Part shown: positions 1-64,000 of the stretch, one piece after another
Numbering within the stretch: the first letter of the stretch is position 1
Layout of the letters: every line of letters begins with the position of its first letter
Notes under the pieces: model-generated
Told to the model about the DNA's origin: nothing
The model's database searches: none
What the model saw: the letters and a program-made list of their open reading frames with translations, nothing else
Translations under genes and position numbers: made by a program
Source of the DNA: Synechocystis sp. PCC 7338
Lineage (GTDB): Bacteria; Cyanobacteriota; Cyanobacteriia; Cyanobacteriales; Microcystaceae
DNA: 64,000 bases
Direction of reading: 5' to 3'
Assembly: GCF_018282115.1 (NCBI RefSeq)
Contig: NZ_CP054306.1
Coordinates: 3,085,488-3,149,487, forward strand

Positions 1-1
1 T

Positions 2-1738
2 AATGCCGATGGTTCCGTCACCGTAGTGGACAATGGCCGGGGCATTCCCACGGATATTCACCCCACCACCGGGCGGTCGGCCTTGGAAACGGTATTGACG
101 GTGCTCCATGCTGGAGGAAAGTTTGGGGGCGGTGGCTATAAGGTATCCGGTGGTTTACACGGGGTCGGGGTTTCCGTTGTTAATGCCCTGTCTGAGTGGG
201 TGGAAGTGAAGGTTTGGCGCCAGGGGAAGGAACATTTCCAGCGCTTTGAGCGGGGCAATCCCATTGGCATACTGGAAGCTATCCCCAATGAGAAGCATTC
301 CACCGGCACCCAGGTTTCTTTTTTGCCGGACACCCAAATTTTTAAGGATGGCATCGAGTTTGACTACCACATCCTAGCCAGTCGTCTCAAGGAGTTGGCC
401 TACCTCAATGCTGGGGTGCGTATTACCTTTGGCGATCGCCGGGTGGATTCCCTCAAAGAGGAGCAGTTTTATTATGAAGGGGGCATTAGGGAATATGTCA
501 CCTACATGACCACAGACAAAACCCCGCTCCACGACGAAATTATCTACACTTCCGGAGAAAAGAATGACGTTCAGGTGGAAGTGGCTCTGCAATGGTGTGT
601 GGATGCCTACAGTGATACTCTGCTAGGGTTTGCCAACAATATCCGCACCATTGATGGGGGTACTCATTTAGAAGGTCTGAAAGCGGTTTTAACTCGTACC
701 CTCAATTCCGTTGCCCGTAAACGCAATAAATTGAAGGAAGGGGATAGTAATTTAGGCGGGGAAAATATTCGGGAAGGCCTGACCGGTGTTATTTCCGTTA
801 AAGTGCCCGATCCAGAATTTGAAGGACAAACCAAAACTAAATTAGGTAACACGGAAGTCCGGGGTATTGTTGACACCCTAGTGGGGGAAGCTCTAACGGA
901 GTTTTTGGAATTTAATCCTGGGGTTGCCGACTCCATTATAGAAAAAGCAGTACAGGCCTTTAAAGCGGCGGAAGCGGCGCGTCGCGCCAGGGAATTAGTA
1001 CGCCGTAAATCAGTTTTAGAGTCTTCAACTTTACCAGGCAAACTAGCAGATTGTAGCTCCAAAGATCCCTCGGAATCGGAAATTTTTATCGTCGAGGGCG
1101 ATAGTGCCGGCGGAAGTGCAAAGCAAGGAAGAGATCGCCGTTTTCAAGCAATTCTGCCTTTGCGAGGCAAGATTTTAAATATTGAAAAAACTGACGATGC
1201 CAAGATTTATAAAAACACTGAAATTCAAGCCTTAATTACAGCCTTGGGTCTGGGCATTAAAGGGGATGATTTTGATATAGCTTCTCTGCGCTATCATAGG
1301 GTCGTCATAATGACTGACGCTGATGTCGATGGGGCGCACATACGCACTCTTTTGTTGACTTTCTTTTACCGTTATCAGCGGGATTTAGTAGACCAAGGTT
1401 ACATCTATATCGCCTGTCCACCGTTGTACAAACTGGAGCGGGGTAAAAACCACTTCTACTGTTATTCTGACCGGGAATTGCAGGGGCAAATTAGTCAATT
1501 TCCTCCCAATGCTAATTACACTATCCAGCGGTTTAAAGGTTTAGGGGAAATGATGCCCCAACAACTTTGGGATACCACAATGAATCCAGAAAGTCGCACC
1601 ATGAAGCGGGTTCACATTGAGGATGCCGCTGAAGCCGATCGCATTTTTACGGTGTTGATGGGTGATCGGGTTGCTCCCCGGCGGGAATTCATTGAAACCT
1701 ATGGCACTAAGTTAGATCTGACCGATTTGGATATCTAA
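2..1738 (+). CDS. gyrB: DNA gyrase subunit B, 5' end outside the window
   Basis: GyrB supplies the ATPase of DNA gyrase, which introduces negative supercoils. The frame is open from base 2, so roughly the first 70 residues lie to the left of the window. Counting from the Met at base 26, the ATP-binding motifs GRGIP (4-8) and GLHGVGVS (43-50) belong to the GHKL fold. The TOPRIM motif EGDSAGG lies near residue 357, followed by the metal-binding DADVDGAH near 431. The C-terminus has the usual short GyrB tail (RRxFI near the end). The TOPRIM site is continuous ([12 protein letters not shown]), with no intein, whereas the PCC 6803 protein carries one there as I recall. Codons between about 1000 and 1300 look more AT-rich than the flanks. 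Confidence 0.97.
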
Positions 1739-1757
1739 CCCTTTTTTCCAAGGACTT

Positions 1758-1783
1758 TAGGCATAGTTTCGGCGCTGTGCCTA
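1758..1783 (+). terminator. hairpin just after gyrB, possible terminator
   Basis: A 9-bp stem (TAGGCATAG at 1758-1766 with its partner at 1775-1783, one G-T pair) and an 8-base loop lie 20 bases after the gyrB stop codon. No clear T-run follows, so its role as a terminator is inferred from position only. Confidence 0.35.
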
Positions 1784-1886
1784 GGGTCAGGGGTATTTCA
1801 TTAACGAACAGAAAAAAGCAAGGTCGACATTGGCGATCACCAAAAGTGTCTATGGTTGATTTACCATCATCCAGTGAAGGTTAAGC

Positions 1887-2243
1887 ATGCAAATTACCCT
1901 AGACATCCCCGACGACATTGCTCAACAGCTTCAACCCCTCCAGGGAGAATTGCCACAAATATTGGCTCTCGGCATACAACAACTAAACGCTAATCCCAAC
2001 ACAGGCTTGTCTGGACTTACTGAAGTTCTCGAATTTTTGGCCCAACTCCCCAGTCCTCAACAAATACTTGATCTACATCTTTCTCCCACCCTGCAGGCCG
2101 AGATCGAAACTCTTCTAGAGAAAAATCGCACCCAAGGTCTAGATCCTAAAGAGCAACGCCTTTAGCAACAATACGAATTTATGGAACATCTTGTGCGACT
2201 GGCAAAAACCCAAGCCCTACTGAAACTCCGGACTGATGAGTAA
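1887..2243 (+). pseudogene. antitoxin-like small protein with an in-frame stop, partner of the HNH gene
   Basis: The ATG at 1887 opens a frame (MQITLDIPDDIAQQL) that stops at a TAG at 2163-2165 after 92 codons. The same frame continues without another stop for 25 codons (QQYEFMEHLVRLAKTQALLK) to a TAA at 2241-2243. That second stop overlaps the start codon of the next gene in an ATGAGTAA arrangement. A single TAG-to-TGG (Trp) change would restore a roughly 118-residue protein translationally coupled to the HNH gene. The N-terminus has the beta-strand and helix look of small prokaryotic antitoxins, but I do not recognise a named family. Pairing with an HNH protein suggests a two-gene module of unknown role. 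Confidence 0.6.
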
Positions 2244-2726
2244 AAGCTATATTTCCCCATCCCTACGGCGTATTGTTGGCGATCGGGCTAACGATTGCTG
2301 TGAATATTGCCTCATCCCTGAAGCTCTATTGCTGTCTTCCCATCATGTTGATCATATCATTGCCGAAAAACATGGCGGCCACAGTACCCTTGAAAACCTA
2401 GCCCTTGCTGTGCCCTCTGTAACCTAGCCAAAAGCAGTGACATCGCTTCTATCGACCCCCATATAGGGGAAACCGTTAGACTCTACAATCCAAGAAAAGA
2501 TATCTGGACAGACCACTTCACCCTTGAATCTGTAAGCGGACTCATTCAACCCAAAACGACGATTGGGCTAGCAACCGCCAACCTGTTCCGTATCAATTCG
2601 GTTAGAAAACCTTACTGTCCGCTAAATCTTGGCAAAAATAGGGTAAATATGACTCAAAAGAAGTGGACATTCCAGATTGAAACTTTTCATCGGCTATTTC
2701 CTTTCCTCCCGAAAATCACTAATTAA
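2236..2726 (+). pseudogene. HNH endonuclease gene broken by a 1-base deletion
   Basis: The ATG at 2236 begins an HNH nuclease: C-x2-C zinc ligands (CCEYC), then HHVDHIIAEKHGG and the Asn of LENLALA. At about 2407-2409 the frame shifts. Without the shift the protein ends in VPSVT after 63 codons. In the next frame it continues with the expected second zinc pair (CALCNLAKSS) and a long conserved-looking tail (LYNPRKDIWTDHF, GLATANLFRINS) to a TAA at 2724. One missing base in GCx-TGT explains everything, so the intact protein would have been about 163 residues. Its upstream partner also has a nonsense codon, so the module looks dead. Confidence 0.75.
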
Positions 2727-2805
2727 TACCTAATAACCAAAATCAAGAATAGACCCGCTGGCGAGCCTTGCTTAATTTTTTGTTTGGGAAGTTTCGGAGA
2801 TTATT

Positions 2806-4017
2806 TTAAGGATCAACCCAACGGTCATCGGCCTTGATCAGGTTGATTAATTCCTGTACTCCGTCGGCTTCCGGCACCCGTTTAATTTCCTCTCGACCAC
2901 GGTAGAGAGCAATGTAACCAGCTTGTTTACCCACATAGCCATAGTCGGCATCGGCCATTTCCCCAGGACCGTTAACAATGCATCCCATGACGGCAATGTC
3001 CAACCCTGTGAGGTGCTTGGTGGCTTCCCGTACCTCGTGCAACACATCTTCTAAATTGAACAGGGTGCGCCCACAGGAAGGACAGGCCACATATTCCACC
3101 ATGGTTTTTCGTAAACCCAAAGCCTGGAGAATGCTGTAACAAACGGGAATTTCTTTTTCGGGGGCTTCAGTGAGGGAAACTCGGATGGTGTCGCCAATGC
3201 CATCGGCTAACAGGGTAGCAATACCAGCGGTGGATTTAATCCGGCCATATTCCCCATCCCCAGCTTCGGTGACTCCCAAATGGAGGGGATAATCCATCCC
3301 CAATTCATCCATGCGCTTGACCATGAGACGATAGGCCGCCAACATCACCGGCACCCGGGAAGCTTTCATGGAAATGACCAGATTACGGAAATCTAAGGAT
3401 TCACAAATTTTGATAAATTCTAGGGCCGATTGCACCATGCCCTCTGGAGTATCCCCATAGGTAAAGAGCATCCTCTCCGAAAGGGAACCATGATTAACGC
3501 CAATGCGCATGGATTTCCCCTGATCCCGTAGGGAAACCACTAGGGGCTCCAATGTTTCGCGAATTTTGTCACCAATGTCAGCAAATTCTTGGTCGCTGTA
3601 GCCTTCCCGTTGGGCATCGGGCTTTTCAAAAACGTATAAGCCTGGGTTAATACGCACCTTATCGACGTGTTTGGCCACTTCTAGGGCAATTTTCATGCCG
3701 TTGTGGTGTACGTCCGCCACCAGGGGCACTCTTTGATAGGTACTCTCGAGCTTTTGTTTAATATCTGCTAGGGCTTTGGCGTGGGCCATGCTGGGCACCG
3801 TTACCCGGACAATTTCACAACCAATTTCATGGAGGCGACGAATACCGGCCACGGAACCATCCACATCCAGGGTGTCTTCATTGATCATGGATTGCACCAC
3901 CACGGGATGACCGCCGCCAATGGTAACTGGCCCCACGGGCACAGGACGGGTTTTGCGGCGATGGATGGTGGTGTCGAACTCGGGCTGGACAGGGGTCGGC
4001 AGGGAAACGGTTACCAT
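2806..4017 (-). CDS. ispG: 4-hydroxy-3-methylbut-2-enyl diphosphate synthase
   Basis: IspG (GcpE) carries out the penultimate step of the MEP isoprenoid pathway, reducing MEcPP to HMBPP with a [4Fe-4S] cluster. In cyanobacteria the electrons come from ferredoxin. The protein has 403 residues, typical of the bacterial short form. It has an N-terminal TIM-barrel ([22 protein letters not shown]) and a C-terminal cluster domain with Cys312 and Cys315 (CPSCGR) and Cys346 (CIVNGPGE). It follows hupE on the same strand after 57 bases, so the two could share a transcript that starts at the cobalamin riboswitch. Confidence 0.97.
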
Positions 4018-4074
4018 GGGAAAGTTTAGTTTTTAGCAAAAAACTGTAGGCAACCTAAATTATCCCACAACCAA

Positions 4075-4674
4075 TTACCCCAACAAGGCGCCGGAGGTGA
4101 AGGCTAGTCCTACCCCTGCTAGCAGAAAGCCAATAAATCTCAGATTGAGCAAGGCTTCTTGGTTTTCATACCAGCCCTTGGCCAAAGTGTAGGCTCCCAT
4201 GGCGATCGCCAGTTGAGTGAGAGAAAAACCGAACAGGTAAGCCGCAATGGGATTCATTTGCGCCCCCACAATAGCTTCTCCGTAGGCATAACCATGGAAC
4301 GCACCGGCTATGGCGGCTAAAACCATTACCACGGGGGATGATAGGGGACGACCGATCGCCAAGAGTAGGCCAAATAGGAGGACGGAACCGGCAATAACCA
4401 ATTCTGGTTGGGGAAGATCGGTGCCAATTAAATGCAGCCCTGTGCCGGCGATCGCCGTGGTGATAAAAATGAGGGGCATCAGCCAACCATGGCGCAATCC
4501 AGCGGCAATGAGGCCCACGGCAATGACAAAGGCAAGATGGTCTAAGCCGATGACGGGGTGCCCTAATCCAGAAAGAAAACCTTCGAAGAAATTATCCGGC
4601 GTAGTCCCCCCAAAGGGATGATGCGCTATTATCCGGGGGGAAGTCAGTAAATTAGATAAACCTGTAACATTCAC
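4075..4674 (-). CDS. hupE: HupE/UreJ-type metal permease, probably cobalt uptake
   Basis: A 199-residue membrane protein of the HupE/UreJ family, with about six hydrophobic segments and the family motif HPVIGLDH (39-46). A second His-containing segment (GAFHGYAYGEA) lies further on. Relatives take up nickel or cobalt across the inner membrane. The substrate is decided here by context: a cobalamin riboswitch sits directly upstream, and B12-controlled HupE proteins in cyanobacteria have been assigned to cobalt. The ATG at 4674 has a GAGGT ribosome-binding site about 10 bases before it. The gene is often labelled a hydrogenase accessory protein, which the riboswitch argues against. Confidence 0.88.
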   Translation of the reverse strand: MNVTGLSNLLTSPRIIAHHPFGGTTPDNFFEGFLSGLGHPVIGLDHLAFVIAVGLIAAGLRHGWLMPLIFITTAIAGTGLHLIGTDLPQPELVIAGSVLLFGLLLAIGRPLSSPVVMVLAAIAGAFHGYAYGEAIVGAQMNPIAAYLFGFSLTQLAIAMGAYTLAKGWYENQEALLNLRFIGFLLAGVGLAFTSGALLG

Positions 4675-4711
4675 AATCTGTACCTCGCAGATTTGATTAA
4701 AAGAAGGGGTA

Positions 4712-4850
4712 ATGGTTGGCGGGCATCCTGACTTAGGGCGACTGGGCCCATCACAGTTGCGGGACAGTATTGGCTTTGCACCAGCTTTTCCCCGTTACCT
4801 CCACTGGCTGTTATCCGCTGGAACCAACTGAACTCAGTTCCCAACCCTAG
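4712..4850 (-). promoter_or_regulatory. cobalamin (B12) riboswitch upstream of hupE
   Basis: Read on the minus strand, the segment holds the conserved core of the B12 aptamer in order. First comes an AGCCAGTGG segment resembling the GCCACTG element (4801-4809). Next is GGGGAAAAGCTGGTGCAAAGCC, which resembles the GGGAA...GGTGNAAATCC stretch. The B12 box CTGTCCCGCAACTGTGA follows (about 4753-4769), and last the 3' element GTCAGGATGCCCGCC (about 4719-4733). The flanks TGGTT and AACCA can close P1. About 40 bases separate it from the hupE start, enough for an expression platform that hides the ribosome-binding site. The rest of the 340-base gap (4675-5015) shows no gene. Expected behaviour is repression when B12 is plentiful. 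Confidence 0.9.
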
Positions 4851-5015
4851 CACGGATTTTCCTCGCTTTTTTAGGATGATTTGATTGGTCTTTATAAACT
4901 AAAGAACGATATCCTACTCCACTAATTGGTGTCCTTGTCACGAAAATTCTACAAATTAGGGCGGTTAACCAACGGTTAAGGCGGCGATCACCTAGGATAG
5001 AAGTCATAGACCCCA

Positions 5016-6302
5016 ATGGATATGAGCCTTGTGTCTGTGCAACCATGCCCAACCAAACCAAACTTTCCGGCCAAAATTTTCACCTTTGACCGGGGGTTGA
5101 CCCTGATTCACCAGGACTTGCCCTCCGTTCCCGTGGCGGTGGTGGATGTGTGGGTGCGAGCCGGGGCGATCGCCGAGCCGGATGCTTGGCCTGGGGTAGC
5201 CCATTTATTAGAACACATGATTTTCAAGGGGACTAAACGGGTCCCACCGGGGGCCTTCGACCAGGTAATTGAATACAATGGGGGCATGGCCAACGCCGCC
5301 ACTAGCCATGATTATGCCCATTTTTACCTCACCACTGCGGCGGATTATTTGCCCAGAACGTTGCCCTACCTAGCGGAAATTCTTTTGCAGGCAGAGGTGC
5401 CAGAAGAATGTCTCTTTTATGAGCGGGAAGTGGTGCTAGAGGAAATTCGTGGCAGTGAAGATGACCCTGATTGGCTTGGATTTCAAGCTCTCTGTCAACT
5501 ACTCCATCCCCGCCATGCCTATGGCCGCTCCGTGCTGGGGGACGCCATTGCCGTACAAAACTATACTGCCAATCAGTTGCGTTGTTTCCACCGCACCCAT
5601 TACCAGCCGGAAAATATTACTGTGGTGATGGTGGGGGATATCCGAGAGCAAGCGGCGATCGCCTACATTGAAGATGTTTTTGGCCATTTTTGCGTACGCT
5701 CAGAATGTCCCCCCACAACCCCATCGGCAAATCACCCAATCCAGACCGTTAAACGGGAAACCCTCCGCATACCAGAATTGGGGCCCAGTCGTTTGACCAT
5801 GGGTTGGAATGGCCCAGGCATTGACCGCCTCCAGGACAATATTGGTTTGGATTTATTGGCCATGGTGTTGGCCGGTAGTCATTGCGCCCGGTTAGTGCAA
5901 CGCCTACGGGAAGAACTGGGGCTGGTGTTTGACATCCAGAGTTGTTTTTCCCTGCAAAAAGAGGCCAGTTTATTCACCATCAATGCCTATCTGACCTCAG
6001 CCCAGGCAGAAACGGTGGAAAGGGAGATTTGTGCCGCTATCCAGGTTCTACAAACCACCCCCATTAGTGCTAGGGAATTGGCCAGGGCCCAACGTTTACT
6101 CTGTAATGAGTTTATTTTTTCCACCGAAACTCCTGCCCAACTAGCCGGCCTTTACGGTTATTACCAAACCTTGGCCACCGCTGAGTTGGCGATCGCCTAT
6201 CCCCGGATCGTCGGTCAGTATCGGCCCGAGGCCCTACAAACCTTAGCCCAGCGTTACCTATCCACCGAGGCCTATGCCTTGGTACTCCTAGAAGCGGCCT
6301 AA
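5016..6302 (+). CDS. M16 family zinc peptidase, catalytic member
   Basis: A 428-residue M16B (pitrilysin or processing-peptidase type) protease. The inverted zinc motif HLLEH is at 63-67, and the distal ligand lies in REVVLEEIRGSEDDP (137-151). The C-terminal half is the second M16 domain (RLVQRLREELGLVFDIQS). Single-length M16B proteins work as dimers in which a catalytic chain pairs with one that supplies an Arg/Tyr substrate-holding motif. That partner is the next gene, 18 bases downstream, so the two are very likely co-transcribed and act together on oligopeptides or short protein segments. No signal peptide is evident, so the site of action is probably the cytosol. Confidence 0.93.
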   Translation: MDMSLVSVQPCPTKPNFPAKIFTFDRGLTLIHQDLPSVPVAVVDVWVRAGAIAEPDAWPGVAHLLEHMIFKGTKRVPPGAFDQVIEYNGGMANAATSHDYAHFYLTTAADYLPRTLPYLAEILLQAEVPEECLFYEREVVLEEIRGSEDDPDWLGFQALCQLLHPRHAYGRSVLGDAIAVQNYTANQLRCFHRTHYQPENITVVMVGDIREQAAIAYIEDVFGHFCVRSECPPTTPSANHPIQTVKRETLRIPELGPSRLTMGWNGPGIDRLQDNIGLDLLAMVLAGSHCARLVQRLREELGLVFDIQSCFSLQKEASLFTINAYLTSAQAETVEREICAAIQVLQTTPISARELARAQRLLCNEFIFSTETPAQLAGLYGYYQTLATAELAIAYPRIVGQYRPEALQTLAQRYLSTEAYALVLLEAA

Positions 6303-6320
6303 TCCTAGCCTTGGCAATCT

Positions 6321-7628
6321 ATGCGCAATCATCAGTCCATCCATCGTCTCATTCTCGACAACGGCATCACCCTCATCTGTACAGAAAATCCCGCCGCAGA
6401 CTTAGTGGCAGGAAGGATTTTTCTCAAGCAAGCAGGGGCCTGTTGGGACTCTCCCCAAAAAGTGGGGCTTTCCCATCTCATGGCCACAGTGATCACGAAG
6501 GGCACTAAAAGGCGCTCGGCTTTGGCCATTGCTGAATTTGTGGAATGCCTGGGGGCCCACCTCGGGGCTGATGCGGCCAGCGATTATTGGGCTTTGAGTT
6601 TAAAAACTGTCACCGCTGATTTTCCGGTCATCCTCAATTTAGCGGCGGAAATTTTGCGTTATCCCACCTTTGACGTGGGGGAAATTGAACTGGAAAAACG
6701 CCTAATTGTCCAGGCAATTCAGTCCCAGCGGGAACAACCCTTCAACGTCGCTTTCCACCAACTACGCCAATCCATGTATCCCAACCACCCCTATGGTTAC
6801 TCCATTTTGGGTAGTGAGGAAGTGGTGCCCCATTTTACGGCCCAGGATCTGTGGGAATATCATCAAGCCTATTTTCGCCCCGACAATTTGGTGATCAGCT
6901 TGGCGGGACGGTTAACTCAAGCCCAGGCCAGGGATTGGGTAGAAACTAGCTTTGGGGATTGGGCTATTCCCGAGCAATCGATCTTTTGCCCGATTCTAAC
7001 GCCGCTAAATGTTTCCCCCCAGGAACATCTCACCCCCCAGGCGACCCAGCAATCAGTAGTACTTCTGGGTTATCTAGGGGTCGGCGTTAAGCATGAAGAC
7101 TATGCACCGCTAAAATTACTCAGCACTTACCTAGGCAATGGTCTCTCTAGTCGTTTATTTGTGGAACTGAGGGAAAAACGGGGTTTAGCCTACGATGTTT
7201 CGGCCTTTTACCCTACCCGGTTAGGGTCTTCCCAATTTGTCACCTATATGGGCACTGCCCCGGAAAATACGGCGATCGCCATTGCCGGCCTGCGAGCGGA
7301 AACGGAGCGATTATGTGCCCAGGCGTTGGAGGAAGAGGAAATCACAGCGGCCAAAAACAAACTGTTAGGCCAGTATGCCCTGGGGAAACAAACCAATGGA
7401 GAAATAGCCCATCTATTTGGCTGGTATGAAACCCTCGGTTTAGGTTTGGGTTTTGACAGCGAATTTCAAGAATACGTTAAAGCTGTGACAGCGACAGATG
7501 CCCAACGGGTGGCCCAAACCTATTTGGCGGAACCCTACCTTTCCGTGGTGGGGCCGGAGGAAGGTTTAGCGAGATATTTAGGCTGGACTTCAGAAACAGA
7601 AAGCCAAAACTCGGCTGCCCTGGTATAA
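6321..7628 (+). CDS. M16 family peptidase-like protein lacking the zinc motif
   Basis: A 435-residue M16B homologue in which the zinc motif has been replaced: the equivalent stretch reads LSHLMATVITKGTK (about 49-62), with no HxxEH. It keeps the C-terminal Arg/Tyr motif in SSRLFVELREKRGLAYD, which in two-chain M16B enzymes binds the substrate. It is therefore the non-catalytic partner of the protease encoded 18 bases upstream. This division of labour is known for mitochondrial processing peptidase and bacterial pairs, and heterodimer formation here is inference. Confidence 0.9.
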   Translation: MRNHQSIHRLILDNGITLICTENPAADLVAGRIFLKQAGACWDSPQKVGLSHLMATVITKGTKRRSALAIAEFVECLGAHLGADAASDYWALSLKTVTADFPVILNLAAEILRYPTFDVGEIELEKRLIVQAIQSQREQPFNVAFHQLRQSMYPNHPYGYSILGSEEVVPHFTAQDLWEYHQAYFRPDNLVISLAGRLTQAQARDWVETSFGDWAIPEQSIFCPILTPLNVSPQEHLTPQATQQSVVLLGYLGVGVKHEDYAPLKLLSTYLGNGLSSRLFVELREKRGLAYDVSAFYPTRLGSSQFVTYMGTAPENTAIAIAGLRAETERLCAQALEEEEITAAKNKLLGQYALGKQTNGEIAHLFGWYETLGLGLGFDSEFQEYVKAVTATDAQRVAQTYLAEPYLSVVGPEEGLARYLGWTSETESQNSAALV

Positions 7629-7812
7629 AGCTGAACCAAAGTTAAAATCAGCTTAAAATACCCCAAAATCATTTAAATTTCCCTACGGAATAGTCTGGGT
7701 TGGTTGGCGACAATCCCCCTCAAAGCTACAATGGTGCGACATCGATGCCAGCGGGATTCCTTTTGGACCCGTCACCCCCATTCGTTAGTTTTCCACAGTA
7801 AAGTCAAATTAT

Positions 7813-9171
7813 ATGCCCCAGGCTTGTGTAATTGGGTTAGGACGTTCCGGTATTGCCGCAGCTCGAGTTTTGCATCGGGATGGCTGGGAAGTAACGGTAT
7901 TCGACCAGGCGGATAGTGAAAAACTGCGGGCCATGGGACAAACCCTAATCCAGGAGGGCATTAGTCTAAAGTTAGGTGATCGCCTGGAGCCAACCATGAC
8001 GACTTGGCCCGAACGCATTGTGGTTAGCCCCGGGGTAACTTGGGACATGCTTCTGTTGGTGGCCGCCCGGCAAAAAGGGGTGGAGGTGATGGGAGAATTG
8101 GAACTAGCTTGGCAGTATCTCCACGCCGTGCCCTGGTTGGGGATCACGGGCACCAATGGTAAAACCACCACCACATCCTTGGTTCATGCCATTTTCCAAA
8201 AAGCGGGTCTAAGGGCACCAGCCTGCGGCAACATTGGCTATGCGGCCTGTGAGTTGGTGCTACAAAATCAAAACTACGATTGGATTGTGGCCGAGATCAG
8301 TAGTTACCAAATTGAATCTTCCCCCACCCTAGCGCCCCAAATTGGTCTCTGGACCACCTTTACCCCCGATCACCTCAACCGCCACAAAACCTTAGAAAAT
8401 TATTTCAACATCAAAGCTAGTTTGCTTTCTCGGTCTACCATTCAGGTGCTCAACGGTGATGATCCCCACCTCTATGGCCATGGCCCCGGTTTATATCCCC
8501 AAGCCCATTGGATCAGTACCCAGGGAGCTAATCATCTGGCCGGTCTTTGTGACCCCAAACAGGGGGTTTACCTGCAGGACAATTGGGTCAATGCCTTTGG
8601 GGAATTGATTGCCCCGATTAATTTATTCAAAATGCCTGGGCAACATAACCAACAAAATTTGCTAATGGCGATCGCCGCTGCTCGCTTAGCTGGCATAGAC
8701 AAAAAAGCAATTACAGAAACCCTGTTAAGTTTCACCGGAGTGGCCCACCGCTTAGAACCCATTTGCACCGTCAATGGAGTGCAATTTATCAATGACAGTA
8801 AGGCAACTAACTATGACGCGGCGGAAGTGGGCCTATCTTCCATGAAAGGCCCCACCATTCTGATTGCCGGAGGGGAAGCCAAAGAAGGGGACGACCAGGC
8901 TTGGTTAGCCCAAATTAAACAAAAAGCAGTGGCAGTACTGCTGATTGGGGATACAGCCCCCAACTTTGCCGCCCGACTCAAGGCAGTGGGCTATGGAAAT
9001 TATGAAATAGTGGAAACCATGGGCAATGCTGTTCAGCGGGGATTGGAATTGGCGGGCACCAATGGGGCCACTGCAGTGTTGCTCTCGCCAGCCTGTGCCA
9101 GTTTCGACCAATATAATAGCTTTGAAGAACGAGGAGAAGATTTCCGTGCCTGTTGTTTGGCGTTGGTTTAG
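7813..9171 (+). CDS. murD: UDP-N-acetylmuramoyl-L-alanine--D-glutamate ligase
   Basis: MurD adds D-glutamate to UDP-MurNAc-L-Ala in cytoplasmic peptidoglycan precursor synthesis. The 452-residue protein starts with a Rossmann-like UDP-binding segment (VIGLGRSGIAAARVL, 6-20). The Mur ligase P-loop GTNGKTTTT is at 113-121, and the central motif of the family (FTPDHLNRHKT) follows near 187. The C-terminal domain carries the conserved FINDSKATN. The start was chosen because the Rossmann glycines follow immediately. It lies 184 bases after the M16 pair on the same strand, and the gap shows no gene. Confidence 0.97.
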   Translation: MPQACVIGLGRSGIAAARVLHRDGWEVTVFDQADSEKLRAMGQTLIQEGISLKLGDRLEPTMTTWPERIVVSPGVTWDMLLLVAARQKGVEVMGELELAWQYLHAVPWLGITGTNGKTTTTSLVHAIFQKAGLRAPACGNIGYAACELVLQNQNYDWIVAEISSYQIESSPTLAPQIGLWTTFTPDHLNRHKTLENYFNIKASLLSRSTIQVLNGDDPHLYGHGPGLYPQAHWISTQGANHLAGLCDPKQGVYLQDNWVNAFGELIAPINLFKMPGQHNQQNLLMAIAAARLAGIDKKAITETLLSFTGVAHRLEPICTVNGVQFINDSKATNYDAAEVGLSSMKGPTILIAGGEAKEGDDQAWLAQIKQKAVAVLLIGDTAPNFAARLKAVGYGNYEIVETMGNAVQRGLELAGTNGATAVLLSPACASFDQYNSFEERGEDFRACCLALV

Positions 9172-9329
9172 TAGTTTGGTAACTGTTGGTTAATTGTCGG
9201 CTGACCCAATCTTTCCCCTAAATCTCTTCACTCAAACTGGGGCAAACGCTGGACTGGGGTGAAAACAATCCTCCACCGTGGGAAATTGGGGAATTTTAGT
9301 GAAAAGTTAGTTTTGAAGCGATGTAAAGT

Positions 9330-9950
9330 ATGAGCCCTATCTCTGGATCGTTAAGTGTGACCTATCCTATTGCGGAAACTTTCCATTCCCTACAGGGAGA
9401 GGGGGCTTGGGCTGGAGCTAATGCTTTTTTTATTCGCCTTGGGGGTTGCGATGTTCATTGCCCTTGGTGTGACCAAAAGGAAACCTGGCCTACCCAACAT
9501 CATCCCCGAAAAACTGTGACAGAACTGGTGCAACAGGCGGTTACAGCTAAACCTAGCTTTGTGGTGATTACGGGGGGAGAACCCCTCATGCATAACCTCC
9601 AATCCCTATGCCAAGCCCTGAAAAACCAAGGTTTACGTCTCCATTTGGAAACTTCTGGCGCTTATCCACTAACGGGTCAATTTGACTGGATTACCCTATC
9701 CCCCAAACCCTATAAACTACCCCAGGCAGAAATTTACTCCCTAGCCAACGAATTAAAAGTGATTATTAGCCAGGAGGAAGATTTTAGCTGGGCGGAAATG
9801 GCCGCAACCAAGGTCAAGGTAGATATCCCCCTCTATCTCCAGGCTGAATGGGGCACCGAAACGGCTAATGAAAGAATTTTTGACTATATTCTCTCCCACC
9901 CCCAATGGCGCTTGAGCATGCAAACCCATAAATATTTGGGCTTGCGCTAG
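9330..9950 (+). CDS. queE: 7-carboxy-7-deazaguanine synthase, radical SAM
   Basis: QueE converts 6-carboxytetrahydropterin to 7-carboxy-7-deazaguanine on the way to preQ0 and queuosine. The 206-residue length fits. The cluster-binding motif is the compact CX3CX2C (Cys40, Cys44, Cys47 in GGCDVHCPWCDQKETWP), with the SAM-binding TGGEPL near 81 and the N-terminal FHSLQGEGAWAGANAFFIRLGG typical of QueE. It stands alone on the plus strand between murD and sigD, with no other queuosine gene nearby. Confidence 0.93.
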   Translation: MSPISGSLSVTYPIAETFHSLQGEGAWAGANAFFIRLGGCDVHCPWCDQKETWPTQHHPRKTVTELVQQAVTAKPSFVVITGGEPLMHNLQSLCQALKNQGLRLHLETSGAYPLTGQFDWITLSPKPYKLPQAEIYSLANELKVIISQEEDFSWAEMAATKVKVDIPLYLQAEWGTETANERIFDYILSHPQWRLSMQTHKYLGLR

Positions 9951-10338
9951 TCTGAGGTTATTTGGCGGCCTTATTTTCAGTAATTGTGAAGTTCTCTCAT
10001 AATTAAGCTTAAAAACTTCTAAACCCAGATTAATCAAGCTTTCCGAGGCAGATTTTCCTGTTTTGATTGCTTCCTGATCCCTGGCGATCGCCCTTGATTG
10101 AGTATACACTTCACAAAAAACTTTACAAAACTTAAAGAATTGTTTAGTATTATTAGTGGATTGATCCCAGTCATTCCCTCCATAAATCTTCAGTTTCCAA
10201 TTTGGCCCAAACGCCCCCATCGGACAGGCATTATCCGTCATTTACTTAGCCCAGTCCGTCTCGGATATTACTAACGTGGCGTTCCCTGGGTTTATTGGTC
10301 TACCACTGCGATTCTCCCACTGCAATCCTTAATCCAAG
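9951..10338. other. 388-base intergenic region before sigD
   Basis: No convincing gene. A minus-strand frame (9753-10241) runs through here into queE, but it lies mostly antisense to queE and I do not recognise its product. The part next to sigD presumably holds the sigD promoter. One HIP1-like GGCGATCGCCC occurs near 10083. Confidence 0.5.
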
Positions 10339-11295
10339 ATGACTGCCAGAACCAGCCCCGATTCCGTCCGTGCCTATCTCAGAGAAATTGGTCGTGTGCC
10401 CCTGCTCACCCATGAAGAAGAGATTGTTTACGCTAAGCAAATTCAACAGGTTGTTAGTCTCAACGAAATCAAGAAGTCTTTAGCCGAAGGCAAGGATGGC
10501 GAGCCAGTTTCCCCCAGCGAGTGGGCCAAGGCTGCCGATTTGTCCATTCAAGAATTAGAGAAAACGATCAAAGAAGGGGAAAGGGCCAAGCGCAAAATGG
10601 TGGAGGCTAATCTCCGACTGGTAGTATCCGTCGCCAAAAAATATCTCAAGCGCAATCTAGATTTACTCGACCTCATCCAGGAAGGCACCATTGGTATGCA
10701 ACGGGGGGTGGAAAAATTTGACCCTACCAAAGGCTATCGATTCTCTACCTATGCCTATTGGTGGATCCGCCAGGCCATTACCCGGGCGATCGCCGAGAAG
10801 AGCCGCACTATTCGTCTACCGATCCACATTACGGAAAAGTTAAACAAAATTAAAAAAGCCCAACGTCAACTTTCCCAGGAAAAAGGCCGGGCCGCTTCCA
10901 TTGCGGAATTGGCGGAACATTTAGAGTTAACGCCCAAACAAGTACGGGAATATTTGGAACGCTCCCGCCATCCCCTTTCCTTGGATCTAAGGGTAGGGGA
11001 CAATCAAGATACGGAGTTGGGGGATTTGTTGGAAGATGACGGTCCTTTGCCGGAGGATTTTGCCACCTATGCCTCCCTACAGTTGGATCTCGATAGCCTG
11101 ATGGCGGAATTAACGCCCCAACAACGGGAAGTTTTAATTCTTCGCTTTGGTCTTAATGATGGCCAACCCCTCACCCTGGCAAGCATCGGCTCCATGCTAA
11201 GCATCAGTCGGGAACGGGTACGGCAGATTGAACGGGAAGCCTTGAATAAATTGCGCAAACGCAAGTCCATGATCCAAGAATACTTAGCTAGCTAA
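10339..11295 (+). CDS. sigD: group 2 RNA polymerase sigma factor SigD
   Basis: A 318-residue sigma-70 family protein without the long region 1.1 of the primary factor, so group 2. Region 1.2 is [18 protein letters not shown]. Regions 2.1-2.4 run from [19 protein letters not shown] to the -10 reading helix [20 protein letters not shown]. Region 3 follows, and region 4.2 contains the helix-turn-helix [20 protein letters not shown]. In Synechocystis SigD is a light- and stress-related non-essential sigma factor. The assignment to SigD rather than SigB/C/E rests on length and my memory of the murD-queE-sigD order in PCC 6803. Confidence 0.92.
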
Positions 11296-11454
11296 AGAAA
11301 AGCTAACTTTCATTACATTTCTTCTGGTTTTCCCCAGATCGATGCCCTAAAAACCGTATAATCCCTACCAGCATTTTTAAGAAATGTAAAAAATTTTAAC
11401 AATTGTCCTTTTCAGCAAACCTCACCCTCGGAATAAAAGAGATAACAATAAACT

Positions 11455-12042
11455 ATGCGAGTCACCTTTGCCGCCACCGAACAGTTACAACTTCAGCAGT
11501 CTGACCCCCTGCCCAGTTTGCAACACTATCTGCGTCAACCTCAACGCCTCGTTCAGACGATCGCCGACCCGAAATTGATGGAAGTGTTACCAGGCGATCG
11601 GTTTAGATTGAAAATGCGGCCGCTCAACTTTTTAGATATTTATCATTTTCAACCCACAGTTGTGCTTAAAGTGTGGTCCAATGCCACCGGCACGGTATTT
11701 TTAGAATCGGAAAGTTGTGAAATCCGGGGCATTGACTACATTAATCATCGCTTTAGTTTGCAATTAAAAGGTCGTTTGGCTCCCTATCGCCAAGATGGCC
11801 ATACCCTCCTTCAGGGCAAAGCGGATTTGCAGGTGGGTGTAGATTTACCCCAGGCGCTGTGGTTGACCCCAAAACCTTTGCTAGAAATGGCGGCTAATGG
11901 TCTATTGCGGGGAGTTTTAGCCCGCATCAAACAACGACTCCAAGGACAACTATTGGCAGACTATCAACAGTGGTTGGCCCAGCAAAATGGTAGCTTAGTA
12001 ATCCAGGCTTCTCCCGCCGCTGAAGCTTTGGAACCAATTTAG
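11455..12042 (+). CDS. DUF1997 family protein
   Basis: A 195-residue soluble protein resembling the DUF1997 family, conserved in cyanobacteria and plastid-bearing plants. Visible features are the central stretch LNFLDIYHFQPTVVLKVW and the C-terminal LWLTPKPLLEMAANGLLRGVLARIKQRL. No catalytic motif or signal peptide is apparent and the function is unknown. It lies between sigD and sfsA on the same strand with gaps of 159 and 53 bases. I am sure of the coding region and moderately sure of the family. Confidence 0.85.
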   Translation: MRVTFAATEQLQLQQSDPLPSLQHYLRQPQRLVQTIADPKLMEVLPGDRFRLKMRPLNFLDIYHFQPTVVLKVWSNATGTVFLESESCEIRGIDYINHRFSLQLKGRLAPYRQDGHTLLQGKADLQVGVDLPQALWLTPKPLLEMAANGLLRGVLARIKQRLQGQLLADYQQWLAQQNGSLVIQASPAAEALEPI

Positions 12043-12095
12043 TTGGAAAACTTTTTGCAGACGATCTCATAACTGGGCGTAATTAAACAAAATTA

Positions 12096-12809
12096 ATGGA
12101 CTTTTTCTATCCCTATCCGCCCTTAATTGCCGGCATTTTGGTAAAACGTTACAAGCGTTTTTTGGCTGATGTGGAGTTGGATAACGGTGAGATAGTTACA
12201 GCCCATTGTCCTAACACTGGACCGATGACAGGGGTGTGCCAAGTTGGAGCGAAAGTTTATCTCTCTAAGAGTGATAATCCCCAACGTAAATTGGCCTATA
12301 CCTGGGAAATCATCGAAATTGATGGTACCTGGGTTGGGGTAAATACCGGTTTACCTAATCGGGTCATCAAGCAAGCTTTCGCTGATAAAATTTTTCCCAA
12401 TTTAACAAATAGCTACGATGCCTTTAAACCCGAAGTTGCCTATGGTAAGGATAAAAAAAGTCGCATTGACTTTTTGCTTACTAAGCCAGAACAAAAATCT
12501 ATTTATGTAGAAGTAAAAAATACCACCCTAGCCCAAGAAAAATTGGCTCTATTTCCCGATACAGAAACCACTAGGGGGCAAAAACATCTCCAGGAGTTGA
12601 TAGATATTCTCCCCACCGCCCGGGCGGTGATGCTTTACTTTATCAATCGGGGGGATTGTACTCATTTCTCCCCTGGGGATGCCTACGATCGCCGTTATGG
12701 GGAACTATTCCGTCAGGCGATCGCCGCTGGGGTGGAGGTGATGCCCTGCCGCTTTGAGGTCAGTCCAGAGGGGGTCAAGTTTTTAGGCATGGCGGAGTTG
12801 ATGGCTTGA
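12096..12809 (+). CDS. sfsA: SfsA family DNA/RNA nuclease-like protein
   Basis: SfsA (sugar fermentation stimulation protein) homologue of 237 residues, the usual length. The N-terminal OB-like part contains VKRYKRFLADVELDNGEIVTAHCPNTGPM. The C-terminal part has a PD-(D/E)XK-like core: RIDFLL (about 122-127) followed by YVEVKNTTL (about 138-146). The E. coli protein was named for its effect on maltose metabolism and binds DNA nonspecifically. The molecular role is unsettled. Confidence 0.93.
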   Translation: MDFFYPYPPLIAGILVKRYKRFLADVELDNGEIVTAHCPNTGPMTGVCQVGAKVYLSKSDNPQRKLAYTWEIIEIDGTWVGVNTGLPNRVIKQAFADKIFPNLTNSYDAFKPEVAYGKDKKSRIDFLLTKPEQKSIYVEVKNTTLAQEKLALFPDTETTRGQKHLQELIDILPTARAVMLYFINRGDCTHFSPGDAYDRRYGELFRQAIAAGVEVMPCRFEVSPEGVKFLGMAELMA

Positions 12810-12867
12810 CGATTTGTTCGGAGGGTTAAAATAGACTATCTCCCTAGTTTTAGTCCCTCCTACTACC

Positions 12868-13503
12868 ATGGCCACCACTGCCGATGACGTCTGGCAAATA
12901 TTAGCTGAACTTGCCGCCTCCCAAAAACAGACCCAGCAAAATTTGCGTGAGACCGAGCGCCTCTTTAAGGAACAAGGCCAAGAGCTTGATCGCCGCTTTC
13001 AAGAGACAGAACGCCGTTTCCAAGAAACTGATCGCCGTTTCCAAGAGACAGAGCGTTACATCAAACGAGTTAGCAAGAATGTGGGTAAACTCAGTAATCG
13101 GTTAGGGGAATTTGTGGAATGGCAAGTTAGACCCGCTGTAGTGGGCCTGTTTCAGGATAGAGGCATTGACGTCCATGAATTTCATCCTGGCGTATCGGTA
13201 CAACGGGAAGATGGAGGATTAGAAATTGACCTGTTAGTAGTCAATGAAACCCAAGCCATTTTAATTGAAGTAAAAAGTAAGTTAACGGAAAAGGATGTGG
13301 ATGAGCATCTGGAGCGATTGGGTAAATTCAAACAGTTTATGCCCCGTTACCGCGATGTCAAAGCTTTAGGCGCAGTGGCCGCCATGGTGTTAAGTCAAGA
13401 GGTGGTTAACTATGCCTATGGTAAAGGCCTGTTTGTGTTAGCTCCGTCGGGGGACACATTGGTAATTTTAAATGATGCCAATTTTCAGCCTAACTATTGG
13501 TAG
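12868..13503 (+). CDS. DUF3782-type protein with PD-(D/E)XK nuclease-like fold
   Basis: A 211-residue protein with two parts. Residues 15-75 form a charged coiled coil with three consecutive RRFQET(E/D) heptads. Residues 80-205 carry the nuclease-like core: Asp in LEIDLLVV (about 124-131) and IEVKSK (about 137-142), spaced as in PD-(D/E)XK enzymes. This matches the DUF3782 group, common in cyanobacteria in variable copy number. The nuclease activity and target are unproven. It follows sfsA, itself PD-(D/E)XK-like, by 58 bases. Confidence 0.85.
   Translation: MATTADDVWQILAELAASQKQTQQNLRETERLFKEQGQELDRRFQETERRFQETDRRFQETERYIKRVSKNVGKLSNRLGEFVEWQVRPAVVGLFQDRGIDVHEFHPGVSVQREDGGLEIDLLVVNETQAILIEVKSKLTEKDVDEHLERLGKFKQFMPRYRDVKALGAVAAMVLSQEVVNYAYGKGLFVLAPSGDTLVILNDANFQPNYW
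12991..13053 (+). repeat. three tandem 21-base units inside the coiled coil
   Basis: Three in-frame units of 21 bases at 12991, 13012 and 13033 encode RRFQETE/D three times. They differ at only a few positions, so the coiled coil has grown by recent duplication and copy number is likely to vary between strains. Confidence 0.85.
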
Positions 13504-13672
13504 ATTAGGGAACAATATTAATGTTAAAATTCCCCTCTTATTTCCTTAATTTTGGTGATAAATCAGAGAAAAAAATTTGCTATTTGCAGAGCTTTAGTGA
13601 ACAGCTTTAACAGTAAAATTGCCAGTTTACAAACAAATTTTAAGGGGAAAACTTAGCTGGTAATAAGTAAAA

Positions 13673-15766
13673 TTATTTAACTTGTAGAGCCGTAATTACC
13701 ACCGTATTGATAATATCCTCCACCAAACACCCCCGACTTAGATCATTAACTGGTTTATTTAATCCCTGTAAAATGGGGCCAATGGCAATCGCCTTTGTTT
13801 CTCTCTGCACTGCTTTATAGGTATTATTCCCCGTATTTAAATCGGGAAAAATAAACACCGTTGCTTTACCGGCCACTGCCGACCCTGGCATTTTCTGGGC
13901 CGCCACTGTGGAATCTACTGCCGCATCATACTGAATGGGGCCTTCCAGCGCTAAATCCGGTTCCCTTTCCTTGGCGATCGCCGTGGCTTGACGAACTTTT
14001 TCCACATCCGCCCCCTGTCCAGAAGAACCAGAGGAATAGGACAATAGGGCTACCCTGGGCTCAATGTCAAAATTCTTGGCCGTAGCGGCAGAAGTAAGGG
14101 CAATTTCTGCTAACTGTTCCGCATTGGGGTCGGGGTTAACAGCACAATCTCCATACACCAAAACCCGGTCGTCCAAACACATAAAAAAGACTGAAGAAAC
14201 TAGGGAAAAACCTGGCTGGGTTTTAATGATTTGTAAAGCAGGGCGCACCGTATGTTGGGTGGTATTGACGGAGCCAGAAACCATGCCATCTGCTTCCCCC
14301 AAATGCACCATCATGGTACCGAAATAGGAAATATCAGTGAGGGTATCCCTGGCCATGGCCAGGGTTACGCCCTTATGTTTACGTAGCTGGTAATAGGTTT
14401 CGGCGTAGCGTTCCCGATCAGGGCTAGTTTTGGGGTCAATGAGGCGAACGTTGCCCAAATCCAGGCCAATGTGATGAATTTTCACCGTTTGCTCGATCGC
14501 CTCAATGTTTCCGAGTAAAGTCAAACGGACAATGCCATGGTTAATTAAACTGGCGGCGGCTTTGAGAATGCGGACTTCTTCCCCTTCTGGGAGAACAATG
14601 TGTCGTTGGGTGGCGGTGGCTGCCTGAACTAGATTGTAGAGAAAGAGTTTGGGAGTAATGCCCTGACTGCGGATCGTTTTGAGATAATTGAGTAATTTTT
14701 CTCCATCAATTTGTCGTTGAAACAGGGCAATGCTGTGGCGAATTTTATAGTTATCAGTGGGGCTTAGGGCGGGGTGGAGAGCTTCTAAACGGGAAGAAGT
14801 TTCGTGGGTGTGGGTGCTGGTTAGCAATAGAGGAGGGGCATCGGGTAAGCCCTCAATTAATTTCATAATGGCCGGTTCGGGATGGTAGTCCGCGGTGAGC
14901 AAAATACCGGCAATGCTGGGGTAGTTGAGGGAGCGGTGGGCCTGCATCGCCCCCAAAATAATGTCTCCCCGATCGCCAGGGGTGATAATTAAAGTATTTT
15001 TTTCGTGCAACCAATGGAGGGCATGGGAAATGTGCATAGCTACCACCAAGTGCTGATAAACCAAGTTATCGAGCAAATCCGCACCGCTCAGCACTTGAGC
15101 ATTTAAACCGGTGACAATTTCCCTCAGACGTAGGCTTTTCAGCATGCTGTCCTGGGGAATAGTGCCCAATACCATCGGGAGATCGCCATAATGCTGTTCC
15201 AGTTGGGCTTGAATTTCTGTAGCTAATTCCGGCTGGACTCGGTTAATAATTACTCCCACTACCTGACAAGACTCCTCTTCATAGGAATTCAGGGCCATAT
15301 CAATGGGCTGCAAACTATCGGCAATGGTGTTACCCATGGCATTACCCAATAGCAAAATGGGACAGTTCAACATCTTGGCGATCATGGTATTGAGGTTAAA
15401 CTCAAAAGCCGACTCCTCCCCCAAATAATCCGAGCCTTCACAGAGGATAAAATCTACCTGATCCGCCAAATGGCGATATTTAGCCAAAATTCGGTCTAAT
15501 ACCTGATCAATGGCCCCATCTGAGGCTAAACTTACCGCTTCGTAGAAATACAAACCAAAGGAATCAGTATAGGTTTGTTGGAGACGAAAATTTTCCAGCA
15601 CCAGAACAATATTGTTATCATGTTTGCCATTAACTGGGTCTTGGATAATGGGACGAAAATAGGCAATACGGGTAGTTTTTTTGAGAATTAAGTCTAAAAT
15701 ACCCAATACCACCAGGGATTTACCACTGCGGGCTTCGGTGGTGCTCAAATATAGGGAACTAGTCAT
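13673..15766 (-). CDS. pta: phosphate acetyltransferase
   Basis: Pta interconverts acetyl-CoA and acetyl phosphate. The 697-residue long form has three parts. The N-terminal BioD-like P-loop domain (STTEARSGKS, 8-17) is followed by a central DRTGG domain (about 215-330). The C-terminal catalytic PTA_PTB domain begins at IVLPEGEEVRILKAA (about 390) and contains SYSSGSSGQGADVEKVRQA. A distinct acetyl-CoA hydrolase-like gene lies 650 bases upstream on the same strand, putting two acetyl-CoA enzymes side by side. No acetate kinase gene is adjacent. Confidence 0.96.
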   Translation of the reverse strand: MTSSLYLSTTEARSGKSLVVLGILDLILKKTTRIAYFRPIIQDPVNGKHDNNIVLVLENFRLQQTYTDSFGLYFYEAVSLASDGAIDQVLDRILAKYRHLADQVDFILCEGSDYLGEESAFEFNLNTMIAKMLNCPILLLGNAMGNTIADSLQPIDMALNSYEEESCQVVGVIINRVQPELATEIQAQLEQHYGDLPMVLGTIPQDSMLKSLRLREIVTGLNAQVLSGADLLDNLVYQHLVVAMHISHALHWLHEKNTLIITPGDRGDIILGAMQAHRSLNYPSIAGILLTADYHPEPAIMKLIEGLPDAPPLLLTSTHTHETSSRLEALHPALSPTDNYKIRHSIALFQRQIDGEKLLNYLKTIRSQGITPKLFLYNLVQAATATQRHIVLPEGEEVRILKAAASLINHGIVRLTLLGNIEAIEQTVKIHHIGLDLGNVRLIDPKTSPDRERYAETYYQLRKHKGVTLAMARDTLTDISYFGTMMVHLGEADGMVSGSVNTTQHTVRPALQIIKTQPGFSLVSSVFFMCLDDRVLVYGDCAVNPDPNAEQLAEIALTSAATAKNFDIEPRVALLSYSSGSSGQGADVEKVRQATAIAKEREPDLALEGPIQYDAAVDSTVAAQKMPGSAVAGKATVFIFPDLNTGNNTYKAVQRETKAIAIGPILQGLNKPVNDLSRGCLVEDIINTVVITALQVK

Positions 15767-16415
15767 AATTTAAATAGCCTCAACATAGCTAGTAATGGTT
15801 TTATCCAGAAAAATTCACTAAAACTGTTTCCCCGGAGAACCTGATCCGCAATTGAGTATTAACCATTACAAATTACTCTTTTTCATTGCCCCACATACCT
15901 AATTAGTAACTCTTTTTCCAAAGGAATAAATTATAATTTAGTAAAGTTTTATGAAGCAAATCCAGTAGATCTAAAGACGTATTTAAAAAGCCAAGAAAGA
16001 TTTCATGACCTCTATCATCAATCTAGTACATCTCTAGCTTAAAAAGTTGCGTTTTGCAAAAAAGCCCCTGTGATCAAGAGTGGTAAAAAAATGCTAATAT
16101 TTCATAGGCTGGATACAAAACCGAAAAAATATTCCCCTGCATTACCCATTTATGAATCGAACAGGTTTTAGAAGGAAGAGTTTATCCAGCCATAATGGCC
16201 ATGGGGGTTGTGATCACACCCAACATAGCCAATACACTGATAATTTTGAGAAAAAGATTAAAGAATATCGATTTCTATTCACTCCTAAATGACTTTGCCA
16301 TTCAGTTTAGCCCGATTTATGGTGGATTTCAGGATTAATCAGGTCAAAAGGGTGGCCAACAGTGAGACAGTAAAAATAAAACTAGCTGAAGACGTTGGAA
16401 TGACGATCAAATCTG
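15767..16415. other. 649-base AT-rich intergenic region before pta
   Basis: No firm gene. It is AT-rich compared with the flanks, with promoter-like words such as TTATAATTTA near 15929. A plus-strand frame of about 60 codons without an ATG (ending LKTYLKSQERFHDLYHQ, stop near 16040) and a short hydrophobic minus-strand frame (LKIISVLAMLGVITTPMAIM, about 16182-16250) are present. Both lack a credible start, so I treat the region as regulatory or decayed DNA. Confidence 0.45.
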
Positions 16416-18308
16416 CTAATTGAAAAACATTTTTAATGCATAAACCCCTTCACTCATACGGCGTTCTAGGCGAAAGTTCATTTTCTCGAATAGGTGCAAC
16501 ATGGCCCGATTTTCCAGCAAAACATCGGCGGTAAAACCAAGTAAACCTTGTTTTTTGGCCAATTGGGTCAAATAATTCAACAATAAAGTACCAATGCCCT
16601 GTTTGTGGTAGTCATCCCGCACAACAAAGGCTACTTCCGCTGTGTGGCTATCTTCGTTAAGGGCATACTGACCGACTCCGACAATGACCTCTTGATGTTG
16701 TTGTTTGACAATCGCCAGAATAATTATTTCTTCGTTGTAGTTAATCACCGAAAATTGTTGTAATCTCTGGTGGGGCATATCAGTACGTACCGACATAAAA
16801 CGTCGCACCAAACTTTCATCGGAAAGGGCATAAAAGAAATTTTTTAAGTTAGGTTCATCGTTAAATTTCACTGGTCTAAGCCATAATTCCAACCCGGTGC
16901 GGGTGGTGCGATAGGTTTCCAGATGTTCAGGATACTCCCCTTGTTGCCCGGTAATAAAAGCCTGGTCAGCATAAATTAAATGATGCTTTTTCGCCTGCTC
17001 AATTAACCAAGGACGAAATTTGGGATGGGCGATCGCCGTTAACTGCATGGCCCGTTCCCGAATATTTTTACCATGGAGATAGGCAATGCCATACTCTGTG
17101 ACCACGTAATGAATGTCCCCCCGATTAAGGGTAATGCCCACCCCTTCCCGGAGAAAAGGCACAATGCGGGAAATGGTGTCATTTTCGGCGGTGGATTCCA
17201 GAGCTAAAATGGTACGCCCCCCTTTGGCCATTACTGCTCCCCGCATAAAATCTGCTTGGCCACCGATGCCACTGTAAAAATTGCTGCCCAGGGATTCGGC
17301 GGTGGATTGTCCTGTCAAATCAATTTCTAGGGCACTATTGATGGCCACCATATTGTTGTGGTTGGCAATGGTAATGGGATGATTGGTGTAATCAACGGTG
17401 CGAAATTCCACAGCGGGATTATCGTTTAAATAGTCGTAGGTATCCCTACTACCCATGCAAAAAGTTGCCACCACTTTGCCCCGATTTCTCGTTTTTTGAC
17501 TATTATTTACCGCCCCACTTTTAAGCAGTTGCACCAGCCCATCGGAAATTAATTCCGTATGCACCCCCAAATTTTTTTTGTTACTTAAATAACTCAACAT
17601 TGCATCGGGAATACTGCCATAACCCACCTGAATGGTGTCCCCGTCCTGGATTAGACTGGCGACATATTTACCAATGCGTCCGGCGAGAATATTGTCCCGC
17701 TCCATTTGATATTCCAACAGCGGTTCATCATGGGCAATGATATAGTCCAATTTTTCCAGGGCAATGAACCCATCCCCATGGATTCTTGGCACTTTGCTGT
17801 TCATTTGGGCAATGACTAAAGACGCCTGCTCCACTGCCGCTTTGACAATATCCACACTCACCCCCAAATTGACATAGCCATGGTCATCGGGATAGGAAGT
17901 TTGAATTAGGGCCACGTCGATGGGCACAAATCCCTGCTCAAATAATCCCGGTACTTGGGAAAGAAAAATGGGGGTATAGTCTGCTAGGCCTTCATTAACG
18001 GCGCTACGGGTGTGGTGGCCGATGAAAAAGGAATTATGGCGGAAGTTTTTGGCAAATTTGCTATCGGTATAGGGCGCTAAACCGAGGGTCCAGACCTGGA
18101 GCACTTCCGCATCAAATAAGGATTTGGGATGGGCTTGTACATAGTTAACCAACTCCTGCACCAGGTATTGAGGTTCACCACAGGCCGTGCTGATAAATAG
18201 GCGATCACCCCGGTGAATATGGCTAAAAATTTCACTGTTGGATGCAAACTTTTGGGGATATTGGTTTTTTAATTGGGCTAATCGTTCTTGACGATCAGAA
18301 TTAACCAT
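16416..18308 (-). CDS. acetyl-CoA hydrolase/transferase fused to a GNAT acetyltransferase domain
   Basis: A 630-residue two-domain protein. Residues about 10-435 are a CoA-transferase family I / acetyl-CoA hydrolase domain, similar to 4-hydroxybutyrate CoA-transferases (IHRGDRLFISTACGEPQYL at the start; GIGGQADFMRGAVMAKGG; the late HYVVTEYGIAYLHGKNIRERA segment). Residues about 475-628 are a GNAT N-acetyltransferase domain, with the acetyl-CoA loop DDYHKQGIGTLLLNYLTQLA and the closing NRAMLHLFEKMNFRLERRM. The combination links CoA-ester chemistry to protein or small-molecule acetylation. The acyl group used and the GNAT target are unknown. Confidence 0.88.
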   Translation of the reverse strand: MVNSDRQERLAQLKNQYPQKFASNSEIFSHIHRGDRLFISTACGEPQYLVQELVNYVQAHPKSLFDAEVLQVWTLGLAPYTDSKFAKNFRHNSFFIGHHTRSAVNEGLADYTPIFLSQVPGLFEQGFVPIDVALIQTSYPDDHGYVNLGVSVDIVKAAVEQASLVIAQMNSKVPRIHGDGFIALEKLDYIIAHDEPLLEYQMERDNILAGRIGKYVASLIQDGDTIQVGYGSIPDAMLSYLSNKKNLGVHTELISDGLVQLLKSGAVNNSQKTRNRGKVVATFCMGSRDTYDYLNDNPAVEFRTVDYTNHPITIANHNNMVAINSALEIDLTGQSTAESLGSNFYSGIGGQADFMRGAVMAKGGRTILALESTAENDTISRIVPFLREGVGITLNRGDIHYVVTEYGIAYLHGKNIRERAMQLTAIAHPKFRPWLIEQAKKHHLIYADQAFITGQQGEYPEHLETYRTTRTGLELWLRPVKFNDEPNLKNFFYALSDESLVRRFMSVRTDMPHQRLQQFSVINYNEEIIILAIVKQQHQEVIVGVGQYALNEDSHTAEVAFVVRDDYHKQGIGTLLLNYLTQLAKKQGLLGFTADVLLENRAMLHLFEKMNFRLERRMSEGVYALKMFFN

Positions 18309-18454
18309 GGTGCTTGACCGGGAAGAGTAAGGACAAGTATCTCGTCACCGAAGATGTTGCCGTTAATAAAGGTGAGGGTGTATCCCCCCATCAACAACGG
18401 GCAACTTTGTTTCTCCAAGTTTACAGGCTCACCCTCCAGCCAAGGTTAGATCGC

Positions 18455-19417
18455 CTATCCTCGTCCGACTTCTGCCAAGATTTCCGCTAGAATTTCTCCT
18501 GCTCCCTGTTCCCGGAGTTTGAGTGCAAGATCCTGTCCCAATTTTTCCGCTTCGTTCCGGGGGGCACTGAGGGCATCCTTAATCAACCTTTGGCCATCCA
18601 AACTGGCTACCATGCCGGTGAGAGTCAGATTATCTCCGTCTAAATGGGTATTAACACCAATCGGCACTTGGCAACCCCCTTCCAATTGGCGCAGAAAGGC
18701 CCGTTCCGCTAAGCAACGATCCCGACTATCTTCGTCTTCCAAAACTTTTAGGAGGCTGAGAATTTCCCCATCGCCGTCCCGACATTCAATACCCAGGGCC
18801 CCCTGACCCACCGCATGGAGGGAAATTTCCGGGGGAATGAGTTGATCAATGCGATTGGCCATGTCTAAGCGCTCCAGACCAGCGGCGGCCAAAATGATGG
18901 CATCGTACTCATTGCTATCTAATTTGGCCAAACGGGTATTAACGTTGCCCCGCACATCCTTAAAAGTTAAATGGGGAAAGTGGTACCGCAGTTGGGCCAG
19001 GCGGCGGAGGGAAGAAGTTCCAATTACAGCCCCTTCCGGCAGGGAAGCCAGGTCTTTGCCTTGGTGTTTGGCGTTGAGAACCAAAGCATCGGCGGGGTTA
19101 ACCCTTTTGGTAACGCAACCGAGCATCAAGCCCGCTGGTAAATTGGTGGGCAAATCCTTGAGGGAATGGACGGCTAAGTCGGTTCTTTTGGCCAGCATGC
19201 CGTCTTCCAATTCCTTGGTGAACAGTCCTTTATCACCAATTTTGGCCAGGGCCACGTCCAAGACAATGTCCCCTTGGGTATTCATGGTTTCGACATCAAA
19301 TTGGCGATCGGGGAAGTGCTTTTGTAATTCTTCCTGCACCCAATAGGTTTGCACGAGGGCTAGTTGGCTTTTCCGTGAGCCTATCCGAACTGTGGGAGCA
19401 GAGGTCGAAACAGTCAT
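18455..19417 (-). CDS. hemC: hydroxymethylbilane synthase (porphobilinogen deaminase)
   Basis: HemC joins four porphobilinogens into hydroxymethylbilane for heme, chlorophyll and bilin synthesis. The 320-residue protein starts with the typical [18 protein letters not shown] (10-27). It contains [27 protein letters not shown] and the cofactor-attachment Cys in [11 protein letters not shown] (about 245-255), where the dipyrromethane is bound. It is transcribed away from the membrane-protein gene at 19502. Confidence 0.97.
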
Positions 19418-19501
19418 GAAACTTAAAAAATATTGTTAAAAATAGACTCGATCTAGCATAGCATCAGAGGCTATCGGCCTTGGTTCTCCTTCTGTAAAGC
19501 A

Positions 19502-20722
19502 ATGGGGAAACTAATTAACTCTGGCTGTTGCCGTTACTATCCCAACCCGATCGCCGTGGACAATATTTCTCCCCAGGTCAGTCATAAAACTAAATTTCCC
19601 TTTGGGCCGATGTTGGTGGCCTTGGGGCTGGCGATCGCCGTGGCGAGCTATTTTTATTGGGCTAAATTTGACGGCCAGATCACGGGATTTTTCCGCATTG
19701 GGTCGGTGTTGCCCCTGTCCCCGTTGTTGAACCCGGCGGAAACGTTAATTTATCAAGGGGAATTGGGTTACGACGGCCAGCAATTCTTGACCATCGCCCT
19801 GGATCCGGGCTTGCAAAATGACGGTTCCATTGCTGCCTTAGACCATCCCAGTTATCGTTATCGCCGCATTCTTTATCCCCTGCTGGGCTACCTACTAGGT
19901 TTGGGCAATCCAGTATTAATTCCCTGGGCTTTGATGTTGATTAACATTTTGGCGATCGCCGTTTGTACAGGATTAACGGCTATATATTTGCAACACGGGA
20001 AATATCTGGGAACACAAGCCTTGGCGCTGCTGGCAATTCCGGGGGTGTGGATGGTGTTATTTCTCTCCACAGCGGACTTACTGGCCAGTGTTTTTAGTTT
20101 GGGGGCAGTGGTCTGCCAAGCAATCTTTCCCCCCTATCAAAATAAAAAGTGGTGGTTGGTGCCCTTTCTCCTTGCTTGGGGATTATTAACGAGGGAAACG
20201 ACCCTAATTATCTGGCTGGCCATTGCTTTGACCCTGGTGAAAAAACGGCAATGGCGATCAATTGGGGCCTTATTTCTCAGCTTAGTGCCGATGATCCTCT
20301 GGTTGGGTTATATCCAGGGGCGACAGTTACCCGGCGGCAGTGGTACCGGCAACTTTGGCTGGCCGTTGGTGGGCATTGGTGAAAAATTTCATAGTTTAAT
20401 GCAAGGGGGACTCAACGGTAACAACGTCTACGAAGGCTATTTATGGTGTCTGCTTTGGTTAACTTTTGCTCTATTAGTATGGTTTACCCGGCCACCCAGA
20501 CAGTCCCCTAAGACCCTCACCTACGCCGGTGGTCTCTATGGGGGATTGTTACTGGTGGCCAGCTTTTACATTTTGAATTATTACCTCAACTACAGCCGGG
20601 TGTTTCTGGACGTGTTCCTACTCACCATCCTGGCGATGGCTCCCACATCAAGGTTGATCCGCTGGACTTATCTGGCGATCGCCGGTTTGGGAAGCATCAC
20701 TTTTTTACTGCTGAAATCCTAA
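19502..20722 (+). CDS. multi-pass membrane protein, GT-C glycosyltransferase-like
   Basis: A 406-residue integral membrane protein with about ten hydrophobic helices. Between the first two is a polar loop containing GYDGQQFLTIALDP and SYRYRRILYPLLGYLLGLG. This pattern recurs in uncharacterised GT-C-like (GT87/mannosyltransferase-like) membrane proteins. A Lys/Arg-rich loop precedes each of several helices. The first 20 residues look non-conserved, so translation may begin later. No neighbour suggests a substrate. Confidence 0.75.
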   Translation: MGKLINSGCCRYYPNPIAVDNISPQVSHKTKFPFGPMLVALGLAIAVASYFYWAKFDGQITGFFRIGSVLPLSPLLNPAETLIYQGELGYDGQQFLTIALDPGLQNDGSIAALDHPSYRYRRILYPLLGYLLGLGNPVLIPWALMLINILAIAVCTGLTAIYLQHGKYLGTQALALLAIPGVWMVLFLSTADLLASVFSLGAVVCQAIFPPYQNKKWWLVPFLLAWGLLTRETTLIIWLAIALTLVKKRQWRSIGALFLSLVPMILWLGYIQGRQLPGGSGTGNFGWPLVGIGEKFHSLMQGGLNGNNVYEGYLWCLLWLTFALLVWFTRPPRQSPKTLTYAGGLYGGLLLVASFYILNYYLNYSRVFLDVFLLTILAMAPTSRLIRWTYLAIAGLGSITFLLLKS

Positions 20723-20752
20723 CCAGGACATCAATCACAGCCCAGGCAACTG

Positions 20753-21217
20753 TTAGGGGGAAGGGGGTGGATTGTAGGCAACACCGATCGCAGTGGCAAT
20801 ATCCGCCAAAGTCTGTTCCTGGGCATGGCCCCAAAAAGCTTCCAATTTATAAAATTCCCGTTCCTCCGGCATGAAGGTATGGACGAGAACATCACCAAAA
20901 TCCTGTAACACCCAAATGCTTTCATTATTCCCCTCCGTGTGGGTGGGGAGTTGACCATGGATAAGTTCCACTTGCTTTTCAATATTGTCGGCGATCGCCC
21001 GGACTTGGGTGCGGGAAAATCCAGTGGAGATGACAAAATAATCCGCCAGATAGGACACATCCGTAACCTTGAGAATGACCAAATCCCCGGCTTTGCGTTC
21101 TTCGGCGGCTTGGGTAATGGTCCACACCAAATGTTCGGTGGCGGGGGCATCAGCGGGAACGGTGGGATTAACGGTCAAAGTGGGGGGAGATGCATCAAAG
21201 CGGGAAATTTCAGTCAT
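20753..21217 (-). CDS. rsfS: ribosome silencing factor RsfS
   Basis: RsfS (Iojap/YbeB/DUF143) binds L14 and blocks subunit joining in poor growth conditions. The core reads [43 protein letters not shown], then [14 protein letters not shown] and [11 protein letters not shown], all diagnostic. I chose the ATG at 21217 (MTEISRF). A TTG seven codons further upstream (21238) is also in frame. The gene lies 85 bases downstream of yqeK on the same strand, a pairing common in bacteria. Confidence 0.95.
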
Positions 21218-21301
21218 GTAGAATTTTGTCAACTCCAAAAAACGATGGATAGGTTAGGAGGTATTTTTCTAGTGTAGCCAGAACCCCCGGCAATATTGTG
21301 C

Positions 21302-21886
21302 CTACTTTGTCATTTGTAACGACCAATTGCGGGTCAAAATCACCTGGGGATGGATAACTTTGTGATGTTTGATTAAATAGGTCAAGGTTTGCTCACAGGT
21401 AAGACGCACTGCTTGGTGGAGATTGTGTTGAGCCACTTGACGTAGTTTTTCTAGCTCCAAGCTATTGCCCCTAGTGGGCTCCAGGGCATCAGCCACAAAA
21501 ATCAGGCAGGCCAAAGGATCCATGGGCACCGCCCCCAAAGTATGACAACGAATTGCAGTCAAAACATCTGGGTCACCAACCCCAAATTCCTCTGCGGCGA
21601 CAATTGCACTGACATCAGCATGGATGAGATGGGGACTGGCCTGCAAAATTGGATCGAGAGGTAAATTATGCTCCTCGGCGATCGCCAATAGTTTGGCCGG
21701 CGGGAAAAACTTAGCTAAATCGTGCAGTAGTCCTGCTTGTCCAGCCTTGATCCGGTCTACCCCATGGAGGGGAGCCCATTGCACTGCAGTCTGTTCAACC
21801 CCCAAAATATGGTCTAACCGTTGGGGGGAAACATTGCGCTTTAGCCATTGAATTACCCCACCCCGGTCTAACTCAGCCATGGCCAA
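21302..21886 (-). CDS. yqeK: YqeK family HD-domain phosphohydrolase
   Basis: A 194-residue HD-domain protein with the metal-ligand order RLDHILGVEQTAVQWA, GLLHDLAKFFPP, SPHLIHADVSA and ADALEPTRGNS, as in YqeK. Characterised members hydrolyse Ap4A symmetrically to two ADP. The gene precedes rsfS by 85 bases, as in many genomes, suggesting a shared link to translation stress. Two adjacent ATGs at 21886 and 21880 are both possible starts. Confidence 0.92.
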   Translation of the reverse strand: MAMAELDRGGVIQWLKRNVSPQRLDHILGVEQTAVQWAPLHGVDRIKAGQAGLLHDLAKFFPPAKLLAIAEEHNLPLDPILQASPHLIHADVSAIVAAEEFGVGDPDVLTAIRCHTLGAVPMDPLACLIFVADALEPTRGNSLELEKLRQVAQHNLHQAVRLTCEQTLTYLIKHHKVIHPQVILTRNWSLQMTK

Positions 21887-22199
21887 AAAATAAATGTTCT
21901 CCGAAATAAAAAGTAATGGTTTAGGACGAAAACTTCGTCTTAGGGCTCGTTTGTAAAGTCTTATTTTGCCCCCTAAATCTCTTCACTAAAGCTCTGGCAA
22001 TACTAGGGGACTTTGACTGTGTTTCCCCCCAAGCTTGGGGGGCAGGAGGGCTTTTCAAACACGTTCTTAGGGAAAACAAGTCGCTCCCCAATTAGAGTTG
22101 ATTCGCCAAATTTACAGACAACAAACGGCGGGCCGAAACCCACCGATCGCCGTTATTTTATGGAGAGTTTCAGCCACCATTAGGGGCGCTAAAAATAGG
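21887..22199. other. 313-base intergenic region between yqeK and a small-protein gene
   Basis: No gene seen. It contains an 18-base word (cccctaaatctcttcact, 21970-21987) repeated exactly at 9215-9232, and a G/C-run palindrome-like stretch (CCCCCCAAGCTTGGGGGG, about 22025-22042) that could form a hairpin. Confidence 0.5.
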
Positions 22200-22367
22200 T
22201 TAAACGTCGCTGGCGGCACCGTTATTGCTGGAGCCATTGGAGTCACTTTGTTGCCTTTGACCACCGGAATAGCGGCGGTTTTGGGTGCGACTGGCGGAGC
22301 GAAACTGACGGGCATAAGCACGATTACGTTCAGCTTTTTCCTTCTTTAAATTACGACGTTTTGCCAT
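22200..22367 (-). CDS. small basic 55-residue conserved-looking protein
   Basis: Minus-strand frame from the ATG at 22367 to a TAA at 22200. The protein is strongly basic at the N-terminus (MAKRRNLKKEKAERNRAYAR) and runs into a Gly/Ser/Asn/Gln-rich tail (GGQRQQSDSNGSSNNG). A good ribosome-binding site (GAGGAAC) lies about 8 bases before the start. The composition resembles small RNA- or ribosome-associated proteins of cyanobacteria. I recognise the type but not a named family, and the function is unknown. Confidence 0.75.
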   Translation of the reverse strand: MAKRRNLKKEKAERNRAYARQFRSASRTQNRRYSGGQRQQSDSNGSSNNGAASDV

Positions 22368-22511
22368 TGTTTGTTCCTCATGAAATATAGTTTACAGACC
22401 ACTTCTGAGTCCGATTGCGGTCGTCGTGCTACGGGAAGTTTGCACAGAAAATGTTCGGCCGTGAAGGCGCATCCCAAACCCGATCTTAACACGGCCCCCG
22501 GTGCCCCGATG

Positions 22512-23531
22512 CTAAGCACTAGTGGGGGGCGCTAAAAACCCCAGGGCATCCCGCACCCTAGTCAAGGTTTGGTGGGCTGTGTGACTAGCTTTAGTGTTAC
22601 CAGCTTGGATGATGCGGTCTAATTCCCCCCGATCAGCCAAAATTTCCGCATATTTTGCTTGGATTGGTTCCAGGGCGGCGATCGCCGTTTCGGTCAGTAG
22701 GGGCTTGAATTGACCCCAACCCATCTCGGCACATTCCTTAGCCACCGCTGCCTTGGTTTGATTACTCAACAGAGTGTACAAAGTCAGCAAGTTGTGACAT
22801 TCGGGGCGTTCCGGATCGTCAAACCATAAACCCCGCTGGGGATCGGTCTTACATTTTTTAATTTTCTTTTGAATTACCTCCGGCGGATCCAACAGATTAA
22901 TGCGACTCAGTTCCGACTCATCGGATTTAGACATTTTTTTGGTGCCATCGGCCAAGCTCATCACTCTAGCACCTTCTTTACGAATCAGGGGTTCCGGTAA
23001 TTTCAACACCGGTGCATCTTCCCGGCCAAATTTGTCGTTAATGCGAATGACAATATCCCGAGTCAGTTCCAAATGTTGCTTTTGGTCTTCCCCCACTGGC
23101 ACCTTATCGGCGTCATAAAGCAAAATATCCGCAGCCATAAGCACGGGATAGTCCAGTAGACCCACGCTAACGTTTTCCCCCTGTTTAACCGCCTTTTCTT
23201 TAAATTGAATCATGCGTTCTAGCCAATTGAGGGGAGTGATGCAGTTGAGCAACCAGGCTAATTCACTGTGGGCCGCCACATGGGACTGGACAAAAATGGT
23301 GGAATGCTGCAAATCAATGCCACAGGCGAGGTATAGGGCCGCAATGATGAGGGTATCCTGGGCTAAGGTTTGGTGGTTATGGGGCACCGTGATGGCATGG
23401 AGGTCCACCACACAAAAAAAGTTATCGTAATGTTGCTGTTGCTCGACCCAGCTACGGATAGCTCCTAGATAGTTACCCAGGTGCAGATTTCCTGTGGGCT
23501 GAACTCCAGAAAGGATACGTGGCTTGTCCAT
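22512..23531 (-). CDS. trpS: tryptophanyl-tRNA synthetase
   Basis: Class I aminoacyl-tRNA synthetase charging tRNA-Trp. The HIGH-like motif is in GVQPTGNLHLGNYLGAIR (7-24 from my chosen start) and the KMSKS motif is intact in DGTKKMSKSDESEL. The ATG at 23531 (MDKPRIL) is preferred because family proteins begin just before this Rossmann strand. The frame is open for 22 more codons upstream, but that stretch is Ser/Thr-rich and unlike a synthetase. Total length is 339 residues. Confidence 0.96.
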   Translation of the reverse strand: MDKPRILSGVQPTGNLHLGNYLGAIRSWVEQQQHYDNFFCVVDLHAITVPHNHQTLAQDTLIIAALYLACGIDLQHSTIFVQSHVAAHSELAWLLNCITPLNWLERMIQFKEKAVKQGENVSVGLLDYPVLMAADILLYDADKVPVGEDQKQHLELTRDIVIRINDKFGREDAPVLKLPEPLIRKEGARVMSLADGTKKMSKSDESELSRINLLDPPEVIQKKIKKCKTDPQRGLWFDDPERPECHNLLTLYTLLSNQTKAAVAKECAEMGWGQFKPLLTETAIAALEPIQAKYAEILADRGELDRIIQAGNTKASHTAHQTLTRVRDALGFLAPPTSA

Positions 23532-23808
23532 GGTGGTGGTTGACCTATGAGCGAAAGTAAACTTAATTAAACTTGGGGATTGGTTTAGTTGACCCAATGC
23601 TTTCCCCTAGGAAACTGTTGTGATTATTTTCACAATTCTTAATACTATCCCCGGCGGTGGCCCCCCAGGCCCCCATGGGATAAGTTGGGGTTGGCAAAGT
23701 GAGGAAAACCGCATATTCCCGTTGTGGTTTCTTCTACCCAAAGCCAACCAAATTCGCTAACATGAATGAGCCTTACTCTCTGTAGATAATCGTAGGCGGT
23801 TAAACTTT

Positions 23809-24033
23809 ATGAGCAATATTCAAGAAAAAATCGAACAGGAGCTAGCCAACGCTAGACAAGTTTGCGGTGCCGATGAAGCTTCTCCGGCGGAGTGTGCTGC
23901 AGCCTGGGATGCGGTGGAAGAGCTAGAAGCGGAAGCCTCCCACCAACGTCAACAACATCCGGCCCAAACCCCTCTAGAAAAATTCTGTGACGAAAACCCC
24001 GACGCTGCCGAGTGCCGTATTTATGACGACTAG
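23809..24033 (+). CDS. cp12: CP12, redox switch of the Calvin-Benson cycle
   Basis: CP12 is a 74-residue disordered protein that, when oxidised, ties glyceraldehyde-3-phosphate dehydrogenase (Gap2) and phosphoribulokinase into an inactive complex in the dark. Both redox Cys pairs are present: Cys20 and Cys30 flanking GADEASPAE, then Cys61 and Cys70 in FCDENPDAAECRIYDD. The family core AAWDAVEELEAEA lies between them. The acidic C-terminal tail is the GAPDH-binding part. The gene has its own terminator 70 bases downstream. Confidence 0.97.
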   Translation: MSNIQEKIEQELANARQVCGADEASPAECAAAWDAVEELEAEASHQRQQHPAQTPLEKFCDENPDAAECRIYDD

Positions 24034-24103
24034 GGGAAAGTAGCCCCAACCCACTAGCCATAACTGGCGATCGCCAGGATTCCCGAAACGATGTTTTTGG
24101 TTG

Positions 24104-24141
24104 AAGCAGTGACAATTTCCTGGGGGTTGTTACTGCTTTTT
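24104..24141 (+). terminator. rho-independent terminator after CP12
   Basis: A 12-bp stem (AAGCAGTGACAA at 24104-24115 with TTGTTACTGCTT at 24127-24138, one G-T pair), an 11-base loop and a following T run (24137-24141). It lies 70 bases after the CP12 stop codon and 54 bases before the end of the convergent DUF3143 gene, so it could serve both strands. Confidence 0.75.
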
Positions 24142-24194
24142 GATGTTTGTGCTGAAGGGATGGGGGAAAACCATATCTCCCTGCGGTAAAATAC

Positions 24195-24464
24195 CTAAGG
24201 CCCTTCCAGTACCGCGGCCTCTACATCTTGGCGACTGAGGGAGTATTTAAAGCTTCGTACCACTTTGCGCTGGGGTTGCTGGGGGAAGTAGCAGATGACT
24301 ATTTCCTCCGTGTCCAAACTCAGTTCCGCATCCCAATCCCCCTGCTTAAGCATCCAACAATGGCGATCGCCCCGATCTTGCTGACAACCCAGGGCCATGA
24401 GCCAGCGTTCTAGTTGCGGTAGGGGATGGTTGTAAAGGGGGGTTTCCGGTGCGGGGAGACTCAT
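24195..24464 (-). CDS. DUF3143 family small protein
   Basis: An 89-residue soluble protein from the ATG at 24464 (MSLPAPETPLYNHPLPQLERWL). The body (LGCQQDRGDRHCWMLKQGDWDAELSLDTEEIVICYFP and the closing FKYSLSRQDVEAAVLEGP) matches what I know of DUF3143, a small conserved cyanobacterial family of unknown role. An in-frame TTG four codons upstream (24476) is less likely. It is convergent with CP12. Confidence 0.85.
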   Translation of the reverse strand: MSLPAPETPLYNHPLPQLERWLMALGCQQDRGDRHCWMLKQGDWDAELSLDTEEIVICYFPQQPQRKVVRSFKYSLSRQDVEAAVLEGP

Positions 24465-24660
24465 GGGCAATGGCAAAATGGAAAATAATTTGGTGGACGT
24501 TGGCTTAATTCGCCTAATCTAATCTAGACCATCTGACTTTGATCTTGGATCTTGTTTGAACCTCCAATGGGAGGCGGCTCCAACGCTAAAATTGCCCCCC
24601 ATGCTAGGAAAGTGCTTAGCTAAGATGGCGTATAGTATATTGCGTTACTCTCTGGAATCT

Positions 24661-25479
24661 ATGAACATCCCTGCCTTTACCGCCCTGACGTTGAAGTTGT
24701 TTGGCGTTATTTTTGTCCTCATTGCCCTACTGGATTTTATTAGCCTCATTTTCCCTCTGCAAATGGCTGATCCCCAGTGGCAGTTGACGACGATAACGGG
24801 CATTGTCGACCGGGGCATAGTGCCCATGTTGGGTGTGGGGTTGATTTCCCTTGGTTACTTGGTGGATACCATGGCGCAAACCGCTGGTGTGGCCCCCAAA
24901 GGTGGTTTTGATTTGCGGATGCCTGTTTATATTTTGGCGATCGCCCTGGGATTGGTCTTTTTATTGTTGATCCCCATACATTTGACCAATGTGAACCAAA
25001 TTAAGACAGCGGAGTTGGCCCAACTAGAAACCCAGATTGGCCAGGGTCAACAGCAGGTTGAAGGGGCCCTCAGACAATTTGATGCCCTTTCCCAAAATCC
25101 AGAGGCATTGGAACAACAAATCAAAGAAGGGGAACAACTGTTAGCCGCCGGTCAGGTGAATGGCAACCCCCTCAACCAAGAGCAGTTAGCTAATATTGAG
25201 CGCCAGGTCAACGAACTCAAAGGTCTCCAGGAAATGTCCAAAGACCCGGCCGCCCTGAAGGCAAAAATGGAAGAAATCAAAACTAATTTAGAAACCCAGG
25301 TGGCGGAGCAACGACAAAAAGTGGAAAGCCAAGCCTCTAACCAAGCTCTCAAACAAGGTTTACGGGTGGGACTGAGCAGTTTAATGCTCTCCATCGGTTT
25401 TGCCGCCTTTGGCGCTTTGGGTCTGAGGAATTTACTTTCCGCTCCCCCGAATCCCCCCAGTGCCGATCCCCTTGCCTAG
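24661..25479 (+). CDS. HpsJ-like membrane protein with a coiled-coil loop
   Basis: A protein of about 272 residues. Three hydrophobic segments lie in the first half (FGVIFVLIALLDFISLIF; MLGVGLISLGYLVDT; ILAIALGLVFLLLI). A long Gln/Glu-rich coiled-coil segment of about 110 residues follows (NQIKTAELAQLETQIGQGQQQ onward), then one C-terminal membrane segment (LMLSIGFAAFGALGL). The layout resembles HpsJ-type proteins tied to polysaccharide secretion and motility. The ATG at 24661 is preferred over an upstream ATG-less extension reaching 24556, because the membrane segment begins there. Confidence 0.72.
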   Translation: MNIPAFTALTLKLFGVIFVLIALLDFISLIFPLQMADPQWQLTTITGIVDRGIVPMLGVGLISLGYLVDTMAQTAGVAPKGGFDLRMPVYILAIALGLVFLLLIPIHLTNVNQIKTAELAQLETQIGQGQQQVEGALRQFDALSQNPEALEQQIKEGEQLLAAGQVNGNPLNQEQLANIERQVNELKGLQEMSKDPAALKAKMEEIKTNLETQVAEQRQKVESQASNQALKQGLRVGLSSLMLSIGFAAFGALGLRNLLSAPPNPPSADPLA

Positions 25480-25489
25480 ATTAGGGCCG

Positions 25490-26431
25490 TTAGGGCATAG
25501 CCCCATCCAGATTAAGTAACTTTTCTGCCTGACGACAATCCCGACCGATCTGATTTTTTAATTGGTCCAGGCCGGAGAATTTTGTTTGGGCTCGGAGATA
25601 GTGCGTCAAACCCACCTCCAAGCCTTGGCCATATAAATCCCCCGACCATTGCAGTAGATGCACTTCCGCTGAAGCTTCCTGGCCGTTGACCGTGGGGCGA
25701 TCGCCAAGGTTAATCACCGCTGGTATGGGCACTTCCAAGGCATCTAGACGAACCCAACCCGCATAAACTCCATACTTGGGCCAGAGCTTATCCTCCGGCA
25801 AACAAAGATTAGCGGTGGGAAAGCCCAATTTACGACCCAATTGTTGTCCCTGCACCACCGTCCCCCGCAGGGCATAGGGCCTTCCCAACAAATGATTAGC
25901 CATGGCCAACTTGCCTTCTTTTAGGGCCCGGCGAATGCGAGAACTACTAACTCTTTCCGTATCTGTTTGCTCCAACTGGGCGATCGCCACTGTGATGCCA
26001 AATTCTTGACCGAGGTTTTGTAAATCCTGGACATTGCCCTGCCGTTGGTGGCCAAAGCAAAAATCCTGGCCGACGCTGATAAATTGGGCTTGCAACTGCT
26101 CCACTAAGATAGATTGGACGAATTGTCTGGGGCTAAGGTTGGCTAGGTTTTCCGTAAAGGGTAACAACACCAATTGTTCAATGCCGATCGCCGTCAATTG
26201 TTCCAATTTCTCTGGCAAAGGAGTCAATAAAGGTTGGGTGCGCCCACTGAAAAAACTGCGGGGATGGGGATTAAAACTAACCACCGCTGAATGTAAGGCA
26301 TATTCCAGTCCTTGGGCAAAATCCATCACTTGGCGCAACACCGCCCCATGCCCCCGATGGACCCCATCAAAGTTTCCCAAGGCGATCGCCGTGGGGGTTT
26401 GTAAAACATTGGTGGTGGAAAGAATACGCAA
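25490..26431 (-). CDS. ribF: bifunctional riboflavin kinase / FAD synthetase
   Basis: RibF phosphorylates riboflavin to FMN and adenylates it to FAD. In the 313-residue protein the N-terminal nucleotidyltransferase domain has the HIGH-like motif [14 protein letters not shown] (18-31) and later [12 protein letters not shown]. The C-terminal kinase domain starts at [27 protein letters not shown]. It converges with the plus-strand HpsJ-like gene, 10 bases apart. Confidence 0.96.
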
Positions 26432-26587
26432 AGTAATTGGCAGTTAATTAATGGCAACTAATCGTTCAGGGCAAAAAAAGTCATTATTCCCAGAATGAGG
26501 AAGTTTTGTTGAGAGATTTTAGGGATTTTGCGAATACTGAGCAATCATTCAAAAAATTTGGTCTAAACTCCGCCGCTCCCGAAAACT

Positions 26588-27310
26588 TTACTTGTGATAC
26601 GCTGCCCCCAAATAAAGTTCTCCCACCAAAGGATCATGGAGTAGACTTTGCCCCGACCCTTCCAACTTATCCTGCCCATTTTCCAGCACATAACCCCGAT
26701 CAGCCATCATCAAGGCTTGTTTCGCATTTTGCTCTACTAAAATAATCGCCTTACCAGTGGAATTAATCGCCTTAATTTGGGCAAACACGTCCTTGACCAA
26801 AATGGGCGATAGGGCCGCCGACGGTTCATCCAGAAGCAACAAATCCGGGTCTAACATTAAAGCTCGACCCATGGCCAACATTTGTCGTTCCCCCCCCGAT
26901 AAAGTTCCAGCCCTCTGGTTACGGCGTTGGGCCAATTTGGGAAACATGGTGTAAATGCGGTCCTTGAGGGTTTGGGTGGGGCCCTGGTGTAAAAAAGCCC
27001 CCATATCCAAGTTTTCCGCCACCGTCAGAGTGCCAAACACGTTACAAACCTGGGGCACATAGCACATACCCCGGCGCACAATTTGGTCAGAACCAAGGCC
27101 AGCAATGTTTTTACCCTTAAAAATAATCTCCCCCTGGCTGGGGGTCAGTAAACCAAAAATGGTTTTGGCTAGGGTGGATTTTCCCGCTCCATTGGGGCCA
27201 ATAACTGTGACCAACTCCCCCGGCGCAATGGAAAAATTAATGCCCTGCAAAATGGGCACATCAGCCACATAGCCAGCAAATACATCCTTAACAACGAGGA
27301 GGTCAGACAT
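26588..27310 (-). CDS. natE: branched-chain/neutral amino-acid ABC transporter ATPase (LivF type)
   Basis: A LivF/UrtE-like ATPase of about 240 residues. Walker A is GPNGAGKST, the signature is LSGGERQMLA, Walker B is DLLLLDEPS, and the H-loop region has become LVEQN, as in LivF. In Synechocystis the neutral amino-acid N-I system is scattered over the genome, with NatE as a lone ATPase gene next to ribF. That isolation and order match, so I use natE with moderate confidence. The ATG at 27310 (MSDLLVV) was chosen over an upstream in-frame start at 27337. Confidence 0.85.
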   Translation of the reverse strand: MSDLLVVKDVFAGYVADVPILQGINFSIAPGELVTVIGPNGAGKSTLAKTIFGLLTPSQGEIIFKGKNIAGLGSDQIVRRGMCYVPQVCNVFGTLTVAENLDMGAFLHQGPTQTLKDRIYTMFPKLAQRRNQRAGTLSGGERQMLAMGRALMLDPDLLLLDEPSAALSPILVKDVFAQIKAINSTGKAIILVEQNAKQALMMADRGYVLENGQDKLEGSGQSLLHDPLVGELYLGAAYHK

Positions 27311-27416
27311 AGGTAAAGGGTAGAAAAGTTTGATCAACCCAGGCCGGTGAACTCAGTGAATATCAGTCAACTAGTCTTATTTAAGCTAGCCCAGGGCAGT
27401 TGGATTTCTCCCAACC

Positions 27417-27644
27417 CTAGGCAGAATTTTTTTGCAAATCGGGCCGTTCCTCCGGCAGAATAGCCCCCTCCACTGGACAGACCTGGAGACAAATGCCGCA
27501 ATCAATGCAGGTGGCAAAGTCAATCCAGTACCAATCAGTGCCAATGGTATTTTTCCCGTCTCCGGGGTGAATGCAGGCTACGGGGCAGGCTTCTACACAA
27601 TCGGCCACGCCTTCGCAGGTTTCCGTAACAATGGTGTGGGGCAT
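27417..27644 (-). CDS. 2[4Fe-4S] bacterial-type ferredoxin
   Basis: A 75-residue ferredoxin with two cluster motifs. The first, CVEACPVACIHPG, is a CX3CX3C variant with an earlier Cys (ETCEGVADC). The second is the regular CIDCGICLQVCP. The insertion between the motifs (DGKNTIGTDWYWID) is typical of the cyanobacterial low-potential type. It may donate electrons to small redox enzymes. No partner is next to it: natE lies 106 bases downstream and glmM is divergent. Confidence 0.9.
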   Translation of the reverse strand: MPHTIVTETCEGVADCVEACPVACIHPGDGKNTIGTDWYWIDFATCIDCGICLQVCPVEGAILPEERPDLQKNSA

Positions 27645-27751
27645 ATTTCGCCGGAATCAGAATTTCAAAATTTAACGGATTTTCACAAATCGTCACAGTT
27701 CTAAGGGTAGCGGACGTTCAACCTCTGAGGCAATCCACTAGAGCGCGATTT

Positions 27752-27825
27752 ACCTGAAATTTCCCGAAGCAGTTATCCTGAGAGGAAGACCTGAAATTTC
27801 CCGAAGCAGTTATCCTGAGAGGAAG
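27752..27825 (+). repeat. 37-base perfect tandem duplication upstream of glmM
   Basis: Two identical 37-base units (27752-27788 and 27789-27825), each beginning acctgaaatttcccgaagca, sit back to back and end 23 bases before the glmM start codon. They lie where the glmM promoter or leader should be. Each unit ends in GAGAGGAAG, which resembles a ribosome-binding site. Confidence 0.95.
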
Positions 27826-27848
27826 AATTGTGTGAGGAAAATTTTCAG

Positions 27849-29294
27849 ATGGTTGCGTCCCCCATCCACAGCCGTGGTTTAGATTTGCCTTTGCCTTCAA
27901 CGATGGGAGAATTCGGCCTCACCTTGCCCCAATCGCCATTGTTTGGTACGGACGGTATCCGGGGTAAGACGGGGGAATTGTTAACGGCGCCTTTGGCTTT
28001 ATCCTTGGGCTTTTGGGCGGGACAGGTGTTGCAGCACCACGCCGATGGGGCCGGGCCGGTGATTATTGGCCAAGATTCTCGCCTTTCCAGTGACATGCTT
28101 GCCAACGCCATGGCCGCGGGTTTGAACAGTGCTGGGGTGGAGGTGTGGCAACTGGGGCTTTGTCCCACTCCCTGTGTGGCCTATCTGACCAGAAAGACAG
28201 CGGCGATTGGGGGCATTATGATTTCCGCTAGCCATAACCCACCGGAAGATAATGGCATCAAATTTTTTGATCACCAGGGACTGAAATTGACCAAATCCCT
28301 GGCCATGGCGATCGAAGCGGGACTGCGGGGCCAAAGCCAAACCTCTGCCCTAAATACCAGCCAGTGGGGCCGGAGCTACGGTCAACCCCAGCGTGTTCAG
28401 CATTACCAAGATTTTTTGCTAGGTAGTTTGCCCCAAACCTTAGATTTTCAAGGGCTAAAAGTGGTGCTGGATCTGGCCTGGGGGGCTTCAGTGAATTTAG
28501 CACCACATATTTTTCGCAGTTTAGGGACAGAGGTGGTGGCCCTGCATGATTTGGCCGATGGCAGTCAAATTAACGTCGATTGTGGCTCCACCCATTTACA
28601 CCGTTTGCAAAGGGCGGTGCGAGAAACTGGAGCAGATTTAGGTTTTGCTTTTGACGGCGATGCGGACCGGGTGATGGCAGTGGATGCCCAAGGCCGCCCA
28701 GTGGACGGGGATTACATTCTCTTTTTGTGGGGTAAAACCCTCCAGCAAAGCAATCATTTGCCTGGTAACTTAATTGTCGGCACTGTCATGGCCAACTTGG
28801 CCTTCGAGCGGGCCTGGGAGCAGTTGGGGGGTAAATTAATTCGCACTGCGGTGGGAGACCAAAACGTCCAAGCCCAAATGTGGGAAACCGGGTCCATGCT
28901 GGGGGGAGAACAGTCGGGCCATATTATTTGTCACCACCATAGCTATTCCGGGGATGGCCTGCAGGCAGCCCTGCACCTAACGGCTCTAGTGCAACAGTCT
29001 GGTTTATCTTTGAGCGAACTGCTGTCGGAAAGTTTCCAACCCTATCCCCAAATTCTCCGCAATGTCAGGGTACTAGACCGGGAGCGTCGTTTACATTGGC
29101 AAGAATGCGCCCCTCTGCAACAGGCGATCGCCACGGCGGAAGAGTCTATGGGCATCACGGGAAGAATTTTAGTGCGGGCTTCGGGCACAGAACCCCTGAT
29201 TCGGGTCATGGTGGAGGCAGCCTGTGCGGAGACGGCAGCCCATTGGTCGGAACAACTCACCAGGACGGTGCAAAGTTATTTGGGCGAGGGTTAA
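27849..29294 (+). CDS. glmM: phosphoglucosamine mutase
   Basis: GlmM turns glucosamine-6-phosphate into glucosamine-1-phosphate for UDP-GlcNAc. The alpha-D-phosphohexomutase fold shows the catalytic serine loop [12 protein letters not shown], the metal loop FDGDADRV, the sugar-binding GGEQSGHI and the phosphate loop [12 protein letters not shown]. The start at 27849 follows a GAGGA ribosome-binding site. The N-terminus is about 25 residues longer than usual before FGTDGIRG. A sugar-kinase-like gene is convergent immediately downstream. Confidence 0.94.
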
Positions 29295-29409
29295 CGATTA
29301 CCAGTCAACAGTCAGCAAAAAGAGCGTTCAAAATCACGGTTCACTAGGTAGTTTAGAACCATGGCTAGCTGGGAGTTAGGTAGGAAACCCTGTTATCTGA
29401 GAGAATAGT

Positions 29410-30543
29410 TTATGCCCTAATGTCATTGATCATCCGACTGATGGCATCCTCTTGGTTTTGAATATCGGTAGCTAACTGAAATTGCACCAGAGCTCTGATC
29501 AGATTGTGCTCAGGATATTTAACTTTAAAATAGCGATCGCCGTTGAGGTAATCGGTAAAGAACCGCAGTCCCAACTCAAAGCTAATAAGGGCAATGGCGG
29601 AAAATAAATAATCGTAATCAGCGGCGGTGAGAAAATGCCGACATTGGGGTAAATAACCCGCCAAAATTGCGCGACAGAGCTCTAGATCAAATTCCACCGC
29701 TGACCAATTTTCCGTTTCTTCTCCCAATAGATTACAACCGGAACGCAAACAATCTCCCAAATCGTAATGGATTAAGCCTGGTTTGGTGGTATCCAAATCA
29801 ATCACGCTGACCGCTTTACCCGATTGGCGATCGAACAAAATATTATTAACTTTAGGATCGCCGTGCATTAAGCGCAGGGGTAATTCCCCTTTGGCTTTGG
29901 CTTGTTCCAATACGCCGCAGCGGTCAATCCAGGTTTCAATTACCCTTTGGCAATAGTGAATTTCTGGGCTTAATGATCCCGTTAGCCTTGGGCTCTGGGC
30001 CAACGCCTGTTGATACTGCTCCAGATAAGCCGGCGTGTGGTGGAATCCGGGTAGGGTATCGACTAATTTGCTGGGGGAAAGATCGCTTAAAAGTTGATGG
30101 AAAATGCCGAGAGCCGTGCCCACTTCCCTGGCCTGGGTGGGGTTGGTCAGGGTGTCAAAGGACTCCGAACCGGCAATGAAACTAATGGCCCGCCAAAATT
30201 CGCCAGTGCCCGAATCCCAATGATCCTGATTATTTTTAGTTAAAATCACTTCTGGCATTAACCAAGAACGTTCCAGGGGGGATCGTTGTAGTTTTTGCTT
30301 AATATGGGTAGTCACCCAAACCATATTGCCCATCACCGCCGCAGGATTTTTAAATACCTGATGGTTGATCCTTTGCAAAACAAAACTAGTCTGGGTTTCG
30401 CCATCTAACTCCACTAAAAAAGTGTCATTAATATTGCCGTTGCCAAAGGATTTGATCTGGATAATTTTTCCCTGATGATCAAATTGATCCGCAATGGCAA
30501 AAACTTTTTCTTCTATGCTCAGTGTTTCCCCAGTGGATGCCAT
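29410..30543 (-). CDS. APH-fold kinase resembling N-acetylhexosamine 1-kinases
   Basis: A 377-residue aminoglycoside-phosphotransferase-fold protein. The N-lobe contains FGNGNINDTFLVELDG and FVLQRINHQVFKNPAAVMGNMVWV, a pattern I associate with NahK-type N-acetylhexosamine 1-kinases. The catalytic loop is LMHGDPKVNNILFD and the metal site VSVIDLDTTKPGLIHYDLGD. The sugar substrate is inferred only. The convergent glmM gene makes a GlcNAc/GalNAc salvage role attractive. Homoserine or choline kinase-like activity is the alternative. Confidence 0.75.
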   Translation of the reverse strand: MASTGETLSIEEKVFAIADQFDHQGKIIQIKSFGNGNINDTFLVELDGETQTSFVLQRINHQVFKNPAAVMGNMVWVTTHIKQKLQRSPLERSWLMPEVILTKNNQDHWDSGTGEFWRAISFIAGSESFDTLTNPTQAREVGTALGIFHQLLSDLSPSKLVDTLPGFHHTPAYLEQYQQALAQSPRLTGSLSPEIHYCQRVIETWIDRCGVLEQAKAKGELPLRLMHGDPKVNNILFDRQSGKAVSVIDLDTTKPGLIHYDLGDCLRSGCNLLGEETENWSAVEFDLELCRAILAGYLPQCRHFLTAADYDYLFSAIALISFELGLRFFTDYLNGDRYFKVKYPEHNLIRALVQFQLATDIQNQEDAISRMINDIRA

Positions 30544-30809
30544 TGGTTAAGCTTTGCTCCCCAAATGAATATTAAGTGAGTATTAATAAATCGTCATCGG
30601 TTGAATAGATGGATATTTTAATCCCATTAATCCCATTACTGCATAGCCATCCGACCAGTTAGCCATGGCCTCGGGGGACTATTTTCGGGATAGTAGGAAT
30701 TAATCATAGCCGCTAGGCGATCGCCTTTGGGTTAGCCCACTATTGCCTCTGGCCCAGACCAAGCCCGATAATGCCAGAGCATCAATCCCCATTTTTTCTG
30801 CTATTTGCC

Positions 30810-31730
30810 ATGGTCAGCTTCACCGTTTCTGTGCCCGCCACCACCGCCAATATTGGCCCCGGCTTTGATTGTTTAGGGGCGGCCCTGGGATTATATAACC
30901 ATGTCACGGTGACCAGCCCGACGGATCCGGAAGTTGATTTATTGATCGAAGCCCGGGGCAGGGACGGGGAAAAAATCAGCACCGACAAGGACAATTTACT
31001 CTACCAAGCCATTGCCTATTTTTATCAACAAACTGGGCAGTCTGTACCACCTCTCAAGCTAGAGATTGACTTGGAAATTCCTTTGGCGCGGGGTTTGGGT
31101 AGTTCGGCCACCGCTATTGTAGGGGGTTTATTGGCGGCCAATCAGACAGCGGGTAATCCCTGCACAACCTCAGAAATTTTGCAGATGGCGATCGCCATGG
31201 AAGGTCATCCCGATAATGTGGCCCCGGCTCTATTGGGGGGTTGCCAGTTAGCGGTCAAAGATAATGACCATTGGCAATTAATTGCCCTAGATTGGCCGAG
31301 CCAATTTGTGCCGGTGTTGGCCATTCCTAATTTTGAGCTATCCACTGAAGCCGCCCGGGCCGTTCTGCCCCATCAGTATGACCGTAGTGCCGCTATTTTT
31401 AATGCTTCCCACCTGGCGTTGTTAGTACAGGCCTTTAAGCAAAGTCGGGGGGACTGGTTAGCCCTAGCCCTCCAGGATCAAATCCATCAACCCTATCGCC
31501 AGAGTTTAATCCCCGCCTACGACCAGCTCCACCAAGCCGCCCTGGCCGCCGGAGCCTATAACCTAGTGATTAGCGGTGCCGGCCCCACCCTATTGGCGAT
31601 CGCCGACGCAGTCCGGGCCCCCCAAGTCGCTTCTGCCCTAGTGGAAACTTGGCATAATGCGGGCATTGAGGCCGAAAGTCATTGTTTACCCATTGATACC
31701 AAAGGCGCAATCATTACTAAATTGAGGTAA
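30810..31730 (+). CDS. thrB: homoserine kinase
   Basis: ThrB phosphorylates L-homoserine on the way to threonine. It is a GHMP kinase of about 306 residues with the N-terminal VPATTANIGPGFDCLGAALGL, the ATP loop GLGSSATAIVGGL and the C-terminal VISGAGPTLLAI. I chose the ATG at 30810 because GHMP motif 1 follows at once. An in-frame ATG 13 codons upstream (30771) would add a non-conserved, hydrophobic stretch. Confidence 0.95.
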   Translation: MVSFTVSVPATTANIGPGFDCLGAALGLYNHVTVTSPTDPEVDLLIEARGRDGEKISTDKDNLLYQAIAYFYQQTGQSVPPLKLEIDLEIPLARGLGSSATAIVGGLLAANQTAGNPCTTSEILQMAIAMEGHPDNVAPALLGGCQLAVKDNDHWQLIALDWPSQFVPVLAIPNFELSTEAARAVLPHQYDRSAAIFNASHLALLVQAFKQSRGDWLALALQDQIHQPYRQSLIPAYDQLHQAALAAGAYNLVISGAGPTLLAIADAVRAPQVASALVETWHNAGIEAESHCLPIDTKGAIITKLR

Positions 31731-31760
31731 TCACTACCAACGGTGAACAGGCTGAGGAAA

Positions 31761-32357
31761 ATGTATGTTAGAGCAATATTGCTTGGCCCATTAATAATGG
31801 TTTTGGGACTATTTTGGGTTGCCAGGGTAGGGGCGGAACCAATTATCAAAGTCGAATATAAATACTATTCTATTTATCCAAATACCAAATGGGATTTAAA
31901 CGATGAATTAAATCGACGTAGCCCGATTATTTTTCAGGGTAAACGGTATCGTGGTTACACTCAATGGTTTGTGCGCTGGCAGTATCAATGGTGGTTCACG
32001 GCCCAACAATGTCAAATCACCACCGTTACCACCAACCTCGATGTTACCTATACCCTGCCCCGCATTCCCCCTAACCATGGCGCTGATCCAGAAGCCCGAC
32101 GGGTTTTTAATCGCTACTTAGTGGCCCTGTTTAAACATGAGGAAAACCACAAAAATTCTGGCCTTTATGCAGCTAGGGCCATTGAAAAGGCTCTACTGAA
32201 CCTGGGTCCATTTCCCCACTGTAAGGGTTTACAAACCAAAGCTGAAAGCACTGCTCAACAGATTGTCCAGCGTTACCGCCAAAGGGATCTGGATTACGAT
32301 CGCCAAACAGATCACGGCCGCAAAGAAGGCATTATGATCGAAAATTTTCTCCGTTAA
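31761..32357 (+). CDS. DUF922 family secreted zinc-peptidase-like protein
   Basis: A protein of about 198 residues with an N-terminal hydrophobic signal (AILLGPLIMVLGLFWVARVGA). The DUF922 body follows: YYSIYPNTKWDLNDELN, then HEENHKNSG and the closing DRQTDHGRKEG. The His/Glu arrangement is that of a putative zinc-dependent protease acting outside the cytoplasm. A GAGG ribosome-binding site precedes the ATG at 31761. A GTG at 31743 is possible. It follows thrB closely (30 bases). Activity is unproven. Confidence 0.8.
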   Translation: MYVRAILLGPLIMVLGLFWVARVGAEPIIKVEYKYYSIYPNTKWDLNDELNRRSPIIFQGKRYRGYTQWFVRWQYQWWFTAQQCQITTVTTNLDVTYTLPRIPPNHGADPEARRVFNRYLVALFKHEENHKNSGLYAARAIEKALLNLGPFPHCKGLQTKAESTAQQIVQRYRQRDLDYDRQTDHGRKEGIMIENFLR

Positions 32358-33082
32358 TTTTTGCCAATCTTGTTTTGGTTTTGTTTAATTAATATCAGAG
32401 AAAAATAGGATAGGGGCAACTGGGGATAGTTCCGGAGGGGATGATAAATTTTTTCCTCGGTGGTAGAAACTTTTTCCAGCACCCAAGCCCGGTCTAATAG
32501 TTCCCTTTTGGCTAAAATTTCCCACACTTGTCCATACACCAGTCGCACTTTCATTAACACCACTACCTCCGCCCAATCCAACGCTTTTTCCAATTCTTCG
32601 GGGCAATATAATGCCGGCAAAATTGCTAATTTTTCTTCCTGGCAAGTGAGGGGTAAACCCAGGGCTGAAGCTCCGGCAAAGGGGGAACTCACCCCGGCGA
32701 TGTAGTTGATCACCAACTGAGGATGGTTACTTTTTAGGGTCTGGGCAAGATAGGTGAAGGTGCTGTAAAAACTGATGTCTCCTTCGCAGGCAAAGGCCAC
32801 GTCCAGCCCTTTTTCTAAGTATGGCCAAACTTCTGCCGCCGCTTCCTGCCAAGCCTGGGCCAAAATTGCCGCTGTTTGTACATAGGGAAATGTTAAGGGC
32901 AAGGAAATTTGTTCTGGGCTGAGGTGGGGAGCAATAATGCCCTCCGCAACCCCCGATCGCCCTTGGAGTCCGGCGGGAAAGGCCACCACAGGACAAGCTT
33001 GCAAAGTTTTCAACCCCTTGAGGGTAATTAACTCTGGATCACCGGGGCCAACGCTAACGCCGTGGAGAGTGCCAAGTGTCAT
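32354..33082 (-). CDS. cobI: precorrin-2 C20-methyltransferase
   Basis: CobI/CbiL methylates precorrin-2 (or its cobalt form) at C-20 in the corrin ring of vitamin B12 precursors. It has the tetrapyrrole-methylase start GTLHGVSVGPGDPELITLKGLKTL. The middle has VAFACEGDISFYSTFTYLAQTL and the later segment VVLMKVRLVYGQVWEIL, both typical of C20 enzymes. The ATG at 33082 is preferred over the TTG at 33088. No B12 riboswitch is visible upstream of it, unlike hupE. Confidence 0.93.
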   Translation of the reverse strand: MTLGTLHGVSVGPGDPELITLKGLKTLQACPVVAFPAGLQGRSGVAEGIIAPHLSPEQISLPLTFPYVQTAAILAQAWQEAAAEVWPYLEKGLDVAFACEGDISFYSTFTYLAQTLKSNHPQLVINYIAGVSSPFAGASALGLPLTCQEEKLAILPALYCPEELEKALDWAEVVVLMKVRLVYGQVWEILAKRELLDRAWVLEKVSTTEEKIYHPLRNYPQLPLSYFSLILIKQNQNKIGKN

Positions 33083-33202
33083 GAACAAAGATGGAAATGG
33101 GGATAAAAATTATGATTTTTTGTTTGTAATAGTTCTTTACTTTACCCGGACAAAAGCCGGTCTATATTAGACTGGACGCAAACTTTTGGGTTAATTAATG
33201 CC

Positions 33203-34102
33203 ATGTTCAAGCAGTTGTCAGCCACCTTCATTGGACTGTTACTCGCTACGGTGGGCGCCCAGGCGGCGATCGCCGAAACCGTAATGGAGAAAATTATTCG
33301 CACGGGTAATCTAACCATTGGGGCAAACCTGGACACTGTGCCCTTCTCCTATATCAACGAAAACAATGAGGTGGTGGGCTACTCCATTGACATTGCTGAT
33401 CGTATCCGGGAGGAAGTGGGTAAGGAATTGGGGCGGGAAGTGGTTCTGCAAATTGTGGAAGTACAAGATATGAAAGATGCCCTGCCCAAGGTCAAAAACG
33501 GTGAGCTAGACATTGTCTGTAATACCGCCTTTACCTGGGAGCGGGACCGCTACGTTGACTTTACCGCTAGCTATGCAGTGGCTGGTGTCCAACTACTGGT
33601 GCCCAATGACACCCCGATCAATTCTCCCGAAACGTTAATGGGACGCCGGGTAGCCTTGGTGCCCAACACCATTGTGGAGGATGCAGTGAAAATTGCCCAA
33701 ACTGACATCGAAGTGGTGCCCGTTACCAGTGTGCGGGCCGGTATGGAAGCCCTTAAAAAGGGCACAGTGGATGCAGTGGCGGCGGACGGCATTCAATTAG
33801 CAGGCCTAAGGCAGGTATTGGACATGCCTGACACCAAAATTATTCCCCAACCGGCGCAAATTAGGTATGGGGTCGGTTGTATGGTGCGGGAGGGCAATCC
33901 CAGCTTTTTGCGCTTGGCTAATCGGGCTCTGGTGCGGCTAGCGGAGGGCTATGTCCAGGGCGATCCGGAAGACGTGGCCATCGTTGACAAATGGATCGGT
34001 ACCGAGGGAATTGTGCCAGTGGACAATGACAATCTGCGTCAATTCTTTAATTATCTGGTGATTACCCACGAGCAGGTGATGGAACCCAAAAATGGCCAGT
34101 AA
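33203..34102 (+). CDS. grrP: GrrP: extracellular substrate-binding protein of the GRR peptide cluster
   Basis: A 299-residue periplasmic binding protein of the amino-acid-binding (SBP family 3) fold. It has a signal peptide (ATFIGLLLATVGAQAAIAE), then MEKIIRTGNLTIGANLDTVPFSYINENNEVVGYSIDIA and DIVCNTAFTWERDRYVDFTASY. No ABC permease or ATPase lies nearby. This matches the orphan binding protein that regularly sits beside radical-SAM GRR clusters in cyanobacteria (GrrP). Its ligand is unknown. It may bind the mature peptide or a breakdown product. It is followed by two precursor genes on the same strand. Confidence 0.85.
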   Translation: MFKQLSATFIGLLLATVGAQAAIAETVMEKIIRTGNLTIGANLDTVPFSYINENNEVVGYSIDIADRIREEVGKELGREVVLQIVEVQDMKDALPKVKNGELDIVCNTAFTWERDRYVDFTASYAVAGVQLLVPNDTPINSPETLMGRRVALVPNTIVEDAVKIAQTDIEVVPVTSVRAGMEALKKGTVDAVAADGIQLAGLRQVLDMPDTKIIPQPAQIRYGVGCMVREGNPSFLRLANRALVRLAEGYVQGDPEDVAIVDKWIGTEGIVPVDNDNLRQFFNYLVITHEQVMEPKNGQ

Positions 34103-34217
34103 ATGAGGTTGATTTTGATGGATGGTAATTTGGTTGGCACGTTTTGGGGACTGTTCCGACCTTGGCTAAGCCTCACTCCCTAGCCCCATTGTTTTTGTCG
34201 ATTTTTAGGTATTTGTC

Positions 34218-34622
34218 ATGAACTCTAACCAACTTGGCTGGACTGCTTTCCTTGTGGCGATCGCCAGTGTGGCATCCTCCCCTGCTGAAGCCGCTGTGGT
34301 CAACAATGATGTCCCCAGTCAAAGTGGCACCATTGAATCCCGTATTGCCCGTATTCACTCCACCATTAACAATAAGACTGATGCCACCAATGCCCTCGGC
34401 AGTGTTGCCCCTTCTCCGGAAGTCCCCCCCCAAGTGGCGATCGGTTGGGGTAATGGCCGGGGCGGCGGTACTTTTGTCAACTTAGGCCGGGGCGGCTGGG
34501 GCAATGGGGGCGGCGGTGGTGGCTGGGGCAATGTTAATCCCTGGCGTAATGGCTGGGGCGATCGGGGCGGTTTCTATAACCGTCGTTGGCCCAACGGAGG
34601 AGGCTTTATCAACCGTTGGTAG
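34218..34622 (+). CDS. grrA1: GrrA precursor 1, Gly-rich cyclophane peptide precursor
   Basis: A 134-residue precursor. Residues 1-26 are a Sec-type signal ending in the cleavage-site-like AEA-A. Residues 27-75 are a leader with ESRIARIHSTINNK, and residues 76-134 are a Gly/Asn/Trp-rich core. The core holds nine aromatic-X-Asn/Asp triplets: W77-G-N, F86-V-N, W94-G-N, W103-G-N, W109-R-N, W113-G-D, F119-Y-N, W124-P-N, F130-I-N. Such triplets are the known targets of GrrM/OscB-type radical SAM enzymes, which join the aromatic ring to the beta carbon of the third residue. The C-terminus (NRW) is shared with the second precursor. Confidence 0.88.
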   Translation: MNSNQLGWTAFLVAIASVASSPAEAAVVNNDVPSQSGTIESRIARIHSTINNKTDATNALGSVAPSPEVPPQVAIGWGNGRGGGTFVNLGRGGWGNGGGGGGWGNVNPWRNGWGDRGGFYNRRWPNGGGFINRW

Positions 34623-34687
34623 AGCTTATCATTGAAGTCTGACTTGTCTTTTTCTGCTATCACCTCATCAATCTGGGAGAAATATCC

Positions 34688-35125
34688 ATGTCCATCAATA
34701 ACTGCTCTAGCTGGATGGCATTTGTTCTTGCCCTCACGGCGATCGGGACAGTGGCAGAACCCGGCTCCGCTTTAGAAGCTAACCCCCATAATCCCCTCGC
34801 CAACCGCTTAAATAATCTGAGTGCGGCTCTGCAACAACGGGCCAGTCAACTTCCCCCCCAGGAAACTCCCAGCAATCGAGCTGACCTGCAGGCCGGTTTT
34901 GCTAACCGGGGTGGGGGCGGCGGTGGTTTTGGTAATGCCCGGCGGGGAGGATGGGGCAATGGGTCCGGTGGTGGTGGCTTTGCCAATGTGGGGCGGGGCG
35001 GCTGGGCCGATGGCGGTGGTGGTGGCGGCTTTGTCAATATTAATAATCCCTGGGGTAACGGCTGGGGGGATGGAGGCGGCTTTGCTAACCGCAGTGGTGG
35101 CGGCGGTTTTGTGAACCGTTGGTAA
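34688..35125 (+). CDS. grrA2: GrrA precursor 2, Gly-rich cyclophane peptide precursor
   Basis: A 145-residue precursor and a diverged sister of the preceding gene. It has an N-terminal signal segment (WMAFVLALTAIGTVAEPGSALEA), a leader with PLANRLNNLSAALQQR, and a core from residue 70. The core carries ten aromatic-X-Asn/Asp triplets: F71, F81, W89, F98, W106, F115, W122, W126, F132 and F141 as first residues. It ends FVNRW. It starts 65 bases after precursor 1 and has a GGAG ribosome-binding site. Phe-led triplets are more frequent here (six of ten) than in precursor 1 (three of nine), so the products would differ in ring type. Confidence 0.88.
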   Translation: MSINNCSSWMAFVLALTAIGTVAEPGSALEANPHNPLANRLNNLSAALQQRASQLPPQETPSNRADLQAGFANRGGGGGGFGNARRGGWGNGSGGGGFANVGRGGWADGGGGGGFVNINNPWGNGWGDGGGFANRSGGGGFVNRW

Positions 35126-35199
35126 GCTATGGGCCAATCAGAAAAGATTATGAACCTTGAGACCAAGGGAAAACAAATTTGTTTTTTTCTTCCTTTGCC

Positions 35200-35685
35200 A
35201 TGTTTGATTGTCCGGCGGCCATGATTGCTCTAGTAATTGGTGGTTATCAATTGCTGGCGATCGCCCCCTTGATGGCCGGCCCGTCGGATGCCATTGACAA
35301 TAGGTTTCAAGATATGATGCAGGGCTTTTTTGAGTGTCGGCTGGAGGGAACATACATTGCTCTTTGGGAAGGGATTGATCGTCCTAGTCAGGAATTTTTT
35401 GATGATCTTTTCCCTGAAAAAATTGAAGATGACTTTGCTTACTATCAAATTCAAACTAACTATTACGGTCTCCCGGTTACGGAAATCATGATCCCGGCTG
35501 GTACCTGGGGGGTCTATGCTGTCACGTTTGATGTTCCTATAGAAATTTCCCGGGACCGACTGCAAAAAGTATTCGGTTCTAGTTTTGGGGCAACTGAAGC
35601 GTCGGAATCAGGATTAGCGCCACAATTAATTATTGATCCGGACGATAAGCAAAAGTCAATTTGGCTATGCACCCCGCTTTTTTGA
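35200..35685 (+). CDS. small exported protein of unknown function inside the GRR cluster
   Basis: A protein of about 161 residues between the precursors and the maturase. The N-terminal hydrophobic stretch (MIALVIGGYQLLAIAPLMAG) looks like a signal or anchor. The mature part is acidic (DDLFPEKIEDDFAYYQIQTNYYG) and ends with a single Cys near the terminus (WLCTPLF). The AraC-effector-like run TEIMIPAGTWGVYAVTF hints at a GyrI/SOUL-like small-molecule-binding fold, which is only an impression. The ATG could be at 35200 or 35221, and a TTG at 35179 is also in frame. Its position suggests a role in export, binding or protection of the cyclophane peptide. Confidence 0.65.
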   Translation: MFDCPAAMIALVIGGYQLLAIAPLMAGPSDAIDNRFQDMMQGFFECRLEGTYIALWEGIDRPSQEFFDDLFPEKIEDDFAYYQIQTNYYGLPVTEIMIPAGTWGVYAVTFDVPIEISRDRLQKVFGSSFGATEASESGLAPQLIIDPDDKQKSIWLCTPLF

Positions 35686-35724
35686 TGGTAATAACTGACT
35701 ATTTATTTTAATTGGTAACTGCTT

Positions 35725-36912
35725 ATGCAAGGCTTAGTCAAGGAAACTGTAACGTTTGATTCCAGCCTAGATATAACTAAATTTGGCCCCACTACTTTAG
35801 TTATTGTTCAACCTACTTCCTACTGCAACTTGGATTGCGATTATTGTTACTTACCCGATCGCCATTTAAAAAACCATCTGCCCTTGGAACTGCTGGAGCC
35901 AATTATGCAGGCAATTTTTGCCAGTCCATTCACTACTAGCAACTTTAGTCTTTGTTGGCATGCAGGGGAACCATTGGCTGCTGGACTAGAATTTTACCGC
36001 CAAGCCTTTGCCCAGATTGAAGCCTACGGCGAAAAATATAATCACCGCCAGTTGTGGTTCGACCACTCTTTTCAAAGTAATGGCATTTTAATCAACCAAG
36101 CTTGGTGTGACCTATTTAAACAATATCCTGTCCATGTGGGCATTAGCCTCGACGGTCCCGCTTTCCTCCACGATAAACACCGTAAAACCAGAACGGGGCG
36201 GGGTAGTCATGCCGCCACCATGCGGGGAATTGAATGGTTACAGAAAAATGATATTTGCCATAGCGTTATTGCCGTTTTAACAGAGGAATCCTTAGATTAT
36301 CCTGATGAAATTTTCCATTTTTTCCGGGATCATAATCTACTGGATGTGGGCTTTAATATGGAAGAAACGGAAGGCATTAATACGGAATCTTCCCTTAATA
36401 AACAGGGGACTTTGCAAAGATATAGACAATTTTTGGAAAGATTTTGGCAATTGACCAGCTCCAGCGAGCCAGAGTTTCTGGTGCGGGAATTTGAATGTTT
36501 ATGTAACCTAATTTACACTGAAGACCGCCTCGATCATACAGATATGAATCGTCCCTTTGCCATTGTCAGCATTGACCACCGGGGCAACTTTTCTACCTTT
36601 GATCCAGAATTGTTAGCCATTAAAACACCCCAGTATGGGGATTTCATTTTTGGTAATGTGTTGACCGATTCCTTTGCTTCCGTTTGTCAAACGGAAAAAT
36701 TTCAGCGCATTTATCAAGATATGATCCAGGGGGTGGAAAAATGTCGCCAAACCTGTGACTATTTCGGTCTATGTGGCGGCGGTGCTGGCAGTAATAAGTT
36801 TTGGGAAAATGGTAGTTTCAACTCCACTGAGACTCTGGCCTGTCGTTTTCGCATTCAACAGGTGGCGGAGGTGGTAATTGGTGCTCTGGAAGAGTCCCTT
36901 GGGTTAACCTAA
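35725..36912 (+). CDS. grrM: GrrM: cyclophane-forming radical SAM/SPASM peptide maturase
   Basis: A 395-residue radical SAM enzyme. The SAM cluster motif CNLDCDYC uses Cys34, Cys38 and Cys41, with the GEP motif (HAGEPLAAG) near 77. The C-terminal SPASM/twitch region has many Cys residues (KCRQTCDYFGLCGGGAGSNKFWENG and ALACRF, about 335-380) for auxiliary clusters. This architecture beside Gly-rich precursors is the GRR system. Characterised relatives (OscB) form three-residue cyclophanes in aromatic-X-Asn/Asp triplets, exactly the repeats in the two precursors upstream. It was formerly annotated as an arylsulfatase-activating homologue. Confidence 0.92.
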   Translation: MQGLVKETVTFDSSLDITKFGPTTLVIVQPTSYCNLDCDYCYLPDRHLKNHLPLELLEPIMQAIFASPFTTSNFSLCWHAGEPLAAGLEFYRQAFAQIEAYGEKYNHRQLWFDHSFQSNGILINQAWCDLFKQYPVHVGISLDGPAFLHDKHRKTRTGRGSHAATMRGIEWLQKNDICHSVIAVLTEESLDYPDEIFHFFRDHNLLDVGFNMEETEGINTESSLNKQGTLQRYRQFLERFWQLTSSSEPEFLVREFECLCNLIYTEDRLDHTDMNRPFAIVSIDHRGNFSTFDPELLAIKTPQYGDFIFGNVLTDSFASVCQTEKFQRIYQDMIQGVEKCRQTCDYFGLCGGGAGSNKFWENGSFNSTETLACRFRIQQVAEVVIGALEESLGLT

Positions 36913-36935
36913 AAATTGGCGAAAACCCGATATTC

Positions 36936-37754
36936 TTAAAGCAAACTATCCATTAAATCTAGAATTTCTCTGCTGGCTGGGCTAAGGGTTGTTGACTCGG
37001 AATTTTCTTGCTTTTGCCGATGGGCGGCCCATAGGTCTCGCAAGGCAATTAACTTGAGGCTATTTTCTGCAAAGGTTTTGGCGATCCCCTGGGCACCGGG
37101 TAAATAGCCAGTGGCGCCTAAATCCATCATGGCGGAACGCCGTAGTTGTAGGTCTGCCCCTCCTAGGGCGGTAATGAGAAGATCCCCATAGTGGTTATCC
37201 CCGGTTAACTGGAATAGGGCCCGGGCGGCGGCGTATTGGACTTTCGGTGAAAAATGCTCCAGAAATGGCTCAATTAAACCAATGGACTCAATGGCACAGA
37301 GAGCCCCTAGGGCTTCAATAATTGCCTCATAGGGTTGAACTAAATGGGGTTTACCCTCCACAAGCTGGGCCGCTTCTAGCCCTCCGGTTAATTTGGCCAT
37401 CAGAGGCTCTATGGCCCTGGTATCTTCCAAACCTTCCAAAGCCTGGGCCGCGGACTCCCGCACGTAATAATCTTCACAATCCAATGCTTTGATCAAGGCC
37501 GGTACCACCTGGCGATCGCCTAATTTTCCCAACGCTTTGGCCGCATTACGTCGCAGGGGATAGCCGCTATCGGGGGAACGGTCACTTTCATCTTCCAAGG
37601 CCACCAACAGAGCAGCAATGGTTTCCGGTTGAGCCGCCCGAAAACGGCCAATCCACCAGGCCGCATAGTAACGGGCACTGGCATCTTCGGTTTGTTGCAA
37701 ATTGGCGATCGCCTGGTCGAGGGTATAGGCGGGGTTAACAGCGGCTTCACTCAT
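36936..37754 (-). CDS. cpcE: phycocyanobilin lyase subunit CpcE (HEAT-repeat)
   Basis: CpcE with CpcF attaches phycocyanobilin to Cys84 of alpha-phycocyanin. The protein is an array of PBS-lyase HEAT repeats (YYAAWWIGRFRAAQPETIAALLVALED, PLRRNAAKALGKLGDRQVVPALIKAL, YYVRESAAQALEGLEDTRAIEPLMAKL, and so on). The length of about 272 residues and the N-terminus MSEAAVNPAYTLDQAIANLQQTEDASARYYAAWW fit CpcE rather than the shorter CpcF or NblB. In Synechocystis cpcE is unlinked from the cpc operon, in line with this setting. Confidence 0.88.
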   Translation of the reverse strand: MSEAAVNPAYTLDQAIANLQQTEDASARYYAAWWIGRFRAAQPETIAALLVALEDESDRSPDSGYPLRRNAAKALGKLGDRQVVPALIKALDCEDYYVRESAAQALEGLEDTRAIEPLMAKLTGGLEAAQLVEGKPHLVQPYEAIIEALGALCAIESIGLIEPFLEHFSPKVQYAAARALFQLTGDNHYGDLLITALGGADLQLRRSAMMDLGATGYLPGAQGIAKTFAENSLKLIALRDLWAAHRQKQENSESTTLSPASREILDLMDSLL

Positions 37755-37807
37755 GGGCAGGGAAAAATCTCGGTCAAAAGGGGACATCAGGGGTGAGGAG
37801 TTAATAG

Positions 37808-38632
37808 TTAATTATCGGCTTCCAACTCCACCGTTGCCGGTAACTCTGGAGCCGGTAAAGGGGGCGCAATGATGGTGTTGGTTAAATTGCCAATGCCCTC
37901 AATTTCCACCTCTACTTTGTCCCCCACTTGTAGGGAACTAATGCCTTCCGGGGTGCCGGTCAAAATCACGTCGCCGGGGTAGAGGGTCATTACCTGGGAA
38001 ATGTAACTCACCAACATGGGGGGAGCGAATACCATATCGCTGATGGCCGTGGCTTGCCGGGGAGTTTCTTCATCATTGACAATGGTTTCCAGATGGGCTT
38101 CCGGGTCGATGTGGCGCACCACCCAAGGCCCCAGGGGACAAAAACCGTCAAAGCCTTTTGCTCTCGTCCATTGGGAGTCCTGCCGTTGTAAATCCCTGGC
38201 TGTAATATCGTTGGCAATGGTGTAGCCCCAAATGGCACTAGCCGCCTCTTCTTCGCTAATATTTTTCACCTGTTTGCCAATAATGACTGCCAATTCCCCT
38301 TCGTAGTCCACCCGTTGGGATTGGGGAGGGTACACAATTTCCTCTTGGTCAGCGACGATCGCCGAAGGAGGCTTGAAAAACAAGAGGGGTTCCGTCGGCA
38401 CATCGTTACCTAATTCCGCCGCATGGGCCCGGTAATTGCGCCCCACTGCCACAATTTTAGAGGGCTCACAGGGGGCCAGTAAGCGATAATCCCCTTCACT
38501 GACGGCAATGCTTAGGGCTTGACCCCCCAACCAAGGTGCTGCACTTAACAAAATCACACTGTGATCCAATTGGAACAAACCATAATGGACGGTGCCAGAG
38601 TCGGCCTGGATACGAACGTAGCGTTGGACCAT
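37808..38632 (-). CDS. fumarylacetoacetate hydrolase family protein
   Basis: An FAH-superfamily protein of about 274 residues. It has the metal-binding EGELAVIIGKQVKNISEEEA and the catalytic-domain motifs GYTIANDITARDLQ, RAKGFDGFCPLGPW and PGDVILTGTPEG. Relatives include 2-hydroxyhepta-2,4-diene-1,7-dioate isomerases, acylpyruvases and oxaloacetate tautomerases. Which substrate applies cannot be read from the sequence. In bacteria lacking aromatic degradation a clean-up or oxaloacetate role is likely. The ATG at 38632 (MVQRYVRI) gives the usual N-terminus. It ends 53 bases upstream of cpcE on the same strand. Confidence 0.9.
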   Translation of the reverse strand: MVQRYVRIQADSGTVHYGLFQLDHSVILLSAAPWLGGQALSIAVSEGDYRLLAPCEPSKIVAVGRNYRAHAAELGNDVPTEPLLFFKPPSAIVADQEEIVYPPQSQRVDYEGELAVIIGKQVKNISEEEAASAIWGYTIANDITARDLQRQDSQWTRAKGFDGFCPLGPWVVRHIDPEAHLETIVNDEETPRQATAISDMVFAPPMLVSYISQVMTLYPGDVILTGTPEGISSLQVGDKVEVEIEGIGNLTNTIIAPPLPAPELPATVELEADN

Positions 38633-38937
38633 AGTGGTGCTAAAGAAAGTAATCAGGGGGACAGTCAATGCTCAACTTTTGTCTGAAGTCAAAGCTGGAG
38701 CAGGATGTAAGTCCATGGATAGGCTAGTGGTCAGGGTTTAACTGTGGCATTGACCCCTAGCTCCCCGGCCACCCTAACGAGTATGATAAAAGATCCTTGC
38801 TTTTACTCAAACTTTGGTGTCAGCTAGCCATGGGTTTAGTGGTGGTGACAGTTCCTCCAGTGGGGACTGGCCAGCCCAGACCGTGGTGGTCGCTGCCCCA
38901 CGCCTGAGTTTAAGCCCTAAAGTCCATAAGGAGTCAT
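38633..38937 (+). promoter_or_regulatory. rpsF upstream region with a structured leader
   Basis: This 305-base gap holds no gene. A promoter-like TATGAT lies near 38782. Just before rpsF there is a nested structure: an outer stem GTGGGG (38860-38865) with CCCCAC (38896-38901), an inner CTGGCCAG palindrome (38867-38874), and a hairpin GACC-GTGGT-GGTC (38879-38891). Many bacteria regulate rpsF through an S6:S18-binding leader with a CCG-containing loop. Whether this is one is inference. An AAGGAG ribosome-binding site precedes the start codon. Confidence 0.45.
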
Positions 38938-39279
38938 GTGCTTGTGAATAGTTACGAACTGATGGTAATTCTCCGTCCCGACCTCAATGAAGAACGGGTC
39001 AGCCAAGAAGTTACCAAATACCAAGAATTTTTGACCAACAATGCCGCTGAAGAAGTTTCGGTGAAAGTCTGGGGCAAACGCCGCCTCGCCTACCAAATCC
39101 GTCGCTTTAACGATGGCATTTATGTTTTGTTTAACTTCAACGGTGACGGCCAGCAGATTGCTTTAATTGAGCGGGATATGCGCCTTAACGATAATGTGAT
39201 GCGCTTTTTGAGCATTAAGCTCACTCCGGAAAAACTAGAAAAAGAGAAAAAAGCTAAAGCTGTGCCCGTAGAAGCCTAA
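38938..39279 (+). CDS. rpsF: 30S ribosomal protein S6
   Basis: The 113-residue S6 binds 16S rRNA together with S18 in the platform of the small subunit. The sequence [53 protein letters not shown] and [18 protein letters not shown] is unmistakable. It ends in a Lys/Glu-rich tail. Translation starts at a GTG, either 38938 or 38944, after AAGGAG. No rpsR or ssb gene is adjacent, unlike the usual bacterial rpsF operon. Confidence 0.97.
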
Positions 39280-39312
39280 CTCTTCAGTTCTGGGTTCCCC
39301 CTGGCTTTATAT

Positions 39313-39780
39313 TTACCCCATTACCAAGGGGCGGATCTTGGCTAGGGCTTCTGCTTGGGCCATGGCGGTCAGGGGGGACAACCTTTCCCCATAGTCAAAG
39401 GTAAAGGCCGGAATCAATATCCACCAAGCCTGCACCTCAACGCCGTAGAGAATTTTAGCCAGGGCAATCAACTCCAACGGACTGCCCCGGTGTCCCAATT
39501 CCCCAGATAGTTGCTCCGGCGGCGGTAAATATAACGGTTGGCATTGCACCGATGGGGAACTTTGGTCTTGGCACCATTGGGCGTCGATGAAAATTACCCG
39601 ATCCACAGTGGCGATTGCCTCGGCCAATTCCGGCGTGAGTTGGTGGGTGGAAATAACCTGACAATGAGGCCAGTTTTGCTGATCAATTTCTTCGGCTAGA
39701 TAGCGCCCCACGCCATCGTCCCCCCGCAGGGTGTTACCGTAACCGATCACCAAAGTGGACCTGGGGGATGTAGCTGTCAT
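39313..39780 (-). CDS. hoxW: HoxW, maturation protease of the bidirectional NiFe hydrogenase
   Basis: HoxW clips the C-terminal extension of the HoxH large subunit after nickel insertion. The 155-residue protein has the hydrogenase-maturation-protease start VIGYGNTLRGDDGVGRYLAEEI with the metal-binding Asp, and the central Asp of VIFIDAQW. The later LGHRGSPLELIALAKILYG replaces the HyaD/HybD consensus His region. It converges on rpsF with a 33-base gap. The hox structural operon is elsewhere, as in Synechocystis. Confidence 0.9.
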   Translation of the reverse strand: MTATSPRSTLVIGYGNTLRGDDGVGRYLAEEIDQQNWPHCQVISTHQLTPELAEAIATVDRVIFIDAQWCQDQSSPSVQCQPLYLPPPEQLSGELGHRGSPLELIALAKILYGVEVQAWWILIPAFTFDYGERLSPLTAMAQAEALAKIRPLVMG

Positions 39781-39967
39781 ACCGTTGCCATCAATGTCCT
39801 GGGAAGGGCGGGGAAGACTAGAAAAGACCTAGGGTAGGTTTGCGAAGCTTGCTCAGTCCTCAGGTTTGGAGGGAAAATAGCTCAAAATTTCCCATTATAT
39901 TGAGAAAATAGGTTTAAACTCCACTAACAAACTCCTAGCATAGGGAGCAATGGGGTCAGGATAGAAT

Positions 39968-40297
39968 TTGATTATCAGTCTCAGCAACCGGATTACTGTC
40001 GTGATTAGCAACGCCGCCACCAGCACCCCCGATCGCCTAACTAGCACAGTCCGCAAAACCTATCCCAACTTTAAGGTAATTGTCCTCAACGACGATTTCA
40101 ACACTTTCCAGCACGTGTCTGATTGTTTGATCAAATATATTCCCGGCATGACTGGCGATCGGGCTTGGGAATTGACCAATCAAGTACACTTCGATGGTTT
40201 AGCTGTGGTGTGGGTGGGACCCCAGGAACAGGCGGAACTGTACCATCAACAATTACGACGGGAAGGTTTGACCATGGCTCCCCTAGAAAAAGCCTGA
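39968..40297 (+). CDS. clpS: ClpS, adaptor of the Clp protease
   Basis: ClpS delivers N-degron substrates to ClpC/ClpP. The conserved core is KVIVLNDDFNTFQHVSDCLIKYIPGMTGDRAWELTNQVHFDGLAVVWVGPQEQAELYHQQLRREGL, including the DDF and the substrate-pocket Asp-Asp. A TTG at 39968, six bases after AGGA, is my start. A GTG at 40001 also fits. The 109 residues are normal for cyanobacterial ClpS. Confidence 0.94.
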   Translation: MIISLSNRITVVISNAATSTPDRLTSTVRKTYPNFKVIVLNDDFNTFQHVSDCLIKYIPGMTGDRAWELTNQVHFDGLAVVWVGPQEQAELYHQQLRREGLTMAPLEKA

Positions 40298-40595
40298 AGG
40301 CCTACCGGGAAACTAGGTTTGGACAGGTAGATCTACAAAAGTTCCTTCCAGTCCATCAAAGGTTGGGCGAGAAGTTTTTAACCACGACTATGCAAACAAC
40401 TTCTCAACTCGACTTTGTCCAAATTCCCTAAAGCTCAAACGAGAGAGTGAGGTTTCTAGATGCATTGCTTTAGGACTTTCTCAACATTGCTGTCAAACAG
40501 CGACGTTTTAAAAGTCATAAACATTACCCTGAGAGGCTTTTGGGATAATCGCTAAAGTTTTTTTAAATGGATAAAGTAGAGCTCAAATCAAGGGT

Positions 40596-41234
40596 TTATG
40601 CCCCACCAAACTGCACTTTGAGCCAATCTTTGAGAATGTCAATGATGGTGATGCCGCCATTGAAGAAAACATAAATCACGGATACCATTAATACCCCAAT
40701 CAGAACAGAAAAGATCATTCCGGCTCCAGTGATTAAACCGTCGTCCTCCTGCAGGCCAAAACCAGTAATAAAAATGCTCATAGCTGGCAGGGTATTGGTA
40801 CCCGGAATGGGAATCATCATGGAAATGGCCATGGAGCCAATGGTAATGCCCATGAGCACTCGACCCACTCGACTTTGGCAAACAAAGGGTAAACGGGGAT
40901 GGGCGATCGCCTCTAATCTTTTTAACCAGGGCACACCGGCTTTGACGATCCCTTGGGCTTTGCTGGTTTTAATGGTTTTACTTTGCCAGGACAGGGGTAA
41001 CCATAACTGCTGACGGCCGGCTATGAGTTGGATTGCCACCAGAAAAATTAGTACCCCAAAGGGGGTGGAATAACCGGGAGCGGGAATTGGTAAAGCGGAA
41101 GGTAGGGAAAGAATAACCAAGACAATGCCAAAAATTTTCTCCTTGGCGATCGCCAAAACCTGGGCCAGGTTAACCGTTGGGCCACGGTCTTCCTTAAAAA
41201 AGTAATCCTGCAATTCCTGGGACAAACGGGCCAT
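40596..41234 (-). CDS. exoD: ExoD family membrane protein
   Basis: A 212-residue ExoD homologue. The N-terminus (MARLSQELQDYFF) is followed by GIVLVILSLPSALPIPAPGYSTPFGVLIFLVAIQLIAGRQQLWLP, then paired hydrophobic segments (GITIGSMAISMMIPIPGTNTLPAM; IFSVLIGVLMVSVIYVFFNGG). The rhizobial founder affects exopolysaccharide synthesis and alkali tolerance. The molecular activity is unknown. It lies 41 bases downstream of ddl on the same strand. Confidence 0.88.
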   Translation of the reverse strand: MARLSQELQDYFFKEDRGPTVNLAQVLAIAKEKIFGIVLVILSLPSALPIPAPGYSTPFGVLIFLVAIQLIAGRQQLWLPLSWQSKTIKTSKAQGIVKAGVPWLKRLEAIAHPRLPFVCQSRVGRVLMGITIGSMAISMMIPIPGTNTLPAMSIFITGFGLQEDDGLITGAGMIFSVLIGVLMVSVIYVFFNGGITIIDILKDWLKVQFGGA

Positions 41235-41275
41235 ATTGATTGTTAATAAAGCTTGGGAGTTAAAAATTCCGTTTT

Positions 41276-42337
41276 TTACTGACTAGGCTGGCCATGGTAT
41301 GCCACCGCCAACTGCAATAATCGATCCACTAAGCTAGGAAATTCTACCCCAGAAGCTCGCCATAGTTCGGGATACATACTAAAAGCGGTAAAACCGGGCA
41401 GGGTATTAATTTCGTTGATTACAATGTGCCCTGTGGCCGGTTGATAAAAAAAGTCCAACCTTCCCAAACCGGCGGCGTCAATGGCTTTAAAGGCCTGGAT
41501 GGCCATGGTCTGAATTTTACTCACTACCTCTGCGGGCAAATCGGCGGGAATATGCATTTGGGAGCGGCCATCGGTATATTTGGTTTCGTAGTCGTAAAAG
41601 TCGCTGTCATAGGTGATTTCCCCCACCACGGAAGCTTGGGGATTGTCATTACCCAACACCGCACATTCCACTTCCCGGATATCCATTAAACCTGCTTCCA
41701 CAATGATGCGGCGATCGTAACTGGCGGCGTTATCCAAGGCCACCTCCAATTCGCTCCGATTGCGTACTTTGGCAATGCCGACGGAGGAACCCAAATTAGC
41801 TGGCTTAACAAAACAGGGATAGCCCACCTGGGCTTCGATTTTGTCGCATAGGGCCGGAAAGACACAGGGATTAGACCAAATTTCTCCCCGCTCTACTCCC
41901 ATGTAATTAACCTGGGGCAACCCCGCCTGCTCAAAGACCATTTTCATAGCTAGCTTATCCATGCCCACACAGGAACCCAACACCCCACTACCCACATAGG
42001 GCACTTGCATCAAACTAAATAGACCCTGCACAGTGCCATCTTCGCCGTTGGGGCCGTGCAAAATTGGGAACCACACTTCCATTTGGGCCGCTTCGGGGGG
42101 AAACTGCCACCGTTGTTCGGATGTAACGGGCTGTCCCCCTGAGGAGATTCCTTGGTCCAAGACCTGTTGAGAGACTTCTGGCTCCAGCCAAACACCATTT
42201 TTTTGAATGTAAAAAAGGGTTACTTGGTATTTTGTTTGGTTATCACCGCTGGCCAGGGCTTTGGCGATCGCCTGGGCGGATTTGATCGAGACTTCATGCT
42301 CCCCAGAACACCCACCAAATAACAGCCCCACACGCAT
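41276..42337 (-). CDS. ddl: D-alanine--D-alanine ligase
   Basis: An ATP-grasp ligase making the D-Ala-D-Ala dipeptide for peptidoglycan. The 353-residue protein has the N-terminal [24 protein letters not shown], the mid-domain [18 protein letters not shown], and the metal- and substrate-binding [34 protein letters not shown]. The insertion [22 protein letters not shown] is the omega-loop region. It is probably co-transcribed with exoD downstream. Confidence 0.97.
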
Positions 42338-42467
42338 GGCAATCCCCTGAAAACTTAAGCTTAGATTGGTTTATTCCGCATAGCCTATCACAAAAGTCTA
42401 AGCTGTCAGTGACGGAAAAAATTCCCCCTTTTGTGCTTAATTAAACTGGCGCTCTCCTTTGTGGTCC

Positions 42468-43448
42468 ATGCCTATGCCCCCTTTGCCCCCCGCCGTTGGC
42501 CTCATCTGCAAACGTTTGGCGATCGCCGTTATCACTCTGCTGGGCATTAGTTTAGTAATTTTCAGTTTGCTAGCCCTTGCTCCGGGCAATCCGTTAGGGG
42601 AATTAGCCACCAATCCTTCTATTTCCCAGGAGGTGCGGGACAACTTACGCCGTAGTTTGGGTTTAGACCAACCGTTGCCCATCCGTTATTTAAAATGGCT
42701 CTGGAGTCTTTTGCAGGGGGATTTGGGCTATTCCTTCACCAGCCGTAGTCCCGTCATGGAGTTAATTGGCCAACGACTCCCCACTACCCTCTGGTTAATG
42801 GGCACTGCCTACCTGATCAGCTTGGCGATCGCCATTCCTTTGGGAGTAACGGCGGCAATTTATCGGGGGCGCTGGTGGGAACCCCTGATCAGCGGTATTA
42901 GTTTGATGGGCTTTTCCCTACCCACTTTTTTGACGGGGCTATTATTTATCCTCATTTTTAGTGTGCAACTGGGGTGGCTTCCCTTCATCTACGACAGTAC
43001 CCTGGCAGTGAATAGCATGGCCAGCTTGGGGGAACAAATCCGTCAGTTGTTGATGCCGGTGGCAGTGTTAGTTTTTTATCAGTCGGCGGTAATTCTCCGG
43101 TTTGTGCGCTCCGCCGTGTTGGAAGAATTACCCCAAAACTACATTCGCACCGCCTACGCCAAGGGGTTAGGTACCTGGGGAATGCTCAAAAATCACCTTT
43201 TGAAAAACGCGTCTTTACCCCTGATCACCCTCATTGCCTTGGATGTTCCCACCATTTTTACCGGAGCCCTAGTAACGGAGCAGGTTTTCCGAGTACCCGG
43301 CATTGGGGCGTTGCTCATCGAATCCATTTACCGCAGTGACACCCCAGTGGTGATGGCAGTAACCTTTCTGTATGCGGTTTTGATTGTCTTTTTCAGTAGC
43401 CTGGCGGATTTAATTTACCAATTGGTGGATCCCCGCATTCGTTGGTGA
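42468..43448 (+). CDS. DppB/OppB-type peptide ABC transporter permease
   Basis: A permease of about 326 residues. Its N-terminal helix LAIAVITLLGISLVIFSLLALAPGNPL is followed by about five more membrane helices and the ABC-interacting EAA loop (LPQNYIRTAYAKGLGTWGMLKNHLLKNASLPLITLIALD). The family (dipeptide/oligopeptide/nickel permeases) normally has a DppC partner and ATPases next door. None are here, so the transporter is scattered. The ATG at 42468 is preferred over the TTG at 42459. Confidence 0.9.
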   Translation: MPMPPLPPAVGLICKRLAIAVITLLGISLVIFSLLALAPGNPLGELATNPSISQEVRDNLRRSLGLDQPLPIRYLKWLWSLLQGDLGYSFTSRSPVMELIGQRLPTTLWLMGTAYLISLAIAIPLGVTAAIYRGRWWEPLISGISLMGFSLPTFLTGLLFILIFSVQLGWLPFIYDSTLAVNSMASLGEQIRQLLMPVAVLVFYQSAVILRFVRSAVLEELPQNYIRTAYAKGLGTWGMLKNHLLKNASLPLITLIALDVPTIFTGALVTEQVFRVPGIGALLIESIYRSDTPVVMAVTFLYAVLIVFFSSLADLIYQLVDPRIRW

Positions 43449-43526
43449 TGGGGGAATGTCACCATTGTTAGCCCGACGGAAAAGGGCTATAAATCAAAGG
43501 TGAACCCTTAAATTTCCTTAACCACC

Positions 43527-43703
43527 ATGCTGGATAAAACCACGTTGCAAGAAAGCATCCTGACCATCAAACAGAAGCGCAAATTCCTCGAAGACCTGGC
43601 GGAACAACCTAACTTGGGCATTCTTTCCCTGGACGTGTCCCAAGCTCTGGCGGAATTAGACGACTTGATCGAAGAGTTTGAAAACACCTTTCCCGACGCC
43701 TAG
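43527..43703 (+). CDS. small acidic 58-residue helical protein
   Basis: ATG at 43527 to TAG at 43701. The protein is short and amphipathic, with two predicted helices (LQESILTIKQKRKFLEDLAE and SLDVSQALAELDDLIEEFEN). It has a normal codon pattern for this genome and sits between genes on the same strand. I do not recognise a named family. Two-helix acidic proteins of this size are often partners of a larger protein. The ribosome-binding site is weak. Confidence 0.7.
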   Translation: MLDKTTLQESILTIKQKRKFLEDLAEQPNLGILSLDVSQALAELDDLIEEFENTFPDA

Positions 43704-43745
43704 GCTGACCTTTTTTCACAGTTATCAAACAGTTAACCTCATAGT

Positions 43746-44018
43746 ATGCGTATTTTTGCTCCCCATCCCCTGTGGCAAACCCTTGTGTTCACGGCGGGCA
43801 TTATGTTGGCGGCAGGCATGGGCTTTGGCATGGCTCTACGGTCGGCGGCCCCCGGGGTAGTGGCAGATCCTACGGTGCCGACAGAACCCCAGGACAGCGG
43901 TGGAATTTTCCGGTCTGAGCAAAGTTTCCCTCCCCAACCGGACTGGAATTTAGATTCCCAGGGGGAGGATGAGAATCATGGTGGGGCACGTTATAATTCT
44001 TTACAAATGCAACCATAG
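43746..44018 (+). CDS. small membrane-anchored hypothetical protein
   Basis: A 90-residue protein. One membrane segment (LVFTAGIMLAAGMGFGMAL, about 13-31) is followed by a Pro/Glu/Asp-rich, disordered-looking tail (VPTEPQDSGG, DSQGEDENHGG). No motif is recognised. It starts 43 bases after the 58-residue gene and ends 10 bases before the next, so the three small genes look like one transcript. Confidence 0.65.
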   Translation: MRIFAPHPLWQTLVFTAGIMLAAGMGFGMALRSAAPGVVADPTVPTEPQDSGGIFRSEQSFPPQPDWNLDSQGEDENHGGARYNSLQMQP

Positions 44019-44027
44019 AAAAAGTCC

Positions 44028-44345
44028 ATGCAAAACCAAGTCCTCCAGGCCTTTTTTCTCGGCCGTGCCTTTGCCGAAGTCCTCAGCGAAAAGGTAGAAG
44101 ACGGCGTCACCAATGCCCTGAGCGAGTTGGGCAAGTTCGATGCGGAACAACGGGAAAACCTCCGACAGTTCATTGCCGAAGTACAATCCCGCGCGGCCAA
44201 TGATGTCACCCAGGAAGGGGCGGCGATCGCCACGGTGGATGGACCCGTAACCGCCGACGAGTTGCAAGAAACATTGGATAAACTGCGGGCGGAAATTGCC
44301 AGCTTGAAATCTGAGTTGAAAACCTACCGGGATAACCAAGGTTAA
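44028..44345 (+). CDS. conserved cyanobacterial hypothetical protein with coiled-coil end
   Basis: A 105-residue soluble protein. The N-terminus, [46 protein letters not shown], is an all-helical segment I have seen conserved across cyanobacteria (probably the DUF6825 family). The C-terminus is a coiled coil ([26 protein letters not shown]). Function is unknown. It ends 10 bases before the PIN-toxin remnant. Confidence 0.75.
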
Positions 44346-44355
44346 CCGCACTTTC

Positions 44356-44830
44356 ATGGCTGAAACTGTTTACCTAGAAACCAATATTTTTGGCTATCTC
44401 ACCGCTAGATCCAGTCAGAATTTGATTTTGGTGGCCAACGTAGAGGTGGCTAGGGAGTGGTGGCAGTTACAAAAAAATAATTTTCAACTCTATGTCTCTC
44501 AAGTTGTTCTAGATGAGGTTTCCCGGGGTGAATCTAATTATCGCTTCCCAACGTGTGCAATTGGTGCAAAGTATTTCTGCCTTGTCCGTTACGAGGAACT
44601 CTATTAGTTTGGGAAAGCAATTTTTGGCCAAGACTAATCTGCCCCAAAAAGCTGAGTTAGATACTCTTCACATTGCTATTGCAACCGTCCATGGCTTGGA
44701 TTACCTATTAACATGGAATTGTAAGCATATTGCCAATGCTCAAATTCAAAAAAAGTTGGCACAAGTAGCTAATGACTTTGGATTCAAATTACCGATACTG
44801 TGCACACCCTATGAACTTTCAGGAGATTAG
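44356..44830 (+). pseudogene. PIN-domain (VapC-like) toxin gene with a frameshift
   Basis: The ATG at 44356 starts a PIN-domain toxin (ETVYLETNIFGYLTAR, with the first catalytic Asp replaced by Glu, as is usual in this subfamily), running to QVVLDEVSRGES. Near 44530-44545 the frame shifts by +1. The rest follows in the next frame (IASQRVQLVQSISALSVT, then AELDTLHIAIATVHGLDYLLTWNCKHIANAQ and CTPYELSGD) to a stop at 44828-44830. One inserted base, or two lost, would explain it. The two halves together make the usual protein of about 157 residues. The antitoxin gene starts 2 bases later and is intact. Confidence 0.8.
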
Positions 44831-44832
44831 TC

Positions 44833-45021
44833 ATGTTCAGAGATGAAATCGTTGAAGAAATTCATAAGCTCCGGCAGGAATATGCTCGTTCATTTAATTA
44901 TGATTTAGATGCAATTTATGAGGATATAAAACGGAAGGAAGCCACTAGTGGTCGTACCTATGTAATTCCTAATTCTTCTCCTGAGTTTAAAGAGAAGGAA
45001 TCCCCAGTTTCCAAAGCTTGA
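44833..45021 (+). CDS. antitoxin of the PIN toxin pair
   Basis: A 62-residue protein of the type that follows this PIN toxin subfamily: FRDEIVEEIHKLRQEYARSFNYDLDAIYEDIKRKE, then GRTYVIP. The gene order is toxin then antitoxin, reversed from classical vapBC. The antitoxin frame is intact while its toxin is frameshifted, so it may be a free-standing antitoxin or simply not yet decayed. It carries no recognisable DNA-binding domain. Confidence 0.8.
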   Translation: MFRDEIVEEIHKLRQEYARSFNYDLDAIYEDIKRKEATSGRTYVIPNSSPEFKEKESPVSKA

Positions 45022-45069
45022 TTTTTGTCCGCTTACCCGTCTTCCCCTTAGCCCTTTCTTAATATCAGT

Positions 45070-46827
45070 GTGTCTGCCCTATCCACTAAGCTTGAGCCCA
45101 CAGCATCCTATTCTGAATCCCTGCCCCCCAAAAGGCGATCGTCCCTAGAAGCGGAGGGTCGGTATCGTTGGAATCGGGGTAACTATTCCATCACCCGGCG
45201 GCGCATTGACATTTGGGGCTTTGTACTGACTTTGCTGTACCAATTTTGGTTAAATGGCAAAAAATGGAGCTATGCTGGGGGCTACACAGAAGAAAAACTC
45301 CAGCAACGGCGGCGGCGTCAGGCCAAATGGATTCGGGAAAATCTCCTCAGCCTTGGCCCCACCTTCATCAAAGTAGGCCAGCTATTTTCCACCCGTTCCG
45401 ACCTATTTCCAGCGGAATATGTAGAGGAATTGTCCAAACTACAGGATGAAGTGCCTGCTTTTAGCTACGAACAGGCCGCCAGCATTATCGAAGGGGAATT
45501 AGGTAAACCGATCGCCAAACTGTATCGGAGTTTTGACCCGGTGCCCCTGGCGGCGGCCAGTTTAGGACAGGTGCATAAAGCCCAGTTGCATACGGGCGAA
45601 GATGTGGTGGTGAAAGTGCAACGGCCAGGGTTGAAAAAACTATTTACCATTGACCTGGCTATCCTGAAAAAAATTGCCCAATATTTCCAAAATCATCCCA
45701 AATGGGGCCGGGGGCGAGATTGGAACGGCATTTACGAAGAATGTTGCAAAATTCTCTGGCAGGAAACGGATTATCTCCGGGAAGGGCGCAGTGCGGATAC
45801 CTTTCGGCGTAATTTCCGGGGGGAAGATTGGGTTAAGGTGCCCAGGGTCTATTGGCGCTACACTTCTACCCAAATTTTGACGTTGGAATATTTGCCCGGT
45901 ATTAAAATTAGTCATTACGATGCCCTGGAAGCGGCGGGCTTAGAACGAAAAGAGTTGGCCCAACTGGGGGCTCGGGCTTACCTCTTCCAATTGTTAAACC
46001 ATGGCTTTTTCCACGCCGATCCCCACCCTGGCAATTTGGCTGTTAGCCCAGAAGCGGGAGCCTTAATTTTCTATGACTTTGGCATGATGGGGGAAATCAC
46101 CCCGGATACGAAAAATAAACTCATGGATACCTTGTTTGGGGTGGCAGAAAAAAATGCTGAGCGCATTGTCAATTCCATCGTCGCCCTGGGGGCCCTGAAG
46201 GAAACAGAAGACATGGGACCCATCCGGCGATCAGTGCAATTTTTGTTGGACAACTTCATGGATAAACCATTTGAAGAACAGTCCATTACTAAAATTAGTG
46301 ACGATCTTTACGAAATCGCCTACGATCAACCTTTCCGTTTTCCGGCAACTTTCACCTTTGTGATGCGGGCTTTTTCGACCCTGGAGGGGGTGGGAAAAGG
46401 GTTAGATCCGGATTTCAATTTCATGGCCGTGGCCCAACCCTTCGCTTTACAAATTATGAACAATTCCAATGGTTTTAACCCCGCCGGTAACATCATGGAT
46501 GAACTGGGTCGCCAGGCTGTTCAAGTGGGTAATAGTGCCCTGGGGTTACCCCGCCGCATTGAAGACAGCCTTGATCGCCTAGACCGGGGAGATATCCGAG
46601 TCCGGGTTAGATCAACGGAAACTGATCGTCTCCTGCGACGAATGGGTACTATGCAAATGGGCACCAACTATGTTTTATTTACCTGTGCTTTGGTGCTGTC
46701 GGCCACGCTATTGTTTGTAAATGATTATTTTGTGGCGGCGGGGGTTGTGTTATTAATATCATTGGTGCCAGCCTTTGCCCTCTGGCGATTATTAAAACGC
46801 CTGGAAAGACAAGACCGGATGTTTTAA
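45070..46827 (+). CDS. ABC1/UbiB-family atypical protein kinase
   Basis: A 585-residue ABC1K protein of the kind found in cyanobacteria and plastids, where members act in prenylquinone metabolism. The family motifs are complete: FIKVGQLFSTRSDLFPAEYVEELSKLQDEVP (KxGQ), the Ala-rich loop AAASLGQVHKAQL, VVVKVQRPG (Lys), EYLPGIKI, HADPHPGNL (catalytic) and YDFGMMG (DFG). The C-terminus has two hydrophobic segments (YVLFTCALVLSATLLFV; FVAAGVVLLISLVPAFALW), so it is membrane bound. The start is a GTG at 45070. It lies 54 bases before pphA. Confidence 0.93.
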   Translation: MSALSTKLEPTASYSESLPPKRRSSLEAEGRYRWNRGNYSITRRRIDIWGFVLTLLYQFWLNGKKWSYAGGYTEEKLQQRRRRQAKWIRENLLSLGPTFIKVGQLFSTRSDLFPAEYVEELSKLQDEVPAFSYEQAASIIEGELGKPIAKLYRSFDPVPLAAASLGQVHKAQLHTGEDVVVKVQRPGLKKLFTIDLAILKKIAQYFQNHPKWGRGRDWNGIYEECCKILWQETDYLREGRSADTFRRNFRGEDWVKVPRVYWRYTSTQILTLEYLPGIKISHYDALEAAGLERKELAQLGARAYLFQLLNHGFFHADPHPGNLAVSPEAGALIFYDFGMMGEITPDTKNKLMDTLFGVAEKNAERIVNSIVALGALKETEDMGPIRRSVQFLLDNFMDKPFEEQSITKISDDLYEIAYDQPFRFPATFTFVMRAFSTLEGVGKGLDPDFNFMAVAQPFALQIMNNSNGFNPAGNIMDELGRQAVQVGNSALGLPRRIEDSLDRLDRGDIRVRVRSTETDRLLRRMGTMQMGTNYVLFTCALVLSATLLFVNDYFVAAGVVLLISLVPAFALWRLLKRLERQDRMF

Positions 46828-46881
46828 AAGACGAGCCACTCTCTCTCTGCCAACCAAAACTAACCCAATTTTCTAAGGCCT

Positions 46882-47646
46882 GTGACAGAAGTGAATTTAT
46901 CAGTTGTTAGTCGTAGTTCCACGGGGCAAACGGATCCCGGTCTAGTTCGCCAGTACAATCAAGATAGTTTTTACCTTGATCCCGAGGGACGGTTCTACAT
47001 TGTGGCCGATGGTATGGGGGGACATGCGGGCGGAGAAGAGGCCAGTCGCATTGCGGTGGAAAGGGTGCGGGATTACTTAGACACCTATTGGCGCTCGGAG
47101 ATTACCTCGGAACAGTTGCTCAGAGATGCCCTGATGGATGCTAACGAGGGTATTCTCGAAGACCAAAAAATTAATCTAGAACGGCGGGATATGGGCACCA
47201 CCGCAGTATTAATTGCCTTTCGGGACGATGGCGCCTGGCGGGCCCATGTAGGGGATTCTCGCCTGTATCGTTTGCGGAATCAGCAATTAGAGCGGGTTAC
47301 GGAGGACCATACCTGGGTGGCCAGGGCCTTGAAAATGGGGGATATTGACCCGGCCCAGGCTAAAGTCCATCCTTGGCGTCATGTGCTGTTTCAATGTTTG
47401 GGGCGGCAGGATTTGAATTTTATCGAGGTGGAAGCTCTAGATGCCCAACCGGGAGACACTTTTATGATGTGTAGCGACGGCTTGACGGAGGAGGTGCCCG
47501 ATAATCTAATTGAAAAAATCCTCACTGGTCAGGGGAATTGTGATGACCAGGCCGCCCAATTAATTGAAGAAGCCAAAAATGCCGGTGGCTCAGACAATAT
47601 CACCATAGTGCTAGTGGATTTGGCTGAGGATACCCCGGCAAGTTAA
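46882..47646 (+). CDS. pphA: PP2C-type protein phosphatase PphA
   Basis: A 254-residue PPM/PP2C metal-dependent phosphatase. In Synechocystis PphA dephosphorylates the PII signal protein (GlnB) at Ser49. Metal-binding motifs are in order: GLVRQYNQDS, VADGMGGHAGGEEAS, DMGTTAVLIAF, AHVGDSRLYRLR, CSDGLTEEV and GGSDNITIVLVD. The length equals that of the studied enzyme and the position between the ABC1 kinase and mutS2 agrees, so the symbol is fairly safe. The start is a GTG. Confidence 0.9.
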   Translation: MTEVNLSVVSRSSTGQTDPGLVRQYNQDSFYLDPEGRFYIVADGMGGHAGGEEASRIAVERVRDYLDTYWRSEITSEQLLRDALMDANEGILEDQKINLERRDMGTTAVLIAFRDDGAWRAHVGDSRLYRLRNQQLERVTEDHTWVARALKMGDIDPAQAKVHPWRHVLFQCLGRQDLNFIEVEALDAQPGDTFMMCSDGLTEEVPDNLIEKILTGQGNCDDQAAQLIEEAKNAGGSDNITIVLVDLAEDTPAS

Positions 47647-47674
47647 TAGATTAGTATGTCTTAAGAAATAAAGA

Positions 47675-50143
47675 GTGAGTGATTCCATCAATTTAACCAT
47701 TGCGGAGGAGACCTTAGCCCTGTTGGAATGGCCGAGACTCTGTCAGCATTTGTCCACCTTTACCCAAACTCCCCTAGGGGCGATCGCCGCCCGCTATTTG
47801 TTGCCTCCCGACCAATGGGAGGAAAGTCAGGCCTTGCTGGCCCAGACCCAGGCGGTAGAGCTAATTGAAAATTCGCCGGAAAATAATTGGCATTTCAAAG
47901 GTATTGCCGACATTACCGAACCGTTGGCTCGGGTGGAACGGGGAGGCTTGACCACAGGGCTGGAACTGTTGGCGATCGCCGGCACCTTGGCCGGGGTGAG
48001 AAGATTGCGGCGGGTCATTGAAGAACGGGATGACCTGGCAATTCTGCAAACCTTGGTGGCGGAAGTAAGAACCCTGCCGGAGTTGGAACAGGCCATCCAC
48101 CATTGCCTGGGGGAAGATGGCAAAGTGGCGGAGCGGGCCAGCCCTACATTAGGGGAAATTCGCCAAAAATTAAAGGCTCTACGGGAGCAAATTCAGCAAA
48201 AACTGCAAAAAATTATCCAGCGCCAAGGCAATGCCCTGCAAGAAGCGGTAATTACCCAACGGGGGGACAGGTTTGTTTTGCCCATCAAAGCGGGTTACAA
48301 AGAACAAATGCCCGGCATTGTCCACGACAGTTCCGCCAGCGGTAACACCCTGTATGTGGAACCCCAAGCCATTGTGGAATTGGGCAATAAACTCCGCCAG
48401 ACCCGTCGCCAGGAGCAAACGGAAGAAGAACGGATTCTGCGGCAACTCAGTGATCAAGTGCTAGAAGTGTTGCCGGATTTGGAACATCTGTTGGCGATCG
48501 CCACCCGCTTAGATTTAGCCACAGCCCGAGTTCGTTATAGCTTCTGGTTGGGGGCCCATCCTCCCCAATGGTTGACCCCAGGGGATGAAAAGCCGATTAC
48601 GTTGCGCCAGTTGCGCCATCCCCTCCTCCATTGGCAAGCAGAAAAAGAAGGGGGAGCCGCTGTGGTCCCCATCACGTTAACCATTGATTCCCGAATTCGG
48701 GTCATTGCCATTACCGGACCCAATACGGGGGGCAAAACCGTTACCCTCAAGACTCTGGGTTTGGTGGCCTTGATGGCCAAAGTGGGGTTATATATTCCCG
48801 CTAAGGAACCGGTGGAAATGCCCTGGTTTACCCAGATATTGGCAGACATTGGCGATGAACAGTCTTTACAACAAAATCTTTCCACCTTTTCAGGGCATAT
48901 TTGCCGCATTATCCGCATTTTGCAGGCTTTGCCCTCCGGAGTTCAGGATGGATTGGATCCGGAAATTGACATTCCCAACCATCCAATCTTTCCATCTTTG
49001 GTATTGCTGGACGAAGTGGGGGCCGGCACCGATCCCACCGAAGGTAGTGCCCTGGCGATCGCCCTGTTGCGTCACCTGGCGGACCAGCCCTGTTTAACGG
49101 TGGCCACCACCCATTACGGGGAACTGAAAGCGCTGAAATATCAAGACGCCCGGTTTGAAAATGCGTCGGTGGAATTTGACGACCAAAGTCTCAGCCCCAC
49201 CTACCGTTTGCTTTGGGGCATTCCCGGCCGTTCCAACGCCCTGGCGATCGCCCAACGTTTAGGCCTGCCTCTGGCCGTAGTTGAACAGGCCAAGGAAAGA
49301 CTAGGGGGCTTTTCCGAAGACATTAACCAGGTCATTGCGGGGTTGGAAAATCAGCGACGGGAACAGGAGCAAAAGGCGGCCAATGCTCAAAAATTACTTC
49401 AAGAAACGGAAATTTTTTATGAACAGGTTTCCCAAAAAGCGGCTAATTTGCAGGCGAGGGAAAGGGAATTAAAATCCCACCAAGACCAGGAAGTGCAACA
49501 GGCGATCGCCGCCGCCAAAGAAGAAATTGCTAAAGTTATTCGCCAACTGCAACGGGGTAAACCCAGTGCCCAGAAAGCCCAACGAGCTACGGAAGCCCTG
49601 GGCGAAATCCAAGCTGAGCAAAAGGCCATGGTGGCCATTAAACCACTGGGTTATCAGCCCACGGTGGGGGAAAGAATTCGTATTCCCAGCTTTGGCCAAA
49701 CCGCCGAAGTGATCCAGGTCAATGGCACGGCCCAAACCGTTAACGTCACCCTGGGTTTGATGAAAATGACTGTGCCCATGGCAGACATTGAATCCCTCGA
49801 CGGCAAAAAGGTGGAGCCCCCCCCAAAACCGGAATCGACACCGAAAAAAGTGAAAGCTGAGCCCCAAGCAACGGAATCCAAATCCCCCCCTGTGGTGGTG
49901 CGTACAGAAAAAAATACCCTGGATTGCCGTGGCGATCGCCTGGAACGGGCCGAATCCCGAGTGGAAAAGGCCCTAAACCAAGCCTTGGATTCGGGAGTGT
50001 TGTGGATTATCCATGGCAAAGGCACCGGCAAATTACGCCAAGGGGTGCAGGAATACTTGTCCCACCATCCCCTGGTGAAAAGTTACGCCCTAGCGCCCCA
50101 AAATGACGGGGGAGCCGGGGTAACCATTGCTTATTTGCGGTAA
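47675..50143 (+). CDS. mutS2: MutS2 endonuclease/recombination suppressor
   Basis: An 822-residue MutS2. The core and lever region (LEWPRLCQHLSTFTQTPLG onward) lacks the mismatch-recognition domain of MutS. The ATPase has Walker A GPNTGGKTVTLKTLGL, Walker B LLDEVGAGTDPTEGSALA and ATTHYGELKALKYQ. A long Gln/Glu-rich coiled coil (about 545-650) leads to the KOW-like linker and the C-terminal Smr nuclease domain (LDCRGDRLERAESRVEKAL, IIHGKGTGKLRQGV). The start is a GTG at 47675. Its last 13 bases overlap the end of the convergent LysR gene. Confidence 0.95.
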   Translation: MSDSINLTIAEETLALLEWPRLCQHLSTFTQTPLGAIAARYLLPPDQWEESQALLAQTQAVELIENSPENNWHFKGIADITEPLARVERGGLTTGLELLAIAGTLAGVRRLRRVIEERDDLAILQTLVAEVRTLPELEQAIHHCLGEDGKVAERASPTLGEIRQKLKALREQIQQKLQKIIQRQGNALQEAVITQRGDRFVLPIKAGYKEQMPGIVHDSSASGNTLYVEPQAIVELGNKLRQTRRQEQTEEERILRQLSDQVLEVLPDLEHLLAIATRLDLATARVRYSFWLGAHPPQWLTPGDEKPITLRQLRHPLLHWQAEKEGGAAVVPITLTIDSRIRVIAITGPNTGGKTVTLKTLGLVALMAKVGLYIPAKEPVEMPWFTQILADIGDEQSLQQNLSTFSGHICRIIRILQALPSGVQDGLDPEIDIPNHPIFPSLVLLDEVGAGTDPTEGSALAIALLRHLADQPCLTVATTHYGELKALKYQDARFENASVEFDDQSLSPTYRLLWGIPGRSNALAIAQRLGLPLAVVEQAKERLGGFSEDINQVIAGLENQRREQEQKAANAQKLLQETEIFYEQVSQKAANLQARERELKSHQDQEVQQAIAAAKEEIAKVIRQLQRGKPSAQKAQRATEALGEIQAEQKAMVAIKPLGYQPTVGERIRIPSFGQTAEVIQVNGTAQTVNVTLGLMKMTVPMADIESLDGKKVEPPPKPESTPKKVKAEPQATESKSPPVVVRTEKNTLDCRGDRLERAESRVEKALNQALDSGVLWIIHGKGTGKLRQGVQEYLSHHPLVKSYALAPQNDGGAGVTIAYLR

Positions 50144-51015
50144 TGGTCTTGGAGAAACTCAGTCAAGAGTTTAACTTTGGTGGCCAGGTGGCGGTTAACC
50201 GGATAAACCAGGGAAACAGTTAATTCCCGTAGGCAATAGTCCGGCAAGATGACCTGCATTTTTCCTGCCGCCAAATAGGGTTGGACAATAAACTGGGGCA
50301 ACAGCGCAATGCCCAAACCCTGGGCCACGGCGATCGCCAAAGCCTCCCCATTATTTGAGCAAAAACTACCGGAGACCGATATAGTTTCTTCCCCGCCTTG
50401 ACTGAGCAACTGCCAATGACTGCCCCTGAAATAGCCATAGAGCAGGCAATTATGCTGCTGTAAATCCCCTGGAGTTTTAGGGGTGCCCCAGTGAGCCAAA
50501 TATTCCGGCGAAGCACATAGCAGTAACTTAGTCTGGAACAAGGGCTGGGAAATTAAGCTGGCGGATGCCACCGGTTGGGCAATGCGAATTAAGAGGTCGT
50601 ACCCCTCGGCGATCGCATCCACAAATCGATCCTCCAGAGTTAACTGCACTTCCACTTGTGAATGCAAAGCCATAAACTTCGCCACCAGCGGTGCCACGTA
50701 CATGGTGCCAAAGGTCATGGGCGCATTAATTCGCAACAGACCCTTCGGTTCCCCATGAAGTTGGGACACGGACAACTCCGCTTCCTCCAAATCTGCCAAA
50801 ATTTGCACCGATTTTTCATAAAAGGCGACCCCGGTCGGCGTGGGAGTAACCTTGCGAGTACTGCGGTGGAGAAGCTGTACTTTAAGCTCATTTTCTAGGG
50901 CAATTACCATCTTATTCACCGCCGATCGCCCCAAATTCATTTTCCTCGCCGCCGCCGCAAAACTGCCCTGCCGCACCACCTGGGTAAAAGCATAAATACT
51001 TTCAAGTTTGTCCAT
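50131..51015 (-). CDS. pirR: LysR-type regulator PirR
   Basis: A 294-residue LysR regulator. The winged HTH is at 1-60 (YAFTQVVRQGSFAAAARKMNLGRSAVNKMVIALENEL) and the effector domain runs from about 90. It is divergent from the pirin gene. In PCC 6803 a LysR protein in this spot (PirR) represses the pirin operon, so the symbol follows from context. Its stop codon region overlaps mutS2 tail to tail. Confidence 0.85.
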   Translation of the reverse strand: MDKLESIYAFTQVVRQGSFAAAARKMNLGRSAVNKMVIALENELKVQLLHRSTRKVTPTPTGVAFYEKSVQILADLEEAELSVSQLHGEPKGLLRINAPMTFGTMYVAPLVAKFMALHSQVEVQLTLEDRFVDAIAEGYDLLIRIAQPVASASLISQPLFQTKLLLCASPEYLAHWGTPKTPGDLQQHNCLLYGYFRGSHWQLLSQGGEETISVSGSFCSNNGEALAIAVAQGLGIALLPQFIVQPYLAAGKMQVILPDYCLRELTVSLVYPVNRHLATKVKLLTEFLQDHYRK

Positions 51016-51144
51016 CGATATCCCTATTGTCCCTATTTTGGATGCAATCTGTATTTAAATTAGCATATTGTCTTTCCTGGAGATACAAACTAGAATGGGA
51101 ACCAAGGTCACTAACCTCGACCAACAAAAATAACGGAGGTCACC
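51016..51144 (+). promoter_or_regulatory. divergent pirR-pirA promoter region
   Basis: The 129-base gap between divergent genes holds a good sigma-70 promoter towards pirA: TTGTCT (51068-51073), 17 bases, TAGAAT (51091-51096). A GGAGGT ribosome-binding site follows at about 51134. PirR operators are expected here by analogy with PCC 6803. A short AT-rich dyad near 51050-51066 is a possible site. Confidence 0.6.
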
Positions 51145-51843
51145 ATGATCACACTCCGCCCCTCCGAAGCCCGGGGCCGTGGCAAGCTCGACTGGCTAGA
51201 TAGTTATTTCAGCTTTTCCTTTTCCCATTACTATGACCCTGCCCACATAAATTTCTCCAACCTGCGGGTCATTAACGAAGACTACATTGCCCCTGGCAAG
51301 GGTTTTGCCACCCATGGCCATCAAGACATGGAAATTATCACCTATGTCTTGGAAGGGGAACTAAAACACCAGGACAGCATTGGCAATGGTTCAATTATCC
51401 GTCCTGGGGATGTGCAGCGCATGAGTGCCGGCACCGGCATCCTCCATAGCGAATTTAATCCCTCCCCCGACCAGCCTGTTCACCTGTTGCAAATTTGGAT
51501 CACTCCCAACCGATTGGGGGTGGAACCCAGTTATGAGCAAAAGTTTTTCTCCACTGAGGACAAACAGGGCAAATTACGGCTAGTGGCATCCCCCGATGGT
51601 CGAGATGGTTCCGTTACCATCCACCAAGATGCTCACATTTATGCCTCCGTCCTGGAACAGGGAAAAACGGTTAGTTACAGCCTATCTAACCGTCGAGCTT
51701 GGCTACAGATTATCCGAGGCAATCTGACATTGAATGGAAAAACCCTGAAAACCGGAGACGGAGCAGGCATTAACGAAGAGCAAGCCATCACCTGTACCGG
51801 CCAGGGGGAAGCAACGGAATTTCTACTATTTGACCTACCTTAG
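51145..51843 (+). CDS. pirA: pirin family protein PirA
   Basis: A 232-residue bicupin of the pirin family. The iron-binding residues lie in the N-terminal cupin ([29 protein letters not shown] and [10 protein letters not shown]). In Synechocystis PirA is strongly induced by salt, light and other stresses and has been linked to nitrogen/carbon control. Some pirins act as quercetinases, but no activity can be read here. It forms a module with pirR upstream and the CDGSH gene 49 bases downstream. Confidence 0.9.
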
Positions 51844-51892
51844 TGTTGTCGATTTTACCCAATTTTTACCAATATCCTGAGAGGAGAAAATA

Positions 51893-52129
51893 ATGACTGA
51901 ACCAACAGTTGCCGAGACAAAACCCATGGTTATGGAGCTTGAAGCCGGAGACTATTATTGGTGTGCCTGCGGCAATTCCACCAACCAACCTTTCTGTGAT
52001 GGCAAGCATAAAGGTACAGGTTTTACTCCGAAAAAGTTTACCCTGGAGGAATCCCAAAAAGTTGCCCTCTGCCTTTGTAAACACACAGACAATCCCCCCT
52101 ACTGTGATGGTGCCCACGCCAAACTTTAA
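51893..52129 (+). CDS. pirB: twin CDGSH iron-sulfur protein PirB
   Basis: A 78-residue protein with two CDGSH-type [2Fe-2S] motifs: CACGNSTNQPFCDGKH (about 23-38) and CLCKHTDNPPYCDGAH (about 60-75). Each supplies three Cys and one His. Tandem short CDGSH proteins are soluble in bacteria. It follows pirA closely with a GAGAGG ribosome-binding site and is probably co-transcribed. In PCC 6803 the second gene of the pirin operon is a small protein called PirB, and I use that symbol with moderate confidence. Confidence 0.88.
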   Translation: MTEPTVAETKPMVMELEAGDYYWCACGNSTNQPFCDGKHKGTGFTPKKFTLEESQKVALCLCKHTDNPPYCDGAHAKL

Positions 52130-52172
52130 CCATTTATCAATCGATGATCAAATGTCATAGCTACTAAATTCT

Positions 52173-52224
52173 ATGGTGCATCTTCTGCTCTTATAATAAA
52201 CTTTTTCAGTGGAAGATGTACCAT
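52173..52224. repeat. 13-base inverted repeat between convergent genes
   Basis: ATGGTGCATCTTC (52173-52185) and GAAGATGTACCAT (52212-52224) form a 13-bp stem with one G-T pair and a 26-base loop. No T run follows either side. A second nested structure lies just before the NYN gene end (AAGTCC 52322-52327 with GGACTT 52354-52359, enclosing TATGG/CCATA). They may stop convergent transcription or be remnants of a small mobile element. Confidence 0.6.
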
Positions 52225-52350
52225 GTTAAGCTATTGTATATACTCAAATACCGGCTCTACTAATTAGTTTTTATACGCCTACATTGGGAACTACAGCTAG
52301 TTTCGTTCCAGTAGAGTATTCAAGTCCTTCGCCTATGGTGCAGTCCATAA

Positions 52351-53100
52351 CTAGGACTTAGATGTGGCGGACTTTTTTTGTCTATTCCTAACGTAAATTG
52401 CCCTGTTTTTACGCTCAATTTCAAACAAATCAATCGCCTCAAATAAACTACTTAGCTTGGCATAGCCGTAGTTGCGGGAATCAAAAGATGCTTGGTTTTT
52501 GATGTGGCCGCCAATTTCAGCTAAGCTTGACCAGCCATCGTCGTCAATGGTGCTGGAAATGGCACTCCTAAGTAAACTAATTAATTTTGCGTCTTGTTTC
52601 AATTCCTTCCCAGTTTTCTTAACACTAGTGGAACTTTGGGTCGCCCCTTCAGAGTTTTCAATTTGATCAATACTTTCCAAGTATAAAAATGTCGAACAAG
52701 CATAGACAAAAGGCAAGGGAGTTTTTTTCTCCCCAAAGCCATAAACTTTTAGTCCATTGGTCAAAATCCGCATTACTAAAGGGGTAAAGTCACAATCACT
52801 TGACACAATGGCAAAGGCGTCCAACCGTTGGGTGTAGAGCAAATCCATGGCATCAATAATCATGGCGGCATCGGTGGCATTTTTACCCTTGGTGTAATCA
52901 AACTGTTGCACGGGACGAATGGCATACTCATGTAAACATTCTTCCCAGGCTTTTAGGTTAGGGCTTTTCCAATTGCCATAGGCTTTACGAATATTGGCTA
53001 CTCCATACTTGGCAATTTCCGATACGATCGCCTCAATTTTGGACGCAGGGGCATTATCCGCATCAATTAGCAGGGCAATGTTTGATTCCGATTGCGGCAT
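52351..53100 (-). CDS. NYN-domain RNase-like protein with LOTUS/OST-HTH end
   Basis: A 249-residue protein. Residues 8-145 are a NYN (PIN-like, LabA/DUF88) domain with the acidic residues in ALLIDADNAPASKIEAIVSEIAKYG, DAAMIIDAMDLLY and AIVSSDCDFTPLVMRIL. Residues about 170-240 form an OST-HTH (LOTUS) domain (LLRSAISSTIDDDGWSSLAEIGGHIKNQ). This pairing is widespread and points to an RNA-binding nuclease. LabA-like relatives affect circadian output, others act in defence. It is AT-richer than the housekeeping neighbours. Confidence 0.88.
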   Translation of the reverse strand: MPQSESNIALLIDADNAPASKIEAIVSEIAKYGVANIRKAYGNWKSPNLKAWEECLHEYAIRPVQQFDYTKGKNATDAAMIIDAMDLLYTQRLDAFAIVSSDCDFTPLVMRILTNGLKVYGFGEKKTPLPFVYACSTFLYLESIDQIENSEGATQSSTSVKKTGKELKQDAKLISLLRSAISSTIDDDGWSSLAEIGGHIKNQASFDSRNYGYAKLSSLFEAIDLFEIERKNRAIYVRNRQKKSATSKS

Positions 53101-53424
53101 ACTTCTCCGACAAGGGACGATTATTTAAGAATTTTAACTCTAATAATAGTCAAGCAATTAATGGAATTATCTTGAAATTGCTCTAATCTCTTCTAGAATC
53201 TCTTGCTTTTCGCTGAAGCTTGCATTACCGCCCTGGAGGATGACGTTGGCGCAATGGATGTTGGGATTAGCAGAGTAATTTTCTTCACTAATCTTTATAT
53301 TCGCTCTTGGTGGGCGAACCTATGATGGCGCACAAAAGTACGCAATTTGTGTAGTACTTAAAATTTCTCCCTCGGAGATTAATAAAAAAGAAATAAACAG
53401 CCTTTGAAGGACTTTACTTAATTG
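53101..53424. other. 324-base gap with a possible gene fragment
   Basis: No intact gene. A minus-strand open stretch of about 50 codons (53167 to about 53320), including ISEENYSANPNIHCANVIL and SFSEKQEILEEIRAISR, has protein-like composition but no start codon. It could be the tail of a lost gene. It borders the large helicase gene, which may mark the edge of an insertion. Confidence 0.4.
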
Positions 53425-56400
53425 TCATTGACTATTTGCTCGGCTGTTTGCAATAGATTGACGATTACGAATTTTTTTAATCGCCAGTTGAATAACGTCA
53501 TTTATTTTCCTTCCAGAACGCTTAAAGCCAAGTTCTTTACGTGATTGTTTCAATAATTCTTCATCAGTTATTAAACATCCATCAGATAAAATCCACTCAA
53601 CAATTTGCATTACATCTTCAAGATGGTAACTTCTTAGAGGAATATCAGGTTTAGGATATTTTTCCTGAAGAATATTTACTTCTATTGAAGTTGGTAAAAC
53701 TTTTGGTAACTTTATGTCAAAATCTTTGACAGCTTCATTAAAAGCTTGGACAGCCCTTTGTATTTCTTCTTCTCTATTATTGAACCAATCTAGAGACCAA
53801 ATTCGATGAAATCGCCATCCTAAAGATTCGAGATGCTCTTGTCTCAATCGATCTCTATCACGCGCTGTTGGGCTGGAGTGATAGGTAGCACCGTCACATT
53901 CAATTGCAAGGACAAATTGCCCCCTCCTCTCAGGATGTTGTGCAACCATATCAATCCGATATTGAGAGACACCCCATTGGGGAATCAAAGGAATATTTTG
54001 CGCTTTTAATGCATCAAAAATATCTTGCTCGAAAGGATTAAGAGGAATCTCAGAACAACCTTTATCTCCTAGTATTTTCCCACCTGAACTAGCGTAGGCA
54101 AGATAGAGTTTTAATAGTTCAACACCTCTTGCTCTGCTACGATTTAGGTCAATATCATAGTGATCGAATGAAGACACCAAAGTCATTCGATGTCTTGCTC
54201 GGGAAATCGCTACGTTAAGGCGACGTTCACCTCCCTGATATAAAAGTGGGCCAAAACGATGGGGCAACTTTCCAGAGCGATCTTTGCCATAGCCAATAGA
54301 CAAAATAATACTATCTCGTTCATCTCCCTGTACTCTTTCAATGTTTTTCACAAAAAAGCGCTCGTTTTTATCGTCGCTGAAAAACGCACTCAATTCTGGT
54401 CTTTGTTTAAGTTCTTGTTCTAGCACAAATTCTATTCTTTGGGCGTGCTTTATTCCCATAGTAATTACCCCTAGGGTATCAGAAGGTGATTCCTGTGCGT
54501 GTTTTAAGACCATCTCTACAACGGTCGTAACCTCATTACTTGAGCTTTCTTCTTGACCATCCTCTCCTAATTGATGAGGAATTAAGATATGAAAAATTGC
54601 ACTTGTGTCTTTTACGCCAGGAAAAGTGATTAAATCATTATTGTAAATATGGTGATTAGAAAATGCGATTAGCTCCTCTGAGCGACTCCGATAATGCCAT
54701 CTTAATTTCCAGGAATGTAAGAAAGATGATGATAAGTCTAACAGACTTTCAAATCCCTCCATTGAACTAATATCTTCATCACTGTCATCTCCATCAATAT
54801 TAGTTATGAAAAAATTTGTTGGTGGCAACTGTTTGTTATCACCAGCAATAAGAACCTGTTTTGCTCTCATCAATGAACAAATTGCATCTTCTGGTAAAAC
54901 TTGACTAGCTTCATCAAAAATGACAACATCAAAATATTGTTTCGCATCTATTAACTGACTTACAGATAGGGGACTAACCATCCAGCAGGGGCGTAAACTT
55001 GTTAAGACGTTAGGTGCTTGTCTAATAATTTTTCTTAAAGATAAATGACGCGATTTTTTATTGGCTTCACGTCGAACAATACTTTCTTCTTCTCCATACT
55101 TATTCATTGTTTGAACAGCTTTTTCTGCATGTTTTCTTATAACTCTTGATTTTGCCAACTCTAATCTTTTTATGTCTAGTTCACGAAACTCTGATACGAT
55201 ATGGTCATGGCTCTTTCCATCAAAAGTTCTTAAAATAGGTTCTTCGGCATAAATCACTTCTAAACATGAGGTCAACCAAACCCATCTAAATTGGTCTGTT
55301 AGTCTAAAACTATTTTCTCCAAATTCTATCTCTTCTTGATTATCTTTAATGTTTTTCAAGAACTTATCTAAACCAAAGTTGATAAGTTTTTGCTTATTAA
55401 TATTTAATGTTAAGCAGCGCCAGGCAATCTCTTTTTCTGAAATTAACTTTTCCAGTAAGGAAAGCAATTCTTCTAGGGGATACTCTTCTAAATTCCTCTG
55501 TTTTACAATAGCATTAAGCCTTGCCAGTTTCTTTGCTAAATCAACTAAACCATCAATATATTCTTTTTTGGGAAAGGTGTTATCCGGAACTAGTGCATTG
55601 AATTGTCTCAACTGATCTGAAATTTCTCTCAAGTCTGATACCAGCTTTTCGTCTGAACAATCACCAGCTTTTCTAAGCATTTTTACTCTATCTCTAGACT
55701 GGTTTAATGCTGCATTAAATATGTTGAAAATAGTAAACAAACCAGTATCTCTTGAACGAAGATCAGCAATTAGTTTTGGCAAGTTTTCTTTGAAAATTTT
55801 ATCGTTGTATGAATAAATAGTTTTATTTATTTTTTTTGACAGCACTAATAAACTTGGAAATGATACGATTTTTTCCTTTTTATAGTTTGACAATTTTTCA
55901 TATAATTCTGCTGCCAAAGCGATCGCACTTTCGACTTCTTGCGTAGAAGTAAAATCTGCTTTTGCCCATCCTGACAAAGAGTTTTCTAGGAAGATATCCA
56001 ATAGCTTAGAGTTACTAATTTCACTGAGAAGATTTTGAATTTCACCTTGGCTTTCACTGATTTCTTTTAATTTGTCCTTCTCAAATCTAATCTTGGAATG
56101 AAAAACTCTTTTCTCTAGTTCCAATAATTCTTCTTGAATCTCACGAATTGACAAATTGTATGGTAAACGCTCTACATGTAATGCTCGCACATAGTTATTT
56201 AAAGCATTTCTTCTTTTGATTAAGTCATCGTGAACTTCGCTGAATTGAATTTTACGAACATTAGAAATTAGAGTCAGACTTCCCAAAAATTGCTCCATAA
56301 TGGATTTTTGCGAAATTTTAGGATTATACAAGTCTAGTGTTAGATGTTCCAATCCAACCTTTGCTAATCTATTTCTGACAACTTCCAATGCGGCTCTTTT

Positions 56401-57381
56401 TTCTGCTACAAAAAGAACCTTTTTTCCCTCAGCACAAAAGCTAGTAATTAAGTTTGCAATTGTCTGGCTTTTTCCTGTCCCCGGAGGACCTTGAATAATC
56501 CCATTTTTTCCTTGGAGTGATGAATGAATAACAATTTGTTGGCTAGAATCTGCATCAAATATTAAAAACTCATTTTCAGGGTGAATTAAGTCTATCTGCC
56601 TGGCATCGCTGTAATCAACGCTTTTCTCATTCCCTTTTATGTTTTGTTGGGCAGATATATCTCCTGCAAGAGCAAGAATCAGACTATTAGAAGACAACAA
56701 ATCAAAATTTTCTTTTAGATCTCTTACCATAGACATTTTTTGAAAAGAAAAATTACTCAACACCCCATGGTGTCTATCGATCTTAAAACCTGGTAATCCA
56801 TAAACAATATCTGAAAGTTTTTGGGCTACCGTTTCTATTGGTGGTATTTCATTTTCTGGAATATCAAGCTGACCGTCTAATATTTCTTCTACATTTATCT
56901 TATAGCCATATTGATTTTCCAGTGCGTATAATAAAACCGGATTAATTTGTCCTTCTCCTTGGCGTCGTAAACTTATTGACCCCTTTTTTTCTATTGCAAT
57001 AGGGATTAGTAATAACGGAGCCTGTGGGTTTCTTCCATTATCTTTAGACGTCCATGTAACCATTCCGTAAGATAAGAATAATGTCTTTAGTCCTCTTTCT
57101 TCTAAAATATCGATACTGCGTTTATAAATAAATTGAATCTTTTCAAGACTTTCTTTATATTTTTCTTCCTGTTGAAATAAATCTGCTAATTCTACTGACT
57201 GTCCTTGCAATAGGGCACTAGTGTTTTCCGTATTTACACCAAATAATTCAAGAGTACCTTTTTGTTTTTGGCGATAAAAGAGTAAGTTGTTGCGACGAGA
57301 TAAATCCGTTAGCTTCTGAATCCATCGATCACGAGCTTTTTCGATGAGTTTTTGTTGCTGGTGATCCATATCGCTAAACAA
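53425..57381 (-). CDS. very large DUF4011/superfamily 1 helicase/Vsr-like protein, probable defence gene
   Basis: A 1318-residue protein. The N-terminus resembles DUF4011 (RDRWIQKLTDLSRRNNLLFYR). A split SF1 (UPF1-like) helicase has Walker A GPPGTGKSQTIANLI near 297, Walker B VVIFDEASQVLPEDAI near 822, AGDNKQLPPTNFF, RVQGDERDSIILSIGYG and LNVAISRARHRM. A Vsr/MTES_1575-type nuclease follows near 1155-1210 (IECDGATYHSSPTARDRDRLRQEHLESLGW), and a DUF3320-like helical end (CLITDEELLKQSRKELGFKRSGRKI). Between the helicase motifs lies a long coiled-coil insert. The gene is clearly AT-rich and nearly free of HIP1 sites, so it is probably acquired. This architecture has been listed among antiphage candidates. 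No partner gene is seen. Confidence 0.9.
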   Translation of the reverse strand: MFSDMDHQQQKLIEKARDRWIQKLTDLSRRNNLLFYRQKQKGTLELFGVNTENTSALLQGQSVELADLFQQEEKYKESLEKIQFIYKRSIDILEERGLKTLFLSYGMVTWTSKDNGRNPQAPLLLIPIAIEKKGSISLRRQGEGQINPVLLYALENQYGYKINVEEILDGQLDIPENEIPPIETVAQKLSDIVYGLPGFKIDRHHGVLSNFSFQKMSMVRDLKENFDLLSSNSLILALAGDISAQQNIKGNEKSVDYSDARQIDLIHPENEFLIFDADSSQQIVIHSSLQGKNGIIQGPPGTGKSQTIANLITSFCAEGKKVLFVAEKRAALEVVRNRLAKVGLEHLTLDLYNPKISQKSIMEQFLGSLTLISNVRKIQFSEVHDDLIKRRNALNNYVRALHVERLPYNLSIREIQEELLELEKRVFHSKIRFEKDKLKEISESQGEIQNLLSEISNSKLLDIFLENSLSGWAKADFTSTQEVESAIALAAELYEKLSNYKKEKIVSFPSLLVLSKKINKTIYSYNDKIFKENLPKLIADLRSRDTGLFTIFNIFNAALNQSRDRVKMLRKAGDCSDEKLVSDLREISDQLRQFNALVPDNTFPKKEYIDGLVDLAKKLARLNAIVKQRNLEEYPLEELLSLLEKLISEKEIAWRCLTLNINKQKLINFGLDKFLKNIKDNQEEIEFGENSFRLTDQFRWVWLTSCLEVIYAEEPILRTFDGKSHDHIVSEFRELDIKRLELAKSRVIRKHAEKAVQTMNKYGEEESIVRREANKKSRHLSLRKIIRQAPNVLTSLRPCWMVSPLSVSQLIDAKQYFDVVIFDEASQVLPEDAICSLMRAKQVLIAGDNKQLPPTNFFITNIDGDDSDEDISSMEGFESLLDLSSSFLHSWKLRWHYRSRSEELIAFSNHHIYNNDLITFPGVKDTSAIFHILIPHQLGEDGQEESSSNEVTTVVEMVLKHAQESPSDTLGVITMGIKHAQRIEFVLEQELKQRPELSAFFSDDKNERFFVKNIERVQGDERDSIILSIGYGKDRSGKLPHRFGPLLYQGGERRLNVAISRARHRMTLVSSFDHYDIDLNRSRARGVELLKLYLAYASSGGKILGDKGCSEIPLNPFEQDIFDALKAQNIPLIPQWGVSQYRIDMVAQHPERRGQFVLAIECDGATYHSSPTARDRDRLRQEHLESLGWRFHRIWSLDWFNNREEEIQRAVQAFNEAVKDFDIKLPKVLPTSIEVNILQEKYPKPDIPLRSYHLEDVMQIVEWILSDGCLITDEELLKQSRKELGFKRSGRKINDVIQLAIKKIRNRQSIANSRANSQ

Positions 57382-57489
57382 GTGCAGAAAAACTAATGAT
57401 TTTATCGTCTAGCCTTTACTGTAACTTTTCGTTGTGTGACACGTCAAAAGTGTTGATTATTAAGCGCAACAAAGCGTAGTAATAATGAC

Positions 57490-58005
57490 TTGGTTTATCA
57501 GGACAGTTTTCAATTAGGGGATACTTTGCATCGTTACCAAGCGATTCGGCTCTGGGAGCAACCATCGGAAGCGTTTCTCCAAAGCCCAGGGCTATTACCC
57601 CTGGCAGTATTGACGCAGACCTCTGACCCGGCATTAAAATTGAGGGAAGTGGCGACTGTGCTAGATCAGATTGAGGATAATCGACTCAAGGCAAATCTCA
57701 TGGCGGCAACCTCAGTTTTTGGAGGAATTCTGCTGGCCCCTGAGCTTATCAAGACAATTTTAAGGAGTGAAATCATGCAAGAATCCGCAGTCTATCAAGA
57801 AATCTTACGGGAAGGGGAACAACGAGGTTTACTCAAAGGCAAACTGGAGGGCAAATTAGAGGGGAAACTAGAAGGTCGGCTGGAAGCAAAACTGGAAACC
57901 ATACCCTTGCTGAAGAAATTGGGCCTGACGATCGCCGAAATTGCCAAGGAGTTAGATATTGATGTTGAACTAGTTAATAAATTCGTTGCTAACCAAAATA
58001 ATTAA
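57490..58005 (+). pseudogene. 5'-truncated Rpn-type (PD-(D/E)XK) nuclease/transposase-like gene
   Basis: The frame reads DLVYQDSFQLGDTLHRYQAIRLWEQPSEAFLQSPGLLPLAVLTQT and on to IYQEI-like and KLEG repeats (LEGKLEGKLEGRLEAKLE) with a final GLTIAEIAKELDID. This is the second half of the cyanobacterial Rpn/DUF4351-like family. The N-terminal catalytic part (about 100 residues, usually with LSPSELSLEPIRAD) is missing. In-frame homology begins around 57478, and a stop lies at 57454. The loss point is about 90 bases from the start of the divergent helicase gene. There is no good start codon (TTG at 57490). Confidence 0.7.
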
Positions 58006-58079
58006 GAGTTGAAATGGTCATTCACCGGAATATGGCTTGATTTATCTTTTGGCGATCGCCTTTTCGATGGGGAACCTAG

Positions 58080-58115
58080 AAAATTGATGGTGGAGGTGTC
58101 ACTGACAACAATCAC
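58080..58115 (-). pseudogene. remnant of a DUF3368 toxin start
   Basis: Right after the UPF0175 antitoxin remnant, the minus strand reads VIVVSDTSTINF from a GTG at 58115 that overlaps the antitoxin TGA stop. This is the characteristic start of DUF3368 PIN-like toxins (MIVVSDTSPIN). The homology then ends, so only about 12 codons survive. Confidence 0.6.
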
Positions 58116-58358
58116 AATCTACCCATTTGTCGGAGGTTTTCAATATCTTGCTCAAAATCATCTATGCCGTAATGCACTGGAATATGACGACTGGCGAGTA
58201 GATGCTGGAATGGAACTCTATGCATCTCCGCAAAGCGGGCTGGCTTGGGCCAGGGTCAGTTTTTCTCTCTGAAAGAGCATAACGGCAATTTCCTGGCGCA
58301 TTTCAGCTTCAGTCATGCGGATTGCCGTCAAAATATCTTCAGGGACAATAACGCTCAC
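58112..58358 (-). pseudogene. UPF0175 family antitoxin broken by a frameshift
   Basis: From a GTG at 58358, preceded by GAGGA, the minus strand reads VSVIVPEDILTAIRMTEAEMRQEIAVMLFQREKLTLAQAS. It then slips frame at a CCC run (about 58235). The next frame continues AEMHRVPFQHLLASRHIPVHYGIDDFEQDIENLRQMGRL to TGA at 58112. Removing one C restores an 82-residue UPF0175 protein. These HTH-containing proteins are antitoxins of DUF3368 toxins. The toxin partner follows but survives only as its first codons. Confidence 0.78.
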
Positions 58359-58549
58359 AATTTAATTCCTCGATAACAAGCTCATTTTAGGTCTGTGGTT
58401 TATTTGACTAGGGCTAATAAAAACAGGGATTGAACGACTATTCATGGCAATAACTGAGTCTATCCTAATCGCTATCCCTTCCCCCATATTCCCGGTTCGA
58501 TTACCATGATGCAGACAGTTAACTAACCAATCCACCATCCCTGTCCCCA

Positions 58550-61003
58550 ATGTCCTTGTTAGTCCAAAAACCTGAAATTCCAGCCTGCGCTTGGCAACGA
58601 TCCATTGGTAAGGATTGGGAAAAGCCCTACACTGTACGCTACGCCAGTAACCTTGACGATGGCCCAGACCATGGCATGCCCCTAGGGGGATTTGGGGCCG
58701 GTTGCATTGGGCGATCGCCAACGGGGAAATTTAATCTGTGGCATTTGGACGGGGGCAACCATATCTTTAAAAATTTGCCTGCCTGTCAGTTTAGTGTGTA
58801 CGAACAGGTAGCAGGGGAAGAAGCCCAAGCCTATGCCATGGCCACGGAAGCCCCTGAAGATGGTAGTCTGAGCCGCTGGCAATGGTACCCCAAGGAAAAA
58901 GGACAATACAGCGCTCTTTATCCCCGCAGTTGGAACGAATATCAGGGAGTTTTTCAGAGTGAATTAATTTGTGAACAGTTTTCCCCGGTATGGGGCGGCA
59001 ACTACCAGGAAAGTAGCTATCCCCTAGCGGTTTTTGATTGGACTGTCCACAATCCCACCGATAAACCCATCACCCTAAGCATCATGCTCACCTGGCAGAA
59101 CAGCGTCGGCTGGTTCACCAATGCCATTAAATCCCCCACTGTCAAACTCCGGGACGACGGTAGCCCAGAGTATGAATATCAACCCCGCTGGGGCGACAGT
59201 ACGGGCAACTTTAACCAGTGGATCCAGGATGGTTTCCGGGTTGGTTGTTTATTTAATCGGGTACAACCCCACGACGCCCTCCGGGAAGGGGAAGGGCAAA
59301 TGTGCATCGCCAGCGTTAGTAATCCCAGCGTAGAAGTGTTTTACCATAACCGTTGGAATCCCAGTGGGGATGGGGCCGATGTGTGGGATTGGTTTGCGGG
59401 TAATGGCTCCCTACCGGATATCCAGGATGAAACGGCGGCGGAACCAGGGGAACAAATTGCGGGAGCTATCTGTTTACGCTTCACTGTGCGACCAGGAAAA
59501 ACCAAGAAAATTCCCTTCCTACTCGCTTGGGATTTGCCGATTACGGAATTTGCCGAGGGGGTAACCTATTACCGTCGTTATACAGATTTCTACGGCCGCA
59601 ACGGCAAAAATGTTTGGTCTATGATCCGCACGGCATTGAAACATGGCGATACCTGGCGGCAAAAAATCGAGGCTTGGCAGGCTCCCATTCTGGACAATCC
59701 TCGGTTACCAGATTGGCTCAAAATGGCCCTCTTTAACGAGTTATACCTGTTAACCCAGGGGGGAACCCTGTGGACAGCGGCGACGGAAAATGACCCGGTG
59801 GGGCAGTTTGGCGTCTGCGAGTGCATGGACTACCGCTGGTATGAAAGCTTAGATGTGCGGCTTTACGGCTCCTTTGGACTATTGATGCATTGGCCTAAGT
59901 TGGAGCAAGCGGTGATGTTGGCGTTTGCCCGGGCCATTCCCACAAAAGATCCCAAGGAACGGGTAATTGGTTATAACCTTTCCCTCGCCCCCCGCAAAGT
60001 GAAAAATGCCACTCCCCACGATCTGGGGGCTCCCAACGAGCATCCTTGGGAAAGGAGTAATTACACTGCCTACCAGGACTGTAACCTCTGGAAGGATTTG
60101 GGCAGTGACTTTGTTTTACTGGTCTACCGAGACTTTTTACTTTTGCCCGATGCGGACGGGGAATTTTTAGGGGAATGTTGGCCCAGTGTCACAGCGGCGT
60201 TGGATTATTTGAAGGAATTTGATCTGGATAACGATGGCATCCCGGAAAATTCCGGTGCTCCGGATCAAACCTTTGACGATTGGCGTTTACAGGGTATTAG
60301 TGCCTACTGTGGTGGCTTATGGATTGCGGCCCTGGAGGCGGCGTTGGTGATGGGTAAATACCTGTTGGAAAACCCCCCCCAACAAACGGATCTAGATGCT
60401 ACGGAAATCGCAACGGCGATCGCCAGGTATGAAACTTGGTTAGCCCAAGCCCGTGGTTTGTATCACGACACCCTTTGGAATGGCGAATACTACAACCTAG
60501 ATAGTCAAAGCGGCTCCAAGGTGGTGATGGCAGACCAACTCTGTGGGCAATTTTATGCCCGGTTATTAAATCTGCCGGATGTGGTGGAAAATCAGTACGC
60601 TGAAAAGGCCTTGGCCAAAGTGTACGATACCTGCTTCCTTAAATTTGCCCATGGGGAACTAGGGGCGGCCAATGGTCTTTTGCCCGACGGTTCCCCCCAA
60701 AATCCTAACGATACCCATCCCCTGGAAGTATGGACGGGTATTAACTTCGGTTTAGCGGCCTTTTTGATCCAAATGGGCAAAAAAGAGGAAGCTTTGAAAA
60801 TGACAGAAACAGTGGTTAACCAGGTGTATAGCAATGGTTTGCAGTTCCGCACTCCGGAAGCGATCACTGCGGTGGGCACTTTCCGGGCTAGCCATTACCT
60901 ACGGGCCATGGCGATCTGGGCTGTGTACGGTTTGTTGGAGGGTTTTGGCAATTTACCCATTGCTCCAGCCGATGACGAGGTACCCACTAGCGATTTTTAT
61001 TGA
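58550..61003 (+). CDS. GH116 beta-glucosidase (GBA2-like)
   Basis: An 817-residue protein of the non-lysosomal glucosylceramidase/bile-acid beta-glucosidase family (GH116). The N-terminal beta-sandwich contains PLGGFGAGCIGRSPTGKFNLWHLDGG. The C-terminal (alpha/alpha)6 barrel has CMDYRWYESLDVRLYGSFGLLMHWP (catalytic nucleophile region) and GAPDQTFDDWRLQGISAYCGGLWIAALEAA (acid/base region). There is no signal peptide, so it is probably cytosolic, acting on a beta-glucoside. Cyanobacterial glucosyl lipids or compatible solutes are possible natural substrates. The ATG at 58550 gives a normal N-terminus. Confidence 0.92.
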   Translation: MSLLVQKPEIPACAWQRSIGKDWEKPYTVRYASNLDDGPDHGMPLGGFGAGCIGRSPTGKFNLWHLDGGNHIFKNLPACQFSVYEQVAGEEAQAYAMATEAPEDGSLSRWQWYPKEKGQYSALYPRSWNEYQGVFQSELICEQFSPVWGGNYQESSYPLAVFDWTVHNPTDKPITLSIMLTWQNSVGWFTNAIKSPTVKLRDDGSPEYEYQPRWGDSTGNFNQWIQDGFRVGCLFNRVQPHDALREGEGQMCIASVSNPSVEVFYHNRWNPSGDGADVWDWFAGNGSLPDIQDETAAEPGEQIAGAICLRFTVRPGKTKKIPFLLAWDLPITEFAEGVTYYRRYTDFYGRNGKNVWSMIRTALKHGDTWRQKIEAWQAPILDNPRLPDWLKMALFNELYLLTQGGTLWTAATENDPVGQFGVCECMDYRWYESLDVRLYGSFGLLMHWPKLEQAVMLAFARAIPTKDPKERVIGYNLSLAPRKVKNATPHDLGAPNEHPWERSNYTAYQDCNLWKDLGSDFVLLVYRDFLLLPDADGEFLGECWPSVTAALDYLKEFDLDNDGIPENSGAPDQTFDDWRLQGISAYCGGLWIAALEAALVMGKYLLENPPQQTDLDATEIATAIARYETWLAQARGLYHDTLWNGEYYNLDSQSGSKVVMADQLCGQFYARLLNLPDVVENQYAEKALAKVYDTCFLKFAHGELGAANGLLPDGSPQNPNDTHPLEVWTGINFGLAAFLIQMGKKEEALKMTETVVNQVYSNGLQFRTPEAITAVGTFRASHYLRAMAIWAVYGLLEGFGNLPIAPADDEVPTSDFY

Positions 61004-61054
61004 AATCTGCAGGAAAAAGTCCAGTAATTACCCCCGCCCTTGTCATTTAACCCC

Positions 61055-61732
61055 ATGGAAAAATCCCGTCAGTTTGACCTCGCCCCCTACATTGACCACG
61101 CCGCCCTAGACCCCGCTACCACCAGTGAGGCGATCGCCGCCTGTTGTGCCCAAGCTCTGCACCATAAATTTGTTGCGGTGTGTCTTTACCCCAGTGCCCT
61201 ACCCCAGGCAGTGGAATTGTTGCGGGGCAAAAAAGTGGAAATTTGTGCGGTGATTGGTTTTCCCTCCGGGGCTAGCACCAGCAGTAGTAAACTTTATGAG
61301 GCCCAGGAAGCAACGGAATTGGGAGCCACCGAATTGGATGTGGTAATTAATTTGGGGCTATTGAAAGACGGCAATATGGAAGCCGTTTACAACGACATTG
61401 CCCCCATTGTGGAATCCACAGGGCTAACGGTGAAAGCCATTTTAGAAATGGGTAGGCTAACGGAATCGGAAAAAAGAATAGCGGCGGAAATTTGTTTGGA
61501 TGCGGGGGTGCAATATCTCAAAACCAGCACCGGCTGGGGTAAGGGGGCTACCGTTGCCGATGTGCGATTGTTACATCAAATCAGTCAAGGACGGGTCGGA
61601 ATTAAAGCGTCCGGAGGAATTCGCACGGTGGAGCAAGCCATAGACTTAATCGAGGCCGGTGCCACCCGCTTGGGCACTTCCCGGGGAGTGGATTTGATTC
61701 AGCAGCAACGACAATTATGGGAACAAAGTTAA
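61055..61732 (+). CDS. deoC: deoxyribose-phosphate aldolase
   Basis: A class I aldolase splitting 2-deoxyribose-5-phosphate into glyceraldehyde-3-phosphate and acetaldehyde. In the 225-residue protein the Schiff-base Lys lies in FKTSTGW-like [17 protein letters not shown] and the second Lys in [15 protein letters not shown]. The N-terminal [14 protein letters not shown] is typical. The ATG at 61055 (MEKSRQFDL) is preferred over a TTG five codons upstream. It follows the GH116 gene by 51 bases. Confidence 0.95.
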
Positions 61733-61738
61733 CTAAAC

Positions 61739-62785
61739 CTAGCCCTCCAGGAATGCTACCAACTGTTGTAGTTTGTCCCAGCCGGCCCCTTGCTTCAAAA
61801 TATCTTTGGCCAAATCAATACCCTGGCCATGGTCGCCCCAGGGCACGGCATTGCCCACCTGAAAGGCTAACGAGGCATTGAGGGCCACCGCATCAATCTG
61901 GGACTGGGTTCCTTTGCCTTGCAAAACCTGGCTGAGGATGGCCTCATTTTCAGCCAATTCCCCTCCCTTTAAGGCGGTCAAAGGAGCCGGAGTTAAACCA
62001 AAATCCTGGGGATCCAGCACTTGGGTGGTTACCTCCCCCTGGTTGAAACTAGCTATGTCTGTGGGAGCCCCCAAGCCAGCTTCATCTAATTTCTCCCGAC
62101 CATGGATCACCAAGGCCCTGGCAGTGCCCAAATTTTTTAAGGCGATCGCCATGACGGAGAGAAAATCCGGTGAATAAACCCCAATTACCTGGCCTGTGGG
62201 ACGGAGAGGATTGACCAACGGGCCCAACAAATTGAATACAGTGCGGACTTTGAGGGTTTTACGAATGGGAGCCACACTTTTAAGGGCGGGATGCCAACCC
62301 GGCGCAAACAAAAAAGTAATACCCACCGCCGACATCGCCGCTGCCACCTGCTCGGGCCCAGCTTGGAGGTTGAGGCCCAACGCTTCTAAGACATCAGCAG
62401 AGCCAACTTTGCTAGAAGCCGAACGGTTACCGTGTTTGGCTACTTTCACTCCGCCAGCGGCCACTACAAACGCTACCGCCGTGGAAATATTAAAGGTCGA
62501 AGAACCATCCCCCCCGGTGCCACAGGTATCCACTAACGGAGTCACCATCTCCGGTCTTTGAACCCCCTGGGACTGTTCCTGGAGTACCTGGGCCATCCCC
62601 GTCAACTCTTCAGGATCTAACCCCTTAGCTTGGATCGCTGCCAGTATAGCTCCGGACAGGGCCGGGGGAATATCATCATCAAGCCAACCCTCCATTAACT
62701 GCACCGCCTGTTGACGGGTGAGGGACTGTCGATCCAACAACTGCTGGAGAAAGATGGGCCAATGGGGGGAAGCCGTGGTGTTCAC
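61739..62785 (-). CDS. trpD: anthranilate phosphoribosyltransferase
   Basis: TrpD transfers phosphoribose to anthranilate in tryptophan synthesis. The 348-residue protein has the PRPP loop [23 protein letters not shown], then [21 protein letters not shown] and [14 protein letters not shown], and [10 protein letters not shown] near the end of the catalytic part. It converges with deoC, 6 bases apart. No other trp gene is adjacent, as is usual in cyanobacteria. Confidence 0.97.
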
Positions 62786-63028
62786 AACAATGAAAAAAAT
62801 ACGAGAAAACTAATTGCCACCCATTTTACGGGTTTAGGCGGCCTTTCCCGTGGGAGTGGCAGAATTTCCAGGTGAATTCCAGGTAAATGACAGCCATTGT
62901 CCATACCTTGCTCAAAAGATTTTACCTATGCTGAAACCATCAACCAGTCAAAGGGACAGGATAGATCCCAACGTATCTGCTCGTTTCAGACCGTTTTCTT
63001 AGTTTTATTCATCAATTGGTAGAATCCC

Positions 63029-63445
63029 ATGAACAACAGTTTATTTACCATCCAACCCTATTGGTTAGGTCATACTTGGGTTTTTGATGCACCGGAAGTT
63101 GGGCTTTGGGCAGAACCGTTTGTAGCTGGAGCTGATGCAGTTTTAACTCAGTTAGTCAAAGCTCGTCTTGGTCTTGAACCCAGGGATGGCTCAATGTTCC
63201 AGTTGATTTTTAGTGCCCAGGGTTTTCCTGGCTATCATCTGCAGTTTGAACGTCGAGAAGAAGAATATGGTGGCTATTGGTACACCAGCAAAGATAAGGA
63301 CTGGGGCTGGCTTTGTCCGGCGACTCTACACTTTTTTCCCAATGGGCATCCGGAAAATTTATACATTAGGGTTTGTCCCATTTTTAATAGTTGCAAAATT
63401 GATGCTGTTTCTGTCAACAAAAAAAGCTTGATTTTCTGTGGCTAA
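63029..63445 (+). CDS. hypothetical protein (DUF6717-like)
   Basis: A 138-residue soluble protein rich in aromatic residues: FTIQPYWLGHTWVFDAPEVGLWAEPFVAGADAVLTQLVKAR, then GYHLQFERREEEYGGYWYTSKDKDWGWLCPATLHFFP. The body looks like the DUF6717 group, found in cyanobacteria and planctomycetes. The last 25 residues (NSCKIDAVSVNKKSLIFCG) do not look conserved, so the C-terminus may be altered. Function is unknown. Confidence 0.7.
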   Translation: MNNSLFTIQPYWLGHTWVFDAPEVGLWAEPFVAGADAVLTQLVKARLGLEPRDGSMFQLIFSAQGFPGYHLQFERREEEYGGYWYTSKDKDWGWLCPATLHFFPNGHPENLYIRVCPIFNSCKIDAVSVNKKSLIFCG

Positions 63446-63613
63446 AATACGTTCTGTAAATTTAAAGATGGCCATCCATGCTTCTGCATTTATACAGCAA
63501 ATTCCGGATCGATTTGATATCAACAGAATCGTTGTAACGCTTGCTCGACAAAGGTTTTGCTGTGCTACTTAGATACGGTAACCGCTGTAACTTATGAGGG
63601 AAATGATTTAAAA

Positions 63614-64000
63614 TCAAAGTTTAATCAGCAACAACCAGAGGGAGGCCATCACAGTAAACACCAGACCACCAATAAATAATTGCCCAGCACGGAATCTTGC
63701 CAAGTGAAACACTTCAGCCTGCTGAACTTCCACTAGTAAGGCAAAGCGATAGGCTGGCAACCAACGGTAAACTCCCAAAACAGGAATTTGTTCATAGTTT
63801 AAATACATACCTTGACCAGTTTCCAGCCCTAATGCCCTATTAATGCCATCGCTTTTCAAAGTAGGAATTGAGGTAGAATTTTCAGTATTATTAATAGTAT
63901 TAATTTGATTTCCTTCTCGATGAATATTATGGCTGACGAAAGTGTTAGTATTTAAAGACAATTTTCCAACTAAGTAACTGTCTATTTTTCCTACTAATTT
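63614..64000 (-). CDS. C-terminal part of a sensor-like (Cache-type) membrane protein, 5' end outside the window
   Basis: The frame is open to the right edge, where it reads KLVGKIDSYLVGKLSLNTNTF. The visible stretch has ALGLETGQGMYLNYEQIPVLGVYRWLPAYRFALLVEVQQAEVF, the end of a periplasmic Cache domain, and then one membrane segment (LFIGGLVFTVMASLWLLLI) before a stop. Cache sensors usually go on to HAMP, PAS or kinase domains, so this gene seems cut short after its last membrane helix, or is a stand-alone sensor fragment. The 168 bases before it (63446-63613) hold no evident continuation. Confidence 0.6.
   Translation of the reverse strand, partial: KLVGKIDSYLVGKLSLNTNTFVSHNIHREGNQINTINNTENSTSIPTLKSDGINRALGLETGQGMYLNYEQIPVLGVYRWLPAYRFALLVEVQQAEVFHLARFRAGQLFIGGLVFTVMASLWLLLIKL

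Follow-up and report, generated by a model that had tools for sequence, protein, structure and literature searches.

A predicted complete GRR (OscB-type triceptide) operon in Synechocystis sp. PCC 7338

Described GRR systems and layout of the Synechocystis locus

The maturase OscB has been reported to link Trp through C7 to Asn or Asp, and Phe through C4 to Asn (excerpts of the review PMC11002830). In NCBIfam, the GRR system consists of GrrA (TIGR04260), GrrM/OscB (TIGR04261), and GrrP (TIGR04262), and GrrM has relatives among the cyclophane-forming radical SAM maturases AmcB, YhhB, FxsB, and XyeB. We take locus L138 of Oscillatoriales cyanobacterium CG2_30_40_61, with OIP69445.1 in its genome, to be the source of OscB. 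Here, we analyzed a 64,000-nucleotide stretch of the Synechocystis sp. PCC 7338 genome (referred to as the window), in which five plus-strand ORFs lie in series, as had been proposed in an earlier sequence-only reading of this DNA:

33203 to 34102, plus strand: GrrP, an orphan periplasmic amino-acid-binding-like protein (TIGR04262, SBP_bac_3), signal-peptide-like start
34218 to 34622, plus strand: GrrA1, a precursor of 134 aa with 9 triplets (6 Trp, 3 Phe) (TIGR04260), signal-peptide-like start
34688 to 35125, plus strand: GrrA2, a precursor of 145 aa with 10 triplets (4 Trp, 6 Phe) and a diverged leader (TIGR04260), signal-peptide-like start
35179 to 35685, plus strand: P4, a small orphan protein of at most 168 aa, no family matched, signal-peptide-like start
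35725 to 36912, plus strand: GrrM, a predicted radical SAM/SPASM cyclophane-forming maturase of 395 aa (TIGR04261, Radical_SAM)

The signal-peptide-like starts of GrrP, GrrA1, GrrA2, and P4 were judged by eye. The sequence-only reading had taken this locus for a GRR cyclophane-peptide cluster, to be refuted if GrrM lacked a match to the GRR maturase family. Using the NCBIfam models for GrrA, GrrM, and GrrP, we found that four of the five genes scored above the NCBI curated cut-offs for GRR families, i.e., GrrM with 632 bits (cut-off, 310), GrrA1 and GrrA2 with 74.4 and 61.2 bits, respectively (cut-off, 31), and GrrP with 241 bits (cut-off, 190), which supports that reading. Pfam models matched GrrM (Radical_SAM, 57.6 bits; cut-off, 29.5) and GrrP (SBP_bac_3, 80 bits; cut-off, 26.4), while the AmcB model NF041718 gave 294 bits on GrrM, below the AmcB cut-off of 425, as for a related enzyme. 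These matches point to a complete GRR (OscB-type triceptide) operon of a known kind. We assign a probability of about 0.85 to this explanation as a whole, including operon identity, ring chemistry, export, GrrP, and role.

The L138 locus likewise has two tandem precursors before the maturase, the same leader motif, W/F-x-N/D cores, and an adjoining grrP gene. It differs from the locus in the window in that its precursors contain fewer triplets (5 and 7 versus 9 and 10), grrP has the opposite orientation, P4 has no match, and the maturases are only ~57% identical. The gene set in the window is typical of the GRR family except for P4, one added small exported protein that is not part of the NCBIfam GRR system and sits between precursor and maturase. 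The identified neighbors of the operon are cobI, thrB (by eye), a gene for a DUF922 protein, and cpcE, and among these we found no exporter, immunity gene, or transporter (ABC permease or ATPase). Promoter-like and terminator-like sites were not in excess of the numbers expected from shuffled sequences (3 versus 4.9 and 4 versus 5.4, respectively).

Triplet rule in the precursors and co-occurrence with the maturase

The two precursors contain 19 aromatic-x-Asn/Asp triplets. In their second halves, Asn or Asp is at position +2 for 18 of the 18 Trp/Phe residues with room for a triplet, compared to a mean of 3.1 (SD, 1.5; maximum, 11) in 20,000 shuffles, and the repeats seen in the sequence-only reading are therefore borne out. 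The same rule holds across the family: of the 802 Trp/Phe residues that 99 GrrA-like proteins have in their second halves, 761 have Asn or Asp at +2, while the frequencies at +1 and at +3 to +6 are only 2 to 9%. In the window, Asn ends all nine Phe triplets, and Asp ends 3 of the 10 Trp triplets. Family-wide, Asp-ended triplets account for 83 of 301 with Trp versus 30 of 460 with Phe; when four Asp-rich loci (L165, L166, L171, and L175) are omitted, these numbers are 77 of 292 and 5 of 435, respectively. Thus, Asp follows Trp and hardly ever Phe, a pattern that matches the published OscB bonds.

The maturase itself has the features noted earlier from the sequence. The CX3CX2C motif consists of C34, C38, and C41 and is conserved in 17 of 17 aligned GrrMs, and the further Cys residues C77, C128, C321, C340, C344, C350, and C373 are also invariant in these 17 proteins. 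Based on the characterized OscB, we infer that GrrM forms three-residue cyclophanes. GrrM scored above the cut-off in 25 relatives, all 25 of which also have GrrA above the cut-off, and GrrA is absent from 32 of the 33 relatives without GrrM. In two same-genus genomes (G001 and G002), GrrM is not next to GrrA and GrrP but elsewhere. GrrM is missing from one Microcystis genome that has GrrP and an intact GrrA, suggesting that the ringed product can be dispensable.

The leaders share an amphipathic IExRLSRIxxAL motif (IESRIARI in GrrA1 and LANRLNNLSAAL in GrrA2), in which, among residues present in 107 leaders, Arg, Leu, and Glu are conserved in 100%, 91%, and 88%, respectively. Tandem precursors as something special were considered and rejected: among 87 loci examined, 25 of the 72 with GrrA carry two or three precursors, and two precursors are therefore ordinary for the family. 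In a tree of leaders (75 columns, 107 rows; bootstrap not settled; sequences from L152, L124, L164, L084, L071, and L064 left out), GrrA1 clusters with the GrrA proteins from other genomes of the genus and GrrA2 is on a long separate branch; the two are not a recent duplicate. In the same tree, copies from the same locus cluster in SU2, L129, Hydrocoleum, L141, L127, G008, and G001, an old, retained precursor pair is seen in Crocosphaera/Cyanothece, and Planktothrix and Geminocystis-like copies do not group by locus.

GrrP and the added protein P4

The best matches of GrrP among PDB sequences are solute-binding proteins. Residues 23 to 266 align (E value, 5e-20) with the SBP_bac_3 proteins 2ia4/2vha, which we take to be glutamate/aspartate-binding proteins, with R114, D195, and both Cys residues in register; unlike for these proteins, the identified neighbors of GrrP include neither an ABC permease nor an ATPase. 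R114, D195, C106, C226, and W112 are invariant in 55 of 55 GrrPs, and likely ligand residues have been retained in GrrP. GrrP is next to GrrA/GrrM in 55 of 81 loci and in both orientations. The TIGR04262 cut-off was also passed in 4 of the 33 genomes without GrrM, one of which is the Microcystis genome lacking GrrM, and GrrP therefore need not serve only a ringed product.

These observations bear on two other explanations. It is possible, if doubtful, that GrrA is a structural protein of the cell envelope or surface, in which rings stiffen the glycine-rich chain, and that GrrP is merely an amino-acid binder sharing the operon. The glycine-rich cores of the family, which carry up to 12 triplets, a core that is under constraint in all but one of the six groups (see below), and the GrrP-family proteins in genomes without GrrM are in agreement with this possibility, while the adjacency of GrrP to GrrA/GrrM in both orientations exceeds what chance operon sharing would give. 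Alternatively, the ringed product could bind metal ions or a small molecule in a complex that GrrP hands over or senses. We regard this as unlikely. Neither core in the window contains His or Cys, the second halves of the 99 precursors contain Cys in only 2 and His in 34, and no transporter is among the identified neighbors. In its favor are that GrrP is an orphan solute-binding protein with its likely ligand residues kept and the behavior of Sll1762, which is presumably the counterpart of GrrP in PCC 6803. Sll1762 has been reported to accumulate under salt stress, based on the one place where it is named in excerpts of the review PMC6584798.

The start of P4 is uncertain (TTG at 35179, ATG at 35200, or ATG at 35221). 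The exported small protein of the sequence-only reading stands as a gene with a signal-peptide-like start, but not as a GRR family part: it was found in 3 of 58 relatives, all of the same genus (3 of 5 same-genus genomes). P4 is under purifying selection, with dN/dS of 0.13 to S. salina and 0.15 to 0.18 in pairs with G003. It had no match in NCBIfam, Pfam, or PDB sequences; a weak match in G283 (E value, 0.0013; 44 residues) was treated as due to chance. Two AlphaFold runs gave models with mean pLDDT of 40.1 and 38.9, too low for a fold search. An IPAG motif followed by an aromatic residue prompted the idea that P4 is a GyrI-like or Cass2-like ligand-binding protein. Shallow profile comparisons gave no support for this idea: the hhalign score was 13.3 against a GyrI-like profile (7 sequences, no shuffle control; P4 alignment, 3 sequences) and 14.4 against a Cass2 profile, for which column shuffles reached 22.5 (3 Cass2 and 3 P4 sequences). 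Tentatively, GRR products in general may be exported multi-ring polypeptides that evolve slowly and have a lasting role at the surface of the cyanobacterial cell instead of being antibiotics, and the receptor-like GrrP would read or handle them; one Synechocystis lineage would then have gained a second, independently derived precursor along with P4, a new exported partner that acts on or with it.

Core conservation and a possible role of the ringed product

In both precursors in the window, dN is lower in the core than in the leader (0.037 versus 0.328 for GrrA1). The same is true of median dN in five of six groups, in which the pairs share ancestry and are not independent. The exception is Microcystis, in which the leader is the slower-evolving part (0 of 6 pairs have the lower dN in the core). 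Thus, with the exception of Microcystis, conservation is higher in the core than in the leader, unlike what is expected for warfare peptides, and this slow change suggests that the product has a lasting function in physiology or structure and is not a weapon. It also speaks, together with the lack of an exporter or immunity gene among the identified neighbors, against the ringed peptides being secreted bacteriocin-like agents from which P4 or GrrP protects the producer. We consider that explanation quite improbable, even though precursor copy number varies from 1 to 3 per locus, parts are missing in some genomes, and other radical-SAM-cross-linked peptides include antibiotics, e.g., darobactin (excerpts of PMC9055067) and a narrow-spectrum antibiotic made with DynE (as described in part of PMC11002830).

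The scheme that we favor for the GRR operon is inferred with respect to the sequence of steps, recognition of the leader, route of export, partnership with GrrP, and physiological role. In the cytoplasm, GrrM would recognize each GrrA by its leader, probably by the amphipathic stretch, and would join the Trp ring to Asn or Asp and the Phe ring to Asn at the beta-carbon two residues on, giving up to 9 rings in GrrA1 and 10 in GrrA2. The modified chains would then be exported via their signal peptides, and a putative protease would cut off the leader. The end product would be a polypeptide that is rich in glycine, carries multiple rings, and is located in the periplasm or extracellularly, where GrrP, a periplasmic protein with retained likely amino-acid-binding residues, may act with it.

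Among the listed matches in the open-licence literature, none gave a function for natural multi-ring GRR products in any cyanobacterium, and a term search of the text of PMC8326336 found no passage on cyclophanes. A complete GRR set in one Synechocystis operon, together with natural genomes without P4 or GrrM, would make this function testable by straightforward gene deletions. PCC 6803 is naturally transformable. That the core is better conserved than the leader, and that Microcystis shows the opposite, gives hints about function which further genera could be used to check.

Gene order and family membership

The five genes of the set lie in a row on the plus strand, as the sequence-only reading had stated, and extend from 33203 to 36912:

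33203-34102, plus strand, GrrP, binding protein, first of the five
34218-34622, plus strand, GrrA1, first precursor
34688-35125, plus strand, GrrA2, second precursor
35179-35685, plus strand, P4, small orphan protein with a signal-peptide-like start, between GrrA2 and GrrM
35725-36912, plus strand, GrrM, radical SAM/SPASM maturase, last of the five

The set is flanked by cobI (upstream) and cpcE (downstream), both on the minus strand. The shared strand and the intergenic gaps of 115, 65, 53, and 39 bases calculated from the coordinates, in gene order, suggest that the five genes form one operon. Promoter and terminator scans around the set gave no more sites than in shuffles, and no transporter gene was found among the identified neighbors (thrB was assigned by eye). 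We take the PCC 6803 locus tags of the five genes to be sll1762-sll1766. The genome carrying the window is 3.83 Mb. Among the named genomes found, the closest is that of Synechocystis salina LEGE 00031, which we treated as one genome with G004 and the GrrM of which is 97% identical to that of the window. Upstream, past cobI and on the same strand, a protein at 31743-32357 matches Pfam DUF922 (153 bits), a family that goes under the name of zinc protease. Because this protein had no BLAST match in 29 relative loci or in the remaining loci compared, we do not consider it a linked part of the GRR system.

Searches with the NCBIfam GRR models supported the earlier assignment to a GRR cyclophane-peptide cluster: GrrP (241 bits; cut-off, 190), GrrA1 and GrrA2 (74.4 and 61.2 bits; cut-off, 31), and GrrM (632 bits; cut-off of the maturase family, 310) all scored over the cut-offs. 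Using Pfam, SBP_bac_3 was matched by GrrP and Radical_SAM by GrrM, SPASM was under the cut-off on GrrM (16.4 vs 21.5), and neither GrrA nor P4 had any match over the cut-off. The cysteines of the CX3CX2C motif, which had been noted from the sequence, are invariant together with seven further cysteines in an alignment of 17 GrrMs. The sequence-nearest solved chains to GrrM are those of anaerobic sulfatase-maturating enzymes (E 2e-31) and of a ChlB radical SAM domain (E 3e-23).

Ring pattern and leader of the precursors

The aromatic-x-Asn/Asp repeats seen in the initial reading were recovered as Trp/Phe-x-Asn/Asp triplets, nine in GrrA1 and 10 in GrrA2. In the second halves of the two precursors, all 18 Trp/Phe residues with room have Asn/Asp at +2, compared to an average of 3.1 after shuffling the residues of these halves; the highest count among 20,000 shuffles was 11. 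Among 99 GrrA-like proteins, Asn/Asp occupies +2 in 761 of 802 cases and +1 and +3 to +6 in 2-9%. According to a review, OscB links Trp C7 to the C-beta of an Asn or Asp, and Phe C4 to the C-beta of an Asn, the partner lying two positions further on in each case (PMC11002830). In the window, Asn closes all nine Phe triplets, and Asp closes 3 of the 10 Trp triplets. Across the family, the number of triplets ending in Asp is 83 of 301 for Trp and 30 of 460 for Phe (Fisher P 3e-15, a nominal value, since homologs are not independent data points). Of the 30 Phe-x-Asp triplets, 25 come from four loci whose cores are Asp-rich; without these loci, Asp ends 77/292 Trp and 5/435 Phe triplets. Because the window and family sequences obey the bond rule reported for OscB, the same ring chemistry would be expected in the window precursors. 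In the four Asp-rich GrrA-like precursors, cores such as FGDFGD, FDDFDD, and DWND replace glycine-rich ones:

L165, 8315-8635, Asp-rich GrrA-like precursor
L166, 8178-8507, Asp-rich GrrA-like precursor
L171, 4273-4584, Asp-rich GrrA-like precursor
L175, 6099-6515, Asp-rich GrrA-like precursor

In 107 aligned leaders, a hydrophobic start with GFLLALS is followed by a variable stretch and then by the amphipathic motif IExRLSRIxxAL, in which, counting residues present, Arg is conserved in 100%, Leu in 91%, Glu in 88%, and the second Arg in 81%. Ala-x-Gly (Ala, 86%; Gly, 79%) stands immediately ahead of the first ring, and 97 of the 99 precursors have a small-x-Ala motif at residues 16-60, a criterion that tests only loosely for signal-peptidase cleavage. 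We infer that IExRLSRIxxAL is the place where GrrM holds the leader. GrrM would bind the GrrA leader and then close the rings; the product would be exported, its leader would be removed, and it may work with GrrP as a partner.

GrrP and the extra gene P4

Cys 106, Trp 112, Arg 114, Asp 195, and Cys 226 are invariant in 55 GrrPs, and the Arg, the Asp, and the two Cys line up with those of 2ia4 when the proteins are aligned. In this binding family, the carboxylate of the ligand is presumably bound by that Arg and its amino group by the Asp. Based on these residues, GrrP resembles a functional receptor, for either an amino acid or the end of a chain, rather than a dead copy. GrrP adjoins GrrA/GrrM in 55 of 81 loci (80 named loci and the window), in both orientations, and GrrM is alone in 13, some at contig ends. 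Of the 33 genomes without GrrM, four (G005, G010, G026, and G052) have a GrrP-family protein over the cut-off, and the GrrP model is therefore not specific to the GRR system. The window's genome encodes a second GrrP-like protein outside the window (G000:C1:977239-978009; 180.6 bits vs the cut-off of 190), and similar proteins are also found in genomes without GrrM. Sll1762, taken to be the GrrP counterpart of PCC 6803, is described in one review as accumulating under salt stress (PMC6584798).

P4 was detected in 3 of 58 relatives, all of the same genus (G000, G003, and G004), and had no match in the same-genus genomes G001 and G002. The sample of 339 genomes across the phylum gave two with P4 and one further match at chance level. 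It occurs in 3 of 87 GRR loci and is accompanied by GrrA2 in all three. The GrrA-GrrM gap is 599-611 bases in these loci and at most 108 bases in 54 of the 60 others among the 63 measured. At L141, the position between GrrA and GrrM that P4 has in Synechocystis is occupied by a dissimilar small protein (6315-6743), the start of which is also signal-peptide-like. P4 is under purifying selection, with dN/dS values of 0.13 against S. salina and of 0.15 and 0.18 (shared part) in pairs with G003. In G003, a five-base difference, either genuine or an error in the sequence, shifts the signal-peptide part out of frame. Searches of PDB, Pfam, and NCBIfam with the window P4 gave no match at E values of up to 10, and the G003 P4 had one chance-level Pfam match; structure predictions were of low confidence (mean pLDDT, 40.1 and 38.9).

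Precursor copies, distribution, and selection on the core

The two precursors singled out in the sequence-only reading are present but are nothing special, since 25 of the 72 loci with GrrA, among 87 examined, carry two (23 loci) or three (2 loci) copies; 47 carry one. In a leader tree, the Crocosphaera/Cyanothece pair represents two old classes, with a Phe-triplet-rich far copy (0-1 Trp, 4-8 Phe) and a near copy with 3-5 Trp. Same-locus copies cluster together in seven other loci and do not in Planktothrix and Geminocystis-like loci. GrrA1 clusters with GrrA of the same-genus genomes G001, G002, and G003, and GrrA2 and its S. salina and G003 counterparts lie apart on a long branch (1.55), so GrrA1 and GrrA2 are not a recent tandem duplicate. 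Nearest to GrrA2 in the tree are Leptolyngbya-like rows, a placement that a long-branch effect may explain. In Hydrocoleum (L116, 3610-5320), GrrM is broken into several ORFs despite three upstream GrrA copies.

Among the 58 relatives, GrrM, GrrA, and GrrP are over the cut-off in 25, 26, and 29 genomes, respectively; GrrA is present in all 25 genomes with GrrM and in 1 of 33 without. In an even phylum sample, GrrM is over the cut-off in 45 of 339 genomes. The GrrA-positive genome without GrrM, the two-contig G010 of the Microcystis group (L066 and L095), has GrrA with nine triplets and GrrP but no GrrM match, and is a natural maturase-less strain; GrrM is present in 11 of 12 Microcystis-genus genomes. 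A TAG stop interrupts GrrA in G029 (L084), and only the second part is over the cut-off; G057 has four GrrMs over the cut-off and five GrrA matches, one of them under, on four contigs (L044, L055, L056, and L057). L152, on a contig labelled Candidatus Eremiobacterota, has a GrrM (58% identical) and a GrrA-like ORF, reflecting either horizontal transfer or a binning error.

Between the window and G003, dN is 0.037 in the core and 0.328 in the signal and leader part of GrrA1, and 0.062 and 0.162, respectively, for GrrA2. The median core dN is also below the leader dN in five of six further groups, with the core lower in 40/45, 45/45, 4/6, 6/6, and 6/6 pairs, although pairs inside one group share ancestry. 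Microcystis has a median core dN above the leader dN and a lower core dN in 0 of 6 pairs; among its relatives, GrrM is unlinked from GrrA, G010 has no GrrM match, and GrrA of G029 carries its stop, and the fast core coincides with this loose arrangement. Slow change in the core argues against a peptide caught in an arms race. The window locus is a well-formed new example of the already known GRR kind, plus one unexplained extra gene, and the evidence on selection is a useful addition.
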